Below are positions 1 through 64,000 of a stretch of DNA of 64,000 nucleotides, piece after piece. Location: assembly GCF_014274685.1 (NCBI RefSeq), contig NZ_CP060393.1:1113501-1177500 (forward strand), given 5' to 3'. The notes beneath the pieces are model-generated. The model saw only the letters and a program-made list of their open reading frames with translations, was not told where the DNA came from and searched no databases. The position numbers and the translations under genes are program-made. Numbering within the stretch: the stretch's first letter is position 1; each line of letters begins with the position of its first letter. The DNA is from Edaphobacter sp. 4G125. Its GTDB lineage: Bacteria > Acidobacteriota > Terriglobia > Terriglobales > Acidobacteriaceae.

Positions 1-355
1 GTATCTTCTCTGCGAAAGTTCGTGCGGGCGTAAGCGAGAGATCGTGTGTAAAGGGAAGGACGAGCGTAGCGTCGATTCCTGTTGCTGCAAGTAGCTCAAG
101 CTTTTGCGCCAACGGAGTGATGAGAGGTTGGCTGGTTTCAGGACGGAGGACACGAACCGGATGTGGATCGAAGGTGATGGCGAGAGAACGGGCATTGAGC
201 GCGTGAGCTCGTTCGATAACCTCGCGGATCACCCATTGATGGCCACGATGCACCCCATCAAAGTTGCCAATCGTGGCTACCGTAGGGCCGAACTGTTCGG
301 GAATTTCAGAGAGGGAACGGAAGATCTGCATGCGGCTCATCGTCGTACTCGTCAT
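1..355 (-). CDS. ribF: Riboflavin kinase / FAD synthetase, N-terminal part
   Basis: Bifunctional enzyme that phosphorylates riboflavin to FMN and adenylates FMN to FAD in the cytoplasm. Only the first 118 codons lie in the window; the gene runs off the left edge. The visible part is the FMN adenylyltransferase domain, with the nucleotidyltransferase signature GNFDGVHRGHQ and the downstream FDPHP motif. The ATG at 355-353 overlaps the stop codon of the upstream hydrolase gene by 4 nt (ATGA), so translation is probably coupled in a four-gene minus-strand operon. The riboflavin kinase domain cannot be seen here. The family is clear from the motifs. Confidence 0.9.
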   Translation of the reverse strand, partial: MTSTTMSRMQIFRSLSEIPEQFGPTVATIGNFDGVHRGHQWVIREVIERAHALNARSLAITFDPHPVRVLRPETSQPLITPLAQKLELLAATGIDATLVLPFTHDLSLTPARTFAEKI

Positions 356-1140
356 CCAGCGATCTCAAAGGTGAGCTGGAGGCCATCATAAGCAAGCTGC
401 ACGTTCGGCGGAAGCTCTGCCTCAGTTACTACATGATCGAGGTCGTGGCTGATGTGAGTAAAAAAAGCTCGCTTCGGCTTGAGTTGTTCGACAAAGCCTA
501 GAGAGCGCTCAAGGTGCGAGTGACTGGGATGAGGCTGACGGCGCAGGGCATCGAGAATGAGGATGTCGAGGTCCTGAAGCAGTGGAACGCTTTCGGGAGG
601 GATATCGCTCATATCCGTAAGGTAAGCCGCCGAACCGAAGCGATATCCGGTGATGGTCTGGACTCCGTGAGTGACGGGAATACGCTGAAAGCAGGCGCCA
701 AAGAGGTCGAATCCAGCTCCAGGTGTCTCATCGATGCGATGAATCTGCACACGCGCACTGGTGGGATAACGGTCTTTATCGCGAAAGGTGTAGTCGAAGA
801 TACGCTCGATCGTGCTCGCTGTTTCATCGTCGGCATATAAGGGGAGACCTCCGGGAAGCTGAAAGCTCAGCGGGCGAAGATCGTCGAAGCCTAGGATGTG
901 GTCAGCGTGGCCGTGCGTGTAGAGCACGGCATCGACATGACGAACATTTTCGCGGAGAGCCTGTGCATGGAAGTCCGGACCGGTATCAACAAGGACGATG
1001 TGGTTGTTGTAAGCCAGACGCAGAGACGGGCGCGTGCGACGATTCCGCAGATCTGCAGAGGTGCAGACCGTGCAGTCGCATCCGAGCGTAGGCACTCCCA
1101 TCGAGGTGCCGGTACCGAGAAAGGTGAGCGTCGCTTCCAT
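352..1140 (-). CDS. MBL-fold metallo-hydrolase, PhnP-like
   Basis: A 262-residue metallo-beta-lactamase-fold hydrolase. The metal-binding motif THGHADH lies at residues 75-81, and a GCDCTVC cysteine cluster at residues 20-26 matches the extra zinc site of PhnP-type phosphodiesterases. PhnP hydrolyses cyclic ribose phosphates in phosphonate use, but no phn gene is nearby, so the substrate is unknown; a generic cyclic-phosphodiester hydrolase is an inference. The gene sits 3 nt after DUF1844 and overlaps ribF by 4 nt, so it belongs to the ygfZ-DUF1844-MBL-ribF transcription unit. Family confidence is high; specific function is open. Confidence 0.85.
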   Translation of the reverse strand: MEATLTFLGTGTSMGVPTLGCDCTVCTSADLRNRRTRPSLRLAYNNHIVLVDTGPDFHAQALRENVRHVDAVLYTHGHADHILGFDDLRPLSFQLPGGLPLYADDETASTIERIFDYTFRDKDRYPTSARVQIHRIDETPGAGFDLFGACFQRIPVTHGVQTITGYRFGSAAYLTDMSDIPPESVPLLQDLDILILDALRRQPHPSHSHLERSLGFVEQLKPKRAFFTHISHDLDHVVTEAELPPNVQLAYDGLQLTFEIAG

Positions 1141-1143
1141 TCG

Positions 1144-1764
1144 CTAACGAACGATGCTTGGCTTTCCAGGAGTTGGATTCGGAGTCTTAGCAGATGCCGA
1201 GCGGGCCAGCGCCTGGGTGATCTCCAGGAACGCCATCCGCAGCTCAAACAGGGCACTTTCCAGGAGCCGATGCTCGGAGTCGGAGAGATTCCCTTTGGTC
1301 TTCTCTTCGAGAATGCCGAGCATATCGATGCTCTGGCGTGCACCCATTAGATCGACCTGCGGTTGCTGACCTTCTGGGGTGGCTCCACCAAGCTGAACGA
1401 TAGTGGTCATGTAGATGGATTGCACCAGCGTCTCGAAAGTCATCGCCGGCGGATGATCCGCTCCCGGATTTGCAGCGCGAATAGCCGTATCCAGGCGCTC
1501 TGCTGTGGCTTCATACGCAGCGCGGGATTGCTCCGTCTGTTCTGCGGTTGGTCCCGGTGGAAGGTCCTGCAGGTCGTCGTCGCTCGTGTGTTCTGTTTCC
1601 GACTCGCTAGCCTGCGCTGAAGTGGGAACTTCGATGGGGCCAGAGGTCTGTGCTGCCTCATGCTCGTCGCGCTCGGGTTCAGGAGAGATATCGGCGCGGG
1701 GTTCGCCGTCAAGGTTGAACTTACGGCGGTCGGTGATAACAAAGGGCTTATTTTGTTCGGACAT
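1144..1764 (-). CDS. DUF1844 domain protein
   Basis: A 206-residue protein of unknown function. The N-terminal 100 or so residues are acidic and low-complexity (many E, D, S, P, T) and probably disordered. The C-terminal part carries the DUF1844 pattern: a conserved helix around TFETLVQSIY, the segment VQLGG, and an amphipathic helical end with LGILEEKTKGNL. No signal peptide or membrane helix is visible. It lies between a folate-binding repair protein and a hydrolase in one operon, with only a few bases between genes. No biochemical role is known to me for this family, and the context does not settle one. Confidence 0.8.
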   Translation of the reverse strand: MSEQNKPFVITDRRKFNLDGEPRADISPEPERDEHEAAQTSGPIEVPTSAQASESETEHTSDDDLQDLPPGPTAEQTEQSRAAYEATAERLDTAIRAANPGADHPPAMTFETLVQSIYMTTIVQLGGATPEGQQPQVDLMGARQSIDMLGILEEKTKGNLSDSEHRLLESALFELRMAFLEITQALARSASAKTPNPTPGKPSIVR

Positions 1765-1768
1765 GATG

Positions 1769-2800
1769 TCAGATTCTCTCTTGAAGTTCAGATGCTTGGG
1801 ACGAGGATTTGGGCTCCACTACGGAAAAAGGAGAAGAATCAGGATGCGCCGTTCCGCCTGCGTATTGGATCGGTTCGTGGCGTTCGAGCGCTTCGCGACG
1901 GATATAACCCAGGGCCCGTTGCAGATTCCTACCGGCGAGTGGGATAGTAGCGAAGCTAGTAAGTTCTCCAGCCTGCTTTCCGGCTGATTCTAGAGCCGTA
2001 CCGGATACAGGGAGCGTACCTTCAAGGCGGAAGCCCATAAAGGTGCGATGCACGTTACCGCGCGAACGGATGCGTTCGACGATCTCCTGGCCGAGGTAGC
2101 AGCCCTTGTTGAAGTGCAGGGCACGAGCCTGGTTGGTCTCCTGGGGAAGGTCGCGATCACGAATATCCGTGCCGTAAAGCGGCGTCCCTTCAAGGAGTCG
2201 CAGCCAGTCGAGAGGTTCTGCCTCACAAGGGATGGCCCCGTTTTCTTCAAGAGCCTTTCGCACCGCTCGCGCTTCTTCTTGTGTGCTAACCCACAATTCA
2301 TAGCGGGGGACCAACGGATCATGAGCCCGGATCAGGGTGATCGTAGCGGAGTTCCATGTCAGCGTGCGGACTGCAAGCTCCGCGAAATCGTCAATTACCA
2401 GACCGAGTTGTGCCAGCAAAGAGGCAGCCTTTGGTCCGATCAGCGTCAATCCGTGCCGCGTGTCTGAGATATCGGCCAGTTCGACGTCGTCCATGATGAT
2501 GTAGTGGTCGAGATAGGGGATCAGGGTTGCGACCTGGTTATGGCCAGTCTCGATCAAGAGTTCATCGGACGACGCAAAGATATTGCCATCGGCCTGAATT
2601 CGACCTTGAGCATTTAGAAAGAAGTTATAAGCGCCGGTTCCAGCCGCTAGATCCTGGACGGAGTTGGTCGCCATGCCATTGAGCCACCGGACGCGGTCCG
2701 ATCCGGTCACTCGTATCCAGCCGATTTGATCGAGGGGGGCTACCCCAACCCCGTGAAGAAGAGCATCAAGCTGCGTGTTGGAGCCAGAAGTCAATGTCAT
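1769..2800 (-). CDS. ygfZ: Folate-binding protein YgfZ/GcvT-like
   Basis: Tetrahydrofolate-dependent protein of the YgfZ/IbaG-type family that supports assembly or repair of some iron-sulfur enzymes. The family signature KGCYLGQE is present, with its conserved cysteine, followed by IVERIRSRG. I chose the ATG at 2800-2798 (343 residues), where GSNTQLDALLHGVG begins; the open frame extends 32 codons further to 2896, but that stretch is cysteine-rich, lacks similarity, and would overlap the divergent peptidase gene. It is the first gene of the minus-strand operon leading to ribF. Flavin and folate/Fe-S functions in one operon suggest cofactor maintenance, which is inference. Confidence 0.88.
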   Translation of the reverse strand: MTLTSGSNTQLDALLHGVGVAPLDQIGWIRVTGSDRVRWLNGMATNSVQDLAAGTGAYNFFLNAQGRIQADGNIFASSDELLIETGHNQVATLIPYLDHYIIMDDVELADISDTRHGLTLIGPKAASLLAQLGLVIDDFAELAVRTLTWNSATITLIRAHDPLVPRYELWVSTQEEARAVRKALEENGAIPCEAEPLDWLRLLEGTPLYGTDIRDRDLPQETNQARALHFNKGCYLGQEIVERIRSRGNVHRTFMGFRLEGTLPVSGTALESAGKQAGELTSFATIPLAGRNLQRALGYIRREALERHEPIQYAGGTAHPDSSPFSVVEPKSSSQASELQERI

Positions 2801-2885
2801 AGCTGCTGATCGCACGACGGCGAAGCGAAACTCTGCGTACACTTGATTATAGCGGTCGAATCGAGAGGTGGGATTGCAGCAGCAG

Positions 2886-4460
2886 ATGGCGAACAATTGG
2901 GCGGTACGGACGTGGCAATGGCTTGCAGGTGCTTTCTTATTGATGAGCCTGGCAACAGCCGGTTTTGCTCAAGTCGACCAGCAAAAGCAGGAAAGCAACA
3001 AACCGATGACGAAACAGCAGGCCAAGGAGCTGTTTCGTTCCGTCGATGAAATTCTGAACTTCGTCAGTGTCGATACGAAGCTCCCCATCGAGCACAGCGT
3101 AAAACGTAAGTTGATCTCCCGCGAAGAGGTTACAAAGTACCTTACGAAGAAGTTCGATGAGGACGAGAGCGCGCGAAGAATGGAGCGCTCTGAACTTGTT
3201 CTGAAAAAGTTTGGCTTGCTGGACCGTGACTTCCATCTGCGGCCATTTCTCCTGTCGCTGCTGACAGAGCAGATTGCAGGTTTTTACGACAACAAGACCA
3301 AGACCGTAAACCTGCTGGACTGGATTGAACCCGACCAGCAGAAGCCGGTACTGGCCCACGAGTTGACCCACGCCTTGCAGGACCAGAAGGTGAACCTGAC
3401 CAAATGGTCCGATACGAGTCTGGACAGCGTTTCGCATAATGTTCAAGACGATAATCGCCATCTGGAGGTCGATGAGGCCGATACTGCGCGAGATGCGGTG
3501 GCTGAGGGACAGGCCATGGCGGTATTTATTGATTACACGCTGAAGTCGTCTGGTAAAACTCTGGCCGATGCCACACCGGAGATGATGGGTCGCCTGAAGG
3601 ACCTGGCCGGAGATACGACCGGTTCACCCATTCTTGCTCGTGCGCCGCTCCTACTACAGGAGTCCTTGTTGTTTCCCTACAGCGATGGACTGAGCTTCGA
3701 GCATGCGGTATTGGTGAAGGGGGGTAAAGAAAGGGCCTTTGCAGGCGTTCTTGCGAATCCTCCCTCGTCAAGCTTTGAGATTCTTCATCCCGATGCCTAT
3801 ATGGCTCATGTTCCGGTGCCGGTGTTGCGAATGCCGGATATCCATCCCCTCATTGACGCTCAATATGAGCCTTATGATCTGGGCGTGATGGGAGAGCTGG
3901 ATGTTCGAATCCTCGCTGAACTGTTTGGCGGCCGAGAGCTTGCGGCAGGTTTGGCTCCTGACTGGAATGGCGGAATCTATTACGCGGCACAGCGTAAATC
4001 CGCCACACCGGCTGAGAAGGAAACCTCAGCGTCCATCGGGCTGCTGTATTACTCGCGTTGGAAGAATCCTGATTCTGCAAGCACATTTATGCGTATCTAC
4101 AGCTCTCAACTCGGGAGAAAGTATTCCAGATTGGAGAGACGGCAGAAGGATGAAGGCGGAGAGAACGAGCAGGTCTACTCCACCGAAGAGGGCGATGTCC
4201 TGTTGTCTATCTCAGGGACGAACGTCTTTGTGAGCGAAGGTTTTGATCTGTCGCTTGCTCGCAAGTTGAGGGACAGCATCGCGAACGCTCAGGCGGAAGG
4301 GCCAGTGCGAATTGTTCAGCAGGGACACGAACCGGCGCTCTCCCTGGCTCATATGCTCGGGTCGTATGGAATGCTCAAGCCAGCTCTGATGGGGCGATAT
4401 ACTTCTGAAGGGCACCCCATAAATACGCCCAGGTCAGCAGGTACAGGAGACGCATTTTGA
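2886..4460 (+). CDS. Secreted HELTH zinc metallopeptidase, family not assigned
   Basis: A 524-residue exported protein. The N-terminus is a signal peptide: a charged start, a hydrophobic core ([15 protein letters not shown]) and an AFA-Q cleavage site. A zinc-peptidase motif HELTH starts near residue 158, preceded by VLA and followed by ALQDQ; a downstream AEGQAMA could supply the third ligand, as in gluzincins. The rest has no domain I recognise. I start at the ATG at 2886; a GTG 18 nt upstream in frame (2868) gives a poorer signal peptide. The stop codon overlaps the TTG start of mtnP (TTGA), so the two genes are probably coupled. Substrate unknown. Confidence 0.7.
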
Positions 4461-5317
4461 AGAAGGCAGAGATTGGGATCATTGGCGGCAGCGGACTGTA
4501 TGCGATGCCGGGACTTACGGATGTTCATGAAGAGAAGATAACGACGCCGTTCGGAGACCCATCAGACGCCTTTATTCTGGGAGAGTTGGAAGGGCGCAAG
4601 GTCGCATTTCTGGCGCGCCATGGACGGGGGCACCGCTTGCTTCCAAGCGAACTCAACTTCCGCGCCAATATTTATGGCATGAAGATGCTTGGTGTGGAGC
4701 GAATTCTTTCTGTCTCCGCGGTCGGCTCACTCAAGGAAGAGCATAAGCCGACCGACTTCGTGATGCCGGACCAGTTTATCGACCGCACTTTCGCGCGCAA
4801 GTCCACTTTCTTTGGTGAGGGGATTGTCGCGCACGTAGCTTTTGGTGATCCCGTCTGCGCAACCGTATCTTCTGTCTTCAAGAAGGCGTGCGATACCGTC
4901 GGAGTCGTTGGCAAGAGCGGAGGTACCTACGTGTGCATGGAAGGTCCGCAATTCTCTACTCGGGCAGAGTCGAACCTCTATCGTAGCTGGGGAGCTGACG
5001 TGATCGGCATGACGAACCTGCAGGAGGCCAAACTGGCTCGCGAGGCCGAGATTTGCTACGCGACGATGGCGATGGTTACGGATTACGACTGCTGGCACGA
5101 AGGCCATGATGATGTTACCGTCGATCAGATTGTAGCCGTCATGCACCAGAACGCGACCAATGCACAGAAGGTCGTTCGCGCTGCGGTCGCTGCCCTGCCG
5201 CAGGAAAAGACATGCGCTTGCGGCGACGCATTGAAGTACGCGATTCTTACCGATCGCAAGGCTATTCCTGCCGAGACCAAGCAGCGGTTGGATCTGCTGA
5301 TCGGAAAGTATCTGTAA
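4457..5317 (+). CDS. mtnP: S-methyl-5'-thioadenosine phosphorylase
   Basis: Purine-nucleoside phosphorylase-type enzyme that splits methylthioadenosine, a by-product of polyamine and SAM metabolism, into adenine and methylthioribose-1-phosphate. Visible family marks are the phosphate-binding GIIGGSGLY near the N-terminus, ARHGRGH, the [11 protein letters not shown] segment, the [12 protein letters not shown] loop, and the TDYDCWH aspartates that select 6-aminopurines over guanine. The 286-residue length is typical. The start is a TTG overlapping the previous stop. No other mtn salvage gene is in the window; a PfkB kinase follows 49 nt later. Confidence 0.93.
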
Positions 5318-5366
5318 GTTCGGCTGACTTATATCTCCTTTGCTGCATCTTTGAGAAAGAGGATCG

Positions 5367-6308
5367 ATGTCCATACTTGTTGTAGGTTCCGTAGCATTCG
5401 ACAGCATTCAGACTCCGAGTGGCTCCGTGGAGAACTGTCTCGGCGGCGCGGCAACTCACTTTGCGCTTGCTGCCAGCTACTTTACGGATGTTCGTGTCAT
5501 TGGAGTCGTGGGGAAGGACTTCACGCCCGAGCATGAAGCTGTTCTCACCCGTCGCGGAATTGATACTCGTGGAATCGAACGAGCCGATGGCCTCAGCTTC
5601 CACTGGACCGGTTCGTATGTGAATAACCTCAACGAAGCTCAGACGTTGAATACGGACCTGAATGTCTTCCAGAGCTTCGATCCGAAGATCCCCGAAGCCT
5701 ATAGGGACAGCGAATATCTCTTCCTTGCGAACATCGACCCTGTCCTGCAGGCACGCGTCCGCAGCCAGATGCCAAAGGTTCGCCTGGTCTGCGGCGATAC
5801 GATGAACTACTGGATTGCAGATCATCGGGCCAACCTGGAGAAGGTTCTTCGTGAGCTGGATGTCCTGTTGATCAATGATGGCGAAGTTCGTATGCTGGCC
5901 GGAGATCGCAATCTAGTCGTTGCTGCCAATAAAGTACTCGCGATGGGGCCGAAGACGCTTGTCGTCAAACATGGGGAGTACGGTGCGACCGCATTCTTCG
6001 GTGATCGTTCATTTCCCGGCGTCCGTGCGCTGCATCCTTTCCGTGCCCCGGCGCTTCCGTTGGCCGAGGTGGTCGATCCCACGGGAGCCGGCGACTCCTT
6101 CGCTGGAGGCTTTTACGGCTATCTCGCCTCCCAGCCGGAACTAACTCCGTGCAGCTTCCGCACGGCCATGTTCTACGGTGGCGTCATGGGATCGTTTGCT
6201 GTCGAGCGGTTTGGAACTGAGCGCCTACAGAACCTCACCCGAGAGGAGATCGACCAGCGATTCCGTCTCTTCAAGGAGATCTCGCATCTTGAGTATGAGA
6301 GCGCGTAG
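5367..6308 (+). CDS. PfkB-family carbohydrate/nucleoside kinase
   Basis: A 313-residue ribokinase-fold kinase that transfers phosphate from ATP to a sugar or nucleoside hydroxyl. The N-terminal signature is GGAATHFALAASY, and the C-terminal PfkB signature DPTGAGDSFAGGF contains the catalytic aspartate and anion hole. The start ATG has a good AGAGGATCG ribosome site. It follows mtnP, so a nucleoside or thioribose-related substrate is possible, but MtnP already yields a phosphorylated sugar, so no kinase step is needed there. The substrate cannot be told from sequence. The 3' end overlaps the next gene by 14 nt if that gene starts at 6295. Confidence 0.85.
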   Translation: MSILVVGSVAFDSIQTPSGSVENCLGGAATHFALAASYFTDVRVIGVVGKDFTPEHEAVLTRRGIDTRGIERADGLSFHWTGSYVNNLNEAQTLNTDLNVFQSFDPKIPEAYRDSEYLFLANIDPVLQARVRSQMPKVRLVCGDTMNYWIADHRANLEKVLRELDVLLINDGEVRMLAGDRNLVVAANKVLAMGPKTLVVKHGEYGATAFFGDRSFPGVRALHPFRAPALPLAEVVDPTGAGDSFAGGFYGYLASQPELTPCSFRTAMFYGGVMGSFAVERFGTERLQNLTREEIDQRFRLFKEISHLEYESA

Positions 6309-7938
6309 ACGCAGTCCACGAAACGAGACAGGCAACCAGCTGGAACCGCTGAGCTTTGCAGTGCTTCCTTCCAAGCGGGAAGAGGCGATGCCATTCGCTA
6401 TTGCAGCAGTGGCATTTGCTTTTATCGCTCTGATCGTCTGCATGGGGCGCGACTATCTTCTGCTCTACGGCGATGCGGTGGCTCATCTTGGCATCGCCCG
6501 CCGGATTCTCGATACGCGTAACCCTGGGCTGGTCCAGCTTGGCGGAGTATGGCTTCCGATGCCGCATCTGCTGATGCTGCCCTTCGTTCAAAAGATGCAG
6601 TGGTGGCAGAACGGCCTGGCAGGCGCCTGGCCCTCGCTCTTTTGCTACGTGCTGAGCGTTGCAGGGATCTATCGCCTGGCCCGGCGGATGGTGCCGCCGC
6701 AATGGGCAACCGTCGCGACTATCTTCTACGCGCTGAATCCTAATCTGCTCTATCTGTCGACCACGGCGATGACAGAGCCCTTATTCCTAGTCATCGTCAT
6801 ATGGGCGACGCTGCTCTCGATGGAGTGTAGCGATGCGATCCGGACCGCACGTATCGTCGCGGTCAATTGGCGGCTTGTTGCTCTTGGACTGTTGATTTTC
6901 GCAGCTGTTATGACCCGCTATGACGGCTGGATCTTCGGTGCGGCCGTATGGTGCGTCCTTACCTGGAAGATCTTTCAGTCAGAGAAGGTTCGTTCTCGCG
7001 CGATGCGCGGCTTTGCGATATTTACGATTCTGACGATTGCGGGCCCCATCGCATGGCTGGCTTATAACCAGCATTTCTTCCACGATGCCCTGGACTTCAT
7101 GCGCGGTCCTTACTCGGCGCTTGCGATCGAAAATCGGACCTCGGCGGCAGGATCGCATCATCCGGGCTGGCATAATCCGTTTTGGGCCGCCGTGCTGTAT
7201 CTGCGTACGGCGCAGCTCGATGCCTCGGTGTGGGAAACGGGTTTTGCCGTCGCCGCTGCGGCGATTGCAGGTGTCGTGATTGCCGTCCGTCGCAAGCTGG
7301 ACCTGGTTTCGATACTGCTCTGGATTCCGCTTCCTTTCTACATCTACTCCATCGCGTTCGGGTCGATTCCGATCTTTATCCCGCCTTTGCAGCCGCACTC
7401 CTATTACAACTCGCGCTATGGCGTGGAGATGTTGCCGGCCTTTGCGATCTTCTCCTGTGTGTTCCTAGCATGGTTGCAACAGCGCTGCGCGTCCTGGCAG
7501 CCGATTTTGGCCCGATTGATGCATCCCATCGCGCTGTTGCTGATCGCAATCAATACGGTCTTCATGATGTATTGGGTGCCGCTGGTCTTGAAGGAGGCGA
7601 TGGTGAATTCGACTACGCGTATTGCCTTTGAACAGGCCGTCGCCAATGAGCTGAAGACATTTCCCGCAGGTGTCCCCATCCTGATGTACAACTCTGATCA
7701 TATCGGGGCGTTGCAGCGTGCAGGAATTCCGTTGAAGCAGACGATCAGCGAGACGGATTACGACAGCTGGAAGGCTGCTCTGGCCGATCCCGCCAAGCAC
7801 GCCGCTTATGTGGTGGCAATGGTGGGCGATCCTGTTTCTGCCGCAGTGGAAGCGCATCCCAAAGACCTGACTGAGCTAGTAGTCCTGTGTACAACGGGCC
7901 AGCCCTGTGCTCGTTTTTATCGCTCCACTCATTTCTGA
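6295..7938 (+). CDS. Polytopic membrane glycosyltransferase-like protein (GT39/ArnT type)
   Basis: Integral membrane protein of about 547 residues with around ten hydrophobic segments and an early DAVAH loop after the first helix (LLLYGDAVAHLGIA), where lipid-linked-sugar transferases of the GT-C fold carry acidic catalytic residues. The TAMTEPLF segment and the soluble C-terminal part after the last helix also fit. Such enzymes move a sugar from a polyprenyl phosphate to a protein or lipid at the outer face of the membrane. The start is uncertain: ATG 6295 overlaps the kinase gene, while ATG 6388 has a closer GGAAGAGG ribosome site and still keeps all helices. Donor and acceptor are unknown. 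Confidence 0.65.
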   Translation: MRARRRSPRNETGNQLEPLSFAVLPSKREEAMPFAIAAVAFAFIALIVCMGRDYLLLYGDAVAHLGIARRILDTRNPGLVQLGGVWLPMPHLLMLPFVQKMQWWQNGLAGAWPSLFCYVLSVAGIYRLARRMVPPQWATVATIFYALNPNLLYLSTTAMTEPLFLVIVIWATLLSMECSDAIRTARIVAVNWRLVALGLLIFAAVMTRYDGWIFGAAVWCVLTWKIFQSEKVRSRAMRGFAIFTILTIAGPIAWLAYNQHFFHDALDFMRGPYSALAIENRTSAAGSHHPGWHNPFWAAVLYLRTAQLDASVWETGFAVAAAAIAGVVIAVRRKLDLVSILLWIPLPFYIYSIAFGSIPIFIPPLQPHSYYNSRYGVEMLPAFAIFSCVFLAWLQQRCASWQPILARLMHPIALLLIAINTVFMMYWVPLVLKEAMVNSTTRIAFEQAVANELKTFPAGVPILMYNSDHIGALQRAGIPLKQTISETDYDSWKAALADPAKHAAYVVAMVGDPVSAAVEAHPKDLTELVVLCTTGQPCARFYRSTHF

Positions 7939-7943
7939 AACCT

Positions 7944-7981
7944 AAAGGAGGCGAGAGTGCTACTATCTCTCGCAGACCTCA
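7944..7981 (+). promoter_or_regulatory. Ribosome site separated from its ATG by a hairpin
   Basis: A strong Shine-Dalgarno AAAGGAG (7944-7950) lies about 31 nt before the mgtC ATG, too far for normal use. The space is filled by a perfect 7-bp stem, GCGAGAG (7951-7957) with CTCTCGC (7967-7973), around a 9-nt loop. Folding this stem leaves only AGACCTCA (8 nt) between the ribosome site and ATG, an ideal spacing. No in-frame start lies closer to the ribosome site. Confidence 0.5.
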
Positions 7982-8683
7982 ATGCTTGTTCCTCAGTTTC
8001 ATTTCAGTCAGATCGATCAGGAGTTATTGTCGACAGGAACCGTCGCCCGTCTACTGACGGCGTGTTTTCTGGGGGGTGCGATTGGGCTGGAGCGCGAGTG
8101 GCGTCATAAAGCAGCAGGGCTGCGGACGAATCTGCTGATATGTCTGGGATCTGCCTTCTTCACTCTGCTTTCTGCGGTTCTGGCTGGAGAAGGGAACCCC
8201 GACAAGGGCCGCGTAGCAGCAAATGTTGTCCAGGGGATTGGCTTCCTGGGTGCTGGCATCATTCTGCATAACCGTGACCGCGTCGTAGGATTGACTAGCG
8301 CGGCTACAGTCTTTGCAGTGGCTTCGATTGGCATGGCCAGCGGTGCGGGGCTCTATCTTGAAGCGGTGTTGGCAGCGATCATTACTCTGTTTGCACTATC
8401 GGCAGTCGGATATGTCGAATCGCGAGCTGGCTGGAAGCATATCTCGATGCTTTATGAGGTTCGTGGAACCAACCAGAGGGCCCTGTATATCACTGTGCTC
8501 AGTGTTTTGGATCGCATGGGAATTCGCCTGAATGTTGTGGAACGCGAAAGCATCGATGGGTTTGAAAGAATGGTGTTTTCCGTTCCTGCAAGTCGCCGCC
8601 GACACCAGGATCTGATTCAGGAGCTTCGTCAAAGCGCCTCGACCGATCAGGTTGTCGTCTTCCGCGATTCTGAGGAAGAATAA
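7982..8683 (+). CDS. MgtC/SapB family membrane protein
   Basis: A 233-residue protein with four to five N-terminal membrane helices and a cytoplasmic C-terminal ACT-like region. The MgtC signature is clear: GGAIGLEREWRHKAAGLRTN, then QGIGFLGAGIIL and a LTSAATVF segment. MgtC proteins are linked to growth at low magnesium and to inhibition of F-type ATPase in pathogens; in a soil bacterium a role in magnesium or membrane-potential balance is more likely. The start ATG has no adjacent ribosome site, but a hairpin upstream may bring a distant one close, so translation could respond to RNA folding. Confidence 0.87.
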   Translation: MLVPQFHFSQIDQELLSTGTVARLLTACFLGGAIGLEREWRHKAAGLRTNLLICLGSAFFTLLSAVLAGEGNPDKGRVAANVVQGIGFLGAGIILHNRDRVVGLTSAATVFAVASIGMASGAGLYLEAVLAAIITLFALSAVGYVESRAGWKHISMLYEVRGTNQRALYITVLSVLDRMGIRLNVVERESIDGFERMVFSVPASRRRHQDLIQELRQSASTDQVVVFRDSEEE

Positions 8684-8691
8684 GCAGAGTG

Positions 8692-9495
8692 ATGATTCCT
8701 TTTGTAAAAGCACATGCATGCGGTAACGACTTCCTAGTTCTTGAAGAAGAGGTTGCCCGACGTCAGCACGCCGCGCTGGCACGAAAACTGTGTAGCAGAA
8801 ACACCAGCGTCGGTGCCGACGGAATTGAGTTTCTTGAGCGAAGGCCGAACGGCGAGTTTTTCCTCCGCCTGTTCAACGCCGATGGCAGCGAGGCAGAGCT
8901 CTCCGGCAATGGAACCCGTTGCGTCGCCGCATGGTTAGCCAGCTCCGAAGGAATCGACGAAATTGTCCTTGGTACGCATGGGGGACCGCGGCACTGTCGC
9001 GTCGTCGAAGATGCTGATCCTATCTACCTGATCGAGAGTGAGATGGGAGTTCCGCGCGTGATGGAACGTGTGATTGAGCTTCCTGGCGTTGGAAAGATCT
9101 CGGGAGCGATGGTCAATGTGGGAAACCCACATTTTGTGATCTTTGTTGACTCTGAGGACTTCGGATCGCACGGACTGAGTTGGCAAACACTCGGAGGACA
9201 GATCAGTGTAAGCCCGTTATTTCCTCATGGAACGAATGTGGAATTCGTAAAGGTTCTCTCCTCGGACGAGATTGCGTTCCGCATCTTCGAGCGCGGATGC
9301 GGGCCGACAACCTCCTCCGGGACTGGCACCTGCGCCTCTTCCGCTGCGGCCATGGCTCTGCGCGGTGTCCATCGCGAGTTGAAGGCTGTGGCCGAGGGCG
9401 GCATGCAGCGGACAGTCTGGACCGCGCAGGAGGATGTGATGCGGCTGACCGGACCTGCCGAGATTATCTGTCGCGGCGAGGTGGCCGCGCTGTGA
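8692..9495 (+). CDS. dapF: Diaminopimelate epimerase family protein, Ser/Ser variant
   Basis: DapF-fold protein of 267 residues; DapF interconverts LL- and meso-diaminopimelate for peptidoglycan and lysine. The family framework is intact: ACGNDF near the N-terminus, FNADGSE, GNPHF and ERG. In classical DapF the two acid-base residues are cysteines in QCGNG and ACGSG. Here the matching places are LSGNG (Ser71) and SSGTG (Ser209), so both catalytic cysteines are serine; the usual GET is GPT. Cys77 and Cys214 lie nearby but not at the catalytic places. The ATG at 8692 follows an in-frame GTG at 8689. The stop overlaps ldcA by 4 nt. The exact reaction is uncertain. Confidence 0.8.
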   Translation: MIPFVKAHACGNDFLVLEEEVARRQHAALARKLCSRNTSVGADGIEFLERRPNGEFFLRLFNADGSEAELSGNGTRCVAAWLASSEGIDEIVLGTHGGPRHCRVVEDADPIYLIESEMGVPRVMERVIELPGVGKISGAMVNVGNPHFVIFVDSEDFGSHGLSWQTLGGQISVSPLFPHGTNVEFVKVLSSDEIAFRIFERGCGPTTSSGTGTCASSAAAMALRGVHRELKAVAEGGMQRTVWTAQEDVMRLTGPAEIICRGEVAAL

Positions 9496-10442
9496 ACCAG
9501 GCGCGACGATCGTTTACCCGGCCGCCGGCCCTGCGCCCAGGCGCGACGCTGGCGGTGGTGTCTCCCGCGAGCACTCCAAAGCGTGATCTGGTTGAGCGCG
9601 GCATCGCAGAACTGGAGTCGGCAGGGTATCGCATTAAGCTCGGAAAGTATGCCTTCGGTGGTGGTCCGCTGTATTACGCCGGGACGGTAGAGGAGCGGGT
9701 AGAAGATCTGCACGCAGCGTTCGCCGATACGTCCGTCGATGGAATCATTTGCACCCGTGGCGGATGGGGATCGGCGGAGCTTCTGCCGCATCTGGATGCG
9801 CGGCTGATTCGTGCAAACCCGAAGGCGTTTATCGGATACAGCGATCACACTTCCCTGGAAATCTGGCTGCAAAACGAGGCCAACCTTGTCACCTTCTACG
9901 CCCCGATGGTCGCCTCGGACTTCGCGCGCGAGGGTGGGGTCGATCTCACAAGCTGGCGCAACACTTTTGAGGGAGTCGCCGAGTGGTCGCTTGGTTCTGT
10001 CGATGGTCTACGCGTTCTTCAACCAGGAGTCGGTGATGGAAACCTGCTCGGCGGATGCATCTCGATCCTTACCGCCGGTTTGGGAACGGCATATGCGTCG
10101 CAGCTGAACGGAAGCGTTCTTTTTCTTGAAGATATCGGGACCAAGCCCTATCAGTGGGACAGGATGCTGCTGCACCTTCGCTACTCGGGAAGGCTCGAGG
10201 ATGTTCAGGGCATCGTCTTTGGAGACATGGAGCAGTGCGTTCCTCCTGAAGATCAGGAACAGCTGGAGCGTGCAATCCGGCACGGCCTGCGAGGATTCGT
10301 CGGCCCGGTCGCAATTGGTCTGCGATGCGGTCATGTGCATGGTGCGAACCGTACGCTTCCGCTTGGGGTTGCGGTCAAATTGGACCTTACCGAGGTTGGA
10401 AATCCGCGACTGACCTTTCTTGAGTCGGCGGTTTCAAGGTAG
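9492..10442 (+). CDS. ldcA: LD-carboxypeptidase (S66 family)
   Basis: Serine peptidase that removes the terminal D-alanine from muropeptide tetrapeptides in the cytoplasm, a step of peptidoglycan recycling. The nucleophile is Ser117 in FIGYSDHT, and His281 lies in CGHVHGAN, both in family positions; LAVVSPAS near the start and CTRGGWGS are also typical. The start is GTG at 9492, overlapping the dapF stop (GTGA); the longer open frame upstream is an out-of-frame shadow of dapF. Length, 316 residues, is normal. Placement between a DapF homologue and mpl supports a role in recycling the diaminopimelate-containing stem peptide. Confidence 0.92.
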   Translation: MNQARRSFTRPPALRPGATLAVVSPASTPKRDLVERGIAELESAGYRIKLGKYAFGGGPLYYAGTVEERVEDLHAAFADTSVDGIICTRGGWGSAELLPHLDARLIRANPKAFIGYSDHTSLEIWLQNEANLVTFYAPMVASDFAREGGVDLTSWRNTFEGVAEWSLGSVDGLRVLQPGVGDGNLLGGCISILTAGLGTAYASQLNGSVLFLEDIGTKPYQWDRMLLHLRYSGRLEDVQGIVFGDMEQCVPPEDQEQLERAIRHGLRGFVGPVAIGLRCGHVHGANRTLPLGVAVKLDLTEVGNPRLTFLESAVSR

Positions 10443-10477
10443 TCTTTCTTTGGATTCTTTAAAACACCCTTAGAGTG

Positions 10478-11926
10478 ATGCGGAAACATATTTATTTAAT
10501 TGGAATATGCGGCACCGCGATGGCGTCGCTGGCTGGAATGCTGAAGCAACAGGACCATGAAGTAACAGGATCGGACGCCGCGGCGTATCCTCCGATGAGC
10601 GATTTGCTACGCGAACTTGGCATTTCGGTGCACGAGCCCTACGCGGAGCGGAACCTCGACCGGCGGCCCGACCTGGTAATCATCGGCAACGCAATCTCGC
10701 GCGGCAACGTGGAGCTAGAGCGTGTGCTGGACGAGCGGATTCCGTTCTGCTCGATGGCATCGATCCTGCATGACGAGTTTCTGCAGGGACGCGAGTCACT
10801 GGTGGTCGCCGGGACGCACGGCAAGACCACGACGACCAGCATGCTGGCCTGGATCTATCAGATTGCCTCCGTTCACGATGCGAGTCTGGCACCGTCGTTT
10901 CTAATCGGTGGCGTGGCGGAGAACTTCGGCACCAGCTTTATGGTTCGTCCGACGAAGCCCTTCATCCTCGAAGGCGACGAGTATGACACGGCTTTCTTCG
11001 ATAAAGGTCCGAAGTTTCTGCACTACTTTCCCGACGCAGCGATTCTGACGCACGTTGAGTTTGATCACGCCGATATCTACACCGATCTCGAGGCCGTGAA
11101 GACGGCGTTCAAGCGGTTCGTCAATCTGGTTCCGCGGCGTGGCCGCGTGGTGGCCTTCGATGGCAGCGAGAATGTTACCGAATGCGTGTCCAAGGCTTTC
11201 TGCAAAGTCGAGCGGTACGGCTTCCAGGAAGGCTCCCACTGGAGGATGACCGATCTGCGTCACGATGGGCCGCTGACACAATGGACCCTGTGGCGGGGCG
11301 GAGAACGGTTTGCCGAACTCTCACTGCCGATGGCGGGGGAGCACAACGCTCTGAATGCTACGGCGGCAGCGGCGCTGGCTTCCGGACAAGGAGTCCCGGT
11401 TGAAGCCATTGTCGAGGCTTTGAGGACCTTCCACAGCGTTAAGCGGAGGCTCGAAGTGAAGGCCGTCGCCGAAGGTGTGACGATCATCGACGACTTCGCG
11501 CATCATCCGACGGCGATCCGCGAGACGCTGCGAGCTCTCCGGGAGAGTCACCCAGGGCAGCGGCTCATTGCAGTTCTGGAGCCGCGATCGAATACATTGC
11601 GCAGAAATGTCTTCGAAGATGCCCTGATCGAAAGCCTGGCACTGGCAGACCGAGTTGTACTGGCCGGTGTCTTCAAGTCGGAGAACATCCCAGCGGCGGA
11701 GCGGCTCGACCCGGAACGGGTGGTCCACGGTTTGACCGAACGAGGGATTCCGGCGACGGTGTATCAGGATGCAGACGCAATTACGGCCGCACTTGCTCCC
11801 GAGGTGCGTAATGGAGACATCGTGGCAATCCTATCGAACGGAGGCTTCGGGGGGATCTACGAGAAGCTGCCGCGAGCGATTACAGAGAAGGCCATCGCCA
11901 GCCGTATGGCGGAGCGGTTTGCGTAA
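10478..11926 (+). CDS. mpl: UDP-MurNAc:L-Ala-gamma-D-Glu-meso-Dap ligase
   Basis: Mur-ligase-family enzyme that attaches the recovered tripeptide L-Ala-gamma-D-Glu-meso-Dap directly to UDP-N-acetylmuramate, closing the peptidoglycan-recycling loop. It has the MurC-like N-terminal IGICGTAMASLAGML, the ATP loop AGTHGKTTTTSM near residue 111, EGDEYDTAFFDKGPKFLHY, which is typical of Mpl rather than MurC, and DDFAHHPTAI. The 482-residue length fits. The ATG at 10478 follows an in-frame GTG at 10475. It lies 35 nt after ldcA, so the three genes probably form one unit. A three-copy repeat element begins right after the stop codon. Confidence 0.93.
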   Translation: MRKHIYLIGICGTAMASLAGMLKQQDHEVTGSDAAAYPPMSDLLRELGISVHEPYAERNLDRRPDLVIIGNAISRGNVELERVLDERIPFCSMASILHDEFLQGRESLVVAGTHGKTTTTSMLAWIYQIASVHDASLAPSFLIGGVAENFGTSFMVRPTKPFILEGDEYDTAFFDKGPKFLHYFPDAAILTHVEFDHADIYTDLEAVKTAFKRFVNLVPRRGRVVAFDGSENVTECVSKAFCKVERYGFQEGSHWRMTDLRHDGPLTQWTLWRGGERFAELSLPMAGEHNALNATAAAALASGQGVPVEAIVEALRTFHSVKRRLEVKAVAEGVTIIDDFAHHPTAIRETLRALRESHPGQRLIAVLEPRSNTLRRNVFEDALIESLALADRVVLAGVFKSENIPAAERLDPERVVHGLTERGIPATVYQDADAITAALAPEVRNGDIVAILSNGGFGGIYEKLPRAITEKAIASRMAERFA

Positions 11927-11927
11927 G

Positions 11928-11989
11928 CCCTCCCCCCATACATTTTCGTGCAAAGTATTCAAACCAAATATTTTAGGGGTAGACCTCCA
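11928..11989 (+). repeat. Intergenic element, copy A of three
   Basis: Begins immediately after the mpl stop. Layout: a C-run, then GTGCAAAGTATTC at 11948-11960, then TAGGGGTAGACCTCC starting at 11974, exactly 26 nt from the start of the first motif. Copies B (29398) and C (50679) share the same order, strand and spacing. Function unknown. Confidence 0.7.
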
Positions 11990-12286
11990 TTGAGATGGTC
12001 TCCCCCTTTTCTTTTTGAGAGGTCAATTAAAGAATACTGGATTGGCGAGGGTATATCTGCAACATCGATCTCTTTTGAGATGAGCGAGTTATGGGGAGAT
12101 GGGCCTTGACAGTATGAAATACAGGGATTCTTCCCCCTTCGCGTTGATCCAGGGCCAGAATGACAGGAAGCCTGGCGGTAGAGGACGTTCCCCACCGAAG
12201 TCTCGCTTCGCGAGCCGAAGATGAGGCGTTCGAGCACAAGGGTGCCTCACTCTCTGTAGAAATGCGGCACCCTATCCAGGTTTGGG
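11990..12286. other. Intergenic region between mpl and the PEP-CTERM gene
   Basis: No gene found. It holds copy A of the element just upstream, a copy of the CAGAATGAC dispersed repeat (12115-12165), a GGGCCTTGACAG segment also seen near 29615, and a short self-complementary stretch CTCGCTTCGCGAG near 12200. The open frames here are short and repeat-derived. Confidence 0.6.
12115..12165 (+). repeat. CAGAATGAC dispersed repeat, copy 1
   Basis: GAAATACAGGGATTCTTC followed, after a variable middle, by CAGAATGACAG. One of eight divergent copies in the intergenic spaces of this window. Confidence 0.6.
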
Positions 12287-12955
12287 TTAGAGAGAAAGTT
12301 TAAATCTGCGGAATAGCAGGCCAGCCGATCCAATCAGACCTGTCCCAAGAAGGAATAACGATCCGGGTTCGGGGACTGCTGATGAACCGTTACTTCCGAC
12401 TGCGGATCCGTAGAAATCGAGTCCGGCAGAAAGTACGGTCTGTTGCAGATCAAACTGTAACGTGTTGAGTCCGGTGATAAAGAAGCTGGATGGAAGAGCG
12501 ATTTCCGTCGGAGTCCGGCAGTTCGGAGGGCCGTCCGCGCAGTGAGCGTCGGATCCCAATGTCCCTGCAGATTCCAGGAGATGGCCGTTAAAGAAGATTG
12601 CTGCGGTGTCATCGGCCAGCACCCAGAGAGAGCCAGAATAGGTATTGCCAGCCAAGGCATTGAAGCTTGTGGCGTAGGAGTAGATGCCGGCGGGTGCAAT
12701 ATAGCTCCCGTCGGGTCCTGAGCCGGGGTTATTGGAGACCCAGACTGAGTTGGGGCCTGCAGGCGCCCAAGCTGAGCCAGGATTAAGCGCATAGGTTGTG
12801 GAAGGTGATCCGAGGAAGGCTACTGCAGTGTTATCGTTGCCGAGGTTTGGGCCACCGGTCTGGTAGCTGCCGATCTGGATACTTTCAGCGGGAGCGAGGA
12901 CGGTGAACAGCGCAAACATCGCCCCCAAAAGGGAGACTTGCGATGAGCGTCTCAT
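12287..12955 (-). CDS. PEP-CTERM sorting-domain protein
   Basis: A 222-residue exported protein. The N-terminus is a signal peptide (MRRSSQVSLLGAMFALF, cleavage after a PAES-like site). The C-terminus carries a complete PEP-CTERM tripartite signal: VPEPGS, a hydrophobic helix (LFLLGTGLIGSAGLLF) and a basic end RRFK. Such proteins are processed by exosortase and tend to be surface or exopolysaccharide-associated. The middle is a Ser/Gly/Asn/Pro-rich beta domain with no family I recognise. No exosortase gene is in the window. It is single-gene and divergent from plsC, with an AAAGGTAAGG ribosome site before the ATG. Confidence 0.88.
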   Translation of the reverse strand: MRRSSQVSLLGAMFALFTVLAPAESIQIGSYQTGGPNLGNDNTAVAFLGSPSTTYALNPGSAWAPAGPNSVWVSNNPGSGPDGSYIAPAGIYSYATSFNALAGNTYSGSLWVLADDTAAIFFNGHLLESAGTLGSDAHCADGPPNCRTPTEIALPSSFFITGLNTLQFDLQQTVLSAGLDFYGSAVGSNGSSAVPEPGSLFLLGTGLIGSAGLLFRRFKLSL

Positions 12956-13255
12956 AATCCTTACCTTTCAAATTGTCGGCAGGGACGAAAAAGAAGGCCT
13001 GAAAGATAGCCTCGTACGAGGGTCTGTGGGGACAGGGAATCCCGGATATATTTTCTTCTACAGAGTCTCTCGTGAAGACAAAAAGCAACTCAGCCGCCAT
13101 TCTCAGCGCAGACTGAAAGGGAATGACTTAACTGACGGGCACTTTTTCGGTGAGTGGATTTTTCTTCCTCCAAAAGGAAGTTTCTACCCAGATAATGCAG
13201 TGGACGAATCAAGAACGAGTCCGTAAGGCGACATCTGTCGAACCATGCTTGCGAT
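12956..13255. other. Divergent intergenic region, PEP-CTERM gene / plsC
   Basis: About 300 bases between divergent genes, so promoters for both should lie here. I looked for a sigma-54 type GG-N10-GC box, common before PEP-CTERM genes in other phyla, and found none convincing. A small CTTCC-N7-GGAAG hairpin sits near 13170. No supported coding sequence. Confidence 0.4.
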
Positions 13256-13987
13256 ATGCTGCAAAGTGGCATGTTTTCTACGTTAAAGCTTTTGTTTGTC
13301 TATCTAACTCTTGGGGTTCCAGCTGGAATTCTGGGAATTCCTTATTCGCTGCTGGTGGGTAGCGTCGACCGGCTGTATCCCATTGCGATGTGGATTGCGA
13401 ATGCCGGAGTAAGGGCGGCAGGGATTCAGATCGAGATCACCGGTCAGGAGAATATACCGGCCGGGCGGCCGTGCATCTTTATGTGCAACCACGTCTCAAA
13501 CCTCGACCCGCCGGTGGTGCTTCCGGTGCTGCCGGGTCGCAGCTCGGTGCTGTTAAAGAAGGAGTTGATGAGTATCCCGATCCTGGGGCGAGCGATGCGG
13601 ATGGGGCAGTTTGTTCCGGTGGAACGCGGAGGAAAGCGCGATGCGGCGCAGGCCAGCGTGGCTGCCGCTGGAAAGGCCTTGGAGAACGGGCTTCATATTC
13701 TGGTATTCCCAGAGGGAACTCGTTCGAAGAATGGGCGACTCTCCACGTTCAAGAAGGGCCCGTTCTTCCTGGCGATGGAGACCCAGGCTCCAGTGGTGCC
13801 GATTGCGATTTCCGGTACGGAGACGATGATGCAAAAGGGAAGCGCTGCGATTAAACCAGGAGTGGCGCGGGTGCAGTTTTTGCCGGTGATTGAGCCGAAG
13901 GATTTTGAGACGCGCGAGGATTTGCTGCGTGCGGTTCGTGCGGAGATTGCGGAGGCTCTTCCGGGAGAGATGAAGCCGGTGGAGTGA
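13256..13987 (+). CDS. plsC: 1-acyl-sn-glycerol-3-phosphate acyltransferase
   Basis: Membrane-bound acyltransferase that adds the second fatty acid to lysophosphatidic acid, giving phosphatidic acid. The catalytic NHVSNLD (H-x4-D) and the substrate motif FPEGTRS are both present in order, with an N-terminal membrane helix (LLFVYLTLGVPAGILGIPY). The 243-residue length is usual for the family. The start is unclear: ATG 13256 and ATG 13271 are both in frame and neither has a good ribosome site. It stands alone, convergent with the SPOR gene. Confidence in family is high; acyl preference cannot be told. Confidence 0.9.
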   Translation: MLQSGMFSTLKLLFVYLTLGVPAGILGIPYSLLVGSVDRLYPIAMWIANAGVRAAGIQIEITGQENIPAGRPCIFMCNHVSNLDPPVVLPVLPGRSSVLLKKELMSIPILGRAMRMGQFVPVERGGKRDAAQASVAAAGKALENGLHILVFPEGTRSKNGRLSTFKKGPFFLAMETQAPVVPIAISGTETMMQKGSAAIKPGVARVQFLPVIEPKDFETREDLLRAVRAEIAEALPGEMKPVE

Positions 13988-14048
13988 ATCCCACCTTAGC
14001 TTCGAATCGTATTTTTCGATCTCGAAGTGGTTGCTTGAGCGAAAGTCA

Positions 14049-14082
14049 AATGCAGGAATCCTTCGCTACGCTCAGAATGACG
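14049..14082 (+). repeat. CAGAATGAC dispersed repeat, copy 2
   Basis: AATGCAGGAATCCTTCGC then TACGCTCAGAATGACG, in the convergent gap between plsC and the SPOR gene. Confidence 0.65.
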
Positions 14083-14097
14083 AGCCTAGAACGGGTG

Positions 14098-14799
14098 TTA
14101 TTTAACGATGGCGTTATAGCCATCGCCAGCGAGGCGCTGACGCATAGCGTCGGCATCTTTGCGAGTGGGGAAGGGGCCGAGTTGGATGTGGAAGAGCTTG
14201 TCCTGCGGCTCGCGGCGGACGGCTACAGCATAGCCTTTGCGTTTGAGGGCGCTAACAAGCATGTCTGCGTCTTCCTGGTGGGAGACCGCAGCGATCTGAA
14301 CGAGAGCTGGCGGGCCAGCGGCAGCGACGGGATGTGGCGCGGGAGTCGTCTTCGGGCTGACGGCTGGAGCGGCCGGTGGAGGCGCCGGCGTCGATTTGGC
14401 GACTACGCGCTGAAGATGCGGCTGCGGCTTGGTTGGCGCAGGAGTTTCTTCAACAGGAGCTGAAACGGGAGCGGAAGAAGCCACCTGAGAGGAATCGGAG
14501 TTATCGGATGCAGCAGCGGCTGCTGCATCTGCTGGCGTGAGATTCTGATTGGACAGGCTGGGAGAGGGTTTGGAGTTCCCAGTTGCTTTGAGCTGAGTGT
14601 CATCGCCGCTGGCATTTGCCGCGGCGATAGAAGCGGTAGCTGAGCGGTGGCCCATGCTGTAGCCGAAGCCGAAGAAGACGGCGCAGATGATGGCGAGCAG
14701 AAAGAAGATTCCCAGCACAGTCGAGGGGCTGAGAGAGATCTCACGTTCGCTGGAGGTGTCAATGTCGTCGTCTTCGATATAGCGGGTTTTCACGGTCAC
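14098..14799 (-). CDS. SPOR-domain membrane protein
   Basis: A 233-residue bitopic inner-membrane protein: a short acidic cytoplasmic tail, one membrane helix (STVLGIFFLLAIICAVFFGF, residues 25-44), a long Ala/Pro/Ser-rich periplasmic linker, and a C-terminal SPOR domain from about residue 158 (VQIAAVSHQEDADMLVSAL ... FHIQLGPFPTRKDADAM). SPOR domains bind glycan strands lacking stem peptides at the division septum. It is probably co-transcribed with the slipin gene just upstream, 42 nt away on the same strand. A division or envelope-maintenance role is inferred from the domain. Confidence 0.88.
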   Translation of the reverse strand: MTVKTRYIEDDDIDTSSEREISLSPSTVLGIFFLLAIICAVFFGFGYSMGHRSATASIAAANASGDDTQLKATGNSKPSPSLSNQNLTPADAAAAAASDNSDSSQVASSAPVSAPVEETPAPTKPQPHLQRVVAKSTPAPPPAAPAVSPKTTPAPHPVAAAGPPALVQIAAVSHQEDADMLVSALKRKGYAVAVRREPQDKLFHIQLGPFPTRKDADAMRQRLAGDGYNAIVK

Positions 14800-14841
14800 G
14801 GTCCTTCCATCTTGCAGGCCAGGAGCCGTCGTGAGAGCCCC

Positions 14842-15669
14842 TTACTCGATGGGACGGGCTGATGAAGAGCCTTGATCCGGTAAAGTGCCGGTTCCAGGCT
14901 GCCTGGCGGCGTCCATCGCCTGCACTGTTTTATTCAACAGGGTCATCAGCTCCATGGGAAGCGGAAAAACGATGGTCGTATTCTTCTCGACACCTATCTC
15001 GGTAAGGGTCTGAAGATAGCGAAGTTGCAGAGTCATGGGCTGTGTGGCGAGGAGGGAAGCGGCGTCGACTAGCTTCTGGGCTGCGTTGAATTCACCTTCG
15101 GCATGGATGATCTTGGAGCGTCGTTCGCGCTCGGCTTCGGCCTGCTTGGCCATAGCGCGGAGCATGGTCTCGGGCAGATCAACCTGTTTGACTTCGACGG
15201 AGACGACTTTGACGCCGAAGGGAGCAGTGTGTCCGTCGATGATGGTCTGGATGCGGGAATTGAGCTGATCCCTGTGGGCGAGCAGCTGGTCGAGCTCGAC
15301 CTCGCCGAGGACGGAACGAAGCGTGGTCTGGGCGAACTGGCTGGTCTGGTAGATGTAGTTGGCAACTTCGATGACGGCCTTGGTGGGATCGATGACGCGA
15401 AGGGTGATGACGGCGTTGACCTTGAGGGTGACGTTGTCGCGGGTGATGATGTCCTGCGGTGGGACTTCCATCGCTTCCTGACGGAGGGAGACCCGGACGA
15501 TCTGATCGAGCGGACGGAAGACGAGGATGACGCCAGGGCCTTTAGCCTGTTCGCTGACGCGGCCGAGGCGGAAGACGACGGCACGTTCGTACTCGCGGAG
15601 GATCTTGATTGAGCTGATGAGATAGAGGACAACGATAAGGATGAGAAAAAGATACGGAGTTTCGATCAC
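14842..15669 (-). CDS. Slipin (stomatin-like SPFH/band 7 protein)
   Basis: A 275-residue membrane-anchored SPFH protein that forms oligomeric scaffolds at the inner membrane. One N-terminal helix ([16 protein letters not shown]) is followed by the band-7 domain: [30 protein letters not shown], and [20 protein letters not shown], which is the stomatin/slipin pattern. A helical [17 protein letters not shown] region follows. Slipins often pair with an NfeD protease-like partner; none is present, and the downstream neighbour is instead a SPOR protein, so a link to the cell envelope or septum is possible. Confidence 0.9.
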
Positions 15670-15951
15670 GATAAAGCCCTCGTTTGAACCGTCGGATGAG
15701 ATTGTACGCGGTTTTGGGAAGATGCACTCTTATCGATGCATCCGGCCATCTGCCCGGTAAAGCAAGATGTAGTTTTGATGCAAAGGAGACGCAATACCAA
15801 GGGTTCGATGTTAGAGAGCGACAGTGGCAACGATCTTGGGACTGGCTGATTTGGAGCCACTCTGTAAAATGGTGAACAAAAGACCCGCGCTCAAGCTGAA
15901 AATATCTTTTCATAATGCAACCTGCCGCATCTTGTGGCCCTTTGGGAGTTC

Positions 15952-17628
15952 ATGATGGCACCTGCAAGCTTTGATGGATTGAGGGTCCTCTCGCTCGAGG
16001 CACGACGATCGAACGAGATGACGAAGCTGATTCGGACCTACGGGGGAGAACCCTTTGTCGTGCCTGCGATGCGTGAGATTCCGTTGGAGTCGAACCGGCT
16101 GGCAGTGGATTTTATTGAAAAGCTGATCGGCGGACATTTTGACCTGGTGATCTTTCTGACCGGTGTGGGGGTACGGGCGCTGGTGAGCATTGCGGAATCG
16201 AAGGGGCGCAGCCGGGAGTTTCTGGAAGCCCTCAGAAAAGTTCCGGTCGCGGCGCGCGGGTCGAAACCAGTCTCGGCGTTGAAGGAGCTTGAGGTTCCTG
16301 TTGCGGCGGTGGCTCCGGAGCCAAATACGTGGCGCGAGGTGGTCTCCTCAGTCGAAGCCAAGTTTGGGGAATCGCTGTCGGGATTTCGCGTGGCGGTGCA
16401 GGAGTACGGCACATCGAACCCGGAGCTGCTGGAGGCGCTTGCGGCAAAGGCGGGGGAGGTCACGAAGGTTCCGGTCTACCAGTGGGCTTTGCCGGAGGAC
16501 CTGCAACCGTTGCGCGAGGCCATTCTAAGCATCGTCAGCGGCGGCGTGGATGTGGTTCTGTTCACGACGGGAGTCCAGGTGGTCCACCTGTTTCAGGTGG
16601 CCGAGCAGATGGAGTCGGCCGATGACCTGCGAGCGGGATTGCGATCGGTAGCGGTGGCTTCGGTTGGTCCTTCGACGACCGAGGAGCTGGTGCAGCACGG
16701 CATTTCTCCCGATTTTGAGCCTACGCATCCGAAGATGGGCTTCCTGGTCAATGAGGCAGCGCAGCAGGCGGGACGCCTAGTAGAAGAGAAGAAAAGCAGA
16801 CGAATGCGTAGCCTGAGCGCGCGCCAGAGCGGGCTGCGGGTTGCGGTGCCGCGGTCGGCGGATGCGGTGGCTGCTGGAACAGAGAAGTCGTCGGAAAATG
16901 CGGCAGCGATGGCTCCCATCGACTTTCTGCATGAGATTACGAGCCGGATTGCGAGTTCAGACTCCTTTCATAAGGTGCTGGGGCGGATTGTTGATTTTGT
17001 CACGACGGTGATTCCCTGCGACTCGTGTTTTATCTACGTGCTTGAGGAGGATAAGCTGCTGCTGCGCGCTTCGAAGAATCCGCACGCGGATGTGGTGGAT
17101 CAATTAGGAATCCGGCTGGGGCAGGGAATTACGGGGTGGGTGGCGGAGCATCGTGAACCCGTTGCGATCGCTTCAAACGCATCGGAAGACCCTCGGTTCA
17201 AGCTCTTCAAGAACCTGCCGGAGGATCGTTTTGAGGCGATTCTGTCGACTCCGATCCTGTGCGCGAGCAAGGTGGTGGGGGTGATCAATTTGCAGCATCG
17301 TCTGTCGTATCAGCACACGACGAACGAAGTACGGCTGCTCTCGACGATTGGCTATCTCGTCGGCGCGGAGGTGGAACGTGCGCGCCTGGAAAACGAGAAC
17401 GCGCAGCTTGCAGGAAGACTGGAGGCGCGCAAGGCCGTGGAGCGGGCCAAGGGGATTCTGCAGCGTGATATGCGGGTGGGCGAGGAAGAAGCCTATCGCA
17501 TGATGCAGCGCGAGAGCCGCCAGCGCCGGAAGTCGATGCTGGAGATCGCCGAGGCGATTCTGTTGGGCGAGGAGATTCGCAAAGGCCAGATGGTGGCGGA
17601 GCAGAAGACGGCATCGAGCCAGGAATAA
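15952..17628 (+). CDS. HemD-like / GAF / ANTAR fusion protein
   Basis: A 558-residue cytoplasmic protein with three parts. Residues 1-275 match uroporphyrinogen-III synthase (HemD): LRVLSLEARRSNEM, PLE strand, LTGVGVRAL, and the second-half VDVVLFTTGVQVVHL and VASVGPSTTEEL. Residues about 320-473 form a GAF domain (FLHEITSRI ... LGQGITGWVAEH ... VGVINLQHRL). Residues about 493-540 are an ANTAR RNA-binding domain (RAKGILQRDM ... EEAYRMMQRESRQRRKSM). ANTAR proteins bind paired hairpins in nascent RNA and prevent termination. No haem gene is adjacent, so a regulator that senses a tetrapyrrole or small ligand is likelier than a plain HemD. The ATG at 15952 has GGGAG close by; ATG 15955 is also possible. 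Confidence 0.85.
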   Translation: MMAPASFDGLRVLSLEARRSNEMTKLIRTYGGEPFVVPAMREIPLESNRLAVDFIEKLIGGHFDLVIFLTGVGVRALVSIAESKGRSREFLEALRKVPVAARGSKPVSALKELEVPVAAVAPEPNTWREVVSSVEAKFGESLSGFRVAVQEYGTSNPELLEALAAKAGEVTKVPVYQWALPEDLQPLREAILSIVSGGVDVVLFTTGVQVVHLFQVAEQMESADDLRAGLRSVAVASVGPSTTEELVQHGISPDFEPTHPKMGFLVNEAAQQAGRLVEEKKSRRMRSLSARQSGLRVAVPRSADAVAAGTEKSSENAAAMAPIDFLHEITSRIASSDSFHKVLGRIVDFVTTVIPCDSCFIYVLEEDKLLLRASKNPHADVVDQLGIRLGQGITGWVAEHREPVAIASNASEDPRFKLFKNLPEDRFEAILSTPILCASKVVGVINLQHRLSYQHTTNEVRLLSTIGYLVGAEVERARLENENAQLAGRLEARKAVERAKGILQRDMRVGEEEAYRMMQRESRQRRKSMLEIAEAILLGEEIRKGQMVAEQKTASSQE

Positions 17629-17735
17629 GGGTGTGTCGCGATTGAACCGCGATGCTCGATCATTTCGTTGTTTCTCTTCAGTTGTATTTAATGGCTCTGC
17701 ATTCGTTTGTTTCAGGTATCGAAATGGAGGTCAGC

Positions 17736-19241
17736 GTGAAGCATTGCTTTTTGCGTGGTGTTGGGGTGTATCTGTTTGCGTTTACCGCCGTCTTTGGTGT
17801 GAGTGGGCTGAGGGCGCAGGAGCAACGGAAGCCTGACCTGGTTCTGAAGGGGACGATTACAGAGGCGAATCGCGAAACCTACGTTGAGGTTCCATTTACG
17901 GTACCTGCAGGTGTCGTTCGGGTGAGTGTGGACTTCCACTACACCGGGCATGAGAAGAAGGCGACGATCGATCTGGGCTTGTTGGATAACGAGAGGTTCC
18001 GCGGGTGGAGTGGAGGCAACAAGAGCGCCTTTACGGTATCGGAGACGGATGCTACCCCTTCATATTTGCCTGGGCCGATTCGACCGGGAGTGTGGAAGCT
18101 GCTGCTGGGAGTCCCCAGCATGCCGACTGGCGTGCGATCGGAGTATGTCGCAAAGGTGTACTTCGGACGTGAGGGTGAGCCGGTAACGGGGTCAACCTTT
18201 GGCGCGGAGGCTGTTCCCGGGCCGGTGCGCGAAGGCCCAGGGTGGTTTCGCGGTGACCTGCACATGCACGACGCGCACAGCGATGGAAGCTGCACCAGCC
18301 AGATGGGGAAGAAGGTTCCGTGTCCGCTGTACAAGACGGTGGAGGCTGCTTCGGCGCGCGGATTGGACTTCATTGCAATTACGGACCACAACACGATGTC
18401 GCACTTCGATGCGATGCGCGAGCTGGCACCGTATTTCGACAAGATGCTGCTGATTCCCGGCCGCGAGATTACGACTTTTCAGGGGCACGCGAATGTCTTC
18501 GGAACAACGGAGTTTATCGACTTTCGTTTGACGAGCAAATATGTTCCGACCTTCAATGATCTTTTGAACGAAGTTGAGAAGAAGCATGCACTGATCTCGA
18601 TCAATCACCCCGGATTGCCGACCGGCGCGGAGTGTATGGGGTGCGGATGGTCGGTGAAAAATACAGACTTCAGCCGCGTGCATGTGATCGAGGCGATCAA
18701 TGGAGACAATGCCGACAATGCGGTGTCAGGGGTGCCGTTCTGGCAGAAAAGGCTGAATGATGGACTTCGTGTGACGGCGGTAGGGGGGAGTGATAACCAT
18801 GATGCGACGCTGGAGCCGAATCATAACGCTGCGATAGGGAAGCCGACAACAGTGGTGTATGCGGCGAATCTGTCGGAGCGGGCGATTCTGGATGGGATTC
18901 GCGCGGGGCATGCGTTTGTGGATACGCTAGGCTCGCACGATCGGGCGATTGAGTTTACAGCATCAGTAGGCGGACAGAAGGCGATGATGGGGGATGTCGT
19001 GAAGGCTCTCCCAGGCGAGAAGGTTCACTTCGTCCTGACACTGAAGAATCTCGCGGGCGCAAAGGCAGAGGTGGTGCGGGATGGTGTCGTTGAGGCGCTT
19101 GGAGGAGAGATTAAGGAGCCTATCGAAGTGCGAGAGTTCGATCAAGTCTCCGATGACCAACGGCACTGGGTTCGGGTGAATGTGCGCGGAGCGAATGGAA
19201 GGCTTCTGATCCTGGGGAATCCGGTGTACCTGAATTTTTGA
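17736..19241 (+). CDS. Secreted CehA/McbA-type PHP metallohydrolase
   Basis: A 501-residue exported hydrolase of the PHP fold. Metal-binding motifs are GDLHMHDAHSDG, FIAITDHNT, GREITTFQGHANVFG and SINHPG, in the order found in CehA/McbA proteins. An N-terminal beta domain of about 170 residues precedes them. I start at GTG 17736, which has a GGAGG site 5 nt upstream and gives a clean signal peptide (MKHCFLRGVGVYLFAF ... LRAQ); the open frame extends 28 codons further with no support. CehA and McbA hydrolyse carbamate or lactone-type substrates, but the true substrate here is unknown. Confidence 0.8.
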   Translation: MKHCFLRGVGVYLFAFTAVFGVSGLRAQEQRKPDLVLKGTITEANRETYVEVPFTVPAGVVRVSVDFHYTGHEKKATIDLGLLDNERFRGWSGGNKSAFTVSETDATPSYLPGPIRPGVWKLLLGVPSMPTGVRSEYVAKVYFGREGEPVTGSTFGAEAVPGPVREGPGWFRGDLHMHDAHSDGSCTSQMGKKVPCPLYKTVEAASARGLDFIAITDHNTMSHFDAMRELAPYFDKMLLIPGREITTFQGHANVFGTTEFIDFRLTSKYVPTFNDLLNEVEKKHALISINHPGLPTGAECMGCGWSVKNTDFSRVHVIEAINGDNADNAVSGVPFWQKRLNDGLRVTAVGGSDNHDATLEPNHNAAIGKPTTVVYAANLSERAILDGIRAGHAFVDTLGSHDRAIEFTASVGGQKAMMGDVVKALPGEKVHFVLTLKNLAGAKAEVVRDGVVEALGGEIKEPIEVREFDQVSDDQRHWVRVNVRGANGRLLILGNPVYLNF

Positions 19242-19271
19242 AAGAAGCTGGAGGGGCTTTGTGATGAGAAA

Positions 19272-19307
19272 GAAATACGGGGATTCTTCGCTGCGCTCAG
19301 AATGACG
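19272..19307 (+). repeat. CAGAATGAC dispersed repeat, copy 3
   Basis: GAAATACGGGGATTCTTC, then GCTGCGCTCAGAATGACG. It lies in the short convergent gap after the CehA-type gene and matches copy 2 closely. Confidence 0.65.
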
Positions 19308-19324
19308 GTCCGTTTTGAATTGGT

Positions 19325-20437
19325 TTAGAAACCTTTGCCGCGGAAGAGATAAATCAACTCGATGACGAGGATGATCACGACGGCGGATTCAAGAAAGAAT
19401 GCGCGACTCTGATTGAACTGGTCGACCATGAAGCGGTAGAGGTCTTCAGCGGTATCGATCTTCTGATGGACGAGATCCTTGTAGTCGAGAACACCGACTT
19501 TGGAGGCAGCGAGACGGTAGAGTCGCGCTGCGAACATGTCGCTGAGGAACTTGATTGCGTTGTCGGCGTGCTCGGTAAGTTCCATGACCTCAAGCAAGAC
19601 GGTATGAAGACGATTGGCAGAACCGGCGTGGCGAAAACGAGTGAAGAAGCCCTGGCGCTGTTCGAAGGAGTCGTAGACGTCGTCGAGGACGCGGGTGAGG
19701 AGATCGTCATAGTGGCGGAACTCTAGAAGCTGCGAGTTGGCGTATTCGAGCAACTGGATCGCGGCTTCGGCTCCGCTGGGAGTGTCGTAGAGGAAGGCAG
19801 CATTCCATCCGATGATGGCGAGATCGGTAGGGTAATAAGAGATGCTGGATTGGAGGACCTCTTTGCGTTCGTCGGCAGAGAGCGGGAGAGTGTCGCCACG
19901 GACAACCTGTGCAATGCTGTCTCCATAGGTGGCTATAAGTTCGGTCGCTGTTGGAGAACCGGTGATGTGGCGGACATGGACGATGAGGTAGTCCTCAGAG
20001 AGCCACTCGTTGTAAGGCTTGATTAGTGCTGGCGCGGCGATTTGAAGCCGTTGACGTACGATGCGCGAGGCGTGGGCAGCGAAATCAATCTCCCAAGCCC
20101 AGCGGCTGGTGAGAGAAATGAGGGTCTCCCAGGTGCCTGAGAAGGGGAGCTGGAAGATTACACTGAGCACGCCGTAGTCGTAGTACTTGATCTCGCCGAG
20201 GAGACGCTCGCCCGTGTCAAGGATAAGAGGCTCCGTGGGCTCTACTACGGGTGGCCGCTTGTAGCGGACGTAACCTGGCGCAGGATGCTTGAGCGCAGGC
20301 TGCTGCACCGTGGGAGCACGGAGGAGATTGCGGAGCCGGTCGAGGCGAATCTCTTCGCTGACGTCGAACTGGAGCAGAACGTGAACGGAGCCGGAGAGGG
20401 TGAAGGACTCAGTCGCGGGTTGGAGCGTCTCCGGCAT
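19325..20437 (-). CDS. RMD1/DUF155-like membrane-anchored protein
   Basis: A 370-residue protein that I assign with caution to the RMD1/DUF155 family. The pattern is an N-terminal alpha/beta part (YYDYGVLSVIFQLPF), a central helical part with LLEFRHYDDLLTRVLDDVYD, a long helical region typical of the family, and a C-terminal membrane helix (AVVIILVIELIYLF) followed by a short basic end. Bacterial members are uncharacterised; yeast members act in mitochondrial translation. No signal peptide is present, so the bulk should be cytoplasmic and tail-anchored. It stands alone between the CehA-type gene and the recombinase remnant. Confidence 0.5.
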   Translation of the reverse strand: MPETLQPATESFTLSGSVHVLLQFDVSEEIRLDRLRNLLRAPTVQQPALKHPAPGYVRYKRPPVVEPTEPLILDTGERLLGEIKYYDYGVLSVIFQLPFSGTWETLISLTSRWAWEIDFAAHASRIVRQRLQIAAPALIKPYNEWLSEDYLIVHVRHITGSPTATELIATYGDSIAQVVRGDTLPLSADERKEVLQSSISYYPTDLAIIGWNAAFLYDTPSGAEAAIQLLEYANSQLLEFRHYDDLLTRVLDDVYDSFEQRQGFFTRFRHAGSANRLHTVLLEVMELTEHADNAIKFLSDMFAARLYRLAASKVGVLDYKDLVHQKIDTAEDLYRFMVDQFNQSRAFFLESAVVIILVIELIYLFRGKGF

Positions 20438-20636
20438 CCTTGAAGGATAGTACCGCTTCTATGTGGATGATTAGGGGATAACTATTCGATGTCGCTTACT
20501 ACTTTTCAATCGAAATGGTCGGCCCTGGCATCTGCCGGCCAGCAAAGAAGGTCAAGGTGCGGTCGAACTTGATTAGGGATGTCTTTAGTGGGGAGACGAT
20601 GGGACATTCGATGGCACTTAGCTAAAAACACCTGAT
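20438..20636. other. Intergenic DNA upstream of the element scar
   Basis: No gene or RNA recognised. Together with the following remnants it forms a 620-base region of low coding content between the RMD1-like gene and tRNA-Pro. Confidence 0.5.
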
Positions 20637-20873
20637 CTAAGTATCGTCACTTGCAGTGACCGCCGATGGCACGTTTACCCAATCCAAAAGCTCTTCGGTG
20701 TCAAACGGCTTCTGAAGAAATGCTCTTGTATATTCCCAGTGCCAGTCCAATTCCGGCGAAGATCTTGTTAGATCACCGCCAGCTTCTCGGCGGGAATCTT
20801 TATCGCCAGTTCCTTGTCGATGTTTAAGCTCGCCATCGATGGCCTTGCCAACGCCGAGAGCACCGACAGGCAC
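20637..20873 (-). pseudogene. Possible response-regulator receiver remnant
   Basis: The last 30 or so codons read like the end of a receiver domain: RAFLQKPFDTEELLDWV, where the lysine-proline pair and following helix are typical. The upstream part of the frame shows no receiver features, and there is no phosphorylation-site aspartate. This is a weak call and could be chance. Confidence 0.22.
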
Positions 20874-21057
20874 TCGATGCTCAGAGAGTGTTAGAACTCA
20901 CGAATAAGGCCTATTTTCTGTATTTGTCACAGGATTCTGCAGAAAAAGCCAAACTGCTCAGAACGATGTGTTCGAACTTTTCTGTGGGCGCCTCAAGTGC
21001 AACACCCACATACAGATATCCCTTCGACATCATTTTCAAGAGGGTCAAATGGAAGAA
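20852..21057 (+). pseudogene. C-terminal remnant of a large serine recombinase
   Basis: In the frame ending at the tRNA, the translation [18 protein letters not shown], then [36 protein letters not shown] closely follows the C-terminal end of large serine recombinases (LELANxAYxLYL ... PAEKARLLRxxLSN ... PTYRKPFDLI). The catalytic domain, zinc ribbon and coiled-coil core are absent and there is no proper start, so this is a decayed end of a once larger gene. It stops being recombinase-like exactly where the antisense tRNA-Pro begins; the open frame beyond is an artefact. It marks an old integration next to a tRNA. Confidence 0.6.
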
Positions 21058-21134
21058 TGGTCGGGGCGATTGGATTCGAACCAACGACCCCCTGCTCCCG
21101 AAGCAGGTGCGCTACCAGGCTGCGCTACGCCCCG
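21058..21134 (-). tRNA. tRNA-Pro (CGG)
   Basis: A full cloverleaf can be drawn on the minus strand: acceptor CGGGGCG with CGCCCCG, D-arm with GCGCAGCCTGGTAGCGC, anticodon stem CCTGC/GCAGG enclosing TTCGGGA (anticodon CGG), and T-arm with GGTTCGAATCC. The discriminator A is followed by an encoded CCA (21060-21058). It lies directly beside a recombinase remnant, as expected for an integration target. Confidence 0.95.
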
Positions 21135-21271
21135 ACTCTGTGCGGTAAGTGGCCGGAGAAGAATACGTTCCGCGATGTACAGAAAATCGGGCGAAGTTCG
21201 GGACCGCCTTGGATCTTCCTGCTGGAGCGCTGTTTCCGGCTGATTTAGTTTAGCAGACTTTCCGGCTCAGG
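21135..21271. other. Spacer between tRNA-Pro and the cys leader
   Basis: Upstream flank of tRNA-Pro on one strand and of the cys promoter on the other. The tRNA promoter should lie in the first 60 bases. No gene seen; with the leader that follows, it makes up the 353 bases between the tRNA and cysD. Confidence 0.5.
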
Positions 21272-21300
21272 TTGCAGGAGCCTCGGCAGGCTTCTATACT
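21272..21300 (+). promoter_or_regulatory. Putative promoter of the cysDNH leader
   Basis: TTGCAG (21272-21277), a 17-nt spacer, and TATACT (21295-21300). Transcription would start near 21306-21308, at or next to the ATG of the leader ORF at 21309, so the leader would be read from a leaderless mRNA. Confidence 0.45.
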
Positions 21301-21308
21301 TAACAGAG

Positions 21309-21383
21309 ATGGCGAACTTCGCTCAGCGTGCCTGTTGTTGTTGCCGGATGCTCCCGTGTCCGTGCGCGCGTTGTTGTCGATAA
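21309..21383 (+). CDS. Polycysteine leader peptide (cysteine attenuator)
   Basis: A 24-codon ORF with 8 cysteine codons: four in a row at residues 9-12, single ones at 17 and 19, and a pair at 22-23, ending at TAA. It is too short for normal gene finding. It lies 104 nt upstream of cysD, the first gene of the cysteine-supplying sulfate operon. By analogy with attenuator peptides, and with the polycysteine leaders described in mycobacteria, ribosome stalling on these codons when Cys-tRNA is scarce would change folding or Rho access downstream and raise cysDNH expression. No Shine-Dalgarno precedes it, which fits a leaderless start. The mechanism is inference; the codon content is direct. Confidence 0.72.
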   Translation: MANFAQRACCCCRMLPCPCARCCR

Positions 21384-21487
21384 CCGCGACCGCTATCTTT
21401 CCCCTCTACTTTTCCAGCTCTCTTGATTTTCAGCTCGGACACCCGGTGTGACATTTTGCCAGCGAGTCCGGAAGGTGACCCACCTAT
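21384..21487 (+). promoter_or_regulatory. Leader between polycysteine ORF and cysD
   Basis: Contains a pyrimidine-rich stretch with T-runs (about 21395-21430), a possible stem CTCGGAC (21434-21440) with GTCCG (21466-21470), and AGGTG-ACC-CACCT (21473-21485), which would pair the cysD ribosome site GGAAGGTG with bases just before the ATG. No classical terminator hairpin plus U-tract is evident, so Rho-dependent or translational control is possible. Confidence 0.4.
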
Positions 21488-22429
21488 ATGACCCAGACCG
21501 TTGCTCTTGAAGCCGATACCCTTCTCCAACCAGCCAGACTGAATCATCTGCAGGCTCTTGAAGCCGAAAGTATTGCCATTCTGCGCGAGGCGGTAGCGGA
21601 GTTTGCCCGGCCGGTGATGCTCTACTCCATCGGTAAGGATTCGAGCGTGATGCTGCGATTGGCGCAGAAGGCCTTCTATCCCGGAAAAATTCCGTTTCCT
21701 CTGCTGCATATCGATACCAGCTACAAGTTTCCCGAGATGATCTCTTTTCGTGATGACTATACGAAAGAGATTGGCGCGGAGCTGATCGTGCACAAGAATG
21801 AAGAGGCGCTTGCGGCGGGAGCGAATCCGTATACCCTTGGGACGCAGAACTGCTGCGGTCTGTTGAAGACTCGCAGCTTGCTGGATGGTCTGGCGGAAGG
21901 AAAGTTCGATGCTGCATTTGGCGGAGCTCGTCGCGATGAGGAAAAGAGCCGAGCCAAGGAGCGCGTCTACAGTTTTCGCGATGCTGCCGGTCAGTGGGAC
22001 CCGAAGAACCAGCGCCCCGAGCTGTGGAGCCTGTATAACTCGCGGTTGAAGAAGGGAGAGAGTATCCGTGTCTTTCCGCTCTCCAATTGGACGGAGCTTG
22101 ATATCTGGCTCTATCTCTATGCTGAGAAGATCCCGATCGTTCCCCTGTACTTTGCTACGGAGCGACCTGTGGTTATACGTGGTGGACAGATCACTCTCTA
22201 TTACGACGGCATGAAGCTTCTGCCCGGCGAAGAGGTGCGTACCGAAAAAGTTCGTATGCGTTCCCTCGGCTGCCACCCTTGCACGGGAGCGATCCGAAGC
22301 GAGGCGGATACACTGCCAAAGATTATCGAAGAGCTGTTGACCTTCCGAAGAAGTGAACGCGAAAACCGCGCCATCGACCACGACGAAGAGGGATCGATGG
22401 AGGTCAAGAAGCGGGAGGGATACTTCTAA
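21488..22429 (+). CDS. cysD: Sulfate adenylyltransferase subunit 2
   Basis: Small catalytic subunit of ATP sulfurylase, which activates sulfate with ATP to adenosine-5'-phosphosulfate (APS) in the cytoplasm with GTP hydrolysis by CysN. The PP-loop motif [11 protein letters not shown] is near residue 50; [29 protein letters not shown] and [10 protein letters not shown] are all typical, and the protein ends with the family's [10 protein letters not shown]. The length of 313 residues is standard. The stop codon overlaps the cysN start (TAATG). It is the first gene of cysD-cysN-cysH and lies behind a cysteine-rich leader ORF. Confidence 0.96.
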
Positions 22430-24069
22430 TGAGCGCGATTGTGACGGGATTTGAAGATTTTCTGGAGGCACATCTCGGCCAGGAGATGTTGCGTTTTACT
22501 ACCGCGGGAAGCGTGGATGATGGCAAGAGCACGCTGATCGGGCGCCTGCTGCACGATACGAAGAGCGTCTACGAGGATCAGCTTGCTGCGGTGAAGAAGA
22601 GCCGCGTGAACCGCGCTGCGAATGGTCATGTCGATCTTTCGTTGCTGACGGATGGTCTGAAGGCAGAGCGTGAGCAGGGCATTACGATTGATGTAGCTTA
22701 CCGCTACTTTTCCACTTCGCGACGAAAGTTCATCATTGCCGATACTCCTGGCCACGAGCAGTACACGCGCAACATGGCGACGGGAGCCTCAACCGCTGAT
22801 GTGGCTGTGGTGTTGATCGATGCCAACGCATTTCTGCGTGAGGGCAAGCTGCTGCCCCAGTCGCGCAGGCATACCTATATTGCGGCGCTGCTGGGAATCC
22901 CGCACGTCGTCGCCGCGGTGAACAAGATGGACCTGGTAGGCTACTCGGAAGAGAGCTTCCGGGCAATTCGCGCCGAGTTTGTGGAGTTTGCTTCGCGGTT
23001 AGGGCTGAAGAGCGTCACGGTTATTCCAGTCAGCGCGCTTGAGGGCGATAACGTCGTTACTCCAAGCCAAAAGATGTCGTGGTACGACGGGCCCACATTG
23101 CTGGAATTTCTGGAGACGGTGCCGCTGACGATTCATGATCATCACGGTCCCTTGCGGTTTCCCGTACAACTGGTGCAGCGGCCCCATGCGAACTTCCGTG
23201 GCTTTGCTGGTCAAGTCGCTCGCGGTGTATTGCGTGAAGGAGACCGTGTACTGGCGCTTCCTTCGCGGCGCGAGACGAAGGTACATCGCATTGTCACCTG
23301 GGATGGTGATCTGCAGATTGCCGCTTATCCACAGAGCGTGACGGTTGAGCTGGAAGACGAGATCGACCTGAGCCGGGGGGAGATGCTTGTCTCTGCCGAA
23401 CGCGAGCAGGACTTGCCCACGAGCGCACGACGGCTGCGCGCCATGGTGGTGTGGATGCACGAGGAGCCATTGGTCGTTGGGCGTACCTACGTTGCGAAGC
23501 ACACTACGCGAGTGGCACGGGCGAAGGTTACGGCGATTCGCTATCGTGTTGATGTGAACTCGCTGGAGCATGTTCAGACCGACCGATTGGCGATGAACGA
23601 GATCGCTGAGATCGAGTTTGAAACCAATCTTCCGCTCTTCTTCGATGCGTATACCGAGAGCAGGACGACGGGTTCGCTGATTTTGGTCGATGGTTTGACG
23701 AACGCGACCGTGGGCGCTGCGATGATCGTGGGCGCTGCGGAGAGCGCAGGCGAGGACGGTGAACAGGCAGCGCTGGTGCTGATACCGGGACGTGAAGATC
23801 TAGCGGATCGTGTACGCGATGCGCTGGAGGCTCGCGGGCAGCGCGCTGCAGTGATCGACGATGTATTGATTCCCGACGATGCTCTGGTGGCGGTTGTGCG
23901 TGCGTTGACTCTTGTTGGTGGGACCGCAATTACGGCGCGTGCCCTTTCGGTAGAAACGCAGGCGCAGCTTGTGCGTACGGTTGAGGCATTTGCCGACGGC
24001 AGGAAGGTTGTCGCGGGCAATACGTTGGAAGAAGACGAGGTTCTACGGCTTGCAGGAGCAAGGATATGA
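22429..24069 (+). CDS. cysN: Sulfate adenylyltransferase subunit 1 with degenerate CysC-like tail
   Basis: GTPase subunit of ATP sulfurylase. GTPase motifs are present: GSVDDGKST (residues 27-35), DTPGHEQYTRNM, NKMD; the beta-barrel domains follow and the CysN core ends at LVDGLTNATVGAAMIVG near residue 435. A further 111 residues remain, longer than a plain CysN. The tail aligns by eye with APS kinase (LADRVRDALEARGQRAAVIDD, then a helix and GGTAITARALS), but it lacks the P-loop and is some 60-80 residues short, so kinase activity is unlikely. Since CysH here is of the APS-using type, a PAPS-making kinase would not be needed. The end overlaps cysH by 4 nt. Confidence 0.92.
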   Translation: MSAIVTGFEDFLEAHLGQEMLRFTTAGSVDDGKSTLIGRLLHDTKSVYEDQLAAVKKSRVNRAANGHVDLSLLTDGLKAEREQGITIDVAYRYFSTSRRKFIIADTPGHEQYTRNMATGASTADVAVVLIDANAFLREGKLLPQSRRHTYIAALLGIPHVVAAVNKMDLVGYSEESFRAIRAEFVEFASRLGLKSVTVIPVSALEGDNVVTPSQKMSWYDGPTLLEFLETVPLTIHDHHGPLRFPVQLVQRPHANFRGFAGQVARGVLREGDRVLALPSRRETKVHRIVTWDGDLQIAAYPQSVTVELEDEIDLSRGEMLVSAEREQDLPTSARRLRAMVVWMHEEPLVVGRTYVAKHTTRVARAKVTAIRYRVDVNSLEHVQTDRLAMNEIAEIEFETNLPLFFDAYTESRTTGSLILVDGLTNATVGAAMIVGAAESAGEDGEQAALVLIPGREDLADRVRDALEARGQRAAVIDDVLIPDDALVAVVRALTLVGGTAITARALSVETQAQLVRTVEAFADGRKVVAGNTLEEDEVLRLAGARI

Positions 24070-24761
24070 GCGTGATCGATTCGGCAGTGGACTATGAGGC
24101 TTTGACTGCAGAAGCGCTGGTGGACCAGGTGGTGCAGGCCGCTGCAAAGGGTTCAGTGTGCCTGACTTCAAGTTTTCAAACGGAGGACATGGTCGCTCTG
24201 CACATGCTACGCAAGCATCTTCCCGATGTTCCGGTGATCTTTCTGGAGACCGGATACCACTTCGCCGAGGTGATCGCGTATCGCGACCGCATGACAGCAG
24301 AGTGGGGTTTGAACCTGGTCAACGCTCTACCCACGACGACGGTGAAGGAGTTCGAAGGGCAGTTCGGAATTCTGAATATCGTGAATCCTACGGCGTGCTG
24401 CGCGGCGCGCAAGGTGGAGCCCTTGATGCGTTCGCTCGAGCCGTTTGACTGGTGGTTTACCGGGCTGCGGCGTGAGCAGTCTCCGACTCGAGCCAATCTC
24501 AAGAAGGTTGAGGACCACAAGCTGCCTACAGGAAGACACCTGAAGAAGATCAGCGTGTTGGCCGACTGGGATTGGGCGCGCGTAACTGAGTACGCTGAGC
24601 GCGAAGGGATTCCACAGCTGGAGCTTTATGCTCGCGGATACACCAGCATTGGGTGCGAGCCCTGCACTGCGATTCCAGCCGCAGGAGCGGATGCACGCAG
24701 TGGACGCTGGGGCGGCCAGAAGCTGGAGTGCGGCATCCACACCTTCTCAGAGAAGAGCTAG
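24066..24761 (+). CDS. cysH: Adenylyl-sulfate (APS) reductase
   Basis: Reduces APS to sulfite and AMP with thioredoxin-type electrons. The 231-residue protein has the PP-loop-like SSFQTEDM, LETGYHF, the CC pair at residues 111-112 and CxxC at 197-200 that bind a 4Fe-4S cluster, and the catalytic Cys222 in ECGIH. The cluster cysteines mark the APS-using group, as opposed to cluster-free PAPS reductases, so cysC is not needed. The start ATG overlaps the cysN stop. It closes the operon; sulfite reductase is not in the window. Confidence 0.95.
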   Translation: MSVIDSAVDYEALTAEALVDQVVQAAAKGSVCLTSSFQTEDMVALHMLRKHLPDVPVIFLETGYHFAEVIAYRDRMTAEWGLNLVNALPTTTVKEFEGQFGILNIVNPTACCAARKVEPLMRSLEPFDWWFTGLRREQSPTRANLKKVEDHKLPTGRHLKKISVLADWDWARVTEYAEREGIPQLELYARGYTSIGCEPCTAIPAAGADARSGRWGGQKLECGIHTFSEKS

Positions 24762-25165
24762 AAACCTAAATCTGAATTTGCGCCACAAATAAGAGGAGGC
24801 CCTCAAGGCCGAAGCTGAGAGCCCTCGCAATTGCACCCGTCATCCCCGCAATCGGATGGGTGTCAACCCCTCTGTCTCCTGACCCGGGAGCACAACTTGT
24901 TAAAGAGTCAAGCACATAGAGGCAAAATAAAATTGCTCCAAAAATGCAGATTCCTACAGTGAGTTTGTCTACAATTTTTATAGAGGGGAGAAATCCCGAC
25001 TCGATCGCACCGCAACGAGGCGATCTCTTTTAGATTCTATATTTTGGCCCTTAAATCCTTTGTCCTCTATATTTTAGGGATCGATATCTGGATAAGTAAC
25101 AGAAAAAGAACCATTTATGCAGTCGCTGGGAGGGGGCGCCCCCCTTCTTGACGGTGACACGCCAG
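24762..25165. other. Convergent intergenic region after cysH
   Basis: About 400 bases without a supported gene. Positions 24785-24905 are rich in self-complementary segments (CACCC/GGGTG with an inner CATCC/GGATG; AGGCCCTCA against TGAGAGCC with one mismatch) and look like folded RNA of unknown identity. The later part is AT-rich with a direct repeat TCTATATTTT at about 25036 and 25069, then a GGGGGCGCCCCC palindrome near 25128-25145. Confidence 0.4.
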
Positions 25166-25206
25166 AAGACCTGGCTCGAGCGAGGAAATTGTTCGAGCCA
25201 GGTCTT
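25166..25206 (-). terminator. Strong hairpin after the S53 peptidase gene
   Basis: A perfect 14-bp inverted repeat (AAGACCTGGCTCGA with its complement, 13-nt loop) just past the peptidase stop on the minus strand. The U-tract is weak (TTCT), so it may stabilise the 3' end rather than terminate alone. Confidence 0.55.
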
Positions 25207-25208
25207 AG

Positions 25209-26969
25209 CTAGCGGTTGCTCTTTCCTCGTTTGAGGGTCAGCGTTGGCGGCTTCTTTTTGCCGGGCAGTTTCTTTCGAGCGACAGTCCGAGCCGATTTCT
25301 TCGCGGCTGTTTTCTTTCCTTTGCTCTTAGCAGGCTTCTTTTTCGTAGGCGCGGAGGTAGGTTTCACAACGGGGATAAGTTGAGGTGCGATAGGAGAACC
25401 CAGTCCAGTGCAGGCATCCCAACCGATAGTAGCCTGGAAGGCTCCGTTATTGCCCTGCGTGATGTCGTGGAAAGCAGCCTTCGCGGTGGCAGTGTAGATC
25501 GCCGGATTGATGAAGCCAGCGGAGGCCCCATTTTGTTGGTTGGCCAGCGCGATGAGACCGGCCCACAACGGAGCAACAGCGCTGGTGCCTCCGATCACAA
25601 TGGTTTGTCCATCGACGCGGATCGTGTAGCCGGTGTTTGGGTCGGCGTTGCCCGCTACATCAGGAACCCCGCGACCTCCAGCAGAGGTTGTAGGCTTAGG
25701 GACGTTCGCGCCGGACTGCCATGAAGGCAGAGCGAAGGTGTTCGACACACCGCCGCCGGTCGCGCCACCTCCTTGATCGTTCCATACGGTTTCGGCGGTG
25801 ATGGCTCCATTGGAGCTTTGCAGACTCGTTCCGCCGCAGGCGAGGACATGCGGGCTGGAGGCGGGGAAGTCAACGTGATTCTGAGTGTCAGTAATGCCGT
25901 CGGAGGAACCGTTGTCTCCCGCAGCGACGGTAATGGTGATGCCGAGAGCCGCCGCAGACTGGCAGACCGCGTCGAGTGCATTCATCGCCTGTGCGGTCCA
26001 CCGGACCTCAGGTGCTCCCCAGGAGATGGATAGGATACTGGGTTTGTACTTCGTGTCGTGTACGGCGGCGCCGATAGCGTCGATAAAACCCTGGTCGGTA
26101 TTGGGCGCAAAATAGACCACGATACGGGCTCCGGGAGCGACAGCGGCGGCGACTTCGATGTCCAACATCACCTCGCCGTCCGCGCCATTGGCGTTGCTCG
26201 GAGAGTTTTTGGCTCCGGAGACGGAAACCGCGATGACTTGCGGCGGCTTCTGACCGAGCGACTTGAAGTAGGCAGTGATGTCGGCCTGGCGGAAACCTCC
26301 CCCGAGTTCAAGCAGAGCAATAGTCTGGTTCGCAGCGGTGGAGTTCGATGGAAAGCCATAGAGCTGGCCCACCTGAACCGGAGTGTAAGAGATAGCGGAA
26401 GCATGAGGACGAGCGAAACCACCTGCCTGTGCGATGCGATTGGCGGCAGCACCTGTATCTCCTGCGAAACGGAAGTGAGGCTGAGCCTGGGGACGATTGT
26501 CGAGGCCGAGAATTGCGACGACAGGCCCAACGAGTTCCTGCGGGAGGTAGATTCCACCTTGGCGGACCCGGCAGATGTCATCGCCAATGGATTTGTGAAC
26601 GAGGGTGACGCCGAAGGCTCGCTGGAGATTTGTAATCGTTCCGGTGAGCTTCATGGTGCGGCGACCGGGAGCGGGCGTCCCGGGCTGTATGGTCAGGCCA
26701 TACTCCTTTGCAAAAGCGCGAACGAGTTTGACTGCGGCAGGATCTGCTGCGTGGCTGGCGCGAAACTGGGCGCGAGTGAGGCGCTGTTCTCCTGTGGTGT
26801 GTTCAGCCTGAAGCGGTACTTTGCGACGAACCATCACGGAGACGGTGATACGGTGTCTGCTGGAGATGGGATTTCCGAGATCACCAGGAGCGATAGGATT
26901 TTTTTCGCTGCCGGGAAGCAGGGTACGAGGCTGCGTGGAAAAATGAGAGACGGACTTTCGGGAAGCCAT
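25209..26969 (-). CDS. S53 family peptidase (sedolisin/kumamolisin type)
   Basis: Acid serine-carboxyl peptidase of 586 residues. The N-terminal 190 residues form a pro-kumamolisin activation domain. The catalytic Glu/Asp pair is in GEVMLDIEV (E-x3-D), the oxyanion aspartate in AAGDNGSSDG, and the nucleophile serine in GGTSAVAP. A Ca site near the C-terminus is suggested by DITQGNNG. No classical signal peptide is visible, as in kumamolisin itself. After the catalytic domain come some 60 residues very rich in Lys, Ala, Thr and Pro. The ATG at 26969 has a GGAGG site; the TTG one codon earlier is less likely. Probably a secreted enzyme for acid soils. Confidence 0.9.
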   Translation of the reverse strand: MASRKSVSHFSTQPRTLLPGSEKNPIAPGDLGNPISSRHRITVSVMVRRKVPLQAEHTTGEQRLTRAQFRASHAADPAAVKLVRAFAKEYGLTIQPGTPAPGRRTMKLTGTITNLQRAFGVTLVHKSIGDDICRVRQGGIYLPQELVGPVVAILGLDNRPQAQPHFRFAGDTGAAANRIAQAGGFARPHASAISYTPVQVGQLYGFPSNSTAANQTIALLELGGGFRQADITAYFKSLGQKPPQVIAVSVSGAKNSPSNANGADGEVMLDIEVAAAVAPGARIVVYFAPNTDQGFIDAIGAAVHDTKYKPSILSISWGAPEVRWTAQAMNALDAVCQSAAALGITITVAAGDNGSSDGITDTQNHVDFPASSPHVLACGGTSLQSSNGAITAETVWNDQGGGATGGGVSNTFALPSWQSGANVPKPTTSAGGRGVPDVAGNADPNTGYTIRVDGQTIVIGGTSAVAPLWAGLIALANQQNGASAGFINPAIYTATAKAAFHDITQGNNGAFQATIGWDACTGLGSPIAPQLIPVVKPTSAPTKKKPAKSKGKKTAAKKSARTVARKKLPGKKKPPTLTLKRGKSNR

Positions 26970-27083
26970 CAAATTCCTCCATCTTGCACTTCGAAACTAT
27001 GGGCCGATTACACCGGAAGATTGTGAGCCTATGGTATGCCGGATGATACGCGATAGGAAGATATTCGCGTTGCCATGACAGGT

Positions 27084-27109
27084 TTTATCTTTCAATTATG
27101 GAAGATAAA
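27084..27109 (+). promoter_or_regulatory. Inverted repeat upstream of the fucose genes
   Basis: TTTATCTT (27084-27091) and AAGATAAA (27102-27109), perfect 8-bp arms 10 nt apart, 32 nt before the lactonase start. Shape and place suit an operator for a sugar-responsive repressor; the regulator is not in the window. Confidence 0.35.
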
Positions 27110-27140
27110 TTTTGAGTATGATTCATTGGAGGAGTCAAGC

Positions 27141-27974
27141 GTGACGCAAAGGATTGATGCGCATCACCATCTATGGCGGTACTCGGTGAAAGAGTATGGA
27201 TGGATCGATGGAAGCATGGCTGCACTACAGCGAGACTTTTTGCCGGAAGACCTGATCGCTGCAATGCGCTCGGCAGGAGTCGACGGAACGATTGCGGTGC
27301 AGGCACGGCAGACTCTGGAGGAGACGCACTGGCTGCTGGAGCTGGCGGATCGGCATCAAGAGATTTGCGGAGTTGCCGGATGGGCTCCGATTGCGAGTCC
27401 TGAGTTTCGCGCGAGTCTTGAGGCGCTCGTCGGTCAACCAAAGCTAAAAGGTCTGCGGCATATCGTTCAGGCGGAGCCAGATGAGAATTTCATTCTGCGG
27501 GAGGATTTCAATCGCGGGATTCGCATTTTGCACGGAACCGGGCTGGTCTACGACATTCTGATCTATGAGCGGCATCTACCGCAGGCGATTGCGTTTGTGG
27601 ATCGTCATCCGGATCAGGTATTTGTGCTGGACCACATCGCCAAGCCACGGATCGGTGAAGGCGCGCTGGAGCCATGGGCTACGCAGATACGGGAGTTGGC
27701 GAAACGGGAAAATGTTTTCTGCAAGATCTCTGGGATGGTGACGGAGGCGGACTGGAAGCGATGGACTCCTGAGGGGCTTCGGCCATATCTGGATACGGTG
27801 GTGGAAGCATTTGGTCCGAAGCGCCTGATGGTTGGGTCTGATTGGCCGGTGTGTCTAGTGGCCTGCGGATATGCGCAGTGGTTTCACCTACTGGAGCAGT
27901 ATTTCACTGGATTCAGCGTACAGGAGCGCGATGCGGTCTTTGGCGATAATGCCAGGCGCGTGTATGGGATATAA
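27141..27974 (+). CDS. Amidohydrolase, probable L-fuconolactonase
   Basis: A 277-residue TIM-barrel hydrolase of the amidohydrolase-2 group. Metal ligands are visible in IDAHHHLWRY at the N-terminus, GLRHIVQ, VLDHIAKP and MVGSDWPVC. The pattern fits sugar lactonases that open L-fucono- or L-rhamnono-lactone. I start at GTG 27141, which has GGAGGAG at the right distance; the frame is open 22 codons further upstream without support. The next gene on the strand is a FucP permease, so a non-phosphorylating L-fucose route is the best reading. The dehydrogenase, dehydratase and aldolase of that route are not here. Confidence 0.8.
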   Translation: MTQRIDAHHHLWRYSVKEYGWIDGSMAALQRDFLPEDLIAAMRSAGVDGTIAVQARQTLEETHWLLELADRHQEICGVAGWAPIASPEFRASLEALVGQPKLKGLRHIVQAEPDENFILREDFNRGIRILHGTGLVYDILIYERHLPQAIAFVDRHPDQVFVLDHIAKPRIGEGALEPWATQIRELAKRENVFCKISGMVTEADWKRWTPEGLRPYLDTVVEAFGPKRLMVGSDWPVCLVACGYAQWFHLLEQYFTGFSVQERDAVFGDNARRVYGI

Positions 27975-28063
27975 GTACCTGGAATAAATCAGCCAGGAAA
28001 CAGCGCGGACATGTAGGATTTTCCTCACGGCATTGAGATGGGATTTTCAGAAACGGAGAACGC

Positions 28064-29395
28064 ATGCAGATTTCAGCACCGGTAACAGGCACAAAGACGA
28101 ATACGGCAACGAGCGGAAAACATCCGGTGTTTCCGGTGGGAAACATGGTGCCCTTTGTGTTGGTTACAGTGTTGTTCTTCCTGTGGGGAATGTCGAATAA
28201 CCTGACGGACATTCTGGTGCAGCAGTTCCGGAAATCGCTGGAGCTTTCGCAGTTCAGCGCACAGTTGGTGCAGACGGCAAACTTTCTTGGATATTTCTGC
28301 ATGGCGATTCCAGCTGGCCTGGTGATGCGGCGGTGGGGATACAAGACCGGAATGGTGGCCGGCCTGGTGATCTTCGGTTCGGGAATGTTGTTGTTTCTGC
28401 CTGCCGCTGTGCGCGGGCAGTATGCGATGTTCCTTGTCGCGCTGTTTACGGTGGGTTGCGGCGCTTCGATTCTGGAGACGGCGGCGAATCCCTTCATCGC
28501 GCAGTTTGGCGATCCGGTGACTTCGGAACAGCGGTTGAATTTTTCACAAGCATTCAACCCTCCGGGGACGATTGCCGGCGTACTGATTGGTACATACTTC
28601 ATCTTCTCGGGCGTAGAGCCCAATGCGGTGGAGATTGGACAGATGAAGGCGGCAGGAACGTATCAGGCCTATCTGCATGGCGAGATCATGCGTGTCGTGC
28701 CGACATATCTTGCGTTCGGAGTCGTTGTGCTTCTATGCGCATTGATCCTCTCCAGAACGAAGTTTCCGGTGATTCAATCGGAACATGAAGGAGCAGGAGA
28801 AGATCACGGGAGCTTTGCCGAACTACTTCAAAATCCCGCTATCTGGATTGCGGTGGCGGCGAATTTCTGCAACGTTGGTGCGCAGGTTTCGTCGTGGAGC
28901 AGCTTGATTCCCTATATGAAGCAGTACACGGTGGTGAGTGAACGAACGGCAGCGCACTATCTGACAGCGGTCCTGATTGCGATGATGATTGGAAGATTCG
29001 TATCAACTCCGCTGATGCGCTATATCCGGCCGAGTCTAATGCTGGGTGCGTATGGTGTCTGCAATGCGGTGATGATGCTGATCGCAGTATTACGGCCGGG
29101 AATGCTGGGCGCGTGGGCTGTGGTTGCGAGCGGCTTTTTCATCTCCATCATGTTTCCGACGATCTTTGCTCTTGGGTTGAAAGGATTGGGCAGAAATACC
29201 AAATTGGGCGGATCCCTTCTGGTGATGGCCATCGTTGGAGGAGCGGTCTTTCCGCCGATTGCTGGTTTGATCGCACGGCAGACGGGAAGTCTGGCCTTGG
29301 GATACCTCGTTTCGCTGGTTGGCTTTGCAGTCGTAGGGATCTATGGGTTCTATCAGTCAACTCAGAGGACGCTGCTGTCAGGACCAGCGTACTAG
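28064..29395 (+). CDS. fucP: L-fucose:H+ symporter family permease
   Basis: A 443-residue major-facilitator protein with twelve predicted helices. Family marks are FFLWGMSNNLTDILVQQF, QTANFLGYFCMAIPAGLVM and ETAANPFIAQFG, which are typical of the fucose-galactose-glucose H+ symporter group to which FucP belongs. It imports a hexose with a proton across the inner membrane. It follows the lactonase gene by 89 nt and has a GGAG site before ATG. Specificity for fucose is inferred from similarity and neighbour. Copy B of the intergenic element starts 3 nt after the stop. Confidence 0.87.
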   Translation: MQISAPVTGTKTNTATSGKHPVFPVGNMVPFVLVTVLFFLWGMSNNLTDILVQQFRKSLELSQFSAQLVQTANFLGYFCMAIPAGLVMRRWGYKTGMVAGLVIFGSGMLLFLPAAVRGQYAMFLVALFTVGCGASILETAANPFIAQFGDPVTSEQRLNFSQAFNPPGTIAGVLIGTYFIFSGVEPNAVEIGQMKAAGTYQAYLHGEIMRVVPTYLAFGVVVLLCALILSRTKFPVIQSEHEGAGEDHGSFAELLQNPAIWIAVAANFCNVGAQVSSWSSLIPYMKQYTVVSERTAAHYLTAVLIAMMIGRFVSTPLMRYIRPSLMLGAYGVCNAVMMLIAVLRPGMLGAWAVVASGFFISIMFPTIFALGLKGLGRNTKLGGSLLVMAIVGGAVFPPIAGLIARQTGSLALGYLVSLVGFAVVGIYGFYQSTQRTLLSGPAY

Positions 29396-29397
29396 GG

Positions 29398-29454
29398 TCC
29401 CCCCCCCGATTTTGTGCAAAGTATTCGAACCATTGTAGTTAGGTCTGGACCTCC
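29398..29454 (+). repeat. Intergenic element, copy B of three
   Basis: Starts 3 nt after the fucP stop with a run of nine C, then GTGCAAAGTATTCGAAC at 29414 and TAGGTCTGGACCTCC at 29440, again 26 nt apart. The end motif AGGTC-TG-GACCT is palindromic. Confidence 0.75.
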
Positions 29455-29473
29455 TTCTTTTGAGTGAAATGGA

Positions 29474-29499
29474 AATCCCCGGCGAGTAGGCCGGGGATT
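29474..29499 (+). terminator. Hairpin after fucP
   Basis: AATCCCCGGC, 6-nt loop, GCCGGGGATT: 10 perfect base pairs, followed by a moderately T-rich stretch (ATCTGGTCTGTTTC). Likely intrinsic or 3'-stabilising. Confidence 0.6.
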
Positions 29500-29640
29500 A
29501 TCTGGTCTGTTTCTATTTTAGAGAATGACAGGGGGTGAATTTGCATCTCAGCAGTTGCGAGGTTAGTGGTTTTATTTTGTTGAGGATGCAAGATTTTTTG
29601 GGAGATCCAGGGCTTGACAGGTTCCGTTCCGGGGTTCGCA

Positions 29641-29690
29641 AAATGCAAATTTGGGGATTCCTCGACTACGCTTCGTTCCGATCGCACCTT
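29641..29690 (+). repeat. Dispersed repeat, divergent copy 4
   Basis: AAATGCAAATTTGGGGATTCC then CGACTACGCTTCG; the final GAATGAC is replaced by GATCGCAC, so this copy is the least certain. Confidence 0.4.
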
Positions 29691-29704
29691 TAGGAAGCGG
29701 GATC

Positions 29705-30349
29705 CTAAGGGACGAAGCGTAGATAGACGAGGTAGCAGAGGAGTGTCCCCACTGCGGCCAGGATCAGGCCGGAGGTTCGCCGTTTGTAGACGAAGAAGAG
29801 AAGCAGCAGTCCTGTCAGTGAGACCAGGGTGAGCAGAATGGCCGATAGGTCGATCAGCCAGATCCATGTCTTTCCAGCATCACGTCCTTTGTGCAGATCG
29901 TTGATAACCGCGACAAAGCCGTTCCGGACCTCAATGAGGTCATAGTGGCCGGTGCTGCGATCGATGGCGACATCTGCGGAGTAGCCGGGCGCTTTGAACG
30001 AGACGGAGAGCTGATCGTCGTCGATGCGGAAATCGGAGACGGTTCCGTGAAGTTTATTAGCGGAGCGAAGTCGCTCGACGATCTCGAGTTTTGCTGGTTC
30101 GGTCTTGCCGGAAGGTCGAACCCACTCTTGCGGCATCTGGCCGGTAGAGTGGATGGTCTTTTCCTGATTCGAGAACCAGTCGGCGTGGTTGAGAGTGAGG
30201 CCGGTAACGGCAAAGAACAGGACGATCGCAAACGACCCCATCGAGAGATAGATATGGAGCCATCGCGCGACGACCGCAGTTTTGCGTCGCAGGTGAACGC
30301 GAAGTCCGGGTGCAGGTTTGGAGGGCTGAGTTTGGATCGATGTAGGCAT
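29705..30349 (-). CDS. PepSY-associated membrane protein
   Basis: A 214-residue inner-membrane protein with one helix near residues 30-50 (LHIYLSMGSFAIVLFFAVTG), a periplasmic PepSY-like domain and two C-terminal helices. WLHIYLSMGSF with its histidine, and NDLHKGRDAGKTW, also with histidine, are the usual marks of PepSY-TM proteins linked to iron reduction and flavin electron transfer; the histidines may bind haem. It is the last gene of a minus-strand group with ApbE-DUF2271 and EF-hand proteins, separated by 205 nt holding two dispersed repeats. A role as transmembrane electron carrier is inferred. Confidence 0.78.
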   Translation of the reverse strand: MPTSIQTQPSKPAPGLRVHLRRKTAVVARWLHIYLSMGSFAIVLFFAVTGLTLNHADWFSNQEKTIHSTGQMPQEWVRPSGKTEPAKLEIVERLRSANKLHGTVSDFRIDDDQLSVSFKAPGYSADVAIDRSTGHYDLIEVRNGFVAVINDLHKGRDAGKTWIWLIDLSAILLTLVSLTGLLLLFFVYKRRTSGLILAAVGTLLCYLVYLRFVP

Positions 30350-30367
30350 CGTTGGCTGAGATTGTTT

Positions 30368-30417
30368 AACCGCAGATCCTTCGGCTACGCGCGGTGCGCT
30401 TCGCTCAGGATGACACT
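30368..30417 (+). repeat. Dispersed repeat, copy 5
   Basis: ACCGCAGATCCTTCGGC then a variable middle and CTTCGCTCAGGATGACAC. Confidence 0.6.
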
Positions 30418-30477
30418 ATCTTGGACTACTGGAACTAGTCGTTCCTGGTTGAGGGTTGTGGTTGTACGAGCACTGCA

Positions 30478-30530
30478 AAATGCGGGGATTTCTCCGCTTC
30501 GTTGCCATGCAACTTCGGTCGAAATGACGC
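30478..30530 (+). repeat. Dispersed repeat, copy 6
   Basis: AAATGCGGGGATTTCTCCGC then CTTCGGTCGAAATGACGC. The AAATGCGGGGATT head is shared with copies 1 to 4. Confidence 0.6.
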
Positions 30531-30554
30531 TTCTTGTGAGCAGCCTTACTCTCC

Positions 30555-32048
30555 TTAGTTGTGCTTACCGTAGTCAAGAGCGGCGCTCGCTATCTCCTTA
30601 TTTCCGGAAAGTGTGAACAGGGCTGGAGTCTTGCCGTCCCAGTTGATCTCCTGACGCATCAGGCCGTGGGTCCCGTGTTCGCGTGAGGCTTCGATGAAGA
30701 TGGTGTATTTGCCGGGTTTCACGGGTTTCCCTGCGTTATCTTTTCCATCCCAGCGGAGGGTGTATTTTCCGGGTGACCGAGTCGCAGAAGAGATGGTGGT
30801 GGAGAGGTCCGTTCCTTCGGCGAGGTTGCGAACCTGATCGGCGTGGTACCAGGACTTCAGCTCGGGGAGCCAACGGGGTTTCTGGAACCAGAGCGCCAGG
30901 GTACGCACAGGGAAGTGGTCGGCATCTTCAACCCATACGGCAACGTAGGGTCTGCGATAGCGCGGATCGTCGATGCGCGCGAGTTCAAAGTTGATGAGCA
31001 GATCGAGCGATGGCGCAGCTTTCTTCTGTGGAACGTAGGCGACCGTTTGAATCCGGGGGACTTCACGCGAGGACCAGTTGCGGCTAGTGATAGTACGGCC
31101 ATCGCGAAGGATCAACAGATAATCGACGTCCGGCATCGAAGCGGCTAATTTGCGGCTCTGGCTGGGTGACATGACAGAGAAGGCTGTAGCCAGGGCTCCG
31201 GCAGTTGCGGGGTCACCTGCGATTACGGTTGAAGAAAGAACGGACTCTGCCGGTTCGGCAGTGCGCGGGTCGATGATGTGAGAGTAGTGAGTGCCATGAA
31301 TATCGAAGCCGCGCCGGTAGTCACCGCTGGTCGCAATGGTGCGGTTCGAGAGTCGGACGAGATCGATAGGGGGATCGTTCTCCGCCGCGGCGCGAGGATC
31401 GGTGATGGCGACTCGTTCGGTAATGTTTCCGCGAAGGACAATGTCTCCGCCGATGTTGAGGAGGACTCCGGTGGCTCCAGCCGCAAGCGCTGCATTGGCG
31501 GCATGGTTCGCGATATAGCTCTTGGCGAAAGAGTTCAATGCGATAGGAGCATCATCGAGGTGAGTTGCCGTGTGATGAACCGGATCGAGCGACCAGTGAG
31601 GGCGCTGCATGGCGGCGACGGCTCTCTGGAGTTCAGCGTCGGTGGGCTCACGGTCTTCGACTGCGGCAAGTTTCCATGCGCGCACTGCTGTTTCCGCGGA
31701 GGCATCGAGAGCACCGCCGGTCTGCTGGCGCCAATGATCGAAGAGATCGAGTACCTCGTAGAGTTCGGGCGAGACGTGAACAGGAATGTTGTGGGTGCTG
31801 TTCCAGCGGGAGAACTCGCTGGTGGGAGACCAGGCGCTGAGGATGCGGTTCTCGCGATCAATCTCGTGGAGCACGGCCTCTTCTGCTTTTGCAGCCTGAG
31901 CTTTGCTGGAGGTGCGCAGCTTGAGCTCGAGCGAGGTTCCGAGGACGTTTTCATGATGCGAGATATAGAGAGAAGACTGCGACTGGGCAGAGGCGAGAGG
32001 AATCGCGAGCGAAAGCAGAAGGGCTGCAGAGATCTTAAAGGGATTCAT
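30555..32048 (-). CDS. apbE: ApbE-type FMN transferase fused to DUF2271
   Basis: A 497-residue exported protein. A signal peptide (FKISAALLLSLAIPLASAQ) precedes the ApbE domain (about residues 25-330), which attaches FMN from FAD to threonine or serine of target proteins outside the cytoplasm. ApbE marks include LNIGGDIVLRG, TIATSGDYRRGF and YSHIIDPRT. The C-terminal 150 residues match DUF2271 (PYVAVWVEDADHFPVRTLALW ... YTLRWDGKDNAGKP). It starts 5 nt after the EF-hand gene and is followed by PepSY, a set seen with extracytoplasmic flavin electron transfer. No flavinylation-site motif of the D-G-A-T type is visible in its neighbours. Confidence 0.88.
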   Translation of the reverse strand: MNPFKISAALLLSLAIPLASAQSQSSLYISHHENVLGTSLELKLRTSSKAQAAKAEEAVLHEIDRENRILSAWSPTSEFSRWNSTHNIPVHVSPELYEVLDLFDHWRQQTGGALDASAETAVRAWKLAAVEDREPTDAELQRAVAAMQRPHWSLDPVHHTATHLDDAPIALNSFAKSYIANHAANAALAAGATGVLLNIGGDIVLRGNITERVAITDPRAAAENDPPIDLVRLSNRTIATSGDYRRGFDIHGTHYSHIIDPRTAEPAESVLSSTVIAGDPATAGALATAFSVMSPSQSRKLAASMPDVDYLLILRDGRTITSRNWSSREVPRIQTVAYVPQKKAAPSLDLLINFELARIDDPRYRRPYVAVWVEDADHFPVRTLALWFQKPRWLPELKSWYHADQVRNLAEGTDLSTTISSATRSPGKYTLRWDGKDNAGKPVKPGKYTIFIEASREHGTHGLMRQEINWDGKTPALFTLSGNKEIASAALDYGKHN

Positions 32049-32053
32049 AGGAG

Positions 32054-32893
32054 TCAGGGACGCGTTCCTTGAGGATGAGAAGCTTCATTGCTGTTGCCTT
32101 CGCGACGAGGCTGCTGAGGAGGCAGATTTGTGAAGTAGACGACAAGCTCGTCTTCAGTAAGAAAACCGTCGTGATTGGTATCGATGCTTTCAAACTGCTG
32201 TTGCATACGATCGGGAGCTTCGGCTTTCGCGATCTTGCCGTCCTTATTGGTGTCCCACTCGTCGAGCATGTGTTTGGCCCGGTCGACGGGTGTCATCTGT
32301 CTAGGACGGAGTTCTGCTGAGGAAAGTTCACCATCGCCATCTTTATCAAGAGACTTTAACGAAACTGGAGCAGCGGCGATCTCTTCGGCGGAGAGGATTC
32401 CGTCATGGTTGGTGTCGATAGCGTCCAGGATGGGATCCATACGAGTGGCATTGCCTGAGTGCTGAACACGTCCCTTGGGACCTGTCTGGCCCGCCGCTGA
32501 GGCACGAATCTCATCGGGTGTCAGTTTGCCGTCGTGGTTGATATCGGCTCGCGTGAAGAAGCCCTGAAGACGTTCCGGTACCTCGTCGCGAGTGAGAACG
32601 CCATCGCCATTGCGATCGAGCGCCATCAGACGCTGCACTGTTTCATCTGGTTTATTGGCGTTCGGATCGGCAGGATTGGGAAGATATTCGAGCGAGGTCA
32701 ACTGGCCGTCATGGTCGAGATCGAGGGTGAGAAGTGAGGTGCTGGCGGCAGCGATTTCGTCCGCAGAGAGCTTGCCATCATGGTTGGTATCGAGCGCCAG
32801 AAATGCCGGCCGAAGTGGAGGTGCACCGGGCCCTTGTGCCAGAGCTGGGGACACAATCAGCAACAGAGAGAGTGATAAGTACTTACGATGCAT
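32054..32893 (-). CDS. Secreted protein with eight EF-hands
   Basis: A 279-residue exported protein with signal peptide (YLSLSLLLIVSPALAQ) and eight EF-hand loops of the D-x-[DN]-x-DG type, for example DTNHDGKLSADE, DRNGDGVLTRDE and DKDGDGELSSAE. Each loop keeps the calcium-ligand pattern ending in glutamate. It is the first gene of the minus-strand group leading to ApbE-DUF2271 and PepSY. Two palindromic operator-like sites lie 33-79 bases upstream of its start. Calcium binding is well supported; its role beside a flavin-transfer system is unknown. Confidence 0.9.
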   Translation of the reverse strand: MHRKYLSLSLLLIVSPALAQGPGAPPLRPAFLALDTNHDGKLSADEIAAASTSLLTLDLDHDGQLTSLEYLPNPADPNANKPDETVQRLMALDRNGDGVLTRDEVPERLQGFFTRADINHDGKLTPDEIRASAAGQTGPKGRVQHSGNATRMDPILDAIDTNHDGILSAEEIAAAPVSLKSLDKDGDGELSSAELRPRQMTPVDRAKHMLDEWDTNKDGKIAKAEAPDRMQQQFESIDTNHDGFLTEDELVVYFTNLPPQQPRREGNSNEASHPQGTRP

Positions 32894-32925
32894 GGGTCAG
32901 GTGCCGTACGCTGCCGGATGGATTG

Positions 32926-32972
32926 AGGACAAAAAGAGTCCTATTTCTTTATAGGACAAATTTAGTCCTATA
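32926..32972 (-). promoter_or_regulatory. Two tandem palindromic operators
   Basis: Site 1: AGGAC-AAAAAGA-GTCCT (32926-32942). Site 2: TATAGGAC-AAATTTA-GTCCTATA (32950-32972). Both have a 7-nt AT spacer and the same GGAC/GTCC half-site; centres are 27 nt apart. The form resembles Rrf2-family (IscR/NsrR-like) binding sites. They lie just upstream of the EF-hand gene and would control the EF-hand, ApbE and PepSY genes. Confidence 0.6.
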
Positions 32973-33008
32973 TCAAGGCGAATGTGAGTGGAGTCGTAGA
33001 ATTCAAGT

Positions 33009-33061
33009 TAAATCGCAGATCCTGAGCGAAGCGCTGAAGGCGCATACGCTCAGGATGACAC
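33009..33061 (+). repeat. Dispersed repeat, copy 7
   Basis: AAATCGCAGATCCTGAGCG then a middle and ATACGCTCAGGATGACAC. It shares head and tail with copy 5. Confidence 0.6.
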
Positions 33062-33076
33062 TTCAACTGAGTGATG

Positions 33077-34432
33077 TTATCGGGACGGGGTCAGTCGGAA
33101 GACCCTGGAAGCGTGCGAGTCGAGGGTGAAGTTGAGTTCGCTTGGCGGTGTTGGGACGTCCTGATTGGTGACGAGATCGGTAAGTTTGGGTGGACGAGCG
33201 GCGAAGTTGGTGTCGCGAAGGGCGTCGAGTTCGCGCCAGTCAAATTTAATGTCGGCGGATTCAGGTCCCAGATTGAAGAGGGCGAGCGTGAAAGAGCCGT
33301 CGCGGTTTTTGGTGAACCATGCCTGTTGTTGTTTGCTGCGGAGTTGTTGGATGTCGAGCGGTGATGCCGGTACGCCGGCCTGATTGATCGCGATGAGATT
33401 TTTGTTGGTGAGGATGGCGAGATCGGCAGGATCCATGTGGGTGAGATCGGTGCCGAGGTAGAGCGGAGCGCAGGAGATTGCCCAGAGAGTGAACATGGTC
33501 TGGCGCTCGGCTGGGGTAATGCCGTCTTTGTCGCCATTGCCGATCTCGATGGAGTCGAGGTCGTTCCAGCCGCCGGGTTTAGCGTAGGCGATCCAGGGGC
33601 GGAGATCGGAGAAGCGCTCGACGACTTTGGACCAGATGGTGAGATTTCCTTTGATAGCGGGATCGGTAGAGCGGCCGCAGGGGTAGCACTCGACATCGTT
33701 TTCAATGCGCCAGCCATTGGCGTTGGCGCGCCAGAGGGGAGCTTGATCGATGGACATCCAGTTGGAGAGCTCGAGCCAGATAGGACGATGGGTCGCAAGA
33801 ATGGCTTGGTGCCAGACACGGAGTTCTTCGCGATTATCGGCAGGGAGATTGCCGCCACCGGGACCGACGAAATCGAGCTTGATGAAATCGACCTTCCAGC
33901 GGGCGAACTGGCGAAGCATGGAGAAGACATAAGTTCGAGCAGCGGGCTTGGAGAAATCGATTTTGTAGGAGCCCTTGTGAGTGCTTCCGGGAAGCGTAGT
34001 GATGGTGATGTCTTTGATATGCGCGTTGGTGCCTTCGATGATGGGGTTGGCATCGTACAGCTTCGGATCGATGCCAGGCATCATGTAGATGCCGAAGTGC
34101 AGTCCCTTGGAGTGGAGGTACTGGCCAAAGCCATCCATGCCGGAAGGGAATTTCGTGAGGTTAGCTTTGGGGATGCCGTGCTCGTCCCATCCGTCGGACC
34201 ATCCTGCGTCTAGATTGATGTAGCGGTAGCCGTAGTCGGGGAGCTTAGCTGCGAAGAGTACATCCACCTGCGCTTTGACCGTTTCTTCGGAGACCTTGCC
34301 TCGCAGGAAAGACCAGCTACTCCAGCCCATGTAGGGGCGTTCGGCGAGCTTCGGCTGTGATTTGGTCTGAGCAGAGACAGAGAGAGACGCAAGGAGGACG
34401 ATGGCCAGGAAGGAACGCATGGACGGAATCAT
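33077..34432 (-). CDS. Alpha-galactosidase-type glycoside hydrolase (GH27)
   Basis: A 451-residue secreted enzyme with signal peptide (SFLAIVLLASLSVSAQ). The GH27 barrel begins at RPYMGWSSWSF; the nucleophile aspartate is in DFIKLDFVG and further family motifs are YINLDAGWSDG, NDVECYPCGR and GGWNDLDSIEIGNG, with APLYLGTDL. A C-terminal beta domain completes it. It hydrolyses alpha-galactosides or related sugars from plant material; exact specificity is not clear. It stands alone with a possible second start 12 nt inside (Met5). Confidence 0.87.
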   Translation of the reverse strand: MIPSMRSFLAIVLLASLSVSAQTKSQPKLAERPYMGWSSWSFLRGKVSEETVKAQVDVLFAAKLPDYGYRYINLDAGWSDGWDEHGIPKANLTKFPSGMDGFGQYLHSKGLHFGIYMMPGIDPKLYDANPIIEGTNAHIKDITITTLPGSTHKGSYKIDFSKPAARTYVFSMLRQFARWKVDFIKLDFVGPGGGNLPADNREELRVWHQAILATHRPIWLELSNWMSIDQAPLWRANANGWRIENDVECYPCGRSTDPAIKGNLTIWSKVVERFSDLRPWIAYAKPGGWNDLDSIEIGNGDKDGITPAERQTMFTLWAISCAPLYLGTDLTHMDPADLAILTNKNLIAINQAGVPASPLDIQQLRSKQQQAWFTKNRDGSFTLALFNLGPESADIKFDWRELDALRDTNFAARPPKLTDLVTNQDVPTPPSELNFTLDSHASRVFRLTPSR

Positions 34433-34504
34433 ATCCGCTTTTGGATATGAAAGAGAAGATAGATGAGTGAAAATAATCGACCTTCTCCTGGTTTCCGTAG
34501 CGCG

Positions 34505-35236
34505 TCAGAAGTGGCGGAGGGTCTCCGTAGTGGCCTGGGGTTTGTAGGTTGGATCGGTAGGAAGGACTTCGGTGTCCACATTCTTCTCGAGGGAGCGGCT
34601 AACGATGTCACGTGAGCCGAGCCCGATGGCGAGGGAGAGTGTGAGGACGATTCCTCCGAAGAGGATGCCGAATGCGAGGTCGACGACAGTGCCTCCGATC
34701 TCAAGGTGATCGAGAACGGTGGCTGCGGTGAGGACGAGCACGAGCCATTTGACTCCTACCGAAAGGAAGCGGGCATACTGGAGCCGGGCATTGACAGCCT
34801 CAATGAGAACAGTGCGAGCGAGATAACGGGCCAGCAAGGTTCCACCGATGAAGAGCAGGATGGCTCCTACGGAATGAGTCAGGTAGGGCAGAAGGAAGAA
34901 GGACATCTGCGAGTTGCCGGCGTAGGCAGCATCGAAGGCAGAGATGCCAATCAGAAAACCAAGGACGACACTGGCCCAGAAGACGGCGCGAGCGACCAGC
35001 AGTGTGGGGCCGTGTGAAGGAGCCCAATCGAGAGGAACGATGGGGTTGCGCGAGAGGCGTTCGTCGAAGCGGATGGCGGTGAGCAGGCGCTTCAGGAGCG
35101 CGGCCAGGATTGCGCCAATCGCAGTGAGGATGAGGACCGCCAGCAGCAGGGCGAGCAGTCCGGGGAGAAAGTTGGCCAGTGTGACGAGGGCCCGGTGTGC
35201 GGATTGGCTCAGGGCGAGTTCGACTTGTTGCCACAT
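34505..35236 (-). CDS. Membrane protein with MscS-like conserved TM helices
   Basis: A 243-residue protein with five hydrophobic segments. The first (FLPGLLALLLAVLILTAIGAIL) and the last (DLAFGILFGGIVLTLSLAIGLGSRDIV) match the conserved TM-helix repeat of mechanosensitive-channel relatives, where a glycine-rich pore-like helix ends in GLGS. It lacks the soluble beta and C-terminal domains of MscS, so it is not a complete channel of that type. AAGGAG precedes the ATG. Located between GH27 and a glycosyltransferase-like gene, 39 nt from the latter. A role in osmotic stress would fit the nearby trehalose genes, but that is inference. Confidence 0.65.
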   Translation of the reverse strand: MWQQVELALSQSAHRALVTLANFLPGLLALLLAVLILTAIGAILAALLKRLLTAIRFDERLSRNPIVPLDWAPSHGPTLLVARAVFWASVVLGFLIGISAFDAAYAGNSQMSFFLLPYLTHSVGAILLFIGGTLLARYLARTVLIEAVNARLQYARFLSVGVKWLVLVLTAATVLDHLEIGGTVVDLAFGILFGGIVLTLSLAIGLGSRDIVSRSLEKNVDTEVLPTDPTYKPQATTETLRHF

Positions 35237-35275
35237 GGGCGATTCTCCTTACCTTGGAATGGTGATGGCTGACGG

Positions 35276-36490
35276 CTACGGATTGAAGCGATCGGGCCAG
35301 CGCCAGCGTGATACGAAATAAGGCTTATCGGTTTCAAAAGCCTGGGCGACCTCTTCGATGTGTCGTTCCGGCGAGGCGCCATTCTGAATCAACAAAAGGT
35401 GAGAGGCGACCCACGCGAGATAAAGCGGGATCAGCGCCCCCAGCAGGTGTCCTCGGTTGATAGTACGCAGACGATAGGCGAGTACAAAGTCATAGACGAT
35501 GCGCACCCAGAGATTGTCGGGCATGCGGAAGGATTCCTGGGGGATGAGCGAGAGATGTTTGAGCCCAAGAAGCGTGTGTGGCGGAAGCACCAGCGCCCAG
35601 ATCTCGTGCAGATTCGAATACGCGAGATGGAAGGACTGAAGCATGGGGGTGATGTCGATCGGTTCGGCGGGAGAAGTGGTCGAGGGGATCTCGCGCCGTG
35701 GGATGGTTGTGCGCATACGCTGCCAGAAGGCCGCGCGGGTGTCGATATCGGCAAAGAAGGAGCCGAGGATCTGGGTGAGAAGAGTATTGAGGTCGGGCGC
35801 GAGGGGTTGCGGAAACGACCGAGCCGGAACGTCGGCTTCACTGATCGAAAATCCGGCCACGGCGGCTTCGGAGACAGACCATAGCATTGCGTCGTTTTGA
35901 TTCGTGGCGGTGAAGCGTTGCGCTGCTGCAGCAAGCCGTTCGGCCATACGGACCGAGAGGCCAAGATCTATGGCCAGAGGAAAACGCGGCTTTGCGCAGA
36001 AGAGCGCGCGGGTCAAGGGGTAGAGAAGTGCTGAATTGAGCAATCCTTCTCGCGCTCCCGGATGGTAATGGGAGACGGCGAGATCGGTGGGGGAAGAGAG
36101 AACTGTATCTGCCAGAGTGCGAATAGACTCCGGTGACATCGTGTGGGAATCTGCACCCAGCAGAAGGCAAGCCGATGCGTTATGTTCCTGTGCCAGCTTA
36201 TATGTGTTCAGGTAGTCTGCCGCGGTAAGGACCCAGCTGATCGGCGAAGGAGCCGCCGTAGGGGTGTAGGGGAGCAGACGAAGATTCTGAGCTGGCGGGA
36301 TCGATTCGAGGTTAGAGGATTCGGGTAAGGCAATCGATACGGACTGGCCGGGAAAGGCAGCGGCAAGATTTGCGAGAGTCTGTTCTAGAGCGTCGGGCGA
36401 AACCGTGGAGAGATGAACGAGCAGTCCGGTGCTGATGGAGGCATCGGGTGTTGCATCTGCTGGAGCGGAATGGATCGGCGTGGATGCCAT
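35276..36490 (-). CDS. Glycosyltransferase-like protein, function unknown
   Basis: A 404-residue soluble protein with no signal peptide. The first half has a Rossmann-like pattern (LVHLSTVSPDALEQTLANLA ... SVSIALPE), the phrase ACLLLGADSHTMSPESI, where an aspartate could serve as a GT-A metal-binding site, and a second-half helical region. This resembles compatible-solute glycosyltransferases (glucosylglycerate or mannosylglycerate synthases) in overall plan, but I could not match a signature with certainty. It lies downstream of treS on the same strand, so a sugar or compatible-solute role is plausible. Treat as hypothetical. Confidence 0.45.
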   Translation of the reverse strand: MASTPIHSAPADATPDASISTGLLVHLSTVSPDALEQTLANLAAAFPGQSVSIALPESSNLESIPPAQNLRLLPYTPTAAPSPISWVLTAADYLNTYKLAQEHNASACLLLGADSHTMSPESIRTLADTVLSSPTDLAVSHYHPGAREGLLNSALLYPLTRALFCAKPRFPLAIDLGLSVRMAERLAAAAQRFTATNQNDAMLWSVSEAAVAGFSISEADVPARSFPQPLAPDLNTLLTQILGSFFADIDTRAAFWQRMRTTIPRREIPSTTSPAEPIDITPMLQSFHLAYSNLHEIWALVLPPHTLLGLKHLSLIPQESFRMPDNLWVRIVYDFVLAYRLRTINRGHLLGALIPLYLAWVASHLLLIQNGASPERHIEEVAQAFETDKPYFVSRWRWPDRFNP

Positions 36491-36603
36491 TGTTGGTGAA
36501 GCAGTCCTAAATTCTTCTCTTTAAGAATAAAGCCGCTTTGTCTGGAACAAAGCTGGCTTGGATGATAATAAGCGTAACGGCGAGGGTTCGAAAGCCGCCA
36601 GGA

Positions 36604-38340
36604 CTAAGATGCCGGCGCAGACGGAGCCTGTAGCTCGAGCCAGAAGAAGGAATAGGGAGCGAGCGTCAGCGGATAGGGTTGTTCTGTGACGACAGGAAAT
36701 GGAACATAGCCCAGCATCTCGACTGGGGTCATTCCTGCGAACTCCGAGAGGTCGAGCGAAACCGGCTGAGCGAATCGGGAGAGATTGGCAACGCAAAGTA
36801 CGGTTTCTGTGCCGGGAGAGGTCACGTCACGTTTTGGTTTGGTAGCGGTGTCTTCGCGTGAGCTTGAGTTCGGATTGTAATGCCGGATATATGCGAGAAT
36901 CTTGCGATTTTCAGGGTCGAGAAACTCCAGTGTGCCGCGGCCAAAGACCTGAAAGAGCTTTCGCAGGGCGATCATATTGCGGGTCCAGTGCAACAGGGAT
37001 GAAGGGTCGGCAAGTTCGGCTTCGACGTTGACGGCCTGATAGCCGTAGACGGGGTCCATGATGACAGGAAAGCTGAGGCGTGCCGGATTGGCGGTAGAGA
37101 AGCCTGCGTTGCGATCGGAGCTCCACTGCATGGGGGTGCGTACGGCGTTGCGATCGCCGAGATAGATGTTGTCGCCCATGCCAATCTCGTCACCGTAGTA
37201 GAGGATTGGGGTTCCTGGAAAACTGAGAAGAAGGGAGTTGAGCAGCTGAATCCGCTGGCGATTGTTATCAAGCAGTGGAGCAAGCCGGCGACGAATCCCT
37301 GAATTGACGCGCATACGAGGATCGGCCGAGTAGGCGAAGTACATATAGTCGCGCTCGTCGGAGGTCACCATCTCGAGGGTGAGCTCATCGTGGTTTCTGA
37401 GAAACAATCCCCACTGACAGGAGTCTGGAATGGGCGGAGTGCGCGCCATGATGTCGGTGATGGGGAGGCGGTCCTCCTGCCGCAAGGCCATGTAGATACG
37501 TGGCATAAGCGGGAAGTGGAAGGCCATGTGGCACTCGTCACCATCACCGAAGTACGGGCGGACATCCGGAGGCCACTGGTTGGCCTCGGCAAGTGTGAAA
37601 CGATTTGTGTATTCAGCATCGATTGCTGCCCGCAGTTGCTTAATGATGGCGTGCGTTTCGGGAAGGCTCTCGCACATGGTGCCGTCACGCTCGACGAGAT
37701 AAGGGATGGCATCGAGGCGGAGTCCATCTACGCCGAGATCGAGCCAGAAGCGCATGGCCTTGAGGACCTCTTCCATTACGGCGGGATTATCGAAGTTCAG
37801 ATCGGGTTGATGCGAGAAGAATCGATGCCAGTAAAAGGCGTTCGCTGTGTCGTCCCAGGTCCAGTTGGACTTCTCGGTATCGGAGAAGATGATGGGGACG
37901 CCTTTATAAATCTGGTCAGTATCGGACCAGACATAGAGGTTACGTTCCGGAGAACCTGGAGGAGCGAGGCGGGATGCCTGGAACCAGGGATGCTGATCGG
38001 AGGTGTGATTAATGACGAGCTCAATCAGGACCTGCATGTTGCGCTGGTGCGCAGCGGCGAGGAAACGCTTGAAGTCTTCGATGGTGCCGTAGCTGGGATT
38101 GACGTCGGTGTAGTTGGCGATGTCGTAGCCGTCATCCTTGAGTGGCGAAGGAAAAAAGGGGAGAAGCCAGAGGCAGGTGACCCCGAGATCCTGTAGATAA
38201 TCGAGCCGGGAGATGAGCCCGGGAAAATCTCCAATGCCGTCGCCGTTCGAGTCTTGAAAGGTGCGAACGTGAAGTTCATAAAGAACTGCATCTTTGTACC
38301 AGAGGGGGTCTGTAGCGCTGCCGACTTTCTTCACGATCAT
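36604..38340 (-). CDS. treS: Maltose alpha-D-glucosyltransferase (trehalose synthase)
   Basis: GH13 enzyme that interconverts maltose and trehalose in one step. The 578-residue protein starts with [17 protein letters not shown], typical of TreS. Catalytic residues: nucleophile Asp in [11 protein letters not shown], acid/base Glu in TLAEANQWP, and the third Asp in LRNHDEL. No maltokinase is fused, unlike many TreS proteins. It is divergent from treY-treZ, with about 175 nt of shared upstream DNA, so the two trehalose routes could be co-regulated. TreS can also act in glycogen turnover. Confidence 0.92.
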
Positions 38341-38515
38341 TTGGCTCTCTGGGTGAGAAGATGCATCGAATGCGTCTCCGGTTGCAGGGGATCAATCTAT
38401 ATCCAACATTCTGTAGGTACAACCAAAAACAACAGGTTCGCTTCCTAAGAGAAGGCCGCAAATCGGTTCTCGCGTCTCCCTTTGATTTTATCTACTGTTT
38501 CTGACCGAGTTGTCC

Positions 38516-41212
38516 ATGTTGCGTGTTCCCATCTCTACGTATCGTCTTCAACTTCACAAAGAATTTACATTCGAGGATGCTCGATCGATCGTGGAGTATC
38601 TGCGCGACCTTGGAATATCGCATGTGTACTGCTCTCCTTACTTGCAAGCGGCTCCCGGAAGTATGCATGGATACGATGTGGTCTCGCATCAGGCCGTGAA
38701 CGTGGAACTGGGGGGTGCAGAGGGGCATCGGCGTTTCACAGAGCGGCTCAAGGAGTTGAGGATGGGACAGGTGCTGGATATCGTGCCGAACCATATGTCC
38801 CTGGGGAGAGAGAATCGCTACTGGTGGGACGTACTGGAGAATGGAGCGTCGAGCCGGTATGCGTCATTTTTCGATATCGACTGGCAGCCAGTAGAAGAAA
38901 GGCTTCGGGACAAGATTCTTGTTCCTATCCTGGCCGACCAGTATGGGAGAGTGTTGCATCAGGAGGGAATCCGCCTTATACGCGAAGGAAGTAGTTTTAG
39001 CGTTGAAGCGGCCGGGCAGACACTACCCGTGGCACCGCAATCGCTACAGACGATTTTAGGCAGGGCGTCGGAGATAGCGAGATCGAAGACGCTCAGTTTT
39101 CTAGCGGCATCTTTCGGGAGGTTGCCGTCACCGCCTTATGAAGACCGTCGGCGGGTTCTTGCACTTCATAACGACAAGATGGTGCTGTACTCACTTCTAA
39201 AGCGAGTGTGTGAAGAGGAGCAGGGTGTCTGCGAAGGAATCGATCGATCGGTTGAGGAATTGAACAGCAGTGAAGATGCGTTGGATGATTTTTTGAACGA
39301 ACAGAACTACCGATTGGCTTATTGGAAGACCTCGGGACAGCAACTGGGCTATCGCAGATTCTTTGATGTGAACTCGCTGGTGGCATTGCGGGTGGAGCGC
39401 GAGCACGTCTTCGAAGAGACACATGCTCTTGTGCTGGAGTGGCTGCAACAAGGAGCTCTAGATGGCGTTCGGGTGGACCATCCTGATGGTCTGCGTGACC
39501 CGTTGGAGTATCTCCGCAGATTGCGTGAACGGGCACCGGGTGCCTGGATTATCGGCGAAAAGATTCTGGAGCCGGGGGAGTTTCTTCGAGAGAACTGGCC
39601 GATCCAGGGTACGACGGGATATGACTTCATGTATGTCGTCGGAAGTCTTCAGCTATGGCCACAAGGGCTGGAGGAGCTTACGGGAATCTATTACGGATTT
39701 ATTGGCAAAGAGATGGCGGCATCTCTTTCGGACTACGCTACGCTGGCCCACGATAAGAAGATCAATGTTTCGCAAGAGGCGTTAGGGAGTGATGTAAACC
39801 GTCTAACCTCGATGTTTGTGGAGATCTGTGAGTCGAATCGGGACCGACGCGACTACACGCAAGCCGAGGTCCGAAGAGCCATTCGTGAACTGGCTGCGTG
39901 CCTTGATATCTACCGCACCTATGTTGTTCCCGACCGGAACGAGATTACAGAGGAAGATCATGCGCACATTGCACAGGCGGTTGAGTGCGCAAAGGAGAGG
40001 CGTCAGGATATCGATGGCGACCTCTTCGATTTTTTGTGCGATGTTTTGACACTACGGATCACGGGGAGACGAGAAGCCGAGTTTGTTCTGCGCTTTCAGC
40101 AGTTCACCGGGCCGGTGATGGCAAAGGGTGTGGAAGATACAGTGTTCTATTGCTACAACCGGCTCTCCGGGATGAATGAGGTCGGAGGAAACCCGGTGGG
40201 TACAGGAATCGATGTGGCGGAGTTCCACGCGTATTGCGAGAAGATGCAGGCGACTCATCCGTTGACGATGACAGCGTTGGCGACTCACGATACCAAGCGC
40301 AGCGACGATGTACGAGCGCGTTTAGCGGTGCTTACGGAGATTGCACCACGATTTGGATCGTCTATTCAGCGATGGGCAAGGATGAATGCGGGGTTTCGCA
40401 GACGATCGGTGACGGGGGCGATGCCAGACGCGAATACAGAGTATCTCTACTACCAGACTTTGATTGGTGCATGGCCGCTGACTGTTGATCGCGCTCAGAC
40501 TTACATGCTGAAGGCTGTACGTGAGGCGAAGATGCAGACGTCGTGGATTGCCAACAATAAAGAGTTTGAAGATGCGTTGATGGAGTTTATCGCTCGAACG
40601 CTGGAGCATGCTCCTTTCGTGAAGGAGCTTGAGCAGTTCGTTGAGCGCGTAAAGAGCGCAGGGAGAGTGAACTCACTGACGCAAACACTGATGAAGCATA
40701 CGGTACCTGGCGTTCCAGACCTTTATCAAGGGACGGAAGTATGGGACCTGAGCCTGGTCGATCCGGATAACAGACGACCAGTCGATTATGAGCGGCGCAG
40801 GCAATTGCTTGCTGATATGCAAGCTCTAACCGGCCCCGACATTGCCGCGCAGATTATGCAGAACGCCGAAGAGGGGATGCCGAAGATGTGGGTGATTCAT
40901 CAGGCGCTCAGGCTAAGACGTGAACATCCGGAATGGTTTGGGGCGGAGGCGGGTTATCGTCTGTTGGGCGTAGAAGGCGCGCGCGCAGAATATGTGATCG
41001 CATATCTGCGAGGAGATTCCGTAGCCACGATTGTGCCGCGATGGATGTTGAAGCTGGCGGGTGCATGGAGAGATACAGCCATCGCTCTTCCCGATGGCAG
41101 ATGGGTAAATCGCCTTACTGGAATGATGGTGCAGGGGAGAGTGGCGATGAAAAACCTGTTTCGTGAATTTCCAGTTGCGCTACTGGTGCGGGAGGATGCG
41201 CGCGATGCATGA
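38516..41212 (+). CDS. treY: Malto-oligosyltrehalose synthase
   Basis: Intramolecular transglucosylase that turns the reducing end of maltodextrins into a trehalose unit. At 898 residues it is of usual size. Family marks: STYRLQLHKEFTFEDA, YCSPYLQAAPGS-HGYDV, VLDIVPNHM, GVRVDHPDGL (nucleophile), IIGEKIL (Glu), ATHDTKRSDDVRARL, and PGVPDLYQGTE near the C-terminus. The ATG at 38516 is chosen over the TTG two codons upstream. It overlaps treZ by 8 nt, so the two are translated together. Confidence 0.95.
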   Translation: MLRVPISTYRLQLHKEFTFEDARSIVEYLRDLGISHVYCSPYLQAAPGSMHGYDVVSHQAVNVELGGAEGHRRFTERLKELRMGQVLDIVPNHMSLGRENRYWWDVLENGASSRYASFFDIDWQPVEERLRDKILVPILADQYGRVLHQEGIRLIREGSSFSVEAAGQTLPVAPQSLQTILGRASEIARSKTLSFLAASFGRLPSPPYEDRRRVLALHNDKMVLYSLLKRVCEEEQGVCEGIDRSVEELNSSEDALDDFLNEQNYRLAYWKTSGQQLGYRRFFDVNSLVALRVEREHVFEETHALVLEWLQQGALDGVRVDHPDGLRDPLEYLRRLRERAPGAWIIGEKILEPGEFLRENWPIQGTTGYDFMYVVGSLQLWPQGLEELTGIYYGFIGKEMAASLSDYATLAHDKKINVSQEALGSDVNRLTSMFVEICESNRDRRDYTQAEVRRAIRELAACLDIYRTYVVPDRNEITEEDHAHIAQAVECAKERRQDIDGDLFDFLCDVLTLRITGRREAEFVLRFQQFTGPVMAKGVEDTVFYCYNRLSGMNEVGGNPVGTGIDVAEFHAYCEKMQATHPLTMTALATHDTKRSDDVRARLAVLTEIAPRFGSSIQRWARMNAGFRRRSVTGAMPDANTEYLYYQTLIGAWPLTVDRAQTYMLKAVREAKMQTSWIANNKEFEDALMEFIARTLEHAPFVKELEQFVERVKSAGRVNSLTQTLMKHTVPGVPDLYQGTEVWDLSLVDPDNRRPVDYERRRQLLADMQALTGPDIAAQIMQNAEEGMPKMWVIHQALRLRREHPEWFGAEAGYRLLGVEGARAEYVIAYLRGDSVATIVPRWMLKLAGAWRDTAIALPDGRWVNRLTGMMVQGRVAMKNLFREFPVALLVREDARDA

Positions 41213-42953
41213 GTTTCGCGTATGGGCTCCGAACGTAAGGAAGATTGCGGTTCGGGTGGGATCAATGGATTACCCGATGCAGCCTGTTGGAGAACATGGT
41301 TGGTGGAGAGCTGAGGTAGAAGAAGCTGGTCCGGGAACGGACTATTCTTTTCTGCTGGGAGATGATCCCACGCCGTATCCGGACCCAAGGGCAATGTGGA
41401 TGCCGAACGGAGTGCATGGACCTTCTCGCGTATACGGGACTGGCCGGTTTGCATGGAGTGATCAGCGATGGCAGGCCCCTCCGCTTTTCAGCGGAGTGAT
41501 CTACGAGATGCATGTCGGGACGTTCACGCCGGAGGGGACGTTCGATGGCGCGATTACGAAGTTGGATTATCTTGCGGAACTGGGCATTACTCATGTCGAG
41601 TTAATGCCGATTGCCGAATTTCCTGGCGACTTTGGCTGGGGATACGATGGCGTCGCCTTATTCGCAGTGCGCGAAGCCTATGGAGGGCCAGATGGCCTGA
41701 AGCGATTTGTCGATGCCTGTCATGTGCGGGGATTGGCTGTGCTGTTGGACGTGGTCTATAACCACTTCGGGCCGGTGGGGAACTATACGGGAAAGTTCGG
41801 ACCTTACCTTACAAATCGTCATTCCACTCCGTGGGGCGAGGCGGTCAATCTGGAGTTTGAAGAGAGCGATCAGGTACGGCGGTTCTTCTGCGATAACGCT
41901 TTGATGTGGATGGAGGAGTACCACATCGATGGACTCCGCCTGGATGCTGTGCACGAGTATATGGACCGATCGGCGATCCACTTTATGGAACAACTTGCAA
42001 TGGAGGTGGAAGAGCTTTCTGCGCGCTTGGGAAGGCAGTTCGTGCTGATTGCAGAGAGCGATCTGAATGACCCGCGTGTCGTTCGTTCGCGTGAGGCAAA
42101 TGGTTATGGGATGGATGCCCAGTGGAACGATGATTTTCATCACTCGCTCTTTACGGTGCTTGATTCGGATGCTCCAAGAAAAGGCTATTACGGCGACTTT
42201 GGCACCATGGCGAGTCTGGTCAAAGCGCTTACACAAGGTTTTGTGTATGACGGGATGTACTCCGAATATCGTCGACGGGTTCATGGGCGTCGTGCGGAAG
42301 GGCTATCGATGCATCGCTTCGTGGGGTTTATCCAGAATCACGACCAGGTAGGAAACCGAGCTATTGGCGATCGCCTGGAACACATCGTCGGGCTGGATCG
42401 AGCGAAGGCAGCGCTCGGTCTGGTACTGACTGCACCGTTTATTCCCTTGTTGTTTCAGGGTGAGGAGTTTGCCGCCTCTACTCCGTTTCAGTACTTTGCC
42501 CATCATGAGGATCGAGAGATGGCCCGGTCGGTTTCTTGGGGACGTAAGAGGGAGTTTGCGGCCTTCGGGTGGCGTCCAGAAGAGGTGCCTGATCCGGAGA
42601 GCAGGGCGACTTTTGAGAGATCTAAGCTCCAGTGGGGTGAGATCGGTGAGAGACCGCATGCGGAGATGCTGGATTGGTGCAAGCGCCTGATTGCCTTCCG
42701 GCGGCATTCGGCCTCGTTGAATCAGGGGGAACCAGGAACGACACAGGTCCGTTTTGACGAGGTTGGCCGATGGCTCGTGATGGACCGAGGTGAGGTGCGG
42801 TTCCTGCTGAACCTGGGAGAAAATCCGGTTGAGTTCAATAAGAACGACGATTATCGCCTGGTGCTCTCGTCCAATCCGGATATCGAGATTCATGGGGCGG
42901 GCATCTTATTGGCGCCATCCCGATGTGCCATTCTTTGGAGATCCACTGTCTAG
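41205..42953 (+). CDS. treZ: Malto-oligosyltrehalose trehalohydrolase
   Basis: Releases trehalose from the product of TreY. The 582-residue GH13 enzyme begins MHEFRVWAPNVRKIAV with an E-set domain, then the barrel: GWGYDGVALFA, DVVYNHFGPVG, DGLRLDAVHEY (nucleophile), IAESDLNDP (Glu) and FIQNHDQVGNR. The start ATG at 41205 has GGGAGG upstream and overlaps the treY end. TreX, the debranching partner often found in this operon, is absent from the window, so maltodextrins must come from another debrancher. Confidence 0.95.
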   Translation: MHEFRVWAPNVRKIAVRVGSMDYPMQPVGEHGWWRAEVEEAGPGTDYSFLLGDDPTPYPDPRAMWMPNGVHGPSRVYGTGRFAWSDQRWQAPPLFSGVIYEMHVGTFTPEGTFDGAITKLDYLAELGITHVELMPIAEFPGDFGWGYDGVALFAVREAYGGPDGLKRFVDACHVRGLAVLLDVVYNHFGPVGNYTGKFGPYLTNRHSTPWGEAVNLEFEESDQVRRFFCDNALMWMEEYHIDGLRLDAVHEYMDRSAIHFMEQLAMEVEELSARLGRQFVLIAESDLNDPRVVRSREANGYGMDAQWNDDFHHSLFTVLDSDAPRKGYYGDFGTMASLVKALTQGFVYDGMYSEYRRRVHGRRAEGLSMHRFVGFIQNHDQVGNRAIGDRLEHIVGLDRAKAALGLVLTAPFIPLLFQGEEFAASTPFQYFAHHEDREMARSVSWGRKREFAAFGWRPEEVPDPESRATFERSKLQWGEIGERPHAEMLDWCKRLIAFRRHSASLNQGEPGTTQVRFDEVGRWLVMDRGEVRFLLNLGENPVEFNKNDDYRLVLSSNPDIEIHGAGILLAPSRCAILWRSTV

Positions 42954-43161
42954 TAATGGGCTGATTTTTCCCATTCGGGACGAAAATCCGAGAGAATAGA
43001 GTGTCGGTTTCAAGAGGGATTCTCACCTTGGAATCTCGTCACACTCCGGAAACTTTTCAAATTCCACAGCGTCTTTCACGTACAGAACCACACGGAAAGA
43101 CGTGCGGCACGGTAACTGCGTGACCATTACCAGATTTTGTGTATTTTTTGGACGGACAGAC

Positions 43162-44346
43162 ATGATGTGGACGAAGAAAGCTGTTTTGGCGGTTTCTCTC
43201 ATCGTTACGGGAATTGGGGTAGAAGGGGCGCAGCCATATGCTGTGGCACAGGGCGCGCCCGCTGCAGCTCGCCAGATCGGAACTGTTAAGGCGGTTTCCG
43301 GTAACACCCTGACGCTGGCTACGGATAATGGTTCGCAGGTCAGCGTAAGCGTCGCGGAAGGCGCCCGCATTCTCCAGTTGGCGCCCGGCAGCACGGATTT
43401 GAAGTCGGCCCAGCAGATTGCCTTGAGCGATATTGCTGTGGGCGACCGTGTTCTGGTGACAGGAAAGGCGGCGGACGACAGCTCGTTCGCCGCGTCTCGT
43501 GTCATCTTGATGAAGTCTACTGCCATCGCGCAGAAAAATGAGTCTGAAAAGGCCGATTGGCAGCGACGGGGAGCAGGCGGTCTGGTTAATGCCGTCAATG
43601 GCACGACGCTCACCATCTCTTCCGGAACCAAAAAGATTCAGGTCGAGACGACAGCGGCTACGAAGTTCCGGCGCTATGCCGAGGATTCGGTCAAGTTTGA
43701 AGACGCGAAGCCGGGGACTCTGGATCAGATCAGGGCGGGTGATCAGCTTCAGGTGCGAGGCAATAAGTCCGAAGATGGATCGACGATTCAAGCCGAGGAG
43801 ATTGTAAGCGGAACTTTCAAGAACCTGGCTGGAACGATTGCAACGCTGAATCCTGCCGCCAACACCATGACGCTTAAGGACCTTGCGACGAAGAAGACCA
43901 TGACCGTCAGTGTTACCGCCAATTCTGACCTGCGGAAGCTGCCTCCTGAGATGGCGGCGCGACTTGCGGCTCGTGCGCGCGGAGGTGCTTCGTCGAATGG
44001 AGAGAGAGGCGCGGGAGGACCTCCTCCTCAAGGCGCTGCCGGTGCGGGGACCCCGCATGAAGCTGGAGCAATGGGTCGTCCGGCGCGGGCCGAGGGAGGC
44101 GATCTGTCCCAGATGCTCTCCCGCCTGCCGACCGAGACACTTGCAGATTTGAAGACGGGCGATGCCGTAATGATTGTTGCCACGGAACTAACGCCGGGCA
44201 GCGACAAAGTAACCGCCGTGACAATGCTTTCAGGAGTGGAACCGATCCTGGCAGCAGCGCCGAGCGGGTCTCCAGCTATGACGCTCTCACCGTGGAATTT
44301 GGGCGGTGGAGCGGCAGCGGCTGAGAGCGCAGGCGGCCCACAGTAA
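43162..44346 (+). CDS. Secreted DUF5666 repeat protein
   Basis: A 394-residue exported protein: signal peptide (TKKAVLAVSLIVTGIGV ... AVAQ), then at least two beta-barrel-like DUF5666 units (GTVKAVSGNTLTLATDNG ... VGDRVLVTGKA; GLVNAVNGTTLTISSGTKK ... AGDQLQVRGNK), a third similar unit, and a Gly/Ala/Pro-rich, probably disordered stretch around residues 275-320. The ATG at 43162 is preferred; an upstream ATG adds 20 residues that break the signal peptide. It precedes the TonB receptor by 50 nt and is probably co-transcribed. Such proteins have no known function. Confidence 0.78.
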   Translation: MMWTKKAVLAVSLIVTGIGVEGAQPYAVAQGAPAAARQIGTVKAVSGNTLTLATDNGSQVSVSVAEGARILQLAPGSTDLKSAQQIALSDIAVGDRVLVTGKAADDSSFAASRVILMKSTAIAQKNESEKADWQRRGAGGLVNAVNGTTLTISSGTKKIQVETTAATKFRRYAEDSVKFEDAKPGTLDQIRAGDQLQVRGNKSEDGSTIQAEEIVSGTFKNLAGTIATLNPAANTMTLKDLATKKTMTVSVTANSDLRKLPPEMAARLAARARGGASSNGERGAGGPPPQGAAGAGTPHEAGAMGRPARAEGGDLSQMLSRLPTETLADLKTGDAVMIVATELTPGSDKVTAVTMLSGVEPILAAAPSGSPAMTLSPWNLGGGAAAAESAGGPQ

Positions 44347-44396
44347 GAGAACGCACTCCCTGGTCGAACTAAGAAGTGATTGTATGAGGAGAAGGA

Positions 44397-47321
44397 ATGG
44401 GATTTCGCAGGACACTGAAGGTCTTTTTGTTTCTTTTGATTGCCTTGATGCCTCTGGGGCTGAGAGCGCAGTCCGCAGGAGGGACGGTGCATGGCACCGT
44501 TACAGATCCTGATGGAGCGGTGATTCCAGGGGCGGCGGTTACGTTGACTCCGCCGAAAGGGAAAGAAGTTGTTGTTCAATCAAAAAACGACGGCAGTTAT
44601 TCAGTCTCTGGTGTAACTCCGGGAACATATGCTGTAACTGCGACGATGACCGGCTTCGCGACGTTTGTGCGGCAGAACGTTCATGTCACAGCAGGGCAGT
44701 CGCTGGAACTTGATATTAAGATGGCCCTCCAGGTGGAGTCGCAGGAGGTCCAGGTTACGGCGCAGAATCAGCAGGTCAGCGTAGATGCCGACAGCAATGC
44801 CAGCTCGACAATCATCAAAGGTAAGGATCTGGACTCGCTCTCCGACGATCCAGACGAGCTTTCGTCTGAGCTTTCCGCGCTTGCTGGACCCTCTGCCGGT
44901 CCCAGCGGTGGCCAGATCTACGTCGATGGATTTACCGGCGGCCAACTTCCTCCGAAGTCCTCGATTCGTGAGATTCGTATCAACCAGAACCCGTTCACGG
45001 CTCAGTACGACAAGCCGGGCTATGGACGTGTTGAGGTCTTCACCAAGCCGGGCACCGATAAGTTCCATGGGAGCTATAGCATCCAAGGTGGCGACAAATC
45101 CTTCAACACCTCCAATCCCTTTCTTGGCCCGGGCAATACGCAGCCGGATTACCACACGGTCTTTATGATCGGGAGCATCAACGGGCCGATCAATCACTCT
45201 TCATCGTTTACAGTCGGAGGCTCGCACCGCAATATCGAGGACAACTCGATCGTGAACCCGGGTGGTTTTTATGCCAGCTCGGCGGACGCGACGAAGCCTT
45301 GCATGCCGGGGGATCTAACCTGCACCTACTATCCCTCGATTCCGGCGTCGGTACGCGCTGTGGCGCATCCGCAGACGCGTAGCGATATTTCACCACGAGT
45401 CGATTTTGCTCTGGGTGAGAAGAATACGCTGACCATCCGCTACCAGTACTACGTCAATGGGACGAAGAACAACGGAGTGGGCAATACAACCCTGGCGACC
45501 GCTGGATACAACAGCGAAGCGACAGAACACACGATCCAGGTGAGCGATACGCAGATCGTGAGCTCGCGAGTCATCAACGAGACCCGGTTTGAATATCAGC
45601 GGGATTACTCGACACAAGACCCGCTCAGTACCGATCCGACGCTCTCAGTTCAGGGTATCTTTACGGCTGGGGGTTCGAGCCAGGGTAAGCAGCACAGCAC
45701 TCAAGACCATATTGAAGTGCAGAACTATACATCGATTGCTCTTGAGAAACACTTTCTCCGCTTAGGCGGAAGACTGCGGACGACGTCAGAGTCGTTGACC
45801 TCCTATCAGGGCGCGAATGGGACGTTTACCTATTCCTACCTTCTCGATCCGTGCACCGATCCAAATCCAAGCATCAAGAAGCCAAGCAATTGTGCTTCCA
45901 ATGTGACGGTACCCTGCGACAAGCTGAATTCGGGTATCTCGTCATATCAATGCGGTATTCCAGGACAGTATGCGATTACGGCGATCAATAAGCCTACAAT
46001 TCATGCTCGTCTTACCGATGTAGGACTTTACGCAGAAGATGACTGGAAGCCAAAGCAGAATCTGACGGTCAGCGTTGGAGTCCGTTACGAGGCGCAAAAT
46101 GTCATCAATAGTGCCCACGATATTGCTCCACGCGTGTCTTTCGCCTGGGGTATTCCCCGGGGCGGAGGCAAGTCGCCGGTGACAGTGATCCGTGGAGGAT
46201 ACGGCATCTTCTATGACCGTTTCTCCCTGGACAATTACGCCAACACCCTTCAGCTCGATGGCTCGGCGCAAGTTCGATCGACCTATATCAATCCTGGTAG
46301 CTCTTGTGGTCCGCAGGATCCAAGTGGTTGTGGCACTGCTACAGCAAGCCGCGGAACCATCTACTCCTTGGGAGACGGGATTCGTAGTTCGTATACGCTG
46401 CAGGCTGCTATCGGTATCGACCAGCAGATTGGGCGCGTGGGAAAAATCTCGGTTAATTATGTAAACTCTCGCGGCCTGCATGAGTACTTGAGCCGGAACT
46501 ACTTTGACCCTGCTACTGCAAACAGCTCATATAACTATCAGTTCCAGTCGGGAGGGGTCTATCGTCAGAACCAACTGATGGTGAATGGAAACAGCCGTCT
46601 GCGTGGTGTAAATCTGTTTGGCTTCTATGCGCTTAGCTTTGCGGATGCGAATACAACGGGAGCGAGTTTCTTTCCCACCAGCAATACGAATACCCGGGCC
46701 GACTATGGTCCAGCGAGTTTTGCTCGTCGCCAATTTGGAGTCTTCGGCGGCAGCATGAATTTTCGTTATGGTATTACGGCTAGTCCATTCTTGATCGCGA
46801 TGGCCGGACAGCCATACAACATCATTACCGGTCTCGATCCGAATGGGACATCGATCTATAACGCTCGGCCGTATTTTGTGAATGGAAATCGCGGTAACTG
46901 TGCGAACCCTGCCGACTTCAGTGCAACACAGACCGGCGGTCTTGTCGCGGTTCCATATAACTATTGCACGGGACCGGCGAATGCTACCTTCAATCTTCGG
47001 TTAGCCAAGGTCTTCGGTTTTGGGCCGAAGATTGGTGGAGCGAATTCTGGAGGCGGTTCAGGGCCGCAGGGGCAAGGACGACATGGCGGTGGTGGCCGAG
47101 GTGGATTTGGCCCGATGGGCATGAGCGCAAGTTCTGGACATCGCTATACGTTCACGCTCGGAGCGCAAGCGATGAACCTGTTCAATATGGTCCCTTACGG
47201 AACTCCGACGAGCAGCTTGAGCTCTCCGCGGTTTGGTCAATTTACCACGCTGGCGACAGGGCCATTCAGCTCGCAGACAGCGGTGCGGCGCATCATGCTG
47301 CAAGCCACGTTCAACTTCTAA
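44397..47321 (+). CDS. TonB-dependent receptor, carboxypeptidase-regulatory type
   Basis: Outer-membrane receptor of 974 residues. A signal peptide (TLKVFLFLLIALMPLGLRAQ) is followed by a CarboxypepD-reg domain (GTVHGTVTDPDGAVIPGAAV ... SGVTPGTYAVTATMTGF), a plug region (VDGFTGG ... IREIRINQNPFTAQYDKPGYGRVEVFTKPG) and a large beta barrel ending with an aromatic residue (QATFNF). Near the C-terminus is an unusual Gly-rich insertion with GGGGRGGFG (residues about 880-912). SD GAGGAGAAGG precedes ATG. Acidobacteria carry many such proteins for polymer uptake; the ligand is unknown. Confidence 0.9.
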   Translation: MGFRRTLKVFLFLLIALMPLGLRAQSAGGTVHGTVTDPDGAVIPGAAVTLTPPKGKEVVVQSKNDGSYSVSGVTPGTYAVTATMTGFATFVRQNVHVTAGQSLELDIKMALQVESQEVQVTAQNQQVSVDADSNASSTIIKGKDLDSLSDDPDELSSELSALAGPSAGPSGGQIYVDGFTGGQLPPKSSIREIRINQNPFTAQYDKPGYGRVEVFTKPGTDKFHGSYSIQGGDKSFNTSNPFLGPGNTQPDYHTVFMIGSINGPINHSSSFTVGGSHRNIEDNSIVNPGGFYASSADATKPCMPGDLTCTYYPSIPASVRAVAHPQTRSDISPRVDFALGEKNTLTIRYQYYVNGTKNNGVGNTTLATAGYNSEATEHTIQVSDTQIVSSRVINETRFEYQRDYSTQDPLSTDPTLSVQGIFTAGGSSQGKQHSTQDHIEVQNYTSIALEKHFLRLGGRLRTTSESLTSYQGANGTFTYSYLLDPCTDPNPSIKKPSNCASNVTVPCDKLNSGISSYQCGIPGQYAITAINKPTIHARLTDVGLYAEDDWKPKQNLTVSVGVRYEAQNVINSAHDIAPRVSFAWGIPRGGGKSPVTVIRGGYGIFYDRFSLDNYANTLQLDGSAQVRSTYINPGSSCGPQDPSGCGTATASRGTIYSLGDGIRSSYTLQAAIGIDQQIGRVGKISVNYVNSRGLHEYLSRNYFDPATANSSYNYQFQSGGVYRQNQLMVNGNSRLRGVNLFGFYALSFADANTTGASFFPTSNTNTRADYGPASFARRQFGVFGGSMNFRYGITASPFLIAMAGQPYNIITGLDPNGTSIYNARPYFVNGNRGNCANPADFSATQTGGLVAVPYNYCTGPANATFNLRLAKVFGFGPKIGGANSGGGSGPQGQGRHGGGGRGGFGPMGMSASSGHRYTFTLGAQAMNLFNMVPYGTPTSSLSSPRFGQFTTLATGPFSSQTAVRRIMLQATFNF

Positions 47322-47337
47322 CCTGAACCAGAAAAAA

Positions 47338-47375
47338 CGAAAAGGCGCGATCCTTCTGACGATCGCGCCTTTTTT
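47338..47375. terminator. Bidirectional intrinsic terminator
   Basis: Stem AAAGGCGCGATC (47341-47352), loop CTTCTGAC, complement 47361-47372, then T-run; an A-run precedes it. It serves the TonB receptor on plus and hmgA on minus strand. Confidence 0.92.
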
Positions 47376-48671
47376 CTACTTCGATTTGAAGTTCTTCTTC
47401 AAAGGCAGCCAGCAGGTGTAGTACTCGTGCTGGCGAGCGGCTGTATCCATTGCAAATTTTGTAGGGCGGCAGATAAATCGAGTCTCAAACATGAAGGCAA
47501 GGGTGCCTTCGAGTTTTAAGGGTTTGAGTTCGGATTTTACGGCGCGGTCGAAACTCTCCGCATCGGGGCCGTGTCCTGACATGCAGTTATGCAGACTGGC
47601 TCCGCCTGGGACAAAGCCTTCGGCCTTGGCGTCATACTCTCCTTCGATCAGGCCCATGAATTCGTTCATGAAGTTGCGATGGAACCAGGGAGGACGGAAA
47701 GTGTGCTCGGCTACCATCCAGCGCGGAGGAAAGAGCACGAAGTCGACGTTAGCCGTCCCGGGAATCTCGCTGGGAGAGGTCAGCACTGTAAAGATGGAAG
47801 GGTCCGGGTGATCGTAGCTTACGGTGTTAATGCAGTTGAATCGGTGGAGATCATATTTATAAGGCGCATAGTTTCCGTGCCACGCGACAACGTCAAGCGG
47901 CGAGTGGTCGAACTCTGTGGTCCAGAGGTTTCCTAGAAACTTTGCGACGACCTGAAAACTGCTTTTGTCGCGATCGTCAAAGGCAGCGTGTGGAGTTAGG
48001 AAGTCGCGCGAGTTTGCAAGACCGTTGGCTCCGATTGGACCGAGATCGGGAAGACGGAAGGGTTGACCATAGTTCTCCAGGAGATATCCGCGGGCTTGCT
48101 TGTCACGAAGCTCAACACGGAATTTGATTCCTCGTGGCACAACAGCGATCTCGCCGGGAGATAGCTCAATAATCCCAAGCTCTGTGTGGAGTAGAAGACG
48201 CCCCAGTTGCGGCACGAAGAGGAGTTCTCCGTCGGCAGAGTAAAAGAAGCGGTTTTTCATACTGGAGCTCGCAGCATAGATGTGAATCGCGACTCCGGAG
48301 TGCATGCTTGCATCACCGTTACCGGCGAGAGTCGTCAACCCGTCGATGAAGTCCGTGGCTTTTGAAGGAAGTGGGAGCGGGTCCCATCGTAGCTGATTCG
48401 GTGGAGTTTCAATCTCGTTGAATGGAGTCGAGCGGACAAGTCCGTTCTCGATCCGTTCATACGGCTTGTGCATGACAGAGGGGCGAATCCTATAGGTCCA
48501 CGTTCGACGATTTGTACTTCGCGGCGCGGTAAAGGGGCTTCCGCTGAGCTGCTCGGTGTAAAGCCCAAGAGGAGACTTTTGGGGAGAGTTTTGACCAATC
48601 GGAAGAGCGTGAGGAAGGGCTTCAGTAGCGAACTCATTTCCAAAGCCGGTGAAGTAGTGAAGATCAGACAT
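47376..48671 (-). CDS. hmgA: Homogentisate 1,2-dioxygenase
   Basis: Iron(II) enzyme that opens the ring of homogentisate to maleylacetoacetate in tyrosine and phenylalanine breakdown. The 431-residue protein begins [19 protein letters not shown], the usual family start, and has [39 protein letters not shown] (iron ligands) and MSGHGPD. The ATG at 48671 has an AGGAGAGG site; the frame stays open 41 codons further with no family match. No other tyrosine-catabolic gene is adjacent. It shares a bidirectional terminator with the TonB receptor gene. Confidence 0.95.
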
Positions 48672-48889
48672 TGAGGTACACCTCTCCTGACCGAGAAACT
48701 TCCGCGATCGAAAACCAGCTATCGCGCGGACACCGTAGCTTACGGCATTTGAGTGCTTCCTGTCTGCTGCTGTAAAAAAACAAACTTCAGGCAACCCAAT
48801 ACCGACGAGCGCTTTTTCTCCTATTTTTCATAGGACTGTTGCTACCCGCGTGTTCTGTGGAGAATAAGACATTTTGCCAGGAGGCAGTC

Positions 48890-50605
48890 ATGAAAAAGAT
48901 TGCTCTATTTCTCGCGTTTATTTCTTTGCTGGGTATTTCGGCAAGGTCGCAGGATGGGGATTCGCGGTGGAACGCACCCATTCGCCATGTTCTTCTGATC
49001 AGCATTGACGGGATGCATGCAGTAGATTTCGCCAACTGTACTCATGGGATAGCAGGAGTGAACAACGATAACCCGTATTGCCCAAATCTTGCGTCTCTTG
49101 GGCAATCCGGAGTGAGCTATGTTGGCGCGAGCACGTCGCGGCCGTCAGATTCGTTTCCGGGACTGATGTCGATTGTGACGGGAGCGACGCCAAGGACGAT
49201 GGGAATTTACTACGACGTGGGCTACGACCGCTCGCTGGACGCTCCGGCAAAGACAACGGGCAATGGAGTGGCTGCGGGGCCGTGCACACCAGGCGGCGTG
49301 CCGACGGGTTCGGAGGCAGAGTATGAAGAGGGCATCGATCTCGACCAGACGCTGCTGAATGGAGGAGCTAAGGGAGCTGGACTGACGGATGGTGGTATAG
49401 CTTCGATTGACCCGATGCGGTTGCCGCGCGACCCAAAGAAGAACTGCGCTCCGGTGTATCCATGGGAGTTTGTGCGGACGAATACGATCTTCAATGTAAT
49501 CCATAATGCCGGTGGATATACGGCGTGGTCCGACAAGCATCCGTCGTATTCATCGGTTGCCGGACCTGGTGGAAATTCAGTGGATGATTACTATTCACCG
49601 GAGATCAACTCAACAGTGGTCGCGCTCCCTGGAGTGCAGACGCCCGAGGGGCTATCGTGTGCAACGGTCCCGGATCCTTCACAGACAGGGGCGTGGACGG
49701 ACAGCTTTAAGAACATTCAGTGCTACGACACTCTGAAGGTGAATGCGATTCTGAACGAGATTGCAGGAAAGACGCATGACGGTAAACATGCGAAGTTTCC
49801 GGCGATCTTTGGTATGAACTTCCAGGCAGTGAGTGTAGGACAAAAGCTGATTGAAAAAGACATAGCAACAGGTGGTTATCTGGATGCCGCCGGCACGCCT
49901 TCGCAGGAGCTGCTTGGAGAGATCAAATATGTAGACGATTCTATCGGCGAGATGATCGATGCCCTGAAGGATCACGGAGAGTACGATTCGACGCTGATCG
50001 TGATTACCGCGAAGCACGGCCAGTCGCCGATCGATCCGAACCGTTATCTTCCGGTTCCTGGACATTCGGGCAACAATGGCACGGACCCCGCAACTTTAAT
50101 TGCGAACCTGATTCCTTATGTGCAGTCGCCGCTGAATACGACTGGGATTGGGCCTACAGAAGATGACGTCGCTTTACTGTGGTTACAGGATTCGAGCACG
50201 ACGACTCAGGCGGTACAGATTCTGGAGAAGAACGCAGCGCAGGCAGGCATTGGTCAGATCTACTACGGCCAGTCGCTTGCATTGAACTACAACACACCCG
50301 GTCTTCCGCCGTACGGCGATCCGCGGACGCCGGACATCATTGTGGCTCCGAACGTTGGAGTGACTTATACCGGCAGCACGGCGAAGCTGGCGGAACATGG
50401 CGGGTTTTCACATGACGACACCAATGTCATGCTGCTGGTCGCGAATCCCAGAATCGGCAGCAAGACTGTCTATACGAACGTGGGTACAAACCAGGTGGCG
50501 CCAACCATCCTGAAGTTTCTTGGGTTTGATCCAAGGAGACTGGATGGAGTGAAGCTGGAGGGTACGTCAGTATTGCCTGATTTGCACTATCCAGAGTTTC
50601 AGTAA
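48890..50605 (+). CDS. Secreted alkaline-phosphatase-superfamily phosphodiesterase
   Basis: A 571-residue exported enzyme of the type I phosphodiesterase/nucleotide pyrophosphatase group. Signal peptide KKIALFLAFISLLGISARSQ. Metal sites and catalytic residue fit the family: LLISIDGMHAVDFANC, STSRPSDSFPGLMSI (the Ser/Thr nucleophile region), and later ITAKHGQSP and KLAEHGGFSHDD with histidines. The ATG at 48890 has an AGGAGGCAG site; an upstream ATG is out of place. Substrate is unknown: phosphodiesters, nucleotides or lipids are possible. A copy of the intergenic element and a terminator follow. Confidence 0.85.
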   Translation: MKKIALFLAFISLLGISARSQDGDSRWNAPIRHVLLISIDGMHAVDFANCTHGIAGVNNDNPYCPNLASLGQSGVSYVGASTSRPSDSFPGLMSIVTGATPRTMGIYYDVGYDRSLDAPAKTTGNGVAAGPCTPGGVPTGSEAEYEEGIDLDQTLLNGGAKGAGLTDGGIASIDPMRLPRDPKKNCAPVYPWEFVRTNTIFNVIHNAGGYTAWSDKHPSYSSVAGPGGNSVDDYYSPEINSTVVALPGVQTPEGLSCATVPDPSQTGAWTDSFKNIQCYDTLKVNAILNEIAGKTHDGKHAKFPAIFGMNFQAVSVGQKLIEKDIATGGYLDAAGTPSQELLGEIKYVDDSIGEMIDALKDHGEYDSTLIVITAKHGQSPIDPNRYLPVPGHSGNNGTDPATLIANLIPYVQSPLNTTGIGPTEDDVALLWLQDSSTTTQAVQILEKNAAQAGIGQIYYGQSLALNYNTPGLPPYGDPRTPDIIVAPNVGVTYTGSTAKLAEHGGFSHDDTNVMLLVANPRIGSKTVYTNVGTNQVAPTILKFLGFDPRRLDGVKLEGTSVLPDLHYPEFQ

Positions 50606-50678
50606 TCTATTGAAGATAAGGGGCCCGCTTGTAACAGAGAGGGCTCTTTATTTTTGCAGTTCGGTCTTATGCAGGATG

Positions 50679-50733
50679 ACCCCCGTATAAAAGTGTGCAA
50701 AATATTCTAAACAGATAACTTAGGTCCAGACCA
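50679..50733 (+). repeat. Intergenic element, copy C of three
   Basis: ACCCCCGTAT, then GTGCAAAATATTC at 50695 and TAGGTCCAGACC at 50721, the same 26-nt distance as copies A and B. It lies 74 nt after the preceding stop, more distant than the others. The end motif GGTC-CA-GACC is palindromic. Confidence 0.65.
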
Positions 50734-50770
50734 GCCTGTGCATGTCTTATGCCATTCTGACAAGAAGCAG

Positions 50771-50800
50771 AAAGCCCGGCCATGTGGCCGGGCTTTCTTT
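50771..50800 (+). terminator. Intrinsic terminator
   Basis: AAAGCCCGGCC-ATGT-GGCCGGGCTTT with trailing CTTTCT: an 11-bp GC-rich stem. Ends transcription after the phosphodiesterase gene and copy C. Confidence 0.9.
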
Positions 50801-50900
50801 CTCCTGATTTAACGCTATCAGTCATGTCAAGGATAAGTGTGGAAAATTGACTCTGCGAGCTTTGGCGATATCGAACGAAAGCGACGCTATTCTGTGTCTT

Positions 50901-52067
50901 ATGATCCACACGGTCGCAGTTCAAGGTTACAGATCCTTACGAGATCTGATTCTTCCGCTCGGGCAGTTGAGTTTGATTACCGGAGCGAATGGAAGCGGAA
51001 AGTCCAGCGTGTATCGGTCGTTGCGATTGCTTGCCGATGTGGCGCAGAACTCTGTGGTGGCTTCTCTCGCTCGAGAAGGAGGACTGCCGTCGACTTTCTG
51101 GGCGGGGCCGGAGACGATTGCACGGAGCGTTCGGCAGGGAGTGCATTCGGTAGAGGGCCTTGCGAAGAATAAGGTCGCTAGTTTGAAACTAGGGTTTGGC
51201 GGCGACACCTATGGCTACAGCATTGACCTTGGCTATCCTCCACCAGCAACGACCATGTTCGGGCTCGATCCGCATGTGAAGCGGGAGTGTATCTGGCATG
51301 GCCCGGTCTATCGGAAGGCATCTGCTCTTGTGGACCGAAGAAACAATTTTGTCTGGCTCTCGACGACGCGGGATGAAGAGCCAGTCATGCTGACGCAGCA
51401 TCTCTCTGACACCGACAGCATGCTTGCCAGTATTGCCGATCCGCAGCGTGCGCCGGAGATGCTGGCAGTTCGAGAGGCTCTCCGTAGCTGGCGCTTCTAC
51501 GATCATTTCCGCACGGATTCCGAAGCGCCAGCGAGGGCTGCGCAGATCGGTACCTTTACTCCTGTACTTCATCCGGACGGAAGCAATCTTGCAGCAGCGT
51601 TACAGACCATTCTTGAGATTCGGTCTGACGAAGCGCTTGCCACGACGATTGAGGATGCTTTTCCGGGAAGCAGGCTTTATGTTGAAGTGCAGAACGGACG
51701 ATTCGAGTTGCAACTGCAACAGCATGGTCTGCTACGGCCTCTTTCGGCAGCAGAGTTGTCGGATGGAACGTTGCGGTATCTGCTATGGGCGGCTGCGTTG
51801 CTCACACCACGTCCGCCAGAGCTGATGGTGTTGAACGAACCGGAGACCAGTCTGCATCCAGATCTGCTGCCAGCGCTCGCCAGACTCATCCTTGCGGCTG
51901 CGGCGAACACACAGATCATTGTGGTTTCGCATTCCAATGTATTGATTGAGAAGTTGACAGCCGCGGCGAGCTGTACGCGTCTTCATTTGTTGAAGTCATT
52001 TGGGGAGACGACGTTAGAGGGAGCGACTTTGTTCAATACACCAAAGTGGAGTTGGCCAGTACGGTAG
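50901..52067 (+). CDS. Orphan AAA-type ATPase (RecF/AAA_21-like)
   Basis: A 388-residue ATPase of the SMC/ABC-like AAA_21 group. Walker A is GANGSGKSS; the ABC-like signature region is PLSAAELSDGTLRYL; Walker B with its switch is LMVLNEPETSLHPDLLPAL; a late histidine sits in VVSHSNVLIEKL. Such proteins act in recombination, in DNA-damage response or as motor subunits of phage-defence systems. No nuclease or effector gene is next to it, so it may be a stand-alone member. The ATG at 50901 is chosen because IHTVAVQGYRSL is the usual family start; the frame is open 18 codons further. Confidence 0.8.
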   Translation: MIHTVAVQGYRSLRDLILPLGQLSLITGANGSGKSSVYRSLRLLADVAQNSVVASLAREGGLPSTFWAGPETIARSVRQGVHSVEGLAKNKVASLKLGFGGDTYGYSIDLGYPPPATTMFGLDPHVKRECIWHGPVYRKASALVDRRNNFVWLSTTRDEEPVMLTQHLSDTDSMLASIADPQRAPEMLAVREALRSWRFYDHFRTDSEAPARAAQIGTFTPVLHPDGSNLAAALQTILEIRSDEALATTIEDAFPGSRLYVEVQNGRFELQLQQHGLLRPLSAAELSDGTLRYLLWAAALLTPRPPELMVLNEPETSLHPDLLPALARLILAAAANTQIIVVSHSNVLIEKLTAAASCTRLHLLKSFGETTLEGATLFNTPKWSWPVR

Positions 52068-52081
52068 ATCAGCATTGGTAG

Positions 52082-52124
52082 CGAAGCAGATTTCTCTGTT
52101 TCGGCCCCTTCAGTCGAAATGACA
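52082..52124 (+). repeat. Dispersed repeat, copy 8, and neighbouring motif
   Basis: CGAAGCAGATTTCTCTG then CTTCAGTCGAAATGACAC. About 30 nt further (52155-52205) is GAATGTCCCACACATG...ATGGGGCACCCAC, another likely dispersed unit, seen only once here with weak similarity near 12185-12235. Confidence 0.45.
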
Positions 52125-52243
52125 CATGGATGAGGGAAAGAGTTCGAGCTTTGCTCGAATGTCCCACACATGTCGCGATGCTCCATGTATGGGGCACCCA
52201 CCTCCATAATGCATATGCTTACCCTGTTTGTGGGAGGGAAAAC

Positions 52244-52273
52244 TTGACAAGTCTATCTATGCAGGCATAGATA
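52244..52273 (+). promoter_or_regulatory. padR promoter and overlapping operator
   Basis: TTGACA (52244-52249) and TAGATA (52268-52273) with 18-nt spacing form the promoter. The perfect palindrome TATCTATGC-AG-GCATAGATA (52254-52273) covers the spacer and -10 box, and a further half-site ATCTATGC overlaps the padR ATG. Transcription would begin near the start codon, so the mRNA may be leaderless; no ribosome site is present. This is a typical layout for autorepression. Confidence 0.62.
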
Positions 52274-52277
52274 ATCT

Positions 52278-52619
52278 ATGCCTATGAAATCTACACCTAA
52301 ATCTTTGATGCCTTCAGGTGCCTTGGTGATGCTGATTCTGCGGGTGCTGCAATCCGGGCCGCTGCACGGATATGCCATTGCGCAAAAGATCCACTTGCTT
52401 TCGAGAGAAGTTCTTGGAGTCGAAGAGGGATCGCTGTATCCGGCATTGCAGAAGATTCTGCTGAAGGGATGGGCGAATGCAGAATGGGGAATCTCGGAGA
52501 CCAATCGGAAGGTGCGGTTTTACCGACTGACGGCCGCTGGACGGAAGCAGCTGGAGGCTGAACTCCAGGACTACGACCGTGTGACCGAAGCGATTAAGAC
52601 GGTTCTACAGACTGCGTAG
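52278..52619 (+). CDS. PadR-family transcriptional regulator
   Basis: A 113-residue winged-helix repressor. The PadR pattern is LILRVLQSGPLHGYAIAQKI, then VEEGSLYPALQKIL and a wing with RKVRFYRLTAAGRKQL. It is short and lacks the extended C-terminal dimer helix of group-1 PadR, so it belongs to the small subgroup. ATG 52278 or 52284 could be used; the first overlaps an operator half-site. It precedes an ADOP permease by 9 nt; in Acidobacteria such pairs are common, and PadR is thought to control the permease. The inducer is unknown. Confidence 0.92.
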   Translation: MPMKSTPKSLMPSGALVMLILRVLQSGPLHGYAIAQKIHLLSREVLGVEEGSLYPALQKILLKGWANAEWGISETNRKVRFYRLTAAGRKQLEAELQDYDRVTEAIKTVLQTA

Positions 52620-52628
52620 GAGGCTGTG

Positions 52629-55163
52629 ATGGGTGAGTTGTGGCGGAGAATGTGGTACCTGCTGAATCGCCAGCGTATGCAGGAAGAACTGCGGGACGAG
52701 ATGGAGTTCCATCGCGAGATGGCGGAGAGCGCGGGTGCGGAGAGGAGATTGTTCGGCAATGCGGATGTGTTGCGAGAGCAGGCGCGTGAAGCGTGGGGCT
52801 GGACGTGGATCGACCGGCTGTTCCAGGACATCCGTTTCGGGATGAGGACCCTGACGCGATCCCCAGGGTTCACCATCGCCGCGGTGCTGGTGCTGGCGGT
52901 GGGAATTGGGGTGAATGTTGCGGCGTTTGGGGTGTTCGACATGTTTGTGTTGAAGCCGCTGCCGGTACGCGATCCGGATACGCTAGTGCGGCTGGAACGG
53001 AAGGGACCGGGTGGGAGCTTTGCTTCAAATGTAGCGTATCCGTCGGTTGAGTTTTACCGCGACCATGCGAAGACGCTGAGTGCAGTGTTAGTGAGTACGG
53101 ACCGCGAGGTGGTGCTGGAGAACGAGAGCAAGCAGGTTCGTGCACGATTTGTGACGGGAAACTTTTTTCATGAGCTGGGAGCGGAGACGGCATGGGGAAG
53201 ACTACTGAATGAGGACCGGGACGAACGTAAAGATGCAGCTCCAGTGGTGGTGTTGAGCCATACGTTCTGGGAGGAGCGGTATAACAGCGATCCAGCGGTT
53301 GTGGGTCGCGTAGTGCATTTGAATCATAAGGCGGCGACGGTAGTGGGTGTGGCTCCACGGAATTTCAGTGGGCTGGGCATACCTCATGAGCCTGCCTTCT
53401 GGGTACCGCTGACACAACAGCCCTACTTCGTGGAGGGCAGCACGGCGCTGACGGACACATCGCTGGGTGCCTACATGGATATGTGGGCGCGGCTGGAGAA
53501 GGGTGTGACGCCGAAGATGGCGGAGCAGGAGCTGACAGCCCTGACGAATGATCTGCGCAGGCAGTCGCCAGAGTCGGTGTGGAAGGACGAGAGAATTATC
53601 AGCAAGCCGGGCGGATATCTGCAGACGGTGCATAAAGATGACGTCCCGATGATCAGCCTGGTGGCGACGCTGGTGTTGCTGATTCTGACGGTGGCGTGCA
53701 GCAATCTGGGAGGTCTGCTGCTGGCTCGCGGAGTAACGCGCGGGCACGAGATTTCGATACGGTTTGCGCTAGGAGCGAGCCGAGGAAGGATAGTGCGGCA
53801 GCTCTTCACGGAAAGCCTGCTGCTGGCGTTGATGGCAGCTGCAGCAGGGCTGGGGTTGGGGTATGTCTTCCTGAAGGCATTTTTGGCGAATATGAATGTT
53901 GCGCCGTGGTTGGATCCTGTGCCGGATTGGAGAGTCGCGGCGTTTGCCGGTGCGGTAGGGTTGATCGCGGCGATTGTGTTTGGCTTGGCTCCAGCGCTGC
54001 AACTTACAGCGAGACGCAGAAGTGGTGCACGAGCACGGCAGGTGCTGGTGACAGCACAGATTGCTGCGAGCTGTGTGTTGCTGATTGTCGCGGGGTTGCT
54101 GGTCAGGGCGTTGCAGTTTGCAGTGTCGAACGATCCGGGCTATGACTACGAACATATTCTGGTTGTGGATCCGGACCTTGCGGCGCATGGGTATTCGGCT
54201 TCGGCGGCGAAGAGCTATCTCGACACGGTGCAGGCGAGGCTGCGCCAGCTGCCAGGAGTGATCTCGGTGGGGCTGACGTCGATGGCTCCGCTGGGGCACA
54301 AGAATGTAACGGGGCTGACGGGGTATCGATTTGGAATCTTCGTGAGCCGCGTGGAGCCGGGGTTCTTCGAGACGATGGGGATTGCACGGTTGAGCGGACG
54401 CGATGTGCAGCGCGGCGACACGGATGGGGATGTAGTAGTGAGCGAGTCGCTGGCGAAGCAGATGTGGCCAGCAGAGGCTCCGTTGGGTAAGCAGTTTCTG
54501 CTGGAGCCGACGGACCCGACCTCAAAGAAATTCACGGTGGTTGGCGTTGTGGCGAATGCTCGAACTATGTCGATGCATGATCCGGATGCGACGGAGCTGT
54601 ACCAGATGAGCGATGATGCGTCGTTGCCCCACATGGTAGCGCTGGTGCGGACGCAAGGGAGACCGCAGGATATTGCCGCCGGAGCGAGGACGATTGCTAC
54701 AGGTGTTGATGCTGGACTGTTTCCCAATGTTCGTTTGCTGAGCGATGCGTTTCATGAAGAGGTGGGATCGGTGGAGAAGGGCGCATTGATTGCGAGCCTG
54801 ATGGGAGCATCGGCAGTTCTGTTGGCAGCTGTGGGATTGGTAGGGCTGGTGGCATACGCGGTTTCGCAAAAGACACGAGAGATTGCGATCCGTCTGGCTC
54901 TGGGGGCGAAGAAGGAGCATGTGCTTGCAGCGATGCTGCGGCAGTTTGTGGGACCGGTTGCTCTCGGATTAATTGCAGGCGCGGGATTAGCCGCAGCAGC
55001 ATCGCAGATGTTGCGACGGATTCTGTATGGAGTGAGTGGGCTCGATCCGCTGAGTTATGCCGGGGCGATTGGATTGCTTGCGACAACCGCAGCGCTGGCG
55101 GCTTTATGGCCGGCACGAAGAGCGCTGCGGATTGATCCGATGGAGGTTTTGCGGCACGAGTAG
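52629..55163 (+). CDS. ADOP-type MacB/FtsX permease
   Basis: An 844-residue inner-membrane permease of the duplicated-orphan type found in Acidobacteria. After a cytoplasmic N-terminal part (MQEELRDEMEFHREMA) come two FtsX-like units, each with a MacB periplasmic domain and membrane helices: DIRFGMRTLTRSPGFTIAAVLVLAVGIG with ISIRFALGASRGRIVRQL, and a second unit ending AIRLALGAKKEHVLA. No ATPase gene is adjacent, hence orphan. AGGAGG precedes the ATG; a GTG one codon earlier is less likely. Co-transcribed with padR. It may export or sense an antimicrobial or envelope-active compound. Confidence 0.92.
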   Translation: MGELWRRMWYLLNRQRMQEELRDEMEFHREMAESAGAERRLFGNADVLREQAREAWGWTWIDRLFQDIRFGMRTLTRSPGFTIAAVLVLAVGIGVNVAAFGVFDMFVLKPLPVRDPDTLVRLERKGPGGSFASNVAYPSVEFYRDHAKTLSAVLVSTDREVVLENESKQVRARFVTGNFFHELGAETAWGRLLNEDRDERKDAAPVVVLSHTFWEERYNSDPAVVGRVVHLNHKAATVVGVAPRNFSGLGIPHEPAFWVPLTQQPYFVEGSTALTDTSLGAYMDMWARLEKGVTPKMAEQELTALTNDLRRQSPESVWKDERIISKPGGYLQTVHKDDVPMISLVATLVLLILTVACSNLGGLLLARGVTRGHEISIRFALGASRGRIVRQLFTESLLLALMAAAAGLGLGYVFLKAFLANMNVAPWLDPVPDWRVAAFAGAVGLIAAIVFGLAPALQLTARRRSGARARQVLVTAQIAASCVLLIVAGLLVRALQFAVSNDPGYDYEHILVVDPDLAAHGYSASAAKSYLDTVQARLRQLPGVISVGLTSMAPLGHKNVTGLTGYRFGIFVSRVEPGFFETMGIARLSGRDVQRGDTDGDVVVSESLAKQMWPAEAPLGKQFLLEPTDPTSKKFTVVGVVANARTMSMHDPDATELYQMSDDASLPHMVALVRTQGRPQDIAAGARTIATGVDAGLFPNVRLLSDAFHEEVGSVEKGALIASLMGASAVLLAAVGLVGLVAYAVSQKTREIAIRLALGAKKEHVLAAMLRQFVGPVALGLIAGAGLAAAASQMLRRILYGVSGLDPLSYAGAIGLLATTAALAALWPARRALRIDPMEVLRHE

Positions 55164-55183
55164 AACTCATGCCGCAAGCAACG

Positions 55184-57082
55184 CTACTCGGTTTTCTTTT
55201 CTGTGGGTACTTTCTCTGGAGTAGTGAGAGGTTTCGTGATGTCGTCGAGGTAGGCTGGGGTGCCTTCGATGCGCTGAAGGACGGGGTAGCGCTCGCCGTC
55301 GTGGTAGTTGATGTCAGCCAGTCTTACGAAGGTATCGTTCTGCAGGATGAGGTGGATGGGCTCAGTCTTGCCCTTGGCGTCCTGGATAGCTTTTCGCAGG
55401 GCACCCGAGGAGTAGATGTTTCCGTCGACGGCAAGAACCTTTGTTCCGGGACCGATGTTGGCTTTATCCGCGGGGCTGCCCCATCGGACATCGGAGATGA
55501 GACCTTCGGCGGAGATGCGGAGGCCAAGGGAATACCACGCGCTACCGCCACGTCGCGCTCCGGCGGCTGCGCCGATCATCTTCTCTGAAGGGTTGGGCTT
55601 ATCGGTGAAGACGAGTTTGTAGCCGCCGCGCTCGATGCCGTCGAGATCGGCGCGTGGGTTGATGTTGTCGATGCGGTCATGGATGAAGGTGGCCCAATCG
55701 TAGGGGAGCACCTGGTTGAGATCGGCGATCAGCTCCTTGCGGTCGTATGTGACGATCAGTGGACCTGTGTTGCCGCCTTTGGCCAGGAAGATGTGCAGGA
55801 AGTCGGTGAGGGACTTCTGGTTGTTGGTCTTCTGACGGATGAAGGTATCGGCGTCGAGCCAGAAGAGCTCGCCTTCCTGGTAGTAGTCCTGACCACGGCG
55901 CCAGTTGGCCCAGGCGGAATTGCCTCCGCGGAGGATGCTGGCTGCGATGGCGGTGTCTTCCGTAGAGCGCCACTGGCGGCCGGGCTTGTAGTCAAGATTG
56001 GCGGCCGACATAGCGAGGAGGTCGCGATACTGTGCCTGTGATTTGAGGCCAGAGCGCGCGGCGAGCACGTTGCCGAGGTACTGCGTCATGCCCTCGTAAA
56101 CCCAGAGCAACGAGCCTTGCTGCATCTTGGCGAAGGTGTCCTGATAGAGGTTGTCGGGGCGGCGGTATTTGCCATTCCAGGAGTGAGTGAACTCGTGCGG
56201 GAGCAGATCGGCGTCGGCCAGGAGATGGGCTTCATCCGTGAAGGTCTTTTCGTCGGTGCCGTTGTCGGAGGACTGACCGTGCTCGAGACCCTCGCCTCCA
56301 GCCACATCGGAGAGTGTGAGGAGGAAATGGTAGGCGTTGTAATGATGCGAGGCGTAGGCAGCCTGAGCTTCCCGGACGAGGTTGTTGAGCTGTGTCAGGA
56401 CCGCAGGGCGAAGGTTGGCATCTTCGGGCTCATCAGAGACGACGTCGATGTAGTGTTTCGGTGTGACCTCGGGAGCGAGAGCGAACTCGCGGAAGTACTG
56501 GCCGGTGATAACGGGAGAATCTTCAAGCTGCTCGACGGTGGTGACGGCGAAGTGTGTGGTTCCGCCCTTGGGGTGTTGAGGATCGTATCCGTCGGTTGGC
56601 GTCAGCGCGGTGCCAATGCCCCAGCCTGCCGGGACCGTGACCGACGGTTGAACGGGAATGTCCTTCACAGGCGTATTGGCGGGATAGAGGAGGAGCTTTT
56701 CCCACTCAAGCACGGCAAGCCTCTGTGAGATGCGCGAGGTAACGATGCAGTCAAGATGAGCGTGCAGGGTAGTGACGCCTTCAGGCACCGTGACATGGAA
56801 CTGGTAGAGGTCGGTGTCATCGCGCCGCCAAGTCAAGGGTCTGCCATTCGCCGAGAAGACGACGCCGGTGATGTCGCTGACCGGGCCTGTAGGGCGGTGG
56901 TTCCCGGGGATCCACTGGGGTGTGGTGAGTGAAACCACGCCGGAGGTGACGGGGATATCGACCTCGGCGTGGTAAATCTTGCGGGGAGCATCCGAGAGAT
57001 CGGCAGTGATCTTGATGGGAGTTTTCTGGGCGAAGGCAGAGGAGGTAACAAGCAAGGTTAGTACGACGAAACGGTTGAGCAT
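55184..57082 (-). CDS. M61 family metallopeptidase with PDZ domain
   Basis: Exported glycyl-aminopeptidase-type enzyme, 632 residues. A signal peptide (RFVVLTLLVTSSAFAQ) precedes an N-terminal beta domain, the M61 catalytic domain with HEFTHSWNGKYRRP (HExxH) and the zinc-ligand glutamate in VYEGMTQYLG, and a C-terminal PDZ-like domain (GLRISAEGLISDVRWGSPADKANIGPG). The last residues are Lys/Glu-rich. It ends convergent with the ADOP gene, 20 nt away. Peptide substrates with N-terminal glycine are preferred in known members; here that is assumed. Confidence 0.9.
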   Translation of the reverse strand: MLNRFVVLTLLVTSSAFAQKTPIKITADLSDAPRKIYHAEVDIPVTSGVVSLTTPQWIPGNHRPTGPVSDITGVVFSANGRPLTWRRDDTDLYQFHVTVPEGVTTLHAHLDCIVTSRISQRLAVLEWEKLLLYPANTPVKDIPVQPSVTVPAGWGIGTALTPTDGYDPQHPKGGTTHFAVTTVEQLEDSPVITGQYFREFALAPEVTPKHYIDVVSDEPEDANLRPAVLTQLNNLVREAQAAYASHHYNAYHFLLTLSDVAGGEGLEHGQSSDNGTDEKTFTDEAHLLADADLLPHEFTHSWNGKYRRPDNLYQDTFAKMQQGSLLWVYEGMTQYLGNVLAARSGLKSQAQYRDLLAMSAANLDYKPGRQWRSTEDTAIAASILRGGNSAWANWRRGQDYYQEGELFWLDADTFIRQKTNNQKSLTDFLHIFLAKGGNTGPLIVTYDRKELIADLNQVLPYDWATFIHDRIDNINPRADLDGIERGGYKLVFTDKPNPSEKMIGAAAGARRGGSAWYSLGLRISAEGLISDVRWGSPADKANIGPGTKVLAVDGNIYSSGALRKAIQDAKGKTEPIHLILQNDTFVRLADINYHDGERYPVLQRIEGTPAYLDDITKPLTTPEKVPTEKKTE

Positions 57083-57129
57083 TGAGCAGTCCGATCGTAA
57101 AGCGAAATTGGGTTGGGGAGGTGCTGGCC

Positions 57130-57696
57130 TTAGGAGGCCAGCGCAGATTCAATGGCGGCGACGATCTTTGGGTCGTCAGGTGTGACTTCGGGCGAAAATC
57201 TGGCGATGACGTTTCCTTTACGGTCGACCAGGAACTTTTCGAAGTTCCAGAGGATTCCGGGTTCGGGGTTCGTAGTGGCACCATTGTGCTTATCGCGGAG
57301 GAAGCCGTTGAGTCTTTCGCGGAAACTGGAGCGGGTTTCGCTGGTGGTGTTGGGTTGAGCGGCGATAAGGGCTTGATAGAGGGGATGCGTCGAAGGTCCG
57401 GTGACAGCGATTTTGGAGAATATGGGGAAGTCGACCGAGTAGTTGGCGCGACAGAAGGCTGCGATCTCATCGTTTGTGCCGGGTTCCTGAGCCCCGAAGT
57501 CGTTGGCGGGAAAGCCACAGACAACCAGGCCCGAGTCTTTAAATTGTGAATAGAGCTTTTCAAGGGCCTCGTACTGGGGCGTAAGACCGCACTGAGAGGC
57601 TACGTTGACCAGGAGCAGTACTTTGTCACGGTAATCGGCCAGGGAGGTTGGAGTACCGTCGATGCGCTGAAGCGGGATGTCATAAAGGTTAGGCAT
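57130..57696 (-). CDS. Glutathione-peroxidase family peroxidase
   Basis: A 188-residue thiol peroxidase. The peroxidatic Cys36 lies in NVASQCGLTPQY, and the family glutamine/asparagine-tryptophan features appear in GFPANDFGAQEPG and WNFEKFLVDRKG. Cysteine, not selenocysteine, is encoded. Most bacterial members use thioredoxin rather than glutathione. It is 47 nt before the M61 peptidase on the same strand and divergent from the KimA-like permease. A role in removing peroxides in the cytoplasm is inferred from the family. Confidence 0.92.
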   Translation of the reverse strand: MPNLYDIPLQRIDGTPTSLADYRDKVLLLVNVASQCGLTPQYEALEKLYSQFKDSGLVVCGFPANDFGAQEPGTNDEIAAFCRANYSVDFPIFSKIAVTGPSTHPLYQALIAAQPNTTSETRSSFRERLNGFLRDKHNGATTNPEPGILWNFEKFLVDRKGNVIARFSPEVTPDDPKIVAAIESALAS

Positions 57697-57766
57697 GGGT
57701 CCAGTTTATCGCCGGCATAAAAAAACACTGAAAATTTGACGAGCCAAGTTAGTATCGAATACGGCC

Positions 57767-59635
57767 ATGTCATTTACTGATGTACTTTTTGGGCGCCCTC
57801 TGGCGTCCAGTGACGAACGCGCCGAGCATATCGGCGTTGCAGCGGGAATTCCGATCTTTGGACTGGATGCTCTGACGAGCGCGGCTTATGGGCCTGAGGC
57901 AGCGATGACGCTGCTGATCCCGCTGGGGCTCATGGGGCTGGATCATATCGTTCCTGTCATCTCAGCGATCCTGATCCTTCTGGTTATTGTGTATTTCAGC
58001 TATCGCCAGACGATTGAGGCGTATCCGAGCGGCGGCGGGTCGTACACGGTTGCGACGGAAAACCTCGGTGAGGGGGCTGGACTGCTGGCGGCGGCGGCCC
58101 TGATGATTGATTACATTCTGACGGCGGCGGTGGGTATTTCGGCCGGCGTGAGTGCGCTGACCTCGGCGGTTCCTGAACTGCATAATCATCGCCTGTCGAT
58201 TTGTCTGGTGATTCTGGCAATTCTGGCGATTGTTAATCTACGAGGCGTAAAAGACACCGGTGCGGCGTTCATTATTCCCACATTTCTTTTTGTTGCAACA
58301 CTGCTGACTGTGATTGCGGTTGGGGTATTTCGCGTTTATGCCAGCCACGGACATCCGGTTCCAGTTGTTATACCCCCTCCTCCTGCGGTCCAGACGGTGA
58401 AATATCTCTCGTTGTGGTTACTGCTGAAGACGTTTTCCAGCGGTTGTGCTGCGATGACAGGAGTGGAAGCCGTATCGAATGGTGTGATGGCGTTCGAGGA
58501 GCCTCGATCCAAGAAGGCGCAGCGTGCGCTAACAATTATTGTTGGGACACTGATTGTTCTTTTATTTGGCATTGCGTGGCTTTCGAAGGCTTACGGAATT
58601 ACCGCGATGGATCCGGAGGCTTTTCACTATCAGAACGTTATTAGCATCCTTACTTCGGCGATCCTAGGACGCGGCTGGTTTTATTACCTCACCATGGGAA
58701 GTGTGCTGTTGGCGTTGTCGCTAAGCGCGAATACGGCGTTTGCAGATTTTCCGCGACTGGCACGAGCTATCTCCATGCATGACTATCTCCCGCATGTCTT
58801 CACGCTTCGCGGCAGACGTTTGTTGTATTCACACGGCGTCTATGCGCTGACCGGATTCACAGCGGTCATTTTGATTCTCTTCGGAGGCGTGACCGACCGT
58901 CTGATTCCGCTTTATGCGATCGGTGCGTTTCTGGCCTTCACGCTTTCGCAGGCCGGAATGGTGGTGCACTGGATGAAGGCGGAGAAGCACCCAGGACGTA
59001 TATGGCACATGTTCGTCAATGGCTTTGGCGCTGTGGCGACTGGAATCACGCTGGTGGTTGTTCTTGTAGCGAAGTTTGTTGCGGGAGCCTGGGTGACGGC
59101 CCTGCTGGTGCCGCTGATGATCGGAATTATGCTGGGCGTCAAACGGCACTACACGCGTGTCAAGCGTGAGATGAAGGACATGACCCCACTGAACCTGAGC
59201 AACCTTGAGGATCCTGTAGTGGTGATTCCAATGGCTCGCTGGGACCGGATTGCAGAAAAGGCACTCCGCTTCGGAATCCTGATGTCAAAGGATCTGAAGA
59301 TCGTCCATGTGCACTCGGATGATGAGCCGGTGGGCCTTGAAGCTGATTGGGAGAACAATGTGCTGGCTCCAATCCGGAAGGAAGGGATGAAGGAGCCAGA
59401 ACTGGTGACAATTCCTTCGAACTACCGGTTCATCATCAATCCGTTGATGGATTACATCCTTGAGCTTGAAAGCACCCACCCCGGAAGGAAAATTGCCGTG
59501 TTGCTTCCGGAACTTGTAGTACGGCACTGGTGGGAGAACGCATTGCATAACCAGCGTGTTCAGCTGCTGAAGCTATTGCTGCTACTCAAGGGAAATCAGC
59601 GAATCGTGGTGGTGAATATTCCCTGGTATTTGTAA
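57767..59635 (+). CDS. APC-superfamily permease, KimA/YdaO-like
   Basis: A 622-residue inner-membrane transporter with about twelve helices and a cytoplasmic C-terminal domain of roughly 150 residues after the last helix. The start SFTDVLFGRPLASSDERAEHI and LDALTSAAYGPEA resemble the KimA (YdaO) potassium importers of Bacillus, which work as K+/H+ symporters regulated by c-di-AMP. Here no c-di-AMP riboswitch fits in the 70 nt upstream. A potassium or amino-acid substrate is possible. Divergent from the peroxidase gene. Family confidence is good, substrate moderate. Confidence 0.8.
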   Translation: MSFTDVLFGRPLASSDERAEHIGVAAGIPIFGLDALTSAAYGPEAAMTLLIPLGLMGLDHIVPVISAILILLVIVYFSYRQTIEAYPSGGGSYTVATENLGEGAGLLAAAALMIDYILTAAVGISAGVSALTSAVPELHNHRLSICLVILAILAIVNLRGVKDTGAAFIIPTFLFVATLLTVIAVGVFRVYASHGHPVPVVIPPPPAVQTVKYLSLWLLLKTFSSGCAAMTGVEAVSNGVMAFEEPRSKKAQRALTIIVGTLIVLLFGIAWLSKAYGITAMDPEAFHYQNVISILTSAILGRGWFYYLTMGSVLLALSLSANTAFADFPRLARAISMHDYLPHVFTLRGRRLLYSHGVYALTGFTAVILILFGGVTDRLIPLYAIGAFLAFTLSQAGMVVHWMKAEKHPGRIWHMFVNGFGAVATGITLVVVLVAKFVAGAWVTALLVPLMIGIMLGVKRHYTRVKREMKDMTPLNLSNLEDPVVVIPMARWDRIAEKALRFGILMSKDLKIVHVHSDDEPVGLEADWENNVLAPIRKEGMKEPELVTIPSNYRFIINPLMDYILELESTHPGRKIAVLLPELVVRHWWENALHNQRVQLLKLLLLLKGNQRIVVVNIPWYL

Positions 59636-59733
59636 GGGAGAGATCGCGGCCCATAGAGAAACCACAGATTCTTCAGAAGATTCTAGCGGTACTTGAATAT
59701 CCCATTCATGTCTTACACGGGTGGGATATTTGT

Positions 59734-60915
59734 TTATGCGGTGACTTCGGCGGGCTTTCCGTAAGTCGGCGAGAGTTCGCGGAGATGAGCCACAGCCGCT
59801 GGAATGATCCGGAGCGCTTCGTCTACCTCGGCTTCGGTCGTCAGCTTCGAGAGAGAAAAGCGAAGGGTGGCGCGTGCGCGGGTAGCGGAGAGGCCCATCG
59901 CAGTCAGGACATGGGAAGGTTCACTTGCGCCGGACTGGCAGGCGCTGCCTCCGCTGACGGAGAGGCCCTTGAGGTCGAGAGCGATCAGGAGAGCTTCAGC
60001 CTCGACGTGATCAAAATGGATGCTGGTGGTATTGGCCACACGAGGAGCTCCAACGCCGTTTACTCCTGTCTCTGGAATCTGTGAGAGGATGCCTTGCTCC
60101 AGACGATCACGAAGGGCAGCGAGCTTGGCTGGACCGTCGGCTCTGAACCACTCGGTCGCGAGCTCAGCAGCTTTGCCGAACCCAACAATACCGGGGACAT
60201 TCTCGGTACCTGCGCGACGCTGACGCTCGTGGGCTCCGCCATGAAACATGGGAGAGAGCTGCACGCTACGGCGTACATAGAGGATGCCCGTTCCCTTTGG
60301 GGCATGGAATTTGTGCCCGGAGAGGGTGAGCAGATCAACGTCCTTGAGGAAGCCATGGGGGCTGACGTCGAGAGGGAGCTTCCCGCCTGCCTGAACAGCA
60401 TCGGTATGGAAGAGAGCTCCGCCAGCATGGGCGATTCCTGCCAGCGCATCGATGGGCTGGATGGCGCCCGTCTCGTTATTGGCGTACATGATGCTGACCA
60501 GACGGGTGTTAGGCTTGAGCGCGGTGAGAAGCTCGGCGGGCTCAACCAGTCCCTGGGGAGTTACCGGCAGGAAGGTGACTTCTACACCGCGAGAGGTCAG
60601 CGACTGAGCTGCATGGAGCACAGCGTGATGCTCGATCGAGGTGGTGATGAGGTGGTCGCCCGGGGCGAGAACCCCAAAGAGGGCGAGATTGTCGCTCTCC
60701 GTACCGCCAGAGGTAAAAACGACCTCTGCGGGACGGCAATGCAGCATACCGGCTACGGCTTCGCGAGCGCGGTCGACAGCGGTTCGGGCCTGTTGGCCCT
60801 GCTGATGGATGGAACTGGCGTTGCCGTAGTGCTCGAGGTAGAAGGGGCGCATCGCCTCAAACACCTCCGGAAGTAGGGGGGTGGTGGCGTTTGCGTCCAT
60901 GTAGATTCGCTGCAT
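59734..60915 (-). CDS. Cysteine desulfurase (NifS/IscS type)
   Basis: PLP enzyme that takes sulfur from cysteine for Fe-S cluster assembly or other thiolation. The 393-residue protein has the class-V start IYMDANATTPLLPEV, the PLP lysine in LSGHKFHAPKG, and the catalytic cysteine in SACQSGASEPSHV. It belongs to the NifS/IscS group with the long cysteine loop. No scaffold (iscU/nifU) gene is adjacent, and it is divergent from dinB, so its partner is unknown; a housekeeping role for Fe-S supply is likely. Confidence 0.92.
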   Translation of the reverse strand: MQRIYMDANATTPLLPEVFEAMRPFYLEHYGNASSIHQQGQQARTAVDRAREAVAGMLHCRPAEVVFTSGGTESDNLALFGVLAPGDHLITTSIEHHAVLHAAQSLTSRGVEVTFLPVTPQGLVEPAELLTALKPNTRLVSIMYANNETGAIQPIDALAGIAHAGGALFHTDAVQAGGKLPLDVSPHGFLKDVDLLTLSGHKFHAPKGTGILYVRRSVQLSPMFHGGAHERQRRAGTENVPGIVGFGKAAELATEWFRADGPAKLAALRDRLEQGILSQIPETGVNGVGAPRVANTTSIHFDHVEAEALLIALDLKGLSVSGGSACQSGASEPSHVLTAMGLSATRARATLRFSLSKLTTEAEVDEALRIIPAAVAHLRELSPTYGKPAEVTA

Positions 60916-61063
60916 AGTTTTATTTTACTTCTGCTTAACTGATTCGTTGAAAATTACGAGGTTTTCGGGGACGAACAACATGCCGGGCGAAGGACAGGTT
61001 TGATAGCCTGAGCGCGGTTCTGCGGGTACTGCCCGCATATCGAGTGGACTGGAGAGAAAGACA

Positions 61064-61669
61064 ATGATGAAACGGATGATTGTCGCGATAGCTCTGATGG
61101 GTTGTTGCATCACGGGAATGCGAGCACAGGTACCTGCCGCAGAGGCGAAGGCCACGATAGAACCGGCAAAGTCGTTCGATTCGGTCCTGACTCTCTTCGA
61201 GAATCAGTTCATGGGAGTGGCGAACGCGATGCCGGCGGAGAAGTATGGTTTTGCTCCCAGCGCGGCGATCTTTGTTCCATCGCAGAAGAGCGATTACCTT
61301 TCTCCAAACAATCAGGGTGTGAGGACCTTCGGACAGATGGTGGCGCATGTTGCTCAGGCAAACTATTTCTTTGCGAGCCAGGTTAGTGGGCAGAAACCGG
61401 ATGTGGATGTGAAGGCGATCGCTAATATGAAGGACAAGGATCAGATTGTGGCAGCGGTCCAAGGGTCCTTCGCTTTTGCCCATAAGGCGATGGCTACACT
61501 GACGACACAGAACGCCTTTGAGAGTGTAACGTTCAAACCCCTGGGGCCCGATGCAACACGGACGAGCGTCGCGGGTTTTCTGGTAGCTCATGGTTTCGAT
61601 CACTACGGCCAACTGGCAGAGTATCTGCGTATGAACGGAATCATTCCGCCGGCGAGTGAGAAGAAGTAG
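61064..61669 (+). CDS. Exported DinB-like protein
   Basis: A 201-residue protein with signal peptide ([18 protein letters not shown]) followed by a four-helix DinB/YfiT-like bundle. Three metal-binding histidines fit the family: one in [15 protein letters not shown], and two in [11 protein letters not shown]. DinB proteins are mostly cytoplasmic thiol-transferases or hydrolases; exported ones are common in Acidobacteria and uncharacterised. The ATG at 61064 has a GGAGAG site at fair distance; Met2 is also possible. Divergent from the cysteine desulfurase gene. Confidence 0.8.
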
Positions 61670-61696
61670 ACCTGACGCAAGGCGCTCGTCTGTTTG

Positions 61697-62665
61697 TCAG
61701 CGCATGAGCTCGTCGAAGGAGAGATTCTCGCTGCTCGATGGAGCGCCATGTAGCGTAAATGTCAGGGATATTCCGACGTCATCGATCCCGCGGCGGAGAC
61801 TGCGATTGTAGTAGCTGGAGAGAATTGTCTTGCGATTCAAGGGGATATCGATCGCATTGATAAATCCGTTGTCTTCCGTAACGTTATGACCGATGACAAT
61901 GGTCGGGCGGCCTTTGCGATAGGCGCTGTAGATCTTTTGGTCGCCAATAGGAAGCTGTTCGTAAAGGTCGGACTCGAAGGAAGCCCAGCGAGAGAGATTC
62001 GAGACGAATCCAAGTTGGAAGTGCGCTAGCGGGCCGAGAGATGTGTAGTTTTTCTTAACCTGCCTGTTGACCAATGTTGCAGAGTCTCCCGCGCCGATCT
62101 CAAGCAGAGGAGTGAGGCGACGATAGTTGCGTGAAAATCGATTGTTGATGTCAAAGGTTACGCGGCCTGTCGTCAGGCCATAGTCCGTGTCGCCGGTTGG
62201 CGCTGTGAAAGAGAGGATGGTCTCATACGAGAATCTTTCGGGTGTGAACAGGGCATGGAGAGAGAAGAAGGCGTCTCCAAGCTCGCCTCGCTGCTTGACG
62301 AGCCGCTTGTCAGGCTTGGGGTGTGCGGCCTTACTTTCAGCCAAACGATAGAAGTAGATAGGGATGTTTCCTTCAATGAAGAAGGTGTTATTGATGGTGT
62401 AGCTGACGGAGGGGATGGCGAGAGTTGACCAGCCTGTGAGGGAGTCGTGGACGCTGGTGAAGGTAATCCCGGCATTGAAATTAGGCAGGATAGCGTTAGC
62501 ATCCGGTTGATCAAGGTCCAGAGGGATGGTGGACAGGCTGGCGACGATTGCAGAGGGGTCTGCAGGGACAGGTGTTCTGGCCGCGGCTTGCGCTAGAGCG
62601 GATGAGGGGAGCAGGAGGCATAGAAGAACCCTGCAATATTGCCCGCTGGCCGAGAAGAATGACAA
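61697..62665 (-). CDS. Outer-membrane beta-barrel protein, transporter-like
   Basis: A 322-residue exported protein with signal peptide (VLLCLLLPSSALAQ) and a pattern of alternating hydrophobic strands with aromatic girdle residues through to its end, such as TINNTFFIEGNIPIYFYRL and FSYETILSFTAPTG. It resembles the family of small outer-membrane transport-related barrels annotated as MetA-pathway or transporter proteins, but I cannot name it. It lies between a convergent dinB gene and a strong terminator hairpin downstream of gltA. Ligand unknown. Confidence 0.65.
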   Translation of the reverse strand: MSFFSASGQYCRVLLCLLLPSSALAQAAARTPVPADPSAIVASLSTIPLDLDQPDANAILPNFNAGITFTSVHDSLTGWSTLAIPSVSYTINNTFFIEGNIPIYFYRLAESKAAHPKPDKRLVKQRGELGDAFFSLHALFTPERFSYETILSFTAPTGDTDYGLTTGRVTFDINNRFSRNYRRLTPLLEIGAGDSATLVNRQVKKNYTSLGPLAHFQLGFVSNLSRWASFESDLYEQLPIGDQKIYSAYRKGRPTIVIGHNVTEDNGFINAIDIPLNRKTILSSYYNRSLRRGIDDVGISLTFTLHGAPSSSENLSFDELMR

Positions 62666-62721
62666 AACAGATGTCCTGATTGCTTGAGGATGGCATTTTT
62701 CTGAGCAGTTGCCAAGCAGGA

Positions 62722-62768
62722 TTTAAGCCACAACGGGCGGGAAAATTTCCCGCCCGTTGTGGCTTAAA
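62722..62768 (-). terminator. Perfect 23-bp palindrome after gltA
   Basis: A 47-base perfect inverted repeat with a single central A; each arm ends AAGCCACAACGGGCGGGAAA inward. It lies just past the gltA stop and before the barrel gene start on the same strand, so it should terminate gltA or insulate the next gene. Confidence 0.8.
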
Positions 62769-62778
62769 GGATTTGCTC

Positions 62779-63912
62779 TTAGCGATTTTCGATCGATGAG
62801 TAGGGCGCTGGATAAGCGGGCCCGACATACTCGGCGCGAGGCCGGATCAGACGATTGTCGTCGTGCTGTTCGATGACGTGGGCAGCCCACCCCGAGATAC
62901 GGCTGACGGCAAAGATTGGTGTAAAGAGATCGATGTCGATACCGAGCAAGGTATAGGTCGAAGCGGAGTAGAAATCGACGTTGGCGTTCAGTTTCTTTTC
63001 CTGCTTGACGAACTGCTCGATCTTGCGAGAAAGCTCAAACCATTTCATGTTGCCGGAGGTCTTGCTCAGCTCTTCGGACATGCGACGAAGGTGGGTCGCA
63101 CGGGGATCTTCAGTGTGATAGACGCGGTGACCGAAACCGGAGATCTTCTTCTTTTCGGCAAACATCTGGCGGACGTATTCGATGGGGTCGGCTCCGGCCT
63201 TATCGATGGCATAGAGCAGGCGCATAGTGGCTTCATTGGCTCCACCATGAAGCGGTCCCTTGAGCGCGCCGATGGCGCCGGTAATGGCGGAATGAATATC
63301 AGCCAGCGTCGCGGCGATGACACGGGCGGCAAAGGTGCTGGCATTCAGTTCGTGGTCGGCATGGAGGATCAGAGCGATGTCGAAGGTACGAACTGCGGTA
63401 TCGGAGGGTTTCTCTCCGTTGAGCATCCAGAGGAAATTTGCGGCGTGCGAGAGGGAAGGATCGGCTTCGACGATTTCCTTTCCTTTGCGGATGCGATCGA
63501 AGAGAGCAACGATCATCGCGATCTGTGAGGTAAGCCGGTAAGACTTTCGCACATTGGCATCGTGGGAGTTATCGGCTTCGTCCACGTCGTACATGCTGAG
63601 CATGGAGACAGCAGTTCGCAGGACCTGCATCGGAGTTGTGGTCTTTGGAACGGTGCGAAGAAGATCGATGATCTTAGGGTCGACCTTACGAGCCTCGGCC
63701 AGCTTCTTTTTGAAATCTTCGAGCTCGGCCTTGTTGGGTAATTTGCCAAACCACAGGAGGTAGGTGGTTTCTTCAAAGGTTGAGCGCTGGGCGAGCTCAT
63801 GAATATCGATGCCGCGGTACGAAAGCACCCCAGCATCGCCGTCGATCCAGCAGATGGATGAATTGGTGGCTACAATGCCTTCGAGGCCTTTCGGGGCAAC
63901 AGCAGTTGACAT
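62779..63912 (-). CDS. gltA: Citrate synthase
   Basis: Condenses oxaloacetate and acetyl-CoA to citrate at the start of the TCA cycle. The 377-residue length marks the short dimeric group that also contains 2-methylcitrate synthases. Catalytic residues are seen: His in GPLHGGAN, His in GFGHRVYH, and Asp in NVDFYSASTY. It starts TAVAPKGLEGIVATNSSICWIDGD, with YRGIDIHEL typical of the family. No prp genes are nearby, so a citrate role is likelier. The 23-bp palindrome follows the stop. Confidence 0.93.
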   Translation of the reverse strand: MSTAVAPKGLEGIVATNSSICWIDGDAGVLSYRGIDIHELAQRSTFEETTYLLWFGKLPNKAELEDFKKKLAEARKVDPKIIDLLRTVPKTTTPMQVLRTAVSMLSMYDVDEADNSHDANVRKSYRLTSQIAMIVALFDRIRKGKEIVEADPSLSHAANFLWMLNGEKPSDTAVRTFDIALILHADHELNASTFAARVIAATLADIHSAITGAIGALKGPLHGGANEATMRLLYAIDKAGADPIEYVRQMFAEKKKISGFGHRVYHTEDPRATHLRRMSEELSKTSGNMKWFELSRKIEQFVKQEKKLNANVDFYSASTYTLLGIDIDLFTPIFAVSRISGWAAHVIEQHDDNRLIRPRAEYVGPAYPAPYSSIENR

Positions 63913-64000
63913 AGATGGACTTCTCCCAGCAAAACGTAATTACATCTGGTTATAGCTCAGCCAGGAAACGATTGTCACGGTGACCGTTCGAATATCGTAA

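Follow-up and report, generated by a model that had tools for sequence, protein, structure and literature searches.

Leader ORF, promoter and operon organization

The window analysed here, a 64,000-nt stretch of the genome of Edaphobacter sp. 4G125, contains the cysDNH operon, directly upstream of which lies a short ORF with runs of codons for cysteine, the end product of the operon. The features of the locus are listed below.

21272..21277, plus strand: -35 element TTGCAG, assigned by sequence (several relatives of the same genus likewise have TTGCNN with 17-nt spacing)
21295..21300, plus strand: -10 element TATACT, ending 8 nt upstream of the leader ATG, assigned by sequence and conservation
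21309..21383, plus strand: leader ORF MANFAQRACCCCRMLPCPCARCCR, 24 codons, Cys-rich and predicted to be leaderless, from Cys enrichment and frame conservation
21384..21433, plus strand: C-rich, G-poor tract directly 3′ of the leader stop, a putative Rho-loading (rut-like) region
21470..21478, plus strand: Shine-Dalgarno-like GGAAGGTGA of cysD, by sequence
21488..22429, plus strand: cysD, sulfate adenylyltransferase subunit 2 (Pfam PAPS_reduct domain)
22429..24069, plus strand: cysN, sulfate adenylyltransferase GTPase subunit (Pfam GTP_EFTU)
24066..24761, plus strand: cysH, APS/PAPS reductase (Pfam PAPS_reduct)

The ends of cysD, cysN and cysH overlap, and the leader ORF ends 104 nt upstream of cysD. 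A first-pass annotation of this DNA had described the ORF at 21309-21383 as encoding 8 Cys in 24 residues, four of them consecutive, and the sequence and its translation agree: the Cys codons are TGT TGT TGT TGC (21333-21344), followed by TGT, TGC and TGT TGT, with six of the eight being UGU. The promoter that it had named, TTGCAG-N17-TATACT, is likewise present at 21272-21300. Because TATACT ends 8 nt before the ATG, translation is predicted to start near the 5′ end of the mRNA; with the usual promoter spacing, transcription would begin near 21307, 2 nt upstream of the leader ATG, which would then start at about the third transcribed base. A promoter scan of 20900-21700 reported no site. TTGCAG falls below the threshold of the scan since it matches TTGACA at only 3/6 positions, and support for the promoter comes from the conserved -10 spacing in relatives.

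The four-Cys-codon pattern had 39 matches in the genome, versus 24 for a reversed control (overlaps counted and frames ignored), and only the cysD leader among them has a start codon behind a -10 box with 5/6 matches, the others reaching at most 4/6. Genome-wide searches with four-Cys runs or with the peptide itself found no leader beyond that of cysD.

A tRNA-Pro gene (anticodon CGG; 21058-21134, minus strand) lies just upstream of the leader in divergent orientation, and a weak terminator-like site occurs on the plus strand at 21221-21240, upstream of the leader promoter. The ORF finder also lists a 382-codon frame antisense to cysD and the leader (21323-22471, minus strand), which in our view is a codon-bias artefact. 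CysH (24066-24761) contains CCxxRK and CxxC motifs, presumably like those of iron-sulfur APS reductases, and because of this resemblance the pathway may skip PAPS.

Cysteine-rich leaders upstream of cysD in relatives

A search for CysD gave matches in 43 of 61 relatives and in 237 of 399 class genomes at E ≤ 1e-60, and 193 upstream regions were compiled from 113 fetched and 80 named loci (15 acidobacterial, 65 from other phyla). Among the family labels used here, f1 is the family of the window; it holds Terriglobus, Granulicella and Edaphobacter, and we take it to be Acidobacteriaceae. Short Cys-dense ORFs upstream of cysD were compared with dinucleotide shuffles at p ≤ 0.01. The excess over shuffles was found in 43/67 f1 loci, 7/14 f7 loci, 2/4 f2 loci and 5 of the 15 named acidobacterial loci, versus 0/1 in f4, 0/1 in f9 and, in the controls, 0/26 in f6 and 1/65 in other phyla; as the sequences are related, these figures describe a contrast between groups and are not independent probabilities. 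ORFs with an open frame longer than 60 codons were dropped by the script, so the counts are lowered; L007 is one of the loci hidden in this way. At a threshold of 0.05, 19 of the 67 f1 loci showed no excess over shuffles, and a looser criterion (at least three Cys in 20 residues) kept 62 of the 67 as carriers. Named carriers include Terriglobus albidus (L115), Granulicella sp. dw_53 (L121) and Edaphobacter lichenicola (L128), of which L115 repeats L044, L121 repeats L021 and L128 nearly repeats L026. The 13-residue leader of T. albidus, with 3 Cys, is not above shuffles when taken alone.

For the counts of terminators, pairing, codons and composition, 86 of the 128 acidobacterial cysD loci were kept. 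We manually excluded 35 outgroup-like loci (L020, L084-L111, L113, L118, L120, L122, L125 and L126), L056 and L059 were also removed by hand, and five further loci with fewer than three Cys (L041, L045, L050, L060 and L114) have no leader by the criteria used. L118 may carry a leader, and L060, a second cysD copy, shares its genome with L061, which does have a leader. In L057, the 9-nt unit gcagagtac forms a short tandem repeat just 5′ of the leader start. Eighteen of 20 extra f7 loci have an ORF with at least three Cys in 20 residues, L239 and L242 have none, and L250 is misplaced.

The leaders range from 13 to about 35 residues, some starts being uncertain, and their non-Cys residues vary widely between lineages. 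The search proposed by the first-pass annotation, for a Cys-rich short ORF with otherwise variable residues upstream of cysD in other Terriglobia, thus had a positive outcome. On these comparisons the leader is more than a product of chance, and what is conserved is a reading frame with Cys codons rather than a particular peptide.

In a CysD tree of L001-L053, the genus of the window contains two CysD lineages, both with Cys leaders, one grouping with f2 and f6 rows and the other with f7. It may be that leaders were acquired on more than one occasion, or that they moved along with the operon. Two Cys-rich short ORFs upstream of cysD were also seen in a Mariprofundus (L150, -261 to -180 from the cysD match, 6 Cys in 20 residues) and in a Bacteroidales MAG (L192, -323 to -233 from the cysD match, 5 Cys in 20 residues), perhaps by chance.

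Predicted leaderless layout, reading frame and codon choice

To keep the choice of start from biasing the result, promoter position was assessed at 42 loci where a single in-frame ATG precedes the first Cys pair. A -10 box (at least 4/6 matches, A2 and T6 included, and its end 5-11 nt upstream of the ATG) precedes 27 of these 42 leader ATGs, versus 15 of 218 other ATGs in the same regions. An exact TTGACA at 17 nt spacing is present in 6 of the 42, five of which have a weaker -10 box that fails the count. Mean Shine-Dalgarno-like scores were 2.29 for leader ATGs, which show no elevation, 2.84 for other ATGs and 3.56 for cysD starts.

The reading frame was assessed by locating the TGY window of highest density, whatever its frame, independently of the promoter-proximal ATG, with 41 of 81 loci being usable. 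The Cys run was in frame with the promoter-proximal ATG, with no stop between them, in 39/41 loci (one third expected), the exceptions being L013 and L026. Because the frame is kept, translation from the 5′ end is favoured over a mere UGU-rich RNA motif. These comparisons support a conserved leaderless layout; the leaderless start put forward in the first-pass annotation is a prediction from sequence that gains weight from the conserved -10 spacing and the promoter-proximal frame.

The leaders differ from the genes in codon choice. TGT and TGC number 410 and 119 in the 86 kept cysD leaders, versus 17 and 208 in 53 cysD genes; for sulfite reductase, considered below, the TGT:TGC ratio is 90:57 in 27 leaders versus 16:275 in 30 genes. 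Seven chosen genes of the window contain 3 TGT and 20 TGC. Rare codons serve likewise in other leader peptides. We read UGU as a slower or more charge-sensitive codon, and its preference suggests a sensor tuned by codon choice.

Predicted terminators and antiterminators in relatives

A script identified a hairpin followed by a U-tract in 36 of the 86 kept cysD leaders, and in 34 of these 36 the U-tract lies 57-74 nt from the leader stop codon. The calls were edited by eye, with six added and two struck out (L006 and L012). In f7, 11 of the 12 kept cysD loci have a terminator by script and the twelfth by eye.

Pairing between the 3′ part of the leader ORF and the 5′ arm of the terminator, which would form an antiterminator, was compared with shuffled ORF pieces; L057 was left out. 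Across 33 cysD leaders with terminators, the mean z was -1.62 and 14 reached p ≤ 0.05, as did 7 of 12 in f7. For instance, CCTCTGGC pairs with GCCAGAGG in L083 (p 0.065), and TCTGGCG pairs with CGCCAGA in L077 (p 0.015). Thirteen of the 20 extra f7 loci entered the f7-type alignments A2 and A3, while L079 and L080 were read outside the alignments. Two f7-type alignments, of 15 and 10 sequences, retain the antiterminator helix in 91% and 84% of cells and the terminator in 98% and 94%, versus 21-59% when slid. Counts of compensatory changes in f7 subgroups showed conserved pairing with almost no covariation, so the case for the f7 helix rests on conservation.

This layout in relatives fits attenuation of the trp/his type. 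The leaders of f7 and others share with trp/his attenuators the regulatory codons, the U-tract spacing and partial complementarity between ORF and terminator, but differ in that the leader ORF is apparently leaderless and that the copy in the window has neither terminator nor antiterminator. No intrinsic terminator was found in the window leader or for the 23 CysD rows that share its clade, and in the window there is accordingly no terminator for the ORF to pair with. On a tree of 53 CysD rows, the terminator label needs four changes.

A second leader upstream of sulfite reductase

The genome of the window encodes another Cys leader, MASDRAHLASLCRMCCCDRVRCRLCPAS, upstream of a ferredoxin-type sulfite reductase gene (L258, L260). 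It was found by inspecting sulfur genes and not through the search for Cys runs. Its promoter, TTGACG-N17-TACCCT, lies 11 nt upstream of the leader ATG, and the ORF is followed by CCCACTCCACTCGAGTGGG-ATTTTTATT, a predicted intrinsic terminator, and then by the sulfite reductase gene.

Among 200 class genomes, 54 yielded relatives of this gene, and 50 loci were read (one of them, L305, being a doubtful assignment). A leader with at least three Cys in 20 residues is present in 47 of the 50; L285-L287 have no Cys-rich leader by the criteria used. Terminators were recognized in 46 of the 47 leaders, the doubtful L305 among them; in L277 the script found none. ORF-terminator pairing reached p ≤ 0.05 in 9/46 (mean z -0.72), namely in 6 of 13 f7/f5 loci and in 3 f1 loci of other genera. 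No antiterminator signal was obtained for the sulfite reductase leaders of the genus of the window (0/20 at p ≤ 0.05), with a z of -0.08 for the leader of this genome. The sulfite reductase terminators therefore look clear, and antiterminators are predicted only in part.

We also inspected matches to sulfate permease, a second NIR_SIR gene and the cysK, cysE and CysRS types, and in the 13 of 17 matches that were scanned none had a Cys-rich ORF behind a convincing -10 box. The best other candidate, upstream of L311, has 4 Cys and a -10 match of only 1/6. No Cys leader was seen before cysS (L320) in this genome.

Alternative explanations

The high Cys content and conserved place of the ORF would also suit a working small protein, metal- or thiol-binding, with no role as a cis-acting sensor. 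Its length and non-Cys residues differ widely between lineages, however, five leaders tried gave no Pfam or NCBIfam match, the UGU bias is opposite to that of genes, and many relatives have terminators downstream, all of which make a protein function very improbable. Conservation of TGT repeats among close relatives might instead reflect an RNA or DNA motif of repeated UGU bound by a factor, with the reading frame being incidental; this is slightly less probable still, as both TGT and TGC occur at Cys positions and the Cys codons are open and in frame with the promoter-proximal ATG in nearly every locus of the frame comparison. Least probable of all is a known riboswitch or T-box, or a chance ORF without regulation: searches of the window (20900-21600) and six loci gave no Rfam match save the neighbouring tRNA, and the control comparisons of Cys enrichment, promoter and frame argue against chance.

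Cys-responsive attenuation could itself act at the level of translation, with ribosome passage allowing a stem to hide the cysD ribosome site and a stalled ribosome freeing it, as the first-pass annotation had envisaged. Such a stem, TCGGAC/GTCCGG, can indeed be drawn beside the cysD ribosome site of the window, and a 2026 paper (PMC13236596), in the sections accessible, cites mycobacterial cysteine genes as being under translation attenuation. The predicted exposure of the cysD ribosome site is nonetheless independent of ribosome position (mean 0.48 with the ribosome stalled vs 0.49 with it at the stop; 17 loci including the window), the leader RNA of the window folds no better than shuffles (z +0.59), and neither the predicted folds of relatives nor a five-sequence alignment contained a conserved stem. 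We consider masking of the ribosome site unlikely and rank it below Rho-dependent attenuation for the window leader. From the first-pass annotation as a whole, the Cys leader and its predicted leaderless layout are supported, the stem over the ribosome site is not, and the output of many relatives looks terminator-like.

Two further pairings were considered for the RNA. Complementarity between GTGTCCG in the ORF and CGGACAC downstream of it suggested a masking model for the window, which relatives did not bear out, and pairing of the ORF with the tract after the stop was rejected, this pairing being weaker than in shuffles (mean z +0.63, 27 loci).

Possible output step of the window leader

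The pyrimidine-rich stretch that had been pointed out downstream of the ORF is real and recurs in the clade. Over the 30 nt after the stop, C minus G is +0.29 in 46 terminator-less leaders, versus +0.13 in 40 leaders with terminators; 27 sulfite reductase leaders, at +0.18, have some C excess as well. Closer to cysD the excess fades, to +0.03 over the final 45 nt (27 loci), and 50-nt pieces at similar distances before cysD in 26 f6 and 65 other-phylum loci range from -0.03 to +0.05. A C-rich, G-poor, unstructured composition is typical of Rho-loading sites. By composition, the tract after the leader stop answers to this, and rho is encoded in the genome. Given the lack of a terminator, the lack of predicted masking, the C-rich tract and the presence of Rho, Rho-dependent attenuation is tentatively the likeliest output step of the window leader.

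The arrangement recalls tnaC of E. coli, a Rho-dependent attenuator, in that a candidate Rho tract lies directly 3′ of the leader stop and Rho is encoded, but here uncharged tRNA-Cys would be the signal, in place of a ligand recognized together with the nascent peptide. The mean distance from the last Cys codon to the stop is 1.74 residues, versus 2.45 when permuted (27 loci), and this only slight nearness makes the tnaC-like stalling step weak.

Proposed mechanism

We interpret the leader as a Cys-responsive leader-peptide attenuator, with a probability of about 0.8; the leaders of relatives, the conserved layout and the sulfite reductase leader lend support to this interpretation, which the first-pass annotation had offered. 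Transcription would start about 2 nt before the ATG, and the ribosome would begin at the very 5′ end of the mRNA, a start that we infer because of the conserved promoter spacing and frame. It would then face 8 Cys codons, and six of these are UGU, a codon that is rare in the genes. With ample Cys-tRNA, the ribosome would run through and leave at the stop, and expression of cysDNH would be cut off in the leader; with scarce Cys-tRNA, it would stall on the Cys codons and cysDNH would be expressed. The direction of this response is taken from the trp/his model.

The cut-off step would vary by lineage. An intrinsic terminator seems to fill this role in the f7 leaders, in some of the f1 cysD leaders and in almost every sulfite reductase leader that was read; some of these terminator-bearing leaders have an ORF whose 3′ end could pair with the 5′ arm of the terminator as an antiterminator. 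In the clade of the window, Rho would load on the C-rich, G-poor tract adjoining the stop codon and terminate transcription, unless a ribosome stalled on the last Cys codons denies it the site, as in tnaC. This last step is plausible, at somewhat less than even odds. We also suggest, with similar reserve, that cysteine attenuation in Terriglobia governs two or more operons, among them cysDNH and sulfite reductase, as one regulon whose leaderless UGU sensor has stayed constant and whose output has been exchanged in evolution. The corresponding outputs, a terminator with antiterminator in some lineages together with a Rho tract beside the stop in that of the window, form a joint proposal to which we would give slightly under half the weight.

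Comparison with known systems and implications

Cys-rich leaderless uORFs have been described in mycobacteria (Shell et al., 2015, in the portion accessible), and later papers, as far as their accessible text goes, cite Canestrari et al. (2020) for polycysteine leaderless sORFs. Two of these, the 2026 paper (PMC13236596) and a 2022 review, refer in the same limited text to the 2020 work as translation attenuation and as translational regulation by attenuation, respectively. Going by these excerpts, the leaders described here have in common with the mycobacterial ones a leaderless sORF with consecutive Cys codons placed first in a cysteine or sulfur operon, and the version in the window likewise has no intrinsic terminator. 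The mycobacterial trait of an ATG within a few nt of the transcription start is here predicted from the conserved -10 spacing. Measured against the same excerpts, our leaders differ in belonging to another phylum, in the intrinsic terminators predicted for many relatives and for the sulfite reductase leader of the same genome, and in a strong UGU preference without predicted masking of the ribosome site.

Cys leader peptides without terminators were predicted in Mycobacterium, Propionibacterium and Bifidobacterium by Seliverstov et al. (2005; PMC1262725), whose accessible passages suggest Rho by analogy with tna and propose pyrimidine motifs, described as not conserved, as Rho sites. Cys runs near the stop and the lack of a terminator are common to those actinobacterial leaders and the present one. 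In the present set, unlike those passages, the C-rich, G-poor composition is a tendency across terminator-less leaders that contrasts with terminator-bearing ones. The available part of a 2021 RNA motif survey (PMC8632094) places uORFC-8-2 before cysS in Rhodobacterales and proposes ribosome-mediated attenuation; that motif also couples a uORF that contains Cys codons to an intrinsic terminator, but it has two tandem Cys codons, precedes a cysteinyl-tRNA synthetase gene and belongs to another phylum.

Leaderless genes have been estimated at 13.3% on average in three Acidobacteria. Our literature search, which had most subscription papers and all preprints outside its scope, gave no report of such a leader in Acidobacteriota among the matches listed. 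Within the literature consulted, and as far as its accessible text extends, attenuation by cysteine leaders has so far been linked to Actinobacteria and predicted before cysS of Rhodobacterales.

In conclusion, the leader ORF is real, conserved and very probably regulatory, judging by the sequence comparisons, and the scheme known from mycobacteria appears in Acidobacteriota too. Cysteine leaders are spread through a class of soil bacteria in an apparently leaderless form, with textbook-like terminators in relatives. If our interpretation is true, one class would display both the classical scheme and the Rho scheme, the latter having been proposed and being unproven for mycobacteria. Comparison of closely related species makes it testable how a terminator-less leader attenuates, and how the output changes while the sensor is kept. 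What makes the leader interesting is that, within a single bacterial class, the sensor and the output seem to have separated.
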